Positions 1 to 29,235 of a stretch of 29,235 bases of DNA are shown here, piece after piece. This DNA comes from a virus. The stretch spans positions 1 to 29,235 of IMG/VR virus record IMGVR_UViG_3300044630_003661; one strand, given 5' to 3'. Position 1 is the stretch's first letter; every line of letters starts with the position of its first letter. Under the pieces are notes generated by a model, which ran no database searches, was not told the origin of the DNA, and worked only from the letters and a program-made list of their open reading frames with translations. The position numbers and the translations under genes were made by a program.

Positions 1-200
1 ATGAATTTTCTCTTTACATTGAGGAACGAGTAGCTAAAGAAAGTATCGGCTACATGGATGCAATTATACAATACTGCGGAGAAGTTGACATTGATGTTGA
101 ATCTATATCTAAATTGATTAATCAATCTCTAAAGGATAGAGTACAATTAGAAGCAGAAGAAGGTAACTACTTTAAAAAGAGGGGAAAATTACCACTGTGA
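1..200 (+). CDS. 33: Late-transcription coactivator gp33-like, C-terminal part
   Basis: An open frame enters from the left edge (first full codon at base 3) and stops at TGA 198-200, giving the last 65 residues. The pattern (EERVAKES, then GYMDAIIQYC, then a helix ending SLKDR, and a basic tail ending GKLPL) resembles the late-transcription coactivator family of T4-like phages. In T4, gp33 bridges the sigma-like gp55-RNA polymerase complex to the sliding clamp gp45 at late promoters. The position directly before gp59 and gp32 is the T4 order 33-59-32, which supports the call. The N-terminus lies outside the window. Its stop overlaps the possible GTG start of the next gene, so the two are probably translationally coupled. 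Confidence 0.72.
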   Translation, partial: EFSLYIEERVAKESIGYMDAIIQYCGEVDIDVESISKLINQSLKDRVQLEAEEGNYFKKRGKLPL

Positions 201-817
201 TTATGGACGAATATTCAGTATACAAAATGTACTTGGCTCTTAAATTACATTTCACGACAGATAACTACGATGTAATTAAACAAAAGGGCAGAGTAAGAGC
301 AAGCCGTCAAGCGTTTGCTAAACGTAAAGATATATTCTCTATTAGAAAAGTTTCTAAAACTTATTCGGACGAACAAGTAGCAAATTTCTTAGTTGCTAAC
401 TTTACATCCGGAGATCGCTGGGGCGGTTTATTTGATTCTGAAGCTAACGAACGCTATACAGAATGGCAAAAGCGAGTACAGAGTTTATCCTATATTTTCA
501 GCAACGATCTAGAAGCAATTATGGAAGAGTTGGAATCTAAGAATAAAACTTTTGATTACGCTTTTGAGATTTCTAAAAATCAACATCCATATATAATTAA
601 AGCATTTTTAAGGAAAACCATAACCTTAGAAACGCTTGTTATTCTAGAAAAGATAAATCCTTTTTTAGATAAATTTGATACTCATCTTAACACCGATATT
701 ATGTGGCCGGATATTTCCAGATTGATAAGAAAGTACAAACCATTTTTACAATTTGACAAGGAAAAGTATAATGGAATACTTAGACGAAGAGTTGAACGTG
801 ACAGCTCAGAAGATTAA
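197..817 (+). CDS. 59: DNA helicase loader gp59
   Basis: This 204-206 residue protein is close to T4 gp59 (217 residues). gp59 loads the replicative helicase gp41 onto gp32-coated forked DNA. Matching features are the early SVYKMYLALK segment, then YDVIKQKGRVRAS followed by a KRKDIF stretch, the same spacing seen in T4 gp59 (SVYKLYL and DVIKY...RVS...KRRDKYF), and an all-helical remainder. Two starts are possible: GTG 197, overlapping the upstream TGA, or ATG 203. A purine-rich AGAGGGGA lies at about 177-184, better spaced for GTG 197. The 3' end overlaps the next gene. The partner gp32 is encoded 422 bp downstream, as expected for a replication cluster. Confidence 0.85.
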   Translation: MIMDEYSVYKMYLALKLHFTTDNYDVIKQKGRVRASRQAFAKRKDIFSIRKVSKTYSDEQVANFLVANFTSGDRWGGLFDSEANERYTEWQKRVQSLSYIFSNDLEAIMEELESKNKTFDYAFEISKNQHPYIIKAFLRKTITLETLVILEKINPFLDKFDTHLNTDIMWPDISRLIRKYKPFLQFDKEKYNGILRRRVERDSSED

Positions 818-983
818 CAATCTAGAAAAAGAACTAGATATAACTAGACATCTATTAGAACAAACGATAATGTCACTTAAGGAAACACAACGTTATCTTA
901 TGAAATTAGCTTATACTCAATCAGATCTAACAAAGAAGGTTGCTACATGGCCTTTTATTACTGTATCTGATAAGGATGAATAA
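771..983 (+). CDS. Small coiled-coil protein of unknown function
   Basis: A 70-residue protein overlaps the end of gene 59 in another frame. I chose ATG 771 because AGGA at 759-762 lies 8 nt upstream; an in-frame TTG at 753 is less likely. Residues about 5-50 are rich in Leu/Ile at heptad spacing with Glu, Lys and Gln between (NNLEKELDITRHLLEQ), which predicts one long helix or coiled coil. The C-terminus is short and polar. I do not recognise a family. Its place between the helicase loader and gp32 suggests a replication or recombination accessory role, but that is context only. Confidence 0.6.
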   Translation: MEYLDEELNVTAQKINNLEKELDITRHLLEQTIMSLKETQRYLMKLAYTQSDLTKKVATWPFITVSDKDE

Positions 984-1008
984 TTTAGGAGTTTATTTAA
1001 AATTTAAT

Positions 1009-1194
1009 ATGAGCATTAAAAAAAGAAATATGGATTTGGACCGAGAGAAAAAATTTCGGACAATTAAGAAGAAAAGTGCTATAGACAAGCATAAGAATCT
1101 TATATATAATATTGCATCATCTAAAAAAATTGATGATGACAATGGAGAGTTAGATTATGATTATTCGACAGTACTCAAAATCAAACGACGTTAA
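1009..1194 (+). CDS. Small basic protein of unknown function
   Basis: A frame ending at TAA 1192-1194 encodes 61 residues from ATG 1009. Longer versions from ATG 976 (72 residues) or TTG 940 are open too. The 1009 start has TTAGGAG at 984-990, somewhat far away; 976 has AAGG abutting the start. The start is therefore uncertain. The N-terminal half is very rich in Lys and Arg (KKRN, DREKKFR, IKKKS), followed by an acidic DDDNGELDYDYS stretch and a basic end. This charge pattern could suit nucleic-acid or gp32 contact, but no family is recognised. Its stop codon lies inside the first copy of the CGTTAATAC repeat ahead of gene 32. Confidence 0.45.
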   Translation: MSIKKRNMDLDREKKFRTIKKKSAIDKHKNLIYNIASSKKIDDDNGELDYDYSTVLKIKRR

Positions 1195-1226
1195 TACAAA
1201 ACATACTTTTTATACACCGTTAATAC
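1189..1226 (+). repeat. Direct repeat CGTTAATAC x2 in gene 32 leader
   Basis: The 9-base CGTTAATAC occurs at 1189-1197 and again at 1218-1226, a 29-bp period. The second copy abuts the gene 32 ribosome-binding site (GAAAGG 1227-1232). The AT-rich spacer (ACTTTTTATACACC) is unstructured by eye. Two copies ahead of an autoregulated gene could be an operator, but chance is not excluded. Confidence 0.4.
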
Positions 1227-1238
1227 GAAAGGCAAATC

Positions 1239-2171
1239 ATGGCATTTACATCACTATCTGATCTTAGAAAATCCCGCGGCGGATTCGACTCTTTAATGAA
1301 AGAGGTAGAAAAGATCGCCAATCCCCAATCCGAATCACGTGGCGCAGATGATCGCTACTGGCAACCAGAAGTCGACAAGGCAGGTAACGGCTACGCTGTT
1401 ATTCGTTTCCTTGCACCACCTAAAGGTGAAGAACTTCCTTGGGTTCGAGTTTGGAATCATGGATTCAAAGGCCCAAGCGGCAAGTGGTACATCGAGAATT
1501 CTCTTACAACCTTAGGCAAAGCAGATCCTGTTTCTGAATACAACACAGAACTATGGAACTCTGGCTCCGAGGCAAATAAAGAAATTGCTCGTCAACAAAA
1601 GCGCAAGCTAAGTTACATTACTAATATTTTAATCGTTAAAGACCCAGCTCATCCTGAGAACGAAGGTAAAGTATTCCTTTATAAATTCGGCAAGAAAATC
1701 TTTGATAAGATTAAAGACGTTGCTGAACCTCAGTTCGAAGATGAAAAACCAATCAACCCGTTTGATTTCTGGGAAGGCGCAAACTTCAAATTGAAGATTC
1801 GCAATGTCGAAGGTTATCGCAATTACGATAAATCTGAATTCGATGGCATTAGCTCTATCTCAGAAAGCGACGATGAAATCGAAGCAATTTGGAACAAGCA
1901 ACATTCTTTGACACAGTTCTTGGATGAGAAACATTTTAAATCTTATGACGAATTGAAGAAGAAATTCGAGATGGTTATGGGATTGAATGGTGGTGGCGCT
2001 GCTTCAACAAAACGAGCAGACGAGACTAATCTAGATGGCATTCAAGAAACACCTAAGTCTGCATTTACACAAAAGGCAGAAAAGGCGCCTGTTAAAGCGC
2101 CTCCTAAAGAAGTAGACTTTGATGATGACGACGAGTCACTATCCTATTTTGCTAAATTAGCAGAAGATTAA
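1239..2171 (+). CDS. 32: Single-stranded DNA-binding protein gp32
   Basis: This 310-residue protein matches T4 gp32 (301 residues) in layout. gp32 coats single-stranded DNA in replication, recombination and repair and recruits gp59. An N-terminal cooperativity region is followed by the OB-fold core with AGNGYAVIRFL, NHGFKG, GKWYIENS, ILIVKDPAHPENEGKVF and WEGANFKLK, all with T4 counterparts. A Gly/Ala-rich hinge (about 248-253) leads to a Lys/Pro linker and a very acidic tail (DFDDDDESL) that in T4 contacts partner proteins. The start has GAAAGG 6 nt upstream. The protein contains no cysteine, so the T4 zinc site (one His, three Cys) is absent. Its codons are visibly more GC-rich than the flanking genes, as expected for an abundant protein. 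Confidence 0.95.
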   Translation: MAFTSLSDLRKSRGGFDSLMKEVEKIANPQSESRGADDRYWQPEVDKAGNGYAVIRFLAPPKGEELPWVRVWNHGFKGPSGKWYIENSLTTLGKADPVSEYNTELWNSGSEANKEIARQQKRKLSYITNILIVKDPAHPENEGKVFLYKFGKKIFDKIKDVAEPQFEDEKPINPFDFWEGANFKLKIRNVEGYRNYDKSEFDGISSISESDDEIEAIWNKQHSLTQFLDEKHFKSYDELKKKFEMVMGLNGGGAASTKRADETNLDGIQETPKSAFTQKAEKAPVKAPPKEVDFDDDDESLSYFAKLAED

Positions 2172-2200
2172 ACTAAAGCTCCTTTCTAAGAACTTAGTTT

Positions 2201-2226
2201 AAACCCCGCATAACGCGGGGTTTTTT
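2201..2226 (+). terminator. Rho-independent terminator after gene 32
   Basis: CCCCGC (2204-2209), a 5-nt ATAAC loop, and GCGGGG (2215-2220) form a perfect 6-bp GC stem followed by six T residues (2221-2226). AAA 2201-2203 can extend the stem with TTT 2221-2223. It lies 30 bases after the gene 32 stop. On the opposite strand the stem is followed only by TTTAAAC, so it would be a weak terminator for the convergent tape measure operon ending at 2237. Confidence 0.9.
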
Positions 2227-2236
2227 AATGTACAAA

Positions 2237-3970
2237 TTATCTAAGCTTACCGTATGTGATTTTATATAAATCCAGTGTTGCTTCATGTATAGATTTAGGA
2301 GCTGCTGCGGAAAATGGCATAGGTGCACTTGCTGTTTGATTATTGTTATTGTTGATTTGTGTTATAACATCACCAGCTTTATCCATACCTGCACCCACTA
2401 AATCTGCAGTTTCAGACGCCATTTCTTTTAATACTTTTGCAGTCGCGGTGCCTAAACCTGGGGCTAAGTCTAACATTTCTGTTTTACCGTCGACAGTTAT
2501 CGGAAATTGAAAAGCGCTATCTATAAGCGATATAGTTTTATCTCCCAATGGAGCTAAAAAGTCATCAACAAGAGAAAGTGCCGATTTAGCCATTTTGCTA
2601 AAACCGTCGTTCATAGTTTTTATAGAATCTTCTGCAAAATCCTTGCCCCGCTGCAAATAAAAATCTGTCATACTCGGATAATATTTTCCATCCGAACCTT
2701 TAAACATTTCTTCTCCAGATTCACTAAACATACCGGGAATAGGTTTTACAGTATTTTTACTCATATCCTTTTTTTCTTGCATCAATTCTCTTCGAGGATC
2801 CGTTTCAGCAAATTTTTTACGATTTTCATTTGCTTTTTCTTTTTGTATCATGCCTTCAAGTATTTTGTCTTCTTCTGGGCCGGTCATATTGGCAATTGAC
2901 AATGCAGTTGCGCCAAAGCCCAACATACTAAACAGTGCGGCTAACTTGCTGCCTCCAGCTGCGGCTGAAGTGGCTCTGCCTCCAGCTGCAGCTGAAGTGG
3001 CTCCTGATCTAGTAGTTTCTCTTAGTATTTTTGCATCTTCTATAGCTTCACTAGCATTAGATAATAAAGGAAATCTTCCTCTGGGTAATCTTTTTTGACT
3101 ATTGGGGGGACTGGTTGTTTTTTCTCCGTTAACAACTACAGGTGGTATAGCGCCGCCGCCGCTACTAGGCGAGCCTTGTCTATTTTTATTAAGATCAAAA
3201 TCACCCCCTCCAAAAGCTTTAGTAAGTTGGTCAAGAACAAATTTGATGCTGGCAAGAATACCTGTTAATACACCTGCTATTGCTGCACCTATAGGACCTG
3301 CTAATGCCGCAATAGCCGAAACTACTGATCCCGCTAATCCGACGATTCCTGTTATTATCCCGCCTATTGCACTAATAATTCCTGTGCCTAATACTGCCCC
3401 AAAGCCTGTAAGTGCCCCCAATAAACCTTTAAGTAATCCACCGCCACCGCCACCTCCGTCGCTGCCGTTTATTCTTTCGGCAATAGCAGTAGCTAGTAAT
3501 TCACGTTCTTTGGCTCTTGCGCTGTCTGAATATTTTTCTCGTATAAATCCAATATCGCTACTAACTAATTCTGTTAGACTAAGTATTTGCGATGTATCAT
3601 CCATCATCTTTTGTTGATATTTAGATGGACCAAATAATTTACCCATCATATTTCTAAAGAATCCCTTATCGTCGGAATTCTTATTAGAATTATTTCCTAC
3701 ATTTGGTCTTTCTCTAAAATTGCTCTTATTCTTTTCAAAGTATTTTTTGATTTCTGAAAGATTAGATCCTTGGCCTTGCAATAATGTTTTTCCCATCTCT
3801 TGCATGTCTTTTCGAAGACTTTGAAACTCTTTGTTTTGTTTCATTAGTCTGTCGGAAACAGTATGTAATACTTTAGTTTGTCCTTGCAAGTTCTGCGTTT
3901 GTGCATTTACAGCTTCAAGCAATATTCTATCAGTATTAGTAACACCCTGAGGATTTTGAGGTAAGGCCAT
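2237..3970 (-). CDS. 29: Tape measure / baseplate hub protein, gp29-like
   Basis: A 577-residue protein, close to T4 gp29 (590 residues), which sits in the hub and tail tube and sets tail length. Residues 1-70 are Gln/Lys-rich and helical (LLEAVNAQTQNLQ, VSDRLMKQNKEF). A Gly run (GGGGGGG) at about 173-179 precedes a long hydrophobic Gly/Ala/Ile segment to about 250, typical of tape measure proteins. A Pro/Ser linker follows, then a second Ala/Gly-rich part containing a 9-residue tandem duplication, and a helical C-terminus with a poly-Asn stretch. It is the last gene of the leftward operon, starting 2 nt after the gp51-like frame, the classic chaperone-then-tape-measure order. Identification rests on length, composition and synteny rather than on a sharp motif. 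Confidence 0.75.
   Translation of the reverse strand: MALPQNPQGVTNTDRILLEAVNAQTQNLQGQTKVLHTVSDRLMKQNKEFQSLRKDMQEMGKTLLQGQGSNLSEIKKYFEKNKSNFRERPNVGNNSNKNSDDKGFFRNMMGKLFGPSKYQQKMMDDTSQILSLTELVSSDIGFIREKYSDSARAKERELLATAIAERINGSDGGGGGGGLLKGLLGALTGFGAVLGTGIISAIGGIITGIVGLAGSVVSAIAALAGPIGAAIAGVLTGILASIKFVLDQLTKAFGGGDFDLNKNRQGSPSSGGGAIPPVVVNGEKTTSPPNSQKRLPRGRFPLLSNASEAIEDAKILRETTRSGATSAAAGGRATSAAAGGSKLAALFSMLGFGATALSIANMTGPEEDKILEGMIQKEKANENRKKFAETDPRRELMQEKKDMSKNTVKPIPGMFSESGEEMFKGSDGKYYPSMTDFYLQRGKDFAEDSIKTMNDGFSKMAKSALSLVDDFLAPLGDKTISLIDSAFQFPITVDGKTEMLDLAPGLGTATAKVLKEMASETADLVGAGMDKAGDVITQINNNNNQTASAPMPFSAAAPKSIHEATLDLYKITYGKLR
2951..3004 (-). repeat. 27-nt tandem duplication inside the tape measure gene
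   Basis: 2951-2977 and 2978-3004 are adjacent 27-base copies that differ only at one internal G/A and the final base. They encode GATSAAAGG and RATSAAAGG on the - strand. The copies are in frame and add nine residues. Confidence 0.9.
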
Positions 3971-3972
3971 TT

Positions 3973-4113
3973 TTATTTACCGCTCTTTAGTTGTTTTTGT
4001 TTAAGTTTTTCATTTTCTTCACTAACATGATTAATTAACATAGTAACGTAAATATCTCTTTCCCATGGAATCATATTTTCTATTTCGGTTAAAGAATAAT
4101 GATGATGCTGCAT
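3973..4113 (-). CDS. 51: gp51-like hub assembly factor (probably made as gp26-51 frameshift fusion)
   Basis: ATG 4113-4111 to TAA 3975-3973 encodes 46 residues beginning MQHHHYSLTEIENMIPWERD, then a hydrophobic helix and a Lys/Glu tail. This resembles the short gp51-type frame found after gp26 in marine T4-like phages, and more generally the T part of G/T tail-assembly chaperones (His-His-Tyr, an acidic turn, then a Pro-Trp-Glu helix). The same frame is open upstream to 4188 and encodes 19 more residues (RLTLSHEGLLNYFQLNFSL). That stretch has no good start codon, and ATG 4113 has no Shine-Dalgarno sequence. With the slippery site at 4170-4176, the natural product is probably a 294-residue gp26-51 fusion. 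In T4, gp51 acts catalytically in hub assembly and is not part of the virion, which fits a chaperone role. Confidence 0.75.
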   Translation of the reverse strand: MQHHHYSLTEIENMIPWERDIYVTMLINHVSEENEKLKQKQLKSGK

Positions 4114-4146
4114 CAATGAAAAGTTTAACTGAAAATAGTTAAGAAG

Positions 4147-4190
4147 TCCTTCATGGGAAAGAGTTAGACGAAAAAATTCTGTAATCCCTC
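4147..4190 (-). promoter_or_regulatory. Putative -1 ribosomal frameshift signal at gp26/gp51 junction
   Basis: On the - strand the gp26 frame reads GAG GGA TTA CAG AAT TTT TTC GTC TAA. The heptamer T TTT TTC (4176-4170) has the X XXY YYZ form in the gp26 frame. An SD-like GAGGGA (4190-4185) ends 8 nt upstream. Seven nt downstream, UCUUUC (4162-4157) can pair with GAAGGA (4152-4147) across a CCAU loop (6 bp including one G-U). These are the same three parts as the E. coli dnaX signal. The gp26 frame and the -1 frame overlap for only 25 nt (4164-4188), and the heptamer lies inside that window. Confidence 0.72.
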
Positions 4191-4856
4191 AAGCGTCAAT
4201 TCATTGTGAGCACCACACGAAGGACAATCCTGTTCAACGTGTTGTACTACTTTTGGCATAGTTACAAAGAAGTTTTCTAACATTCCAAATTGTGCTTTGG
4301 AGAATCCATTAACAAACTCTGTCAATTCCTCTGTAGTATAATCGTCGTATATTTTCTCTTCGGTATAAATTGCTTTAATACATTTACACAACAAATCTAC
4401 AATCTTATCAGATTTAAAGTTTTGATAAATTTCGAGCATCTCTTCAAATTTAGGATACCGCATTTCAATCATGATCTTATCTGTGATATTAAGTTTTGAT
4501 GAATGATCTTTATCTTTCTTAACTTCTGCCTTTGTTATATCTAAGTCAAAGTTAATTTTATTTTCGCAATTATTACATTGTAAAGATAGATTCGCAGTTT
4601 CACCTATTGACTTTGCTCTCATATTAAGGAAGATATATTCTACATCAAAGTTTGCTACTTCTTCCATATTCAATTTATTGAACGTGCATATATCTACTAA
4701 TTCAGTTATTACTCGTTGAATCTCTTCATTATCCGATTCCAAAGCTGTTAAAAGAATTTTATATTCTCTAACTAGGAATGGTCGATACTTTATCTTTTCT
4801 CCGGATGAGGGTAAAGTCAATTCATATGTTGGGGTTTCTAATTTAGGCAATGCCAT
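4164..4856 (-). CDS. 26: Baseplate hub subunit gp26
   Basis: This 230-residue protein matches the gp26 family (T4 gp26 is 208 residues), needed to assemble the baseplate hub. It opens MALPKLETPTYELTLPSSG, followed by KYRPFLVREYKILL and YIFLNMRAKSIGE, typical of gp26 of marine T4-like phages. Two cysteine pairs, C94-x-x-C97 and C211-x-x-C214, suggest a four-Cys zinc ribbon. The C-terminus LEGLQNFFV carries the slippery codons for the -1 shift into the gp51-like frame. AAAGGA lies upstream of ATG 4856 at 4864-4869. It follows the gp54-like gene after a 16-nt gap and precedes the tape measure, the place where tail-assembly chaperones usually sit. Confidence 0.88.
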   Translation of the reverse strand: MALPKLETPTYELTLPSSGEKIKYRPFLVREYKILLTALESDNEEIQRVITELVDICTFNKLNMEEVANFDVEYIFLNMRAKSIGETANLSLQCNNCENKINFDLDITKAEVKKDKDHSSKLNITDKIMIEMRYPKFEEMLEIYQNFKSDKIVDLLCKCIKAIYTEEKIYDDYTTEELTEFVNGFSKAQFGMLENFFVTMPKVVQHVEQDCPSCGAHNELTLEGLQNFFV

Positions 4857-4872
4857 TGTATATCCTTTTCAG

Positions 4873-5583
4873 TTATTTGCCCGAATTCCAGGCTTTTCTT
4901 TCTTCAGATGTAAGCGGTCCTCTTCTAGACAAACCGTTGTTAAATTCATTTCGTTCTTGTTGAGTTAGAATTGTTGTTACCGGTCTTCTATTATTGCTTC
5001 CCGGCAAAATAATACCGCTCGACATTTTTGCAGCTATCCATTTTCTATAAGCAAATGTTACATTTAATTTATGTACTTGATTTTGCGTGCTATTATTTAA
5101 TTCCATCATAGCAACAGACCTTGGGAACGCTTCTATCAATTCCACTGCATATGTAATATTATTCTTTTCATCTAATTGATCTATTTTTATAGATGCAGCA
5201 TATTCGGATTGATAACTAACATAGTATTGATTCGGGTTTACAATCTTAGCCATCCAAGAGTCAAAGAATGCCTTTACTTCCATTTGTTGATCTACAAGGA
5301 ACGTCATAGATATTCCTTCTCCACCATAATCAGTACCAACTGGTCTTTGATATGCAGGACCAATAATTCTTTGTTGTTTTACATTTATTGTCTGTGTTGG
5401 AAGATTCGCAGATTCACAAAATAAACTAACAAGACGAGAATTTTCAGATGTTAAACTATATGGACCTAACTCGGAGGAAGCTATAGACGGAGGAACAAGA
5501 ATGTTAACCTCAAATCTATTTGGTTTAGCTAAACCTCTAGTTCTAACTTCTGCTTTAAATTTATCCAATGAGTGAATTGCCAT
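4873..5583 (-). CDS. 54: Baseplate tail-tube initiator, gp54-like (tail-tube fold)
   Basis: A 236-residue protein with the look of a phage tail-tube-fold subunit: FKAEVRTRGLAKPNRFEVNI at the N-terminus, SLFCESANLPTQTI, GGEGISMTFLVD, FFDSWMAKIVNPN, then AVELIEAFPRSV and VHKLNVTFAYRKW. This order (RGLAKPNRF, ANLPTQ, a middle strand, AFP, VTFAYR) recurs in gp19- and gp54-type proteins of T4-like phages. It is shorter than T4 gp54 (320 residues). Because the major tube gene 19 normally lies with the sheath gene 18, and this one lies in a hub operon, tube initiator is the better guess. Its ATG overlaps the previous stop (TAATG). An unassigned tube-like protein is the alternative. Confidence 0.6.
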   Translation of the reverse strand: MAIHSLDKFKAEVRTRGLAKPNRFEVNILVPPSIASSELGPYSLTSENSRLVSLFCESANLPTQTINVKQQRIIGPAYQRPVGTDYGGEGISMTFLVDQQMEVKAFFDSWMAKIVNPNQYYVSYQSEYAASIKIDQLDEKNNITYAVELIEAFPRSVAMMELNNSTQNQVHKLNVTFAYRKWIAAKMSSGIILPGSNNRRPVTTILTQQERNEFNNGLSRRGPLTSEERKAWNSGK

Positions 5584-6158
5584 TAATAGTACCCGTTTTT
5601 CTTTTTAGTTTCTTGCCAGACTTTTTCTTTTTTCACTTTTCTAAAACTCTCAACAGGCAACATGGATGCAGTAATCCAATCGTTATAATTTATCTTTAAA
5701 AATCTGGATCTTAAGTGATCATTTAAATAATGCTTTACACAAGCGGTTGCTGCCAAATACTTAGATGAACTATTTAGTATTTGCCAAGAAATTTCAATTC
5801 TAGTTTTTTCTGTTATTTTTTTATCTGTAGTAAGTTTACTCAGCTCTCCTAATAATCTAAATCTAGCTAAGTATGGTAAATAGTGTAGGTTGATACCTAG
5901 GAACCCGTCAGGTACAGTTCTGAAAGGCAAAACTAGAGGAACCGCATCATAATAGGGCAATGTCTCTTTATATTTAGGATCGTACATAAAAAGGTACATA
6001 TTGCCCGGAACTATTCTAGAAGATAGTTTTTCATTTCTAATTAATTGTATACCCGAAAGGTTGGATCCTAAGTTTCTAACTTGATCTCTGTACCATTGGT
6101 ATGATTTCCGAGCATCCCCGGCATTCATATTAACTTGTTGGAATATATTATCCGCCAT
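5583..6158 (-). CDS. Conserved T4-like virion-associated protein, function unassigned
   Basis: A 191-residue protein. The central segment is characteristic: SSRIVPGNMYLFMYDPKYKE, then LPYYDAVPLVLPF, DGFLGINLHYLPYLAR, a helical stretch, and near the end RSRFLKINYNDWITASMLPVE. I recognise this pattern from T4-like and other large marine phages, but not with a firm function. In T4 gene 2 (DNA-end protector) lies beside gene 4, and here gene 4 is the neighbour, so a gp2-type role is possible; the evidence is context only. No signal peptide or membrane segment is seen. It overlaps gene 4 by 11 nt and its stop overlaps the next start by 1 nt, so it is tightly embedded in the leftward late operon. 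Confidence 0.75.
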   Translation of the reverse strand: MADNIFQQVNMNAGDARKSYQWYRDQVRNLGSNLSGIQLIRNEKLSSRIVPGNMYLFMYDPKYKETLPYYDAVPLVLPFRTVPDGFLGINLHYLPYLARFRLLGELSKLTTDKKITEKTRIEISWQILNSSSKYLAATACVKHYLNDHLRSRFLKINYNDWITASMLPVESFRKVKKEKVWQETKKKNGYY

Positions 6159-6606
6159 CTACTAATCCTAAATCTTTTTCGGTTAACACCATGAACTTCA
6201 TGTTTCTATCCTGACAGAATTCGAATGCTGCTTTCCATTTAGCTTCATTTACGCCATATTGGAATACTTCATCTATAAACCTTTTAGTTTTCCTTGCGGG
6301 AATTGCTGGCGGTTTAGTGAATCTTTCAGGCTTTATTTCTATCAAGTATTTTTGAGTAGCACCAGTTTTGTTCTTAATTTTGATGTAAAAATCTACAAAG
6401 TACCGATGCACTTTTCTATCAACAGGGGATATGTATGGAACAATTACGGTTTCAGAGCCCCACTCCTGAACCGACGAATTTAGATCGCACCACTTCATAA
6501 ATCGCAGCTCCCACAACGAACGATATACTATATTGTTAATATCGCCGTGATATTTTGCAGGATTCTTGGCCCTAAACTTGCCCTTGTAGGTTTTGGTGTA
6601 CAACAT
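6148..6606 (-). CDS. 4: Head completion protein gp4
   Basis: This 152-residue protein matches T4 gp4 (150 residues), which acts late in head maturation so that the tail can join. Shared features are GKFRAKNPAKYHGD, IVYRSLWELRFMKW, RYFVDFYIK, YLIEIKPER and a C-terminal FMVLTEKDLGL. Glu33, Asp72 and Glu90-x-Lys92 are arranged like a PD-(D/E)xK nuclease site, consistent with the known nuclease-like appearance of the family; activity is inferred. It is the first gene of the leftward operon and starts 28 nt after the promoter at 6641-6634. The leader is too short for any other gene. Confidence 0.9.
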   Translation of the reverse strand: MLYTKTYKGKFRAKNPAKYHGDINNIVYRSLWELRFMKWCDLNSSVQEWGSETVIVPYISPVDRKVHRYFVDFYIKIKNKTGATQKYLIEIKPERFTKPPAIPARKTKRFIDEVFQYGVNEAKWKAAFEFCQDRNMKFMVLTEKDLGLVDGG

Positions 6607-6610
6607 CTAA

Positions 6611-6618
6611 TATAAATA
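6611..6618 (+). promoter_or_regulatory. T4-type late promoter TATAAATA for gene 48 operon
   Basis: Perfect match to the T4 late -10 element TATAAATA, in the only divergent intergenic gap. With usual spacing transcription would begin near 6624, leaving a leader of about 27 nt before ATG 6651. Confidence 0.85.
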
Positions 6619-6633
6619 ATAATGATTCAACAA

Positions 6634-6641
6634 TATTTATA
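6634..6641 (-). promoter_or_regulatory. T4-type late promoter TATAAATA for gene 4 operon
   Basis: The + strand reads TATTTATA, so the - strand has a perfect TATAAATA. Expected start is near 6628, about 22 nt before the gene 4 ATG at 6606. It faces the + strand promoter at 6611-6618. Confidence 0.85.
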
Positions 6642-6650
6642 AAGAAAACG

Positions 6651-7781
6651 ATGGCTAATATCCGGGACAGAAGAGATCAAGATAGATCAGAAAATGGCGA
6701 GCTGGAGTTTCAAAATCAAAATAGTTATCTAAGTGAGTATCGTATTGGTACTCTAGAATATCCAGAAGGATTGCGACAAAACCCAGATTTGCAGCATTGG
6801 GTTGCTTTCTATATTAATACAAGAGATAAATCGATAGTTGGAAATAAACCATCTTCTTCATATACATCATCGGCCGCCGGTGATACTAATTACGTGGATA
6901 AAAAAGAACAAGATAGAGTAAATTTACTAAACAACAGTGGCTCTAAATTATCACAGGATGCGTTGGCATCTACAATACCGGTCGTTCGAGAAAATGCGGG
7001 TAAACTCGCAGGTGCAATTACCTTTATAACCAAAATAGGTACAGGTTCTAAGATTAAGGATGCTGTTACAGCTTCGGTTTTGGTTGGAACTACCGCGAGA
7101 GTTTTCGCAGAAGCGACAAAAAATTTAAATTTGCCGTCTTTTACTTCAGGAAGCACTTCTAGATTAAAAGACGTAATCACTCTGCATATTGAGGAAAGAC
7201 CATCTGTTAAATACGGAGTCAATTACGCAGATACAGATATGGGACTTTTAACAGGTCTATTAGTTGAAGGATCTGCGGCAGCTACTGCAGGGAATTTGAA
7301 GGGAGCTTTGCCAGAAATGCAGGCAAGATTCATAAGATCCTTGTTAAAGGTACCTGTATTAAACAATATAACAGAACTCGCTACCAGAGAAAGAACTAAT
7401 CCTTTTAGAGAAGTTTTATTTGAATCCGTTGATTATAGAACATTCAATTTTAGATATAGATTTTTTCCAAAAAGTTTTAATGAGTCTGAAAAGATTAAAT
7501 CTATTATCGACACATTTAAAATACACATGCACCCTCAATTATCCGAACAAAAATTGTTCTATCTTTATCCTTCGGAATTTGATATAGAATATATGTACGG
7601 AGATAAGGCTAATCCATATCTACACAAACTTGCAAGATGTGCACTAACAGATATGTCTGTAGAATATGGCGGAGAGCAATTTTCAACACATTCTGATGGG
7701 TCGCCTGTCGAAATAGGATTGACATTAACGTTCCGAGAATTAGAACAAATGACCTCAGAAAGAGTAAAAAATGGCTACTAA
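6651..7781 (+). CDS. 48: Baseplate tail-tube cap gp48
   Basis: This 376-residue protein compares with T4 gp48 (364 residues), which caps the central baseplate hub and, with gp54, starts the tail tube. The C-terminal half is most telling: RTNPFREVLFESVDYRTFNF, FFPKSFNESEKIKSIIDTFK, HMHPQLSE, YLYPSEFDIEYMYG, CALTDMSVEYGG and LTLTFRELEQMT, with T4 gp48 equivalents in the same order. The N-terminal half contains an Ala/Gly/Thr-rich helical region (about 115-150). The start has only a weak AAAGAAAAC upstream. It leads the long rightward late operon and overlaps gene 53 by 11 nt. Confidence 0.9.
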   Translation: MANIRDRRDQDRSENGELEFQNQNSYLSEYRIGTLEYPEGLRQNPDLQHWVAFYINTRDKSIVGNKPSSSYTSSAAGDTNYVDKKEQDRVNLLNNSGSKLSQDALASTIPVVRENAGKLAGAITFITKIGTGSKIKDAVTASVLVGTTARVFAEATKNLNLPSFTSGSTSRLKDVITLHIEERPSVKYGVNYADTDMGLLTGLLVEGSAAATAGNLKGALPEMQARFIRSLLKVPVLNNITELATRERTNPFREVLFESVDYRTFNFRYRFFPKSFNESEKIKSIIDTFKIHMHPQLSEQKLFYLYPSEFDIEYMYGDKANPYLHKLARCALTDMSVEYGGEQFSTHSDGSPVEIGLTLTFRELEQMTSERVKNGY

Positions 7782-8379
7782 ACTTTTTGATCTGTTTCCT
7801 AAAATTTCGTATACTTTAGACGACGAAGAAACTAATCAAGTTGTTACTGATATTTTTAAAAGAATTATTCTTTCTAAAGAATTTCAAGAAAATAATTCTT
7901 ATTTTGATCTTTATGATATTATGGATGGAGAAACCCCTGAAGAAATTTCTTATAGATTTTATGGAACTCAGGATTTACATTGGCTAGTACTAATGACCAA
8001 TAATATTATAGATCCTAGATTTGAATGGCCTGTGTCAGAAGCAGAATTAATAAAAAGAGTTGAGAGTAAATACGGAACAGAAAAAGATATATTTACTGTT
8101 AATAGAGCCGTTAATCCTGCAGGCTATCAAATAGAAACATATTTTATTTTGTTACAGGAATCCACTCACAAAAAACCTAAAAGATTAATACTGGAAGGCG
8201 TAGACGATGGCGGAATCAATATTCCAATTTCTTATAGAGACACAATAGTTGGCACTGAATATCAAAGTAATTTTGAAGTAGAACAAACAAAAAACGAAAC
8301 TTACAGACGTATCAAAATTTTAAAATCTTCTGTAGTTCAAGATGTTTTATTAAGTTTTAATAATATAGCAAGCACATAA
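7771..8379 (+). CDS. 53: Baseplate wedge protein gp53
   Basis: A 202-residue protein close to T4 gp53 (196 residues), which joins wedges to each other and to the hub. It shows the gp53 signature: LFDLFPKISY near the start, a short helical part, then ISYRFYGTQDLHWLVLMTNNIIDPRFEWPVSE, the segment resembling a LysM-like fold with a Trp-rich loop. The C-terminal ETYRRIKILKSSVVQDVL resembles the end of T4 gp53. It overlaps gene 48 upstream by 11 nt and gene 27 downstream by 1 nt (TAATG). Confidence 0.9.
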   Translation: MATKLFDLFPKISYTLDDEETNQVVTDIFKRIILSKEFQENNSYFDLYDIMDGETPEEISYRFYGTQDLHWLVLMTNNIIDPRFEWPVSEAELIKRVESKYGTEKDIFTVNRAVNPAGYQIETYFILLQESTHKKPKRLILEGVDDGGINIPISYRDTIVGTEYQSNFEVEQTKNETYRRIKILKSSVVQDVLLSFNNIAST

Positions 8380-9734
8380 TGCTAGAATCTCAATTTCTTC
8401 AAAATCCCGGCCAGGTAGAAATAAAAAATATTGTTTTGTTGTCTTCGCCGAAGGGAACATATGTTAATTTATTAGATTACCTAGTAGAAATAAACATTTA
8501 TGAAAGTTTGTTTAGTGGTTCTGTATCTGGGACAATAACTTTGGCTGATAGTACTAATTTAATATCCATGATGCCATTAATGGGTGAAGAATTGTTATTC
8601 ATGAATATTAAAACACCGGGCATGGAGGATAAATTTAGCATATATAAAACATTCAGAATATATGCAATATCTGATAAAATTTATGGCGATGATGCCAGCA
8701 AATTAATATACCATTTAAATTTTACAACAACAGAAACATTTAATGATTTAAACAATCCTATATATCGAGCTTTTGAAGGTACCCCATCTCAAATAATTAC
8801 AAGAATATATGAAGATTATTTACAAGCTGATAGAAATGTTTCTTTAAGTAAAAATTTAGATGAGACTAAAAATCCTTTGACTATATTAGACAATCCTACA
8901 AATAAAATAAAGTTTGTAAGCCCAGGATGGACTCCTATACAATGTATTAATTGGATTGCTAGTAAGTCTGTCCCACAAAATAAAACTTCTGCAAATTTCT
9001 TATTCTGGGAAACAACAAAAGGATTTTATTTTGGTAGCACGAATACATTATTCAATAATTTGGAAGAAGTGTCTTTAGGTGAGTATGTTTACTCTGAATC
9101 ATATATCAATACATTATCTATAGATGAAAGACCATTAGCAATGTTTGCTATAAAATCTATGATTATTGAGAAATCTTTTGATCAATTGGAAAATACTATG
9201 ACAGGATATCTATCTAATAGATTGTTGGATATTGATTTATATAATAAACAATATAACGAAAATGATTATGACCATATAGATAGATTTGAAGATTATCCCC
9301 ATTTAAGTGAAGGAACTTCTATTCCATTAGCTTATAAAAATATTACAAGAAATCCAAAGTCGCATATACGAGTTAATTATAGTACGCCAAAGTTGCATTC
9401 AAAAATAGAAAATAATTTTGACGAAGTAACAAAGTATATTTTTGGAAAGAGACGAGCCAGCTTAGTGGAATTAGGAAATTTTAAAATGCAAATTGTAATA
9501 CCCGGAAGAACAGACATAGAAGCGGGGACAGTTATAAAAATTAAAATTCCAAAGAAAACTCCGGGTCCGCTTGGCAATGAGGATAGAACCAGTTACGAAT
9601 CAGATCCTTTATATTCTGGATATTATCTAATAACAGACGTTGCTCATAAGATAAATCCTAAATCACATTTCACAACATTAACAATTACAAAAGATTCATT
9701 CTCGAAAAAAGCATATGATGGGATATCCTCATGA
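8379..9734 (+). CDS. 27: Baseplate central hub protein gp27-like
   Basis: A 451-residue protein, longer than T4 gp27 (391 residues). gp27 forms the trimeric cup that holds gp5 and continues the tube. Supporting features: an N-terminal tube-like domain (YLVEINIYESLFSGSVSGTI, LMGEELLFMNIKTPG), an inserted helical part with a Trp-containing PGWTPIQCINWIASKS that is typical of gp27/VgrG-type hub proteins, and a C-terminal second barrel (FKMQIVIPGRTDIEAGTVIKI, GYYLITDVAHKI, HFTTLTITKDSF). It lies directly before gene 5, its structural partner, and overlaps it by 4 nt. T4 keeps gene 27 in another cluster, so the location differs from T4. Confidence 0.82.
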   Translation: MLESQFLQNPGQVEIKNIVLLSSPKGTYVNLLDYLVEINIYESLFSGSVSGTITLADSTNLISMMPLMGEELLFMNIKTPGMEDKFSIYKTFRIYAISDKIYGDDASKLIYHLNFTTTETFNDLNNPIYRAFEGTPSQIITRIYEDYLQADRNVSLSKNLDETKNPLTILDNPTNKIKFVSPGWTPIQCINWIASKSVPQNKTSANFLFWETTKGFYFGSTNTLFNNLEEVSLGEYVYSESYINTLSIDERPLAMFAIKSMIIEKSFDQLENTMTGYLSNRLLDIDLYNKQYNENDYDHIDRFEDYPHLSEGTSIPLAYKNITRNPKSHIRVNYSTPKLHSKIENNFDEVTKYIFGKRRASLVELGNFKMQIVIPGRTDIEAGTVIKIKIPKKTPGPLGNEDRTSYESDPLYSGYYLITDVAHKINPKSHFTTLTITKDSFSKKAYDGISS

Positions 9735-12310
9735 TAATAGATAATTCTTTCACGTGGTGGACAGGTGTCGTAGAGGATAGAGACGATCCTGAAAAATTAG
9801 GTAGATGTAGAGTACGAATATTTGGGTATCATACTGCAGATACAAATTTATTACCTACATCAGATTTACCATGGGCTATTCCTTTACAATCTATTACATC
9901 GGCAGCAACTTCTGGTTTAGGACATACCCCTGTAGGTATCGTTCCTGGTACATGGGTTATGGGATGGTTCTTAGATGGTGAAGAGGCGCAGAGACCTTTA
10001 ATATTAGGAACTATTGCAGGCAAACCTATTACTTCTGCAGATGCCGTTAAAAAATTAGCTCAACAAGAAATAGAAGTTGGTTTTTTTAAAGCATCGGATG
10101 GAAAGGTAATTCGAGACGAAAATAATAATCCTATTGTTGTACCTACAAATACGACGAGCGGAATAACTGCACTACCGCCTTTAAGTGTGAATGATATAGA
10201 AATATTATTTAAAGCTATTGCAGTATCTTTATCTAATAATAATATTAGTACAGAAAGCACTACAGGCAATTTAGGCAAATATCAAATTAGTGTTTCTAGA
10301 TTAATGGAATTGGGATATATTAATAGACAACGAGAAGATTCTATCCCCGAAGAATGGGCAAATTTTGCAGAAAATTGGACCGGGCAAAACGGCATAAAAA
10401 CAAAGGCAATGTTTTTAGCAAATGAGAACGAACAAGAAATAGCTATGTTTGCTTCTATTAAAGAACATTATAATACTTTAATACGACTAGAAAAAATAAC
10501 AGAAACGGATAATTATAGAAACGTTGCGGGATTATTAACTGTTGCTCATGTCATGGGTGTTAATAATGCGGACAAATTAAATAAGAAAACTGAAACAGGA
10601 GTAAGAGCTAAAGATTATTTTGTACTAGGAAATAGTGCTTTGGGTGGAATAGAAACTGATTTTGTAAAATCTTTAGATAGTGCAGGTAATTATTTGCCAT
10701 CGGTCAATGATAATTCAAATGTATTAAATAACGATGAACTAAGAAAATTGCAAGGGTTCCAAGATCCAAATAAAAAATATCCTAAAATAGAATATGCAAA
10801 TGTTAGTGATATTAATAAATTAGCAGTAGGTGATACGTCTCACCTGTCTCTTTTAATAAAAGAAAATAAAAGAATAGATAAAATCCCAATTACAGGAACT
10901 CCTAAGACATGGGATGAACCTTCATCTGCGTATGGTGCAGTATATCCGTACAATCAGGTTATAGAAACAGAAGCGGGACACGTAATAGAATTAGATAGTA
11001 CTCCGGGCGCAGAAAGAATACAAGTATTTCATAAAAGCGGAACTTATATAGAGGTAGATGTTAATGGTACAATGGTTAGAAAAACCGTTGGCGATAATTA
11101 TGAGATATTAGATAGAAATAATTTTACATATATTAAAGGTGCCCACAATTTAACCGTTGAAGGGCAAACCAATATTTTTGTCAAGGATGATGCAAAGATA
11201 GAAGTGGATGGCGATTTATCTGTAGTTGGGCACGGTAAAACATCTGTTGCTACAGCAGGAACCGCATCTGTTGTTGCTGAAAATTTTATTGTATCCGCCG
11301 ATAAAAGTATTACGATGGTTACGAATGGAGACTTTAATATACAGGGTAAAGATATTAATCTGTATGCTAAAGGTGGTTCTATGACACAAAAAGCATCTGG
11401 CGATATTTCTATGGAGTCGGGAACAACAGGTACATTTAGTATAAAAGGTGGATTGGCATTATTATTAGATGCAGCAATAGTTAAAACTAAAATGGGTGCC
11501 AATAGAGTAAGAGAAATTGCATACGCAGTATTACCAAGACCATCTAGTAAAACTCCGGATAATACTGAAGTACCAGTATTGCCAAGAGAAATATTAGCCA
11601 AGTCTAATTACTTATTTGATTCTAATGAAGATAATGCTAGCACATATCAACAGCTATTAGAAAAATCTGGATTAATTAATAGCAAAATGAGGACTAAAAT
11701 TTCCACTACAGATTCAACTTCTCAAAATTCTAGTAGTACGGGCAATCCCGAATTAATTGTAAATTCGGATCTTAACGAAATAAGACAATTTAAATATTTT
11801 CCAAGATCATTTATATTATCCAAAAAAGAAAATAGAATATTTACACTTGGGGATATGTTACAAGATGGCGGTTTAACAGCGCAACGAGGATTAACAGAAC
11901 AGCAAATTGTTTATAATTTAAAACAACTAGTAGTTAATTGTTTAGATCCTATTAAAGCCAAATATCCAGATATGAAAATAACCAGTGGCTTTAGATCTAG
12001 TACTTCTCAAGTATTCGGAAGTATATCCGAGAAAAGCGATCATGGATTGGGTGCAGCTGCAGATATTAAATTTACTAATACATATAAACGAGAATATAAA
12101 GCAATTGCAGAATGGATCGTAGCAAATGTTCCACACCGACAGATAATATTAGAATATTACTTTCAACCCGGAAGTAGTAAATTAAAATCTGCTTGGATTC
12201 ATGTATCATTTTTAACATATGATGGATCTTTGGTAAAATCTTCATATCCTAACGTACAAACATTCGTTAACCATCAGTCTAAATATACTAAATTGGTTAA
12301 CTTGGCATAA
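9731..12310 (+). CDS. 5: Baseplate hub spike gp5 with transglycosylase-like and M15 peptidase domains
   Basis: An 859-residue spike protein, longer than T4 gp5 (575). Residues 1-100 are the OB-fold (WWTGVVEDRDDPEKLGRCRVR, VPGTWVMGWFLDG, RPLILGTIAG). Residues about 150-310 replace the T4 lysozyme domain: STESTTGNLGKYQ (Glu175 as candidate acid) and VAGLLTVAHVMGVNNAD resemble phage transglycosylase-like domains. About 415-590 has short Val/Gly strands like the gp5 triple beta-helix. Residues 690-859 look like peptidase M15: SGFRS (752-756), SDHGLGAAAD (His771, Asp778 as metal ligands), Glu808, and WIHVSF (His824). Together these would cut glycan strands and stem peptides during entry. It follows gene 27 with an ATGA overlap. 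The OB-fold and M15 calls are firm; the transglycosylase call is moderate. Confidence 0.9.
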   Translation: MIIDNSFTWWTGVVEDRDDPEKLGRCRVRIFGYHTADTNLLPTSDLPWAIPLQSITSAATSGLGHTPVGIVPGTWVMGWFLDGEEAQRPLILGTIAGKPITSADAVKKLAQQEIEVGFFKASDGKVIRDENNNPIVVPTNTTSGITALPPLSVNDIEILFKAIAVSLSNNNISTESTTGNLGKYQISVSRLMELGYINRQREDSIPEEWANFAENWTGQNGIKTKAMFLANENEQEIAMFASIKEHYNTLIRLEKITETDNYRNVAGLLTVAHVMGVNNADKLNKKTETGVRAKDYFVLGNSALGGIETDFVKSLDSAGNYLPSVNDNSNVLNNDELRKLQGFQDPNKKYPKIEYANVSDINKLAVGDTSHLSLLIKENKRIDKIPITGTPKTWDEPSSAYGAVYPYNQVIETEAGHVIELDSTPGAERIQVFHKSGTYIEVDVNGTMVRKTVGDNYEILDRNNFTYIKGAHNLTVEGQTNIFVKDDAKIEVDGDLSVVGHGKTSVATAGTASVVAENFIVSADKSITMVTNGDFNIQGKDINLYAKGGSMTQKASGDISMESGTTGTFSIKGGLALLLDAAIVKTKMGANRVREIAYAVLPRPSSKTPDNTEVPVLPREILAKSNYLFDSNEDNASTYQQLLEKSGLINSKMRTKISTTDSTSQNSSSTGNPELIVNSDLNEIRQFKYFPRSFILSKKENRIFTLGDMLQDGGLTAQRGLTEQQIVYNLKQLVVNCLDPIKAKYPDMKITSGFRSSTSQVFGSISEKSDHGLGAAADIKFTNTYKREYKAIAEWIVANVPHRQIILEYYFQPGSSKLKSAWIHVSFLTYDGSLVKSSYPNVQTFVNHQSKYTKLVNLA

Positions 12311-12316
12311 TAAATA
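12309..12316 (+). promoter_or_regulatory. Late-promoter-like AATAAATA before gene 25
   Basis: AATAAATA differs from TATAAATA at one position and starts within the gene 5 stop codon. Only 5 nt separate it from ATG 12322, so a normally spaced start would fall on the ATG itself. No Shine-Dalgarno sequence is seen for gene 25. It may be a promoter giving a leaderless message or just an AU-rich translation start region. Confidence 0.35.
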
Positions 12317-12321
12317 ATCAT

Positions 12322-12720
12322 ATGGCAACCTCAAGAGATATAAAACAATTTTCAGATTTAGACCTTTCTTTTAAGGCTAATCCGTTTACTAAAGATTTAT
12401 ACTTAAAAACAGATGAAGATGCGGTCAAAACTGCATTAAAGCATTTATTAAGAACTAGAAATTTTGAGAGACATTTTCATCCTGAAATAGGCACACAAGT
12501 ACATTCTTTATTATTCGAACCATTTTCATCTGCAGTGAAAATTGCAATGGAAAGAACAATAAAAGAATCTATTGAGAAATTCGAGCCAAGAGTAAGATTA
12601 ATTTCTGTTAAGATTACAGAAACAGCAGATGTTAATGATCTAGATGTTAATATTACTTTTACATTAAGAAATACAGAAGCACCTATAACAATTCAAACTT
12701 TAATAAGTAGAGTAAGATAA
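12322..12720 (+). CDS. 25: Baseplate wedge protein gp25
   Basis: 132 residues, the same length as T4 gp25. The gp25/GPW family is the most conserved wedge component of contractile injection systems; it binds the gp6 helical bundle and helps start sheath assembly. Family features seen: KANPFTKDLYLKTDEDAVKTALKHLLRT, RHFHPEIGTQVHSLLFEP (the E-I-G-x-x-x-x-L-L-F-E-P motif), and EKFEPRVRLISVKI. It sits between gene 5 and gene 6 and shares a 1-nt overlap with gene 6 (TAATG). Confidence 0.95.
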   Translation: MATSRDIKQFSDLDLSFKANPFTKDLYLKTDEDAVKTALKHLLRTRNFERHFHPEIGTQVHSLLFEPFSSAVKIAMERTIKESIEKFEPRVRLISVKITETADVNDLDVNITFTLRNTEAPITIQTLISRVR

Positions 12721-14564
12721 TGGCTAATTACAGAATAGCAGAACTAGACTTTGATTCAATTAAAACGAATCTAAAACAATTTCTAAGCAATTACAGAGAT
12801 AAAGATAATAATCTTATTTTTAAAGATTATGATTTTGACGCATCTAGTCTTTCTATATTAATAGATCTTTTATCTTATAATACTCATTATAATGCGTATT
12901 TAGGAAATATGGTTGCGAATGAGATGTTTTTAGATTCTGCAGTTAAAAGAGAATCTGCAGTATCTATTGCTAAGCACTTAGGATATACTCCTTTATCATA
13001 TAGAAGTGCTAGAGCAAAAGTAGCATTTACAGTACAAGACCCCGCAGGAAATCCATCCACATTAACATTACCTAAATTTTCACCTTTTACAACTACAATT
13101 AATGGGCAACAATATACCTTTGTAAATCTTGATGCTGTTACAATATCACCATTAGATGGGGTATATTCTTTTGCTGATGTTGAAATTGTCGAGGGAGTTC
13201 CTTTAGTATATTCTTATAGAGTAGATGTATCTGGTCCAAGTGAAAAATATACAATACCTAATAAGAATGTAGACACAAGTACTTTAAGAGTAACTGTTCA
13301 AAATTCATATACAGATTTAACAACAACTACATTCACTTTAGCTGAAAATTTATCAAGTATTACCTCCACGGCAAAGGTATTTTTTATTGAAGAAAATCCT
13401 TCAGGATTTTATGAGATATTTTTCGGGGATAATGTTATTGGAGAAAAATTAAGACCTGGAAACATAGTAACAATCGAATATCTAGTTAGTAACGGAGATT
13501 CTTGTAATGTTTCGGGTAATATAACACAGGTGTTTTCATTAGGTTCTACAGTTGGCGGTGTTGTTTTAAATAACAGCATAGTTGCAACTATAAACTCATC
13601 CGGCGGCGATGTAGGAGACACTATAGATGAAATTAAATTTAAAGCTCCTCGTTTCTTATCATCATATAATAGGGCAGTTACTTCATCAGATTATAAAGCA
13701 ATAATTGAAGCCAATTACCCGTTAGTAGAATCTATTTCAGTTTGGGGAGGGGAAGATAATGATCCTCCTAAATATGGCAAGGTTATAATATCATTAAAAC
13801 CGTATGATGGATTTACTGTTAGTGACGCAATTAAAAATAATATTAAAAACAATATATTAGCAGATAAAAAAGTAATGTCAATAATTCCAGAATTTATTGA
13901 TCCAAATTATCTTTATATTAATCTAGACACAAAAATTAAATTCTCATCTAAAAATTCTAGATACACAGCATCTCAAATTGAAATTTTAGTACGTTCAGAA
14001 ATTGAAAATTATTTCAAAACCGAATTACAAAAATTCAATAAAAATTTTATATATTCTAAAATGTCTAAAAAGATTGATGCCATAGATTCATCTATTATCG
14101 GAAATGTATCTACAATAAAGGTACAAAAAAGAATTGTTCCTGTTATAGGAGCACAAAATGGGTATACAGGTTCTTCAATTATAAAATTTGCCAATAAGTT
14201 AGTTTCGGGTAGTATAACTTCTACTGCATTTTATTATACAGTAAATGGAGTAGTGTATACTGCATATTTGCAAGATAATATTACATCTGCAACAACTGGG
14301 ACTTTGGATCTTTTGGATTTTTATACGAATAGTGTTTTAGTATCTTCTATAGGAACGGTTAATTATACCGCAGGAGAGATATCATTTAGCAGATTAAATC
14401 CTACAGGTTATCTTGAAAACGCAACAGACATTAGAATATATTCTAGAATTACAGAATTAGATATTGCATCTACAAGAGATTTAATATTAGTTATAGACGA
14501 TAGTAAAACGGATACTACAACTAAAAGAACACCCGGATTATCAGTAACAGTAACAGTAGAATAA
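12720..14564 (+). CDS. 6: Baseplate wedge protein gp6
   Basis: A 614-residue protein comparable with T4 gp6 (660 residues), the core wedge subunit that forms the continuous inner baseplate ring. The N-terminus has DFDSIKTNLKQFL, DFDASSLSILIDLLSYNTHYNA and MFLDSAVKRESAVSIAKHLGYTP, the gp6/gpJ-type signature. The middle has FYEIFFGDNVIGEKL and KFKAPRFLSSYNRAVTSSDYKAII, also typical of this family. A Ser/Thr-rich C-terminal part (about 490-614) with short beta strands is likely peripheral. Gene order 25-6 is as in most contractile tail modules. Confidence 0.92.
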   Translation: MANYRIAELDFDSIKTNLKQFLSNYRDKDNNLIFKDYDFDASSLSILIDLLSYNTHYNAYLGNMVANEMFLDSAVKRESAVSIAKHLGYTPLSYRSARAKVAFTVQDPAGNPSTLTLPKFSPFTTTINGQQYTFVNLDAVTISPLDGVYSFADVEIVEGVPLVYSYRVDVSGPSEKYTIPNKNVDTSTLRVTVQNSYTDLTTTTFTLAENLSSITSTAKVFFIEENPSGFYEIFFGDNVIGEKLRPGNIVTIEYLVSNGDSCNVSGNITQVFSLGSTVGGVVLNNSIVATINSSGGDVGDTIDEIKFKAPRFLSSYNRAVTSSDYKAIIEANYPLVESISVWGGEDNDPPKYGKVIISLKPYDGFTVSDAIKNNIKNNILADKKVMSIIPEFIDPNYLYINLDTKIKFSSKNSRYTASQIEILVRSEIENYFKTELQKFNKNFIYSKMSKKIDAIDSSIIGNVSTIKVQKRIVPVIGAQNGYTGSSIIKFANKLVSGSITSTAFYYTVNGVVYTAYLQDNITSATTGTLDLLDFYTNSVLVSSIGTVNYTAGEISFSRLNPTGYLENATDIRIYSRITELDIASTRDLILVIDDSKTDTTTKRTPGLSVTVTVE

Positions 14565-14565
14565 C

Positions 14566-15942
14566 ATGACAACAATTTTTGATACTGTAGAATTATCGGG
14601 GCCATTAAAATTAAATGGTATCTCGAAAACTAATAAATTTAGAGGTAGCTTTACTGGCTGGTTTTATCCATTATTTTTAACAAGAAAAGAAGCAATACAG
14701 GAAGATATAAACCGAGGCGGTAAGGGCATATATCAAGTAACTGAATTTTTTGATAGAGACGGTGAATTTTATACTGCAGATAGTTATGGATTTTATGGGG
14801 AATTAAAGGACCCGTTAATATACACATTACACGTTGGCAACGGCGCAGAGAATCCTTTCTCAAAGATACAAAACAGATTATCATTATTAATCGAAAATCA
14901 ATTACCAGATTTTGTACAAACAGATTATGGTATGTTTGTGACTTTCCTAAAAGCATATTATGAGTTTTTAGAACAAAATAATCAAGCACAAGAATTGCTT
15001 CAAGATATTACTAAGTATGCAGATATTGATGAAACGTCTGAAGAAATGATTAATAAATTTTTAGAAAATTATGCTCAGGATATTTCCTCATCTAATATCG
15101 TAGATAATAAAGCTTTAGTAAAAAGAATAAGAGAAATTTATAATAGAAAAGGTACAGAATCTGCGTATCGAATTTTATTTAATATTTTATATAAAGAAAC
15201 TATTGAATTTTTCTATCCCTATGATATTGTTCTAAAACCTTCAACCGGTAAATGGAATGTTCCAATTTCTTTGAGAGTAAAACAAACAGATATAAGACAA
15301 AATATATTTAATTTTAAAAATACGCAAATTATAGGTGGAACCTCCAAAGCCACATCTATTGTGGATAATGTCCAAAAAGTCAATATTGATGAATTTGACG
15401 TATATGATTTAATATTGGACACTAAAAGCACTATAGGATATTTTGTAGGAGGGGAAAATATTACTGCAATTAAATCAGTAATATTAGACAGTTCTTTAGA
15501 TACGTCTAATTTATACGGAACTGTTTATTCTGTTTTATCTAAAATAGATATTGTGGATGGTAAGCTTGGTTATAAAAAAGGACATTCTCTAACTATTGTA
15601 GACGACAAAGGCACCGGAAAATTAGCAGAAGCCAGAGTTTCCGAAGTTGATAGATTTGGATCAATAAAGGGAATAGAAATTTTAGAATCGGGTGTTAATT
15701 ATAGTAATACTACAATAGTATCTGCGGGACAACCAACAGAAAACCTATTAGGAAAATACACAATACAAAACGGAATCGTTACTTTAACGTTTCCAAATGA
15801 ACATAATATTAAAAGAGGTACTTTATTGAATATAAATTATACTGGCAATATTTTAAGCCCAATAGATAATACCTCTCATAGAGTAAAAGTTGTATCTGTA
15901 CCAAATATCAGATCAATAAGATTTAAATATCCAGGATTTTAA
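14566..15942 (+). CDS. 7: Baseplate wedge protein, gp7-like central part
   Basis: A 458-residue protein. The first 100 residues (FYPLFLTRKEAIQEDINRGG, FDRDGEFYTADSYGF) resemble a segment common to virion proteins of marine T4-like phages. Residues about 105-215 (RLSLLIENQLPDF, MFVTFLKAYYEFLEQNN, then VKRIREIYNRKGTESAYRILFNILY) match in order a region near the C-terminus of T4 gp7 (AYIQYLSDGYG ... FYSTKGIEASYKFLFKVLYNEE). The rest is beta-rich. The far end of T4 gp7 (VHPVGFGF) is absent here but appears in the next gene, whose ATG follows this stop with no gap. T4 gp7 has 1032 residues, so this gene and the next may share its role. The wedge position between 6 and 8 supports this. Confidence 0.7.
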   Translation: MTTIFDTVELSGPLKLNGISKTNKFRGSFTGWFYPLFLTRKEAIQEDINRGGKGIYQVTEFFDRDGEFYTADSYGFYGELKDPLIYTLHVGNGAENPFSKIQNRLSLLIENQLPDFVQTDYGMFVTFLKAYYEFLEQNNQAQELLQDITKYADIDETSEEMINKFLENYAQDISSSNIVDNKALVKRIREIYNRKGTESAYRILFNILYKETIEFFYPYDIVLKPSTGKWNVPISLRVKQTDIRQNIFNFKNTQIIGGTSKATSIVDNVQKVNIDEFDVYDLILDTKSTIGYFVGGENITAIKSVILDSSLDTSNLYGTVYSVLSKIDIVDGKLGYKKGHSLTIVDDKGTGKLAEARVSEVDRFGSIKGIEILESGVNYSNTTIVSAGQPTENLLGKYTIQNGIVTLTFPNEHNIKRGTLLNINYTGNILSPIDNTSHRVKVVSVPNIRSIRFKYPGF

Positions 15943-17487
15943 ATGGCCTATAATTTAACAGCTAGCAGACAAACATTATCCGAAGGTGAGTCTGTAGTAT
16001 TTTCATTGAACGGAACAGGGCTTCCCACAGGAACTCTTGTGCCTTTCTCTATATCGGGTACCAATATTAATTCTTTGGATTATACAGGTGTGTCTGGTTT
16101 ATCTGGAAATTTTATTATACGAAATGATAAAAGTCAAGTAATACTAAATTTAGTAAATGATTTGAAAACTGAAGGGCCAGAAACATTAACCTTGCGTCTT
16201 ACCGGTCCTAATAGAAGCGAAAGTATTGCTATAACTATTTTAGACACATCTGTACTTCCTACAGGAAACATTGCGGAATTCTTTATACGACCAAACGTTT
16301 CTACTTTATTTGAGGGGCAATCTGTACTATTTACAGTAACAGCAAAAAATGTTTCTGTCGGAACCGTTGTTCCATATACAATCTCAGGAAGCCTTGTAAA
16401 TTCTGATGTTTTTAACATTCCTTTAACTGGAAATTTAATTTTTGCAGCAAATACTTCACAAGACACTATAGCTTTTGTCAATTTACAAATATTTGAAGAT
16501 AATATAACAGAAGGCGATGAAACTATAATACTGATAATCACCCCAGATTTTCCATATTCTTTAGAAATAAATGGTTCAGCTACAATATATGATAGTTCAA
16601 CATCTGCTTCGCAAAAATTAAATGTTTCTCCGGATTACATAAGTATAGTTGAAGGGAGTAATGTAACATTTACAGTTAATGCCGAGAATGTTCCGATTGG
16701 CACTAATGTGTTTTATCAAATAATACCTTGGACAAGTTGGGATACTCCTAGTGATCTTTTTCCTGCATCAAATTTATCTGAAAATGATTTTGCAGGATTG
16801 TCTTCATTTACAGGAAGTTTTCCTCCTCTAACACAGCCATCTGCAAATTCTTTAAGTAATGTAACATCTATTACGTTCACAACTATAGATGATTTTATTT
16901 TTGAACCAACTGAGTATTTTTATTTAAGTGTCTTTACCGACACCAATTTAAGTGTAGGTTCACCGATTATTGCTATTAGAGATTCGGGGAATACATATCT
17001 AAGAAGTAAATCTTTATTTTCGGGCAACGTGATTGTTTCATTTTTAGAGTCTGCAATATTGAAATCTAATATTGGAGGCACTTTTACTAAACTCGGAGGC
17101 TGGCCAGATACAACTGGACAATTATCAAATTATATGGTTGTTCAAGGAAATACTCCATTTGCTGCAGAAGATTCTGACGTATATTATCAACCATTCTCAT
17201 ATGTAATTAGATCTTCTAGATCTATTGAAGATTGGTTGTTGACAATTAAAGATGTTTTGCATCCAGCAGGTTTTGCTATTTTCAGTGAAATAAATAATGA
17301 GACTTCTCCTGATAATTTAAACTATGCCGGCATACGTGTTAACGAAGATTCAGAAATATTTACATATTCTACAATAGGTGCAGATAGTATAAAAAATTCG
17401 TTGAATGTTAGTAATATTTCAATATCGGGTGTTTATACTAGACCACTAACAGCAGATCTTGTATTTTTAGAAACCAATCCGCAATAA
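15943..17487 (+). CDS. Baseplate protein with Calx-beta-like repeats and gp7-like C-terminal segment
   Basis: 514 residues. Three similar beta units occupy about 3-103, 112-217 and 226-347. Each has a start like LSEGESVVFSLN / LFEGQSVLFTVTAKN / IVEGSNVTFTVNAEN, a middle GTxVPFxISG-type strand, and an end like EGPETLTLRL / EGDETIILII / EPTEYFYLSV. This is the Calx-beta pattern, a domain often involved in calcium-aided adhesion. About 405-452 carries DSDVYYQPFSYVIRSSRSIE, then KDVLHPAGFAIFSE, which resembles the end of T4 gp7 (SRSYYVMKI ... FVHPVGFGFIAIT). The gene therefore looks like a gp7 tail with adhesion repeats in front. It starts directly after the preceding stop. Calcium binding is inferred, not seen. 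Confidence 0.72.
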   Translation: MAYNLTASRQTLSEGESVVFSLNGTGLPTGTLVPFSISGTNINSLDYTGVSGLSGNFIIRNDKSQVILNLVNDLKTEGPETLTLRLTGPNRSESIAITILDTSVLPTGNIAEFFIRPNVSTLFEGQSVLFTVTAKNVSVGTVVPYTISGSLVNSDVFNIPLTGNLIFAANTSQDTIAFVNLQIFEDNITEGDETIILIITPDFPYSLEINGSATIYDSSTSASQKLNVSPDYISIVEGSNVTFTVNAENVPIGTNVFYQIIPWTSWDTPSDLFPASNLSENDFAGLSSFTGSFPPLTQPSANSLSNVTSITFTTIDDFIFEPTEYFYLSVFTDTNLSVGSPIIAIRDSGNTYLRSKSLFSGNVIVSFLESAILKSNIGGTFTKLGGWPDTTGQLSNYMVVQGNTPFAAEDSDVYYQPFSYVIRSSRSIEDWLLTIKDVLHPAGFAIFSEINNETSPDNLNYAGIRVNEDSEIFTYSTIGADSIKNSLNVSNISISGVYTRPLTADLVFLETNPQ

Positions 17488-17490
17488 ATA
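17483..17490 (+). promoter_or_regulatory. Late-promoter-like AATAAATA before gene 8
   Basis: AATAAATA overlaps the preceding stop codon and lies 5 nt before ATG 17496, the same geometry as at gene 25. No Shine-Dalgarno sequence is evident. Function is uncertain. Confidence 0.35.
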
Positions 17491-17495
17491 AACAG

Positions 17496-18797
17496 ATGTC
17501 CAATATAATTACAAAACAATTAAAGATAAACAATTCTAAGAATTTTATAGATAGCGTTTCGTTAACTAGCGGAAATTCTCTATATATGTTTTTAGGAAAA
17601 CCGACTCCTTGGCAAGGAGATGATAATTCTCCACCTTTACCAAAAGATAACCAACAAAACATCACAAATATTTGGGATGAAATGGTTAGTTTAAAAAGAA
17701 TTTATCCAAATGATATAATCAATGTGGTTAAGAGAATAGATTGGTCATATGACAGTGTATATGCAGAATATGACAGTATGGATGAAAATTTATTTGAAAA
17801 ATCTTTTTATGTTCTAAATAGCGAATTTAATGTATATAAATGTATTAGCAATAATAACGGAAATTTATCTAAATTTGAACCTACAGGAAAAAGCCGAGAT
17901 ATAATAACATTAGCCGATAATTATAGATGGAAATTTTTATACAATATATCAATAGGAAACCAGTTAAAGTTTCTTACAAAAAATTGGATGCCTGTATTGG
18001 TAGATGATGATATATCTGTTAATACAAAAGGCGGATCTATAGAACATATAAAAATTCTTAATGGTGGACTTGACTATTCTACAACATCCACAGTTATTAT
18101 AAACGGAGATGGCGAAGATGCTAGCATTGCCCCAAAACTAAGCTTAGGAGTTCTATATGATTTTTCATATAGAAACATTGGTAAAAATTATAGGTTTGCA
18201 ACTGCAAGATTATATGATCCGACAGATTCGGGCAAATATGCAAATCTTAAACCAATAGTAAGTCCTATAAATGGGCATGGGTATGATCCTGTTTCAGAAT
18301 TAGGGTCACATTTTTTAATGATTAATGTTAGAACTGAGTATAATGAAGGATTTGGAGATTTTCCAGGAAAGTTTTCTTTTAGAAAAATTGGAATTTTAAA
18401 AAATCCTTTAGACGCACAAAATAATGTAGCAAATGCAACTACGTTGGCGGCTCTTTCAGGAATATATTTAAATTCCGCTGTTGGTACTTTTTTACAAAAT
18501 GAATTTATTGAAGGAACTACTAGTTTAGCAAATGCATATGTAGTGACTTCTAATGTAACTTTAGGTAATGGTTATATAAAATTTATTAGAAATTTTGATT
18601 TAACTAGTAATTATGAAAAATTTGTACCAAACGAAATAGTATTAGGAAAGACATCTGGAGCAACAGCAAGAGTTTCTAATTTATTATATTCGGAAATAAC
18701 GCCTAATAAGGGTGAAATATATTATGTTGAAAATAGAACTCCGGTAATTAGATCAGCAAATCAAACAGACAATTTACACCTTGTAATAGAATTTTAA
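17496..18797 (+). CDS. 8: Baseplate wedge protein gp8
   Basis: A 433-residue protein, about 100 residues longer than T4 gp8 (334). gp8 is a dimeric wedge protein that binds gp7 and gp6. Family marks: SLTSGNSLYMFLGKPTPWQGDDNSPP near the start, IWDEMVSLKRIYPNDIINVVKRIDW, FYVLNSEFNVYKCISNNNG, and DNYRWKFLYNIS, followed by beta-rich sequence. VLYDFSYRNIGKNYRFA and FRKIGILKNPLD continue the pattern in marine T4-like phages. Position after the gp7-like genes agrees. Confidence 0.9.
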   Translation: MSNIITKQLKINNSKNFIDSVSLTSGNSLYMFLGKPTPWQGDDNSPPLPKDNQQNITNIWDEMVSLKRIYPNDIINVVKRIDWSYDSVYAEYDSMDENLFEKSFYVLNSEFNVYKCISNNNGNLSKFEPTGKSRDIITLADNYRWKFLYNISIGNQLKFLTKNWMPVLVDDDISVNTKGGSIEHIKILNGGLDYSTTSTVIINGDGEDASIAPKLSLGVLYDFSYRNIGKNYRFATARLYDPTDSGKYANLKPIVSPINGHGYDPVSELGSHFLMINVRTEYNEGFGDFPGKFSFRKIGILKNPLDAQNNVANATTLAALSGIYLNSAVGTFLQNEFIEGTTSLANAYVVTSNVTLGNGYIKFIRNFDLTSNYEKFVPNEIVLGKTSGATARVSNLLYSEITPNKGEIYYVENRTPVIRSANQTDNLHLVIEF

Positions 18798-18806
18798 GGA
18801 AAAAGA

Positions 18807-21800
18807 ATGGCAATCGACACAAGCGTATCACCATATTTTGATGACTACACAGAAGATAAAAACTTTCATAAAGTTTTGTTTAAGCCTGGAGTAGCTGTCC
18901 AGTCTCGAGAATTGAATCAAACACAAACAATTCTTCAAAATCAAATTAAGCGTGTTGGAGATTATCTGTTTACTGATGGTCAAAAAGTAACAGGCGTTAA
19001 ACCTAGCGTTAATTTAGATGCAAGGACCGTTAGATTATTAGATCGAAATACCTCAGGAAATACTATTGCGATATCTGATTTTTTAGGTAAATATGTTACT
19101 AGCGAAAATTCTAATATTATAGGTTATGTAGAATTTGTTTTTGAAAAAGATGATCCTAATATAGGAGATCTGCCATCTATTGTAATTAGCTTAAAGAAAT
19201 TTAATACTACGGATAATGGTATATTTGCTCAACAAGATGTACTATATTTTTATGATAGCATCTCCGATGCATTAAATAAATTGACATCTACCTTAACTGC
19301 AGTTGTTGAGGCAGATATTGTTAAAAATGCAACATCTATAGTAACCCCATTCTCTAAATCAATTATTTTAACCAATCCTACAGATTTGATTGAAGTTGGA
19401 GATTTGTTGGTACATCCAAGAATTACTAAACAAGTTTATGTTACAGAAGTAAAAAGCTCACTTGAAGTAATTGTTGATGTTGCTCCAGGTGCAACAATAG
19501 ACGAAGAAAACATTCAATATATTAAACAAGGAACTTGCCCCACTTCTATTGTTACGCAAGATGTTACATATTTTTATAGAAATGGTTATTTGATTAGAAG
19601 CAATTTACAAAAAATTGTTCCCGATAAAAATACAGGAAGTCCGTCAAAGGTTATTGGTCTTTTTGTTAATGAACAAATTATAACCAGTTCCGATGATGCA
19701 TCCTTATTAGACCCAGCAGTGGGAAGTTCTAATTATTTTGCACCAGGAGCGGATAGATTAAAATTTGATCTATCCATTGCAAGTTTTGATTTAAGTCCAA
19801 ATTTAACTGCAGATACAACAGAAAATATTATTCCTTTATTAACAATTAACAAAGGTGAAATTGAATACGTTTCGGATACAGGAATTGAAAGCGAACTCCG
19901 AAAAGAAATAGAGCAAAGAACATATGACGAATCGGGAAACTATGTAGTTAATGAATTTATCATTACTCCCGTATCAACAACAGACCAGGATACAAATCTT
20001 AAAATTAATGTGTCCGGAGGTAAAGCATATGTAGGTGGCAGAGAAGTCACTACAATTTCAACTACAGAAATAAACATTCCTAGACCGGTTAATACAGAAA
20101 CAAAAACAGGATATAATATTACTACTACACAAGGTAATTATATGCGTATAAAGGACTTAAACTTTATAGGCGGCAGTAATATGATTATCCCAAAAGCAGA
20201 TAATATTACTCAAGGTGAAATCTATCTTGAAATGCATAGTATACCCAATCCTACAACTAGTGCAACTAAGGTTGGTGAAGTAGTATTTAAAAATATTGAA
20301 TATGATAGTTCTTTAGGCACTGGTACACAATTTAAACTTTTCTATCATAATTTTTCTACGGTACAAGATGCCCCTGCAACATGGGAAGCTTGGTCAGCTA
20401 AATATGGAATTAGTGTGGCAGATGGTCAATTTATTGCAAACACATTCTTTTCATCTCCAACTGCATCAACATTATTAGGTAATTATGGGGTTGCAAATAC
20501 ACCATCTTATGCTTTATATAGAGAACCCGAAGTGGATGAGGTCGCATATTGGTACAGACAATGGGTAGCAGATGGAAGAGATATTGCAATAACTAAAAGA
20601 AAATTTGCTGAAAGTATTTTAAGTAATTCTTTATCTAGTGATTATACTAGATTAACAACAACTACAAAAGCATTTTCTCAAGTTTTAAATGGTAGTCCTT
20701 TTGCCGATGGTTTAATTAATGCAAAGCAAGTTAAAAGTATTGTAGGTGTTGCTAACGCCAAAACAAATCATCTAACATCTGCATCATATGGTCAGCCGTT
20801 TTTCTATGCTAATATTGCTGCAGCGGGCCTGGATGCTAGAAATAATTTAACAATTATTGATCCTCGTTCTTCAGATGCGTTGGTGTTTAAAGTTGGTTCT
20901 AAAGAATTTATTAAATCCATAACAAATATTAGAACAACCTATTCAAGAGTTATTAGAAACGCTGTTTTCACAAATGGTATTTTTACAAAATCTTTATTAT
21001 ATCCAGAATCATTTCCACAAGGAGACGGAGTAGTTGTTGCTAGTACAGCAAGAACAAACTTTATTATAAGTGTTAAATCTGGAGCAACTGCAAGTGTAGG
21101 TAACGGTGTTTTTAATTTTTCACAAGGATCGGTAACAATATCATCTGATTCTAGTATAGCAACTATCAATTTAGGCGATAATACTTTTAACGGTATTGCT
21201 GATATAGAATTTTTAGTTCAATCTGATAATCTTACTCCTAGAACCAAAACATTGGTAAAGGATGCTTATCAGTTTGTTAATGTTACTAATGCGGAAATTG
21301 AATATAATTTAAAAATTTCAGATATTGCCAAACATCATGGGGCATACAAATTAATAAACAATAATAAGTTTAAGGGAAGTTGGTTATCCAATGTATCTTA
21401 TGATTATAATGAAGTTGTTATTAAAGATGGTTCTATATACAATGCTATTAGACCATCATCAAATGTAAGTGTATTAGAAACCAATAACTGGTCTAGATTA
21501 CAAGTAGTATCTAATGATTTTATACTATCCGATGGTCAAAGAGATGGTTGGTATGATCATGGCTCTGTAAAATTTGTAGGAGCAACATCTCAAATTCCAG
21601 GAAACGTTCTTGTAGCTTATGATTATTTCACACATACAGGTGACGGCCCATGTACTGCAGATTCATATCCTGAAACTTATTACAGAGAAATTCCAACATA
21701 TAAATCTGTTGTAGATTCTAAAGAATATAATTTAGTTGATTGTTTAGATTTTAGACCAAAACGAATCAACGGTAGTGATTATTTAAATTTTGAGACAGCA

Positions 21801-23108
21801 GTATTTCCGGTATCATATGTAAATACAGATGCAGATGTTACATATTATCTAGCTAGAACAGATATACTTTATGTGAGTAAAGATAATATTAATTTTGACT
21901 CTCCATATAATAGATTGTATGTAGAAACAGGTGTAAATTCTAGTGGTCTTTTTGTCCAAGATGATCCTATAGTTAAATCAAGATTGGCAATAGCAACATT
22001 ACAAATACCTCCTTTTGCAGAGAGCGCATTTGAAATTGATATTGTATATCGAGACAATCAAAGATTTACTATGCAAGATATTGCAAAAATTGAAAGAACT
22101 ACTATTGCATTGGATAAAGCAATTAGAGTTCAAGCAATAGAAATTGCAAATTTAAAATCTATTATTGTCAACGATAACGGCGACACATTATTGAAGTCGG
22201 GTATTCTTGTAGAAAATTTTACAGATTTTAGTAAAGCAGATATAGAAAATCCAAATTATTCAATTGCAATTTCTCCATCGGAGGGCGTATGTGAACCGCT
22301 ATTTACAGCACATAATTTAAATTTAGAAATTGTTTCTGCATCGAACTTTAATCTTGCAGATGGTATTATAACCGCAAAATATACTAATGAAGTTTTCATT
22401 AGTCAAGTTGAAGCTAATTCATTTGTAAATCCAAATCCTGGCGGCATTGACGATCGTAGAGGAAGAGCATATATTAGTAAACGTAATACTTATTCTCTTA
22501 ATTTATTAGAATGGGGTCTTGTTGGAGTAGGGCTTTATGTTGCAGGTTCAGCCGCATTTGCGGGCGTAACCGCTGCATTTGCAGCAGGTGCATCTTTAGC
22601 AAGTATTGGGGTGGCCGCTGGTGCAGCGTGGACAGCAGCACAGGCCGCCATATTTAATGTCGGCGTGGTGCTCGAGGCAGGTGCTAGTTTAATACTTGGA
22701 GGAATAGCCGCCACGAATACCTTTTTCGTGGCCACGCTGGGATTCCCACCGCTTCTTGCAGGTATTGCTACAGTTATAGTAGTAGTAGCAGTAGCAGCAG
22801 TTATACTAGAAGGCGCGAAAGACGTAGTAAAATGGGTAGACAAAAAGGTCGGGCAAGCTAAAAGATGGTGGAAAAAAACTTTCTCAGATAATAGGATGAA
22901 AAAGAATGTCAAATTTATTCGCAAAATTAAACCAGGATTAAATTTATATAAATTTGAATATAAAAAACCGTTTAAGAAATTAACAGGAGCAGGCTATGGA
23001 ACATTCTATGGTTTAATGGCTCAAGAAGTTGAAAAAATATATCCAAAAGCTGTTATTACTGAGAACAACGGATATAAATCTATAAATTATTCACTAATAG
23101 GAATTTAA
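18807..23108 (+). CDS. Giant mosaic virion protein (DUF4815-type) with S74 chaperone C-terminus
   Basis: 1433 residues. The N-terminus (SPYFDDYTEDKNFHKVLFKPG, VQSRELNQTQTILQNQIKRVGDYLF) is that of the large DUF4815-type virion proteins that follow gp8 in marine T4-like phages. About 565-605 (YREPEVDEVAYWYRQWVADG) resembles DUF4214. About 856-898 (GSWLSNVSYDYNEVVIKDGSIY ... NNWSRL) has the spacing of a CBM5/12-like carbohydrate-binding fold. About 1233-1335 is Ala/Gly/Val-rich and strongly hydrophobic, then a basic Trp-containing stretch. 1360-1433 is a short S74 intramolecular chaperone: SDNRMKKNV, YGLMAQEVEKIYPKAV, SINYSL. S74 domains help trimers fold and often cut themselves off near that Ser. 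AAGGA lies 6 nt before the ATG. Likely at the baseplate edge or fibre base. Confidence 0.8.
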   Translation: MAIDTSVSPYFDDYTEDKNFHKVLFKPGVAVQSRELNQTQTILQNQIKRVGDYLFTDGQKVTGVKPSVNLDARTVRLLDRNTSGNTIAISDFLGKYVTSENSNIIGYVEFVFEKDDPNIGDLPSIVISLKKFNTTDNGIFAQQDVLYFYDSISDALNKLTSTLTAVVEADIVKNATSIVTPFSKSIILTNPTDLIEVGDLLVHPRITKQVYVTEVKSSLEVIVDVAPGATIDEENIQYIKQGTCPTSIVTQDVTYFYRNGYLIRSNLQKIVPDKNTGSPSKVIGLFVNEQIITSSDDASLLDPAVGSSNYFAPGADRLKFDLSIASFDLSPNLTADTTENIIPLLTINKGEIEYVSDTGIESELRKEIEQRTYDESGNYVVNEFIITPVSTTDQDTNLKINVSGGKAYVGGREVTTISTTEINIPRPVNTETKTGYNITTTQGNYMRIKDLNFIGGSNMIIPKADNITQGEIYLEMHSIPNPTTSATKVGEVVFKNIEYDSSLGTGTQFKLFYHNFSTVQDAPATWEAWSAKYGISVADGQFIANTFFSSPTASTLLGNYGVANTPSYALYREPEVDEVAYWYRQWVADGRDIAITKRKFAESILSNSLSSDYTRLTTTTKAFSQVLNGSPFADGLINAKQVKSIVGVANAKTNHLTSASYGQPFFYANIAAAGLDARNNLTIIDPRSSDALVFKVGSKEFIKSITNIRTTYSRVIRNAVFTNGIFTKSLLYPESFPQGDGVVVASTARTNFIISVKSGATASVGNGVFNFSQGSVTISSDSSIATINLGDNTFNGIADIEFLVQSDNLTPRTKTLVKDAYQFVNVTNAEIEYNLKISDIAKHHGAYKLINNNKFKGSWLSNVSYDYNEVVIKDGSIYNAIRPSSNVSVLETNNWSRLQVVSNDFILSDGQRDGWYDHGSVKFVGATSQIPGNVLVAYDYFTHTGDGPCTADSYPETYYREIPTYKSVVDSKEYNLVDCLDFRPKRINGSDYLNFETAVFPVSYVNTDADVTYYLARTDILYVSKDNINFDSPYNRLYVETGVNSSGLFVQDDPIVKSRLAIATLQIPPFAESAFEIDIVYRDNQRFTMQDIAKIERTTIALDKAIRVQAIEIANLKSIIVNDNGDTLLKSGILVENFTDFSKADIENPNYSIAISPSEGVCEPLFTAHNLNLEIVSASNFNLADGIITAKYTNEVFISQVEANSFVNPNPGGIDDRRGRAYISKRNTYSLNLLEWGLVGVGLYVAGSAAFAGVTAAFAAGASLASIGVAAGAAWTAAQAAIFNVGVVLEAGASLILGGIAATNTFFVATLGFPPLLAGIATVIVVVAVAAVILEGAKDVVKWVDKKVGQAKRWWKKTFSDNRMKKNVKFIRKIKPGLNLYKFEYKKPFKKLTGAGYGTFYGLMAQEVEKIYPKAVITENNGYKSINYSLIGI
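22710..22732. repeat. Perfect 8-bp inverted repeat within coding sequence
   Basis: GCCACGAA (22710-22717) and TTCGTGGC (22725-22732) pair perfectly across a 7-nt loop. It lies inside the GC-rich hydrophobic segment of the 1433-residue protein gene. No T-run follows, so it is not a typical terminator. Confidence 0.7.
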
Positions 23109-23110
23109 AA

Positions 23111-24853
23111 ATGACAGGCTCTATCAAAAACGAAATAGATGAATCACAAAATCGTACTTCCACTGTTTCTACGAAAAAAACCAGTGCAGATACATTGTAT
23201 GCCGGTGAAGAAGTCTTGGCATTTGCCGTTGTAGAAATGCCCCCTAATACAAGAATATACGTTTATTGTAATGGCGTAAATATTACAGAATTTTGTGGTC
23301 CAAGGACATCTAGTGCGCAAATCGGAGATCCTATTGTAACAAATCAAACAGGAAGCGCTGCGGGTATATTATACATTCCAAGTGGCAACGAAAAATATAG
23401 ATTTTTAGTAGGGGAAATAGTTTTATCATTCTCAGATAGTTCTACGGGTATAGAAAATTCTACATACTTAACAGAAACAATTCTATATAATCACGGATTA
23501 AAATTAACCAATACTGAAGAAGGCGGTACAATTTCTCTTAGAAAAACTGAGAAAATAAGAACAAATCCTTTAGGTAATACTTTACAAGTTAATACTACTC
23601 AATTAAGATTAGATCCTCTTGCTCAAACTTTTTTTGTGGACGAAGTTAAATATCCATTGGGTATATATTTAACTTCTGTGAATTTATTCATATATGAAAA
23701 AGATCCTGTTTATCCAATTGCAATTGAATTGAGACAAATGGTCAATGGTGTACCTTCTACTACAGAATTCCTTTCAGGTAGTTTTGTTCTAAGAAATTCT
23801 GCAGATATTTCTGTATATGACCCGGTATCTCAGCAATCACCCACAACCCCATTTATATTTACCCATCCTATCTTTTTAAAGCCTGGAGAATGGGCATTCT
23901 GTGTTATGACTAAGTCTGCAAGATATAGTTTATTAACAGCAAAAAATGGAGAAGGTTTAACAGTTAAACAGCCTTTTGCAGGAAGATTATTTAAAGCTCA
24001 AAATACAGGTAATTGGGTAGGAGATGATAATGAAGATTTGACTTTTGCTCTTACAAAAGCAGTATTTGAAACGGGTAGTGTTACAATCAATGCAAAATCT
24101 CTTGCAATTCCTGATGGAGGATTGGAATACAATAGGTTCCGATTATTATCCACAGCCGCAGAATTTGGAGACACTGCAGGAGTTTCTTATAAAATACAGA
24201 CAACTGCCGCGGGCACAAGAGATAAGTCAGATATACAAGAAGTTAAACCTGGGCAAAATGCAGAATTAACAGGAAGACAGACTGCAACACAAGCGGGAGA
24301 TGTAAACTTACAAATAGAAATTACGTCTAAATCTAAAGATATTTCTCCTATGTTGGATAACCAACTATTAGCTGCTCAAGTTTTTAAAACAAATATTACC
24401 GATTACACACAAGCAATATCCGATAGCGAACTAAAACCTAGCAATGGTTCAGCTCAAGCAAGGTATATAAGTAAACCCGTGGCACTTGCATCCGGGTTTG
24501 ATTCTACAGGTTTAGAAGTTAAAATTGATGTTGCTCGTCAGGTAGGAACGGATGTAGAAGTATTTTGCAGAGTATTAGCAAGAGATGATAATACAGTATC
24601 CAACGGGATTAGTGATAAGTATTGGATAAAAATGCCATTGGTTACACCTTCAGAAAAAACATTTTGCGGTACGGATGTAATTTATAGTACAGAAACCTAC
24701 AGATTATTAGAACCAAGATTAGGATATAAAGTTGCTTCATCTAGTGCAAAATATGAAACATTTGCATATTATCAAGTTAAGGTTGTATTCTATTCAAACA
24801 ATTCTTTATATCAACCAAGCTTGAAATCTTTATCTGCGATTTCTGTAATATAA
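23111..24853 (+). CDS. Large virion structural protein, baseplate/fibre attachment type
   Basis: 580 residues. The central part (RLDPLAQTFFVDEVKYPLGI, then LTSVNLFIYEKDPVYPIAIELRQMVNGVPS, then IFLKPGEWAFCVMTKSARYSLL and FAGRLFKAQNTGNWVGDDNEDLTFAL) is a pattern I recognise from virion proteins of cyanophages and other marine T4-like phages, located after gp8 as here. The C-terminal part is beta-rich (GLEVKIDVARQVGTDVEVFCRVLARDD). The function is not established; its position suggests a baseplate periphery role comparable with T4 gp9 or gp10, though no specific similarity to them was seen. The stop overlaps the next ATG by 1 nt. Confidence 0.75.
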   Translation: MTGSIKNEIDESQNRTSTVSTKKTSADTLYAGEEVLAFAVVEMPPNTRIYVYCNGVNITEFCGPRTSSAQIGDPIVTNQTGSAAGILYIPSGNEKYRFLVGEIVLSFSDSSTGIENSTYLTETILYNHGLKLTNTEEGGTISLRKTEKIRTNPLGNTLQVNTTQLRLDPLAQTFFVDEVKYPLGIYLTSVNLFIYEKDPVYPIAIELRQMVNGVPSTTEFLSGSFVLRNSADISVYDPVSQQSPTTPFIFTHPIFLKPGEWAFCVMTKSARYSLLTAKNGEGLTVKQPFAGRLFKAQNTGNWVGDDNEDLTFALTKAVFETGSVTINAKSLAIPDGGLEYNRFRLLSTAAEFGDTAGVSYKIQTTAAGTRDKSDIQEVKPGQNAELTGRQTATQAGDVNLQIEITSKSKDISPMLDNQLLAAQVFKTNITDYTQAISDSELKPSNGSAQARYISKPVALASGFDSTGLEVKIDVARQVGTDVEVFCRVLARDDNTVSNGISDKYWIKMPLVTPSEKTFCGTDVIYSTETYRLLEPRLGYKVASSSAKYETFAYYQVKVVFYSNNSLYQPSLKSLSAISVI

Positions 24854-25059
24854 TGAACAACTATTACGTTCCGATCGAAGGCGAACCTGGTTATGTAAAG
24901 GATGTTAGATCTTCTGCTTTATTAAATACAGATTTAGGTGCCTTGCAAGAATACAAACAAAAGAAAAAACATTCTAAACAAATTTTGTCAATGCAAGAAG
25001 AAATAAATATGTTAAGAGCTGAGATAGAACAAATTAAAAACCATCTTCAAATAAGTTAA
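24853..25059 (+). CDS. Small conserved coiled-coil virion-type protein
   Basis: 68 residues. The first part (YYVPIEGEPGYVKDVRSSALLNTDLGALQEYKQ) resembles short proteins in tail regions of T4-like marine phages (a V-P-x-x-G, x-V-x-D-x-x-S-x-A-I/L-L-N-T-D pattern). The second part (LSMQEEINMLRAEIEQIKNHL) is a clear coiled coil with Leu/Ile/Met at a and d positions. It could trimerise or anchor to a fibre or baseplate protein. Function unknown. Starts within the preceding stop (TAATG). Confidence 0.65.
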   Translation: MNNYYVPIEGEPGYVKDVRSSALLNTDLGALQEYKQKKKHSKQILSMQEEINMLRAEIEQIKNHLQIS

Positions 25060-25063
25060 GACT

Positions 25064-26674
25064 ATGCCATCATCAAAAAATTTATCAAACGTAAATATCG
25101 GGACTTCTCCAAATAGCGGAGATGGCGACGTATTACGAGACGCATTCATTAAGATTAATGATAATTTTAATGCATTATATACTGGCGGTCAATATAATGC
25201 TGCAGGAGATGATAGTAAATTACATCCAGGATATTCTTGGTCTGATGATAAAGATACGGGTATGTATCATTTAGGACCAGGTAAAATTGGATTCTCATTA
25301 AACAATAGAGATTCACTTTTATTAGATGAAAATGGTTCTATTAAATGGTTCAATAAAGAATTATCTACACAAGATTATGTTATAGCGCAACTAAATAATT
25401 TTACAGGTGGTATATCTGCTGCAAATATAGTTGTTACTACTGGCTCAGGAAATACTACAGTTACTGTCAATGGTATTCCGGTAGTATCAACTCTACCTAC
25501 CGCAGGAAATTATCAAGGAAGAATAGTATTTTATTTAGGAGATATTTGGACATATTCAAGTTATCCTATAGGGAATGGAGCAGGATTATCTGCAAATCCT
25601 AGCATTGCAAGACTTGCAGGATCCGATTCAAGATGGGTTAGATTTAGAGGTGACCAAGCTGTCACAATTGGTTTAGTTAGACCAGAAATTGCTGCCGAAG
25701 GAACAACGTTTTATGAAACAGCAAATGCTGTTATATACATGTATTTGTCTGGACAATGGAGAACATTATCTAGTTTAATTACATCAAATGCACCAGCAGG
25801 ATTAGACGTGTTGCTTTCATTGCCCGCAACAGGAGACCCTAGTAATTATACGGGTAGAACTGTTGTTGTAGGATCTAATTCTTATATTTTTGTAGGCGGC
25901 GTTTGGGATAACTTATCAAATTATATTAGCGGTAGCAGCGGCACAGGAAGCGGAATATTATCTAGTTCTACGTTGCCTTTGTCTGCAAATGTTGGTGAAC
26001 TGTATAGAAAAACTGGGACAGATGCCGGTCTTTATATCTATGATGGCGGATGGAAAACAATTCCTCAATATGCAGGTAACACTGGAACTGCTAGAATAAA
26101 TACAGTTTCTTCTTTGCCTACAGACGTAACATATTATAATGGTGGCGATTTAATTATTACAGGTAATGTAACTTATATTTTAAAACCTGATAAATCGCAA
26201 TGGCAGATTTTTTCACCTGGTGCGAATACCACAGCAACAAGCATATTATTAAATGCAGGACAGGTGGGAACTAATGAATTGGCAAATGCGTCAATAACAC
26301 TAAATAAATTAATAGCCAATACTATTATTGGAACGGTGTTAGTGAGTAATACTATTAATACCAGAGAGTTAGCGGCTAGTTCTGTAACCGATATAAAAAT
26401 TGCAGCAAATAGTATCACATCTTCAAAAATTCAAGCAGGTGTTATTACTTCTAGAGAAATTGCAGCAAACTCTATACCAGGTAATCGAATACAAGCGGGA
26501 TCTATAACTTCAAGAGAATTAGCAGCGTCTTCTATAGATGCAAGTGCAATAATTGCAGGTTCTCTTTCAGAAATATCACAAAACGCAGGAACAATCACAG
26601 CCGGTGTATTAAGATCAACTGATGGTAAAATGATTATAGATTTAAACAGTAAATTTTTAAGAATTGAATTGTAA
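25064..26674 (+). CDS. Tail fibre-like protein with helical AGSITSREL repeats
   Basis: 536 residues. The N-terminus VNIGTSPNSGDGDVLRDAFIKINDNFNALY is a common attachment-type start of fibre-like proteins in marine T4-like phages. The middle holds several similar short units centred on a YxGRxVVVGSNSYIFVGGVW-type strand pair (about 135-185, 215-290, 300-390). About 399-520 is a run of roughly 15-residue repeats (IQAGVITSREIAANSI, IQAGSITSRELAASSI) typical of trimeric fibre shafts. The end (GVLRSTDGKMIIDLN) resembles fibre ends near host-specificity proteins. The repeat part probably trimerises. The three following genes probably encode its tip or associated proteins. Host-recognition role is inferred. 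Confidence 0.72.
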   Translation: MPSSKNLSNVNIGTSPNSGDGDVLRDAFIKINDNFNALYTGGQYNAAGDDSKLHPGYSWSDDKDTGMYHLGPGKIGFSLNNRDSLLLDENGSIKWFNKELSTQDYVIAQLNNFTGGISAANIVVTTGSGNTTVTVNGIPVVSTLPTAGNYQGRIVFYLGDIWTYSSYPIGNGAGLSANPSIARLAGSDSRWVRFRGDQAVTIGLVRPEIAAEGTTFYETANAVIYMYLSGQWRTLSSLITSNAPAGLDVLLSLPATGDPSNYTGRTVVVGSNSYIFVGGVWDNLSNYISGSSGTGSGILSSSTLPLSANVGELYRKTGTDAGLYIYDGGWKTIPQYAGNTGTARINTVSSLPTDVTYYNGGDLIITGNVTYILKPDKSQWQIFSPGANTTATSILLNAGQVGTNELANASITLNKLIANTIIGTVLVSNTINTRELAASSVTDIKIAANSITSSKIQAGVITSREIAANSIPGNRIQAGSITSRELAASSIDASAIIAGSLSEISQNAGTITAGVLRSTDGKMIIDLNSKFLRIEL

Positions 26675-27151
26675 ATGACCAACGTTTTATGGGCAGGTAA
26701 TATTGCGGGTGCACCTGTAGTATCAATTTTCAATAATCCCTCAGAAAATGAGGGCAATAATTATCCTGTCTATAATAGATTCGACTCTATTGATAGAATT
26801 TATTTAGACACAAGATTTGATTATTTTGATGTTAAATGGTCTTTAGATTTCTCATATAAATTTGCAAGTATAAACGCAGGGTCTTTGGGGCAAACAATAA
26901 CTACTGTAGCATACCATAATTTTTCATATCCTCCTGCTGCAATATTAATAGATACGGATACTAGAGAAATAGTATCGAATAATAATTTTATTCAAATTGT
27001 AAATTATAAATCTTATAGAACAGTATCGTTTTTAATAGACTCTACAAAATTTTACATTAAGGAAAATTATGACAATAAGACTGATGCCCTACCATCGTTA
27101 ACCAGAAGATATACAATTTTAGCATTTAGTCAAACTGCACAGGTACCATAA
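26675..27151 (+). CDS. Probable fibre-associated protein, unknown
   Basis: 158 residues, starting directly at the previous stop (TAAATG). Predicted beta-rich with many aromatic residues (RIYLDTRFDYFDVKWSLDFSY, YHNFSYPPAAILIDTD, YKSYRTVSFLIDSTKFYI), resembling small virion beta-sandwich proteins. I do not recognise a family. Its place between the repeat fibre and the next genes, and 1-nt overlap with the next start, suggests a fibre tip, adaptor or chaperone. No signal peptide or membrane segment is seen. Confidence 0.6.
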   Translation: MTNVLWAGNIAGAPVVSIFNNPSENEGNNYPVYNRFDSIDRIYLDTRFDYFDVKWSLDFSYKFASINAGSLGQTITTVAYHNFSYPPAAILIDTDTREIVSNNNFIQIVNYKSYRTVSFLIDSTKFYIKENYDNKTDALPSLTRRYTILAFSQTAQVP

Positions 27152-28296
27152 TGGCCAACGTCTATTTATTAAATTTATCTCAAAACAGGGTGACGTTTGG
27201 CAATGTATTTGATTCTTCGAAAACTTATATTGTAAAAGATACACTGCAACCTGAAATAGGAAACTTTGCTTTCACTAAAGTTTTAAATTCCCCTACATTA
27301 AGAATATATCAAGAAACAGAACAAGGTATTTTATATAATACTTTTACAGATATTAGTAAAAGACAAGCACTTGGTTCAAGTGCACCAAAGTCTGGCCCTT
27401 ATATAGAAAATTATTCTGTAAATGGAGAAATTAAAACTAGCGATTTTATTAATATATTATTGATAGATAAACCACCTGTGAGAACTGGATTCTTTAAATT
27501 TACAATAAATGGTTTTTCTTTTCCAGGAATTATAAAACAATTAACAACATATCCTCATTATGATTGGGAAAAAACTACAGGAGCATATTCATATGTTTTA
27601 AAATCTGATTCAATTGGGTATGGTATAGAAATTAGTAAGAATGTATTATACACTGCAACAGATAATTTAGATGGTACTTATACATATACCCCCACTCCGC
27701 TAAATCTTTATCTTAGAAGTTTAACGGGAAATGAGATTATAACATCTGTAGCAACAACAGATGATCCAAATACGTATTTTCAAAGTATACCGGGAGCAAA
27801 TACAAAAATATCAGGTTCTTTTCCTGAAAGTATTTTTTATATTTCTCCAGAATTTGCTTTAAGATATATAGCAAGCTATATAGATTTAATAACAACCTTC
27901 GGGGCAGATTATGTAAAGGGCCAAGAGCATTATGCTAAATATGGGGCAAGCCAAGGCAGAATTATATCCTTTAATCCTATAGCATATTTGAATAAGTATT
28001 CAGATTTGAGAACAATATACGGGTATGATACTTATAATGCCACAATACATTACATAACTACGGGATATTTTGAAGGCAGAAGTTTAGACGAATCTAGTAA
28101 TTATAATCCTTTAACCGGAGGATTATATGATGGTAGATTTACTTCTTCATTAACATCTAATACTATTATATGGCCAGTAGGATCTACGATAAAAACTAAA
28201 GGAAAAAGTTTGACATACAAATATAATAGTATAGATTATTATATTAATAGTTCAATAGATTTTACTAGTAATATAATTTATTTGAAAGTTCAATAA
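27151..28296 (+). CDS. Fibre-type protein with two HYxxxGxxEGR repeats
   Basis: 381 residues. The first 220 are beta-rich and unassigned. Residues 231-272 and 273-312 are two copies of a short helical unit: FALRYIASYIDLITTFGAD, then EHYAKYGASQGR; and FNPIAYLNKYSDLRTIYG, then IHYITTGYFEGR. Units with Y-L/I-x-x-x-x-D-L, then H-Y, then G-x-x-E/Q-G-R are common in large secreted and surface proteins of aquatic bacteria, so the module may be of bacterial origin. A short beta-rich end follows. Function is unknown; surface contact is a reasonable inference. Starts and stops with 1-nt overlaps. Confidence 0.65.
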   Translation: MANVYLLNLSQNRVTFGNVFDSSKTYIVKDTLQPEIGNFAFTKVLNSPTLRIYQETEQGILYNTFTDISKRQALGSSAPKSGPYIENYSVNGEIKTSDFINILLIDKPPVRTGFFKFTINGFSFPGIIKQLTTYPHYDWEKTTGAYSYVLKSDSIGYGIEISKNVLYTATDNLDGTYTYTPTPLNLYLRSLTGNEIITSVATTDDPNTYFQSIPGANTKISGSFPESIFYISPEFALRYIASYIDLITTFGADYVKGQEHYAKYGASQGRIISFNPIAYLNKYSDLRTIYGYDTYNATIHYITTGYFEGRSLDESSNYNPLTGGLYDGRFTSSLTSNTIIWPVGSTIKTKGKSLTYKYNSIDYYINSSIDFTSNIIYLKVQ

Positions 28297-28787
28297 TGGG
28301 AATATCCTTAAATAAAAATAATGCATTTACCGTCACTGATGCACACGGTAATACTAAATTTTCTTTAGATAAAAGAATGCCCCATATTATACATACATTT
28401 TCTGGCGTAGTAGATATACCAAAAATATATGGTAATGATTTTTCTCTTACCACTATAGATAGAGTGGATACTGTTGTTACGTTATCTAATTCATATATAG
28501 CAACGTCTTTTCAAGATAGTTTTATTTTGCCTTTTTATAAAATTACTGGTGGATTTTCGGACACAGAATCTTACATTGTAAGTGGTACCGGTTCTACTAT
28601 TGTTCGAAAAATATTTCAACCAACTACTAGAGAATTTTTAGGAAGCTCAATAATAGATATTGTTCAAGAAAACGGCGAATTAAAAATTGTATGTAATCAA
28701 CAGTTAGATAGAACTGGATATAGTAATATAGATGGGGATAGTGTAGTTGCCCTATCATACAAAATATACTATGGAAGATTTAACTAA
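28296..28787 (+). CDS. Fibre-associated protein, unknown (FSLDKRMPHI type)
   Basis: 163 residues. It begins with a short leader (AFTVTDAHGNTKFSLDKRMPHIIHTFSGVV). The FSLDKxMPHI element recurs in small proteins beside tail fibre genes of marine phages, but I know of no assigned function. The rest is beta-rich (FILPFYKITGGF, GELKIVCNQQLDRTGY, LSYKIYYGRF). The C-terminal aromatic strand is typical of beta-sandwich virion proteins. It is followed by a late-promoter-like site, so it may end a transcription unit. Confidence 0.6.
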   Translation: MGISLNKNNAFTVTDAHGNTKFSLDKRMPHIIHTFSGVVDIPKIYGNDFSLTTIDRVDTVVTLSNSYIATSFQDSFILPFYKITGGFSDTESYIVSGTGSTIVRKIFQPTTREFLGSSIIDIVQENGELKIVCNQQLDRTGYSNIDGDSVVALSYKIYYGRFN

Positions 28788-28793
28788 TAAATA
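28786..28793 (+). promoter_or_regulatory. Late-promoter-like AATAAATA before collagen-like gene
   Basis: AATAAATA (one mismatch from TATAAATA) begins within the preceding stop codon. A normal start near 28799 would give a leader of about 17 nt with a purine-rich CGGAAATAAA before ATG 28816. It is the most plausible of the three single-mismatch sites. Confidence 0.5.
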
Positions 28794-28815
28794 ACAGATA
28801 ATAATCGGAAATAAA

Positions 28816-29235
<420 letters not shown>

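Follow-up and report, generated by a model that had tools for sequence, protein, structure and literature searches.

The 44-bp gap between the divergent genes gp4 and gp48 is very probably a compact bidirectional module of T4-type late promoters, one serving a head-completion/hub operon and the other a tube cap/wedge operon. The gap carries two exact late promoter boxes that face each other, and this arrangement is real and conserved, being found in phage T4, in ocean cyanophages and in most of the other relatives sampled. The gap thus joins a known promoter class, that of the T4-type late promoters, in a conserved arrangement, and no description of the conserved facing geometry was found in the papers searched. 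The window analysed here is a 29,235-bp contig that constitutes the entire viral record and is a fragment of the virus. The gap is bordered by the start codons of gp4 (minus strand) and gp48 (plus strand) and contains the following features:

6607..6650, no strand: divergent intergenic gap, 44 bp, defined by sequence and ORF borders
6611..6618, plus strand: late promoter box TATAAATA, exact match, kept in relatives; predicted to drive the gp48-gp53-wedge operon from a predicted start at 6624 (G)
6634..6641, minus strand: late promoter box TATAAATA, exact match, kept in relatives; predicted to drive the gp4-gp2-tube-hub operon from a predicted start at 6628 (G, minus strand)
6619..6633, no strand: spacer between the boxes, 15 bp, 12 of them A/T; contains both predicted starts
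6611..6641, no strand: dyad, 31 bp; a 15-nt inverted repeat, 80% complementary, with arms 1 nt apart and its centre at 6626

The two boxes are the only exact copies of TATAAATA in the window, where dinucleotide shuffles lead one to expect 9.0 and a second-order Markov model 8.8, and they face each other over 15 bp. Because there are no other exact matches in the contig, and because facing TAAATA cores (at most 30 bp apart) occur in just 0.15% of other 75-nt stretches from the same loci, the boxes are judged to be more than a chance occurrence; the corresponding rate in shuffled regions is 0.46%. Their positions agree with those given in the sequence-only reading, and the T4 convention that places the box at -13 to -6 relative to the start (PMC1524935) reproduces the predicted starts at 6624 on the plus strand and 6628 on the minus strand, as well as the overlap of about five bases between the 5' ends. 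The A/T-rich stretch downstream of the box, which melts at late promoters and is one of their traits, is present in the form of the spacer. The idea that both strands always start with a purine at +1 was rejected, as a purine at this position is clear solely on the gp4 side of the clade to which the window belongs (86%) and is weak elsewhere.

The boxes lie directly upstream of virion genes, as is typical of T4-type late promoters. The genes nearest to the gap were assigned as follows:

6148..6606, minus strand: gp4, head closure/completion, leading gene of the leftward late operon (PHROG 218, E 2e-61; T4 gp4, E 4e-36)
5583..6158, minus strand: gp2, DNA end protector (T4 gp2, E 3e-22)
4873..5583, minus strand: tail-tube-fold protein, marginally nearer to T4 gp54 than to gp19
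4164..4856, minus strand: gp26-like baseplate hub (T4 gp26, E 8e-11)
6651..7781, plus strand: gp48, baseplate tail tube cap, leading gene of the rightward late operon (PHROG 230, E 1e-49)
7771..8379, plus strand: gp53, baseplate wedge (T4 gp53, E 1e-8)

The leftward block runs in the order gp4, gp2, tail-tube-fold protein, gp26-like hub, a small ORF at the gp51 position and a 577-aa protein, with gp59 and gp32 upstream of the block, and the rightward block comprises gp48, gp53, a tail protein, gp5, gp25, gp6, gp8 and then more structural genes as far as the contig extends. Both operons encode virion parts, which fits the expectation for late promoters. Taken together, sequence, position, gene content and conservation support the assignment of both boxes as T4-type late promoters. 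The 577-aa protein (2237–3970, minus strand) is glycine/alanine-rich and occupies the place of the tape measure or hub, with no PHROG or T4 match.

Components of the late transcription machinery were found in a complete 190-kb relative (G001), which encodes homologues of gp55 (40% identity over 121 aa, E 3e-20), gp45 (E 7e-14) and gp44. Neither gp55 nor gp45 was found within the window, itself a fragment, and gp33 was not identified there, the small ORFs at 777–983 and 1012–1194 beside gp59 having no significant family match.

Almost every member of a first set of 80 viral contigs with gp4 75–100% identical clearly shows the facing pair. Marine cyanophage-like, T4-like and phiN3-like sets and isolates were added to reach 191 distinct regions lying upstream of gp4. 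A lack of paired boxes in relatives, which would have counted against the sequence-only reading, is not what is seen: facing TAAATA cores are present in 166 of the 191 regions, T4 included, with cores arranged only back-to-back in 3, a single core in 20 and none in 2, although these related sequences are not independent and the counts overstate the evidence owing to shared descent. The genome of the 190-kb relative contains a single exact facing pair with a spacer of 2–30 bp, at the matching place, and no separated back-to-back exact pairs occur in the 12 records searched. A DNA-level search found no close isolates.

The spacing between the boxes, proposed earlier as a feature that relatives might hold constant, instead varies from 7 to 24 bp, with two outliers at 0 bp; it lies within 14–18 bp in 69% of the relatives and implies overlapping 5' ends in 95%. 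Strict conservation of the 5-base transcript overlap is rejected on the basis of this range and of T4, in which the starts give no overlap. The facing arrangement is kept in 31 relatives with a gap of at least 50 bp. Within the clade the spacer has a mean identity of 86%, compared with 48% for the fourfold sites in gp4 (767 pairs), and shares the common core TATAAATAAT.aTG.TcCAACAATATTTATaa; by this measure the spacer is constrained. In 94 pairs the two boxes match the consensus unequally, and in 87 of these the better match is on the gp48 side; should box strength be important, this would give the rightward operon the advantage.

The type of box follows the lineage, with TATAAATA in the clade of the window, CATAAATA/CCTAAATA in cyanophages and a similar pair in Syn9. 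Phages phiAS5 and Va3 have CTAAATA boxes placed back-to-back; for Aeromonas phage Aeh1, CTAAATA has been published as the late motif (PMC1524935). Four relatives (L198, L207, L215 and L244) have gaps of just 6–17 bp and a single late box, and in these the second promoter seems to have been lost or shifted into coding sequence.

The closest parallel comes from T4 itself, where the gap between genes 4 and 53 (NC_000866 77338–77384) has the sequence TATAAATA-GATAATA-TATTTATA and holds the only exact facing pair with a 2–30 bp spacer in that genome. Both gaps have facing TATAAATA boxes and lie between gp4 and a baseplate operon, and they are of similar length (47 bp in T4 and 44 bp here). They differ in that gene 53 adjoins gene 4 in T4, whereas in the contig gp48 comes first and is followed by gp53, and in that the spacer is 7 bp in T4 and 15 bp here, so that the predicted T4 starts are 3 bp apart and, of the two gaps, only the present one would give overlapping transcripts. 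The T4 genome contains 32 exact copies of TATAAATA, which equals the number of perfect late promoter sites counted in a review (PMC2988020), and the T4 pair is therefore probably already among the published sites, entered as two individual promoters.

In all, T4 has three compact divergent late junctions with gaps of 47–50 bp and a late-type box on each strand. At the gene 26/51 junction (50-bp gap), the palindrome TATTTATAAATA (NC_000866 116450–116461) forms two overlapping back-to-back perfect late boxes; as in the studied gap two perfect boxes fall inside one polymerase footprint, but those of the studied gap face each other. The 49-bp inh/segE gap (NC_000866 112008–112056) has facing late-type boxes and neighbours a homing endonuclease gene. 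Facing late boxes are likewise found in the gp4/gp48 gaps of cyanophages (Kyanoviridae; for example S-RIM2, Syn9 and P-RSM4), which are 35–38 bp long and differ in having CATAAATA and CCTAAATA or similar boxes and in an overlap between the gp48-ward box and the start codon of gp4. Bacteria have bidirectional promoters based on the symmetry of the -10 element, with shared or overlapping -10 sequences from which transcripts diverge without overlap. The present gap resembles them in that one short region would direct transcription both ways, and differs in that its two boxes, of the phage sigma-factor type, are separate and face each other.

In the proposed module, two gp55-dependent promoters, each requiring just the 8-bp -10 element, would stand face to face, one directing transcription to the right into gp48, gp53 and the wedge genes and the other to the left into gp4, gp2 and the tube and hub genes. 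The predicted leaders are 27 nt (rightward) and 22 nt (leftward), each crossing the box of the opposite promoter, and would overlap by 5 nt at their 5' ends. With bubble limits of -12 to +2 (PMC7892883), open bubbles are predicted side by side at 6612–6625 and 6627–6640, and whole polymerases would overlap. From this geometry only one polymerase complex would fit on a given DNA at a time, and the earlier proposal that two polymerases could not occupy the region together follows from the same footprints. As the T4 spacer gives no transcript overlap, the conserved property would be closeness within one footprint and not the overlap itself.

The simplest reason for such a layout would be economy. 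Facing boxes would serve two operons in about 44 bp (35–50 bp), against about 80 bp for separate boxes placed back-to-back with leaders of this length; the two promoters would fit into 35–50 bp because each leader holds the opposite box. Some 45 bp of DNA would thus be enough for a phage to serve two divergent late operons. The facing pair also appears to be dispensable in some lineages, given the 20 relatives with a single recognisable core.

The sequence-only reading went further and suggested that mutual exclusion may set the ratio of the two operons, in which case facing promoters would be kept since exclusion, together with read-through, fixes that ratio. Several of the above results are in keeping with this, namely the persistence of the facing arrangement at gaps of 50 bp or more, the clustering of spacings with overlapping 5' ends in nearly all cases, the conserved spacer and the usually closer consensus match of the gp48-side box. 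The variable spacing, the T4 pair with its non-overlapping transcripts, and the single-box and back-to-back lineages nevertheless leave a set ratio unsupported; it is further undercut by the T4 26/51 junction, where the boxes overlap back-to-back instead, and by the cyanophages, in which the gp48-ward box has its first base dictated by the gp4 start codon. We therefore consider ratio-setting unlikely as the reason for the arrangement, though it could be a by-product. Compaction would explain the varied spacing and the single-box and back-to-back cases at least as well, while the excess of facing pairs, seen also at the longer gaps, leaves room for selection on coupling, with shared descent weakening the count.

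Another explanation draws on the sliding clamp. T4-like late transcription is tied to replication via a clamp of fixed polarity. In T4 the clamp acts from upstream at late promoters, and the strand that carries the nick, or the side of the primer-template junction, sets its orientation and hence the polarity of the promoter activated (PMC2988020). By extension from this T4 biochemistry, one clamp orientation could serve just one promoter of a facing pair, so that clamp polarity may determine which of them is active on a particular DNA molecule and may settle the conflict between the promoters without any ratio-setting. It has some appeal that two promoters pointing opposite ways inside one footprint could act as a switch, with gp45 orientation picking the strand and the leading and lagging daughter duplexes using different promoters, but such a bias could be blurred by clamps that stay on the DNA and by the presence of many genome copies, and we hold this switch to be quite improbable. 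Slightly more doubtful still is its strand-sensing form, in which the clamp orientation on each daughter duplex selects the operon transcribed. Were that true, the two daughters of a passing fork would divide the work, the cap/wedge operon being expressed from one and the head-completion/hub operon from the other, and most T4-like phages would in this way make the two gene sets in balanced amounts. The pair in T4 offers a laboratory-tractable site for questions of both polymerase exclusion and clamp orientation.

That just one of the boxes works as a promoter, or that host sigma-70 promoters drive the operons, is very improbable: some relatives do have one box and one weak sigma-70-like match lies over the boxes, but both boxes are conserved together in most relatives and a gp55 homologue is present in the 190-kb genome. 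The host sigma-70 reading was rejected, its matches being no better than in shuffles (1 found against 1.4 expected). It is hardly credible that the dyad works as an operator, an RNA hairpin or a terminator in place of two promoters, as its inverted repeat might suggest, since the spacing shifts by more than 10 bp among relatives with both boxes staying and each predicted leader has less structure than its shuffled versions. The hairpin and terminator ideas were rejected on RNA folding that did not exceed that of shuffled sequence (z -0.7 and -1.0) and on the lack of any terminator-like site.

Elsewhere in the window, the wedge operon encodes a 514-aa protein (15943–17487, plus strand) with repeated segments and a beta-rich look, for which PHROG matches are weak and partial. 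Variants of the box with the form AATAAATA occur on the plus strand at 12309–12316, 17483–17490 and 28786–28793, within very short intergenic stretches that precede 12322 and 17496 and follow 28787. The first two end 6 nt ahead of a start codon, the ATG of which would be +1, and these AATAAATA sites may be candidate weaker internal, perhaps leaderless, late promoters. The same form, with A at -13, is listed for nine T4 sites (PMC2988020).
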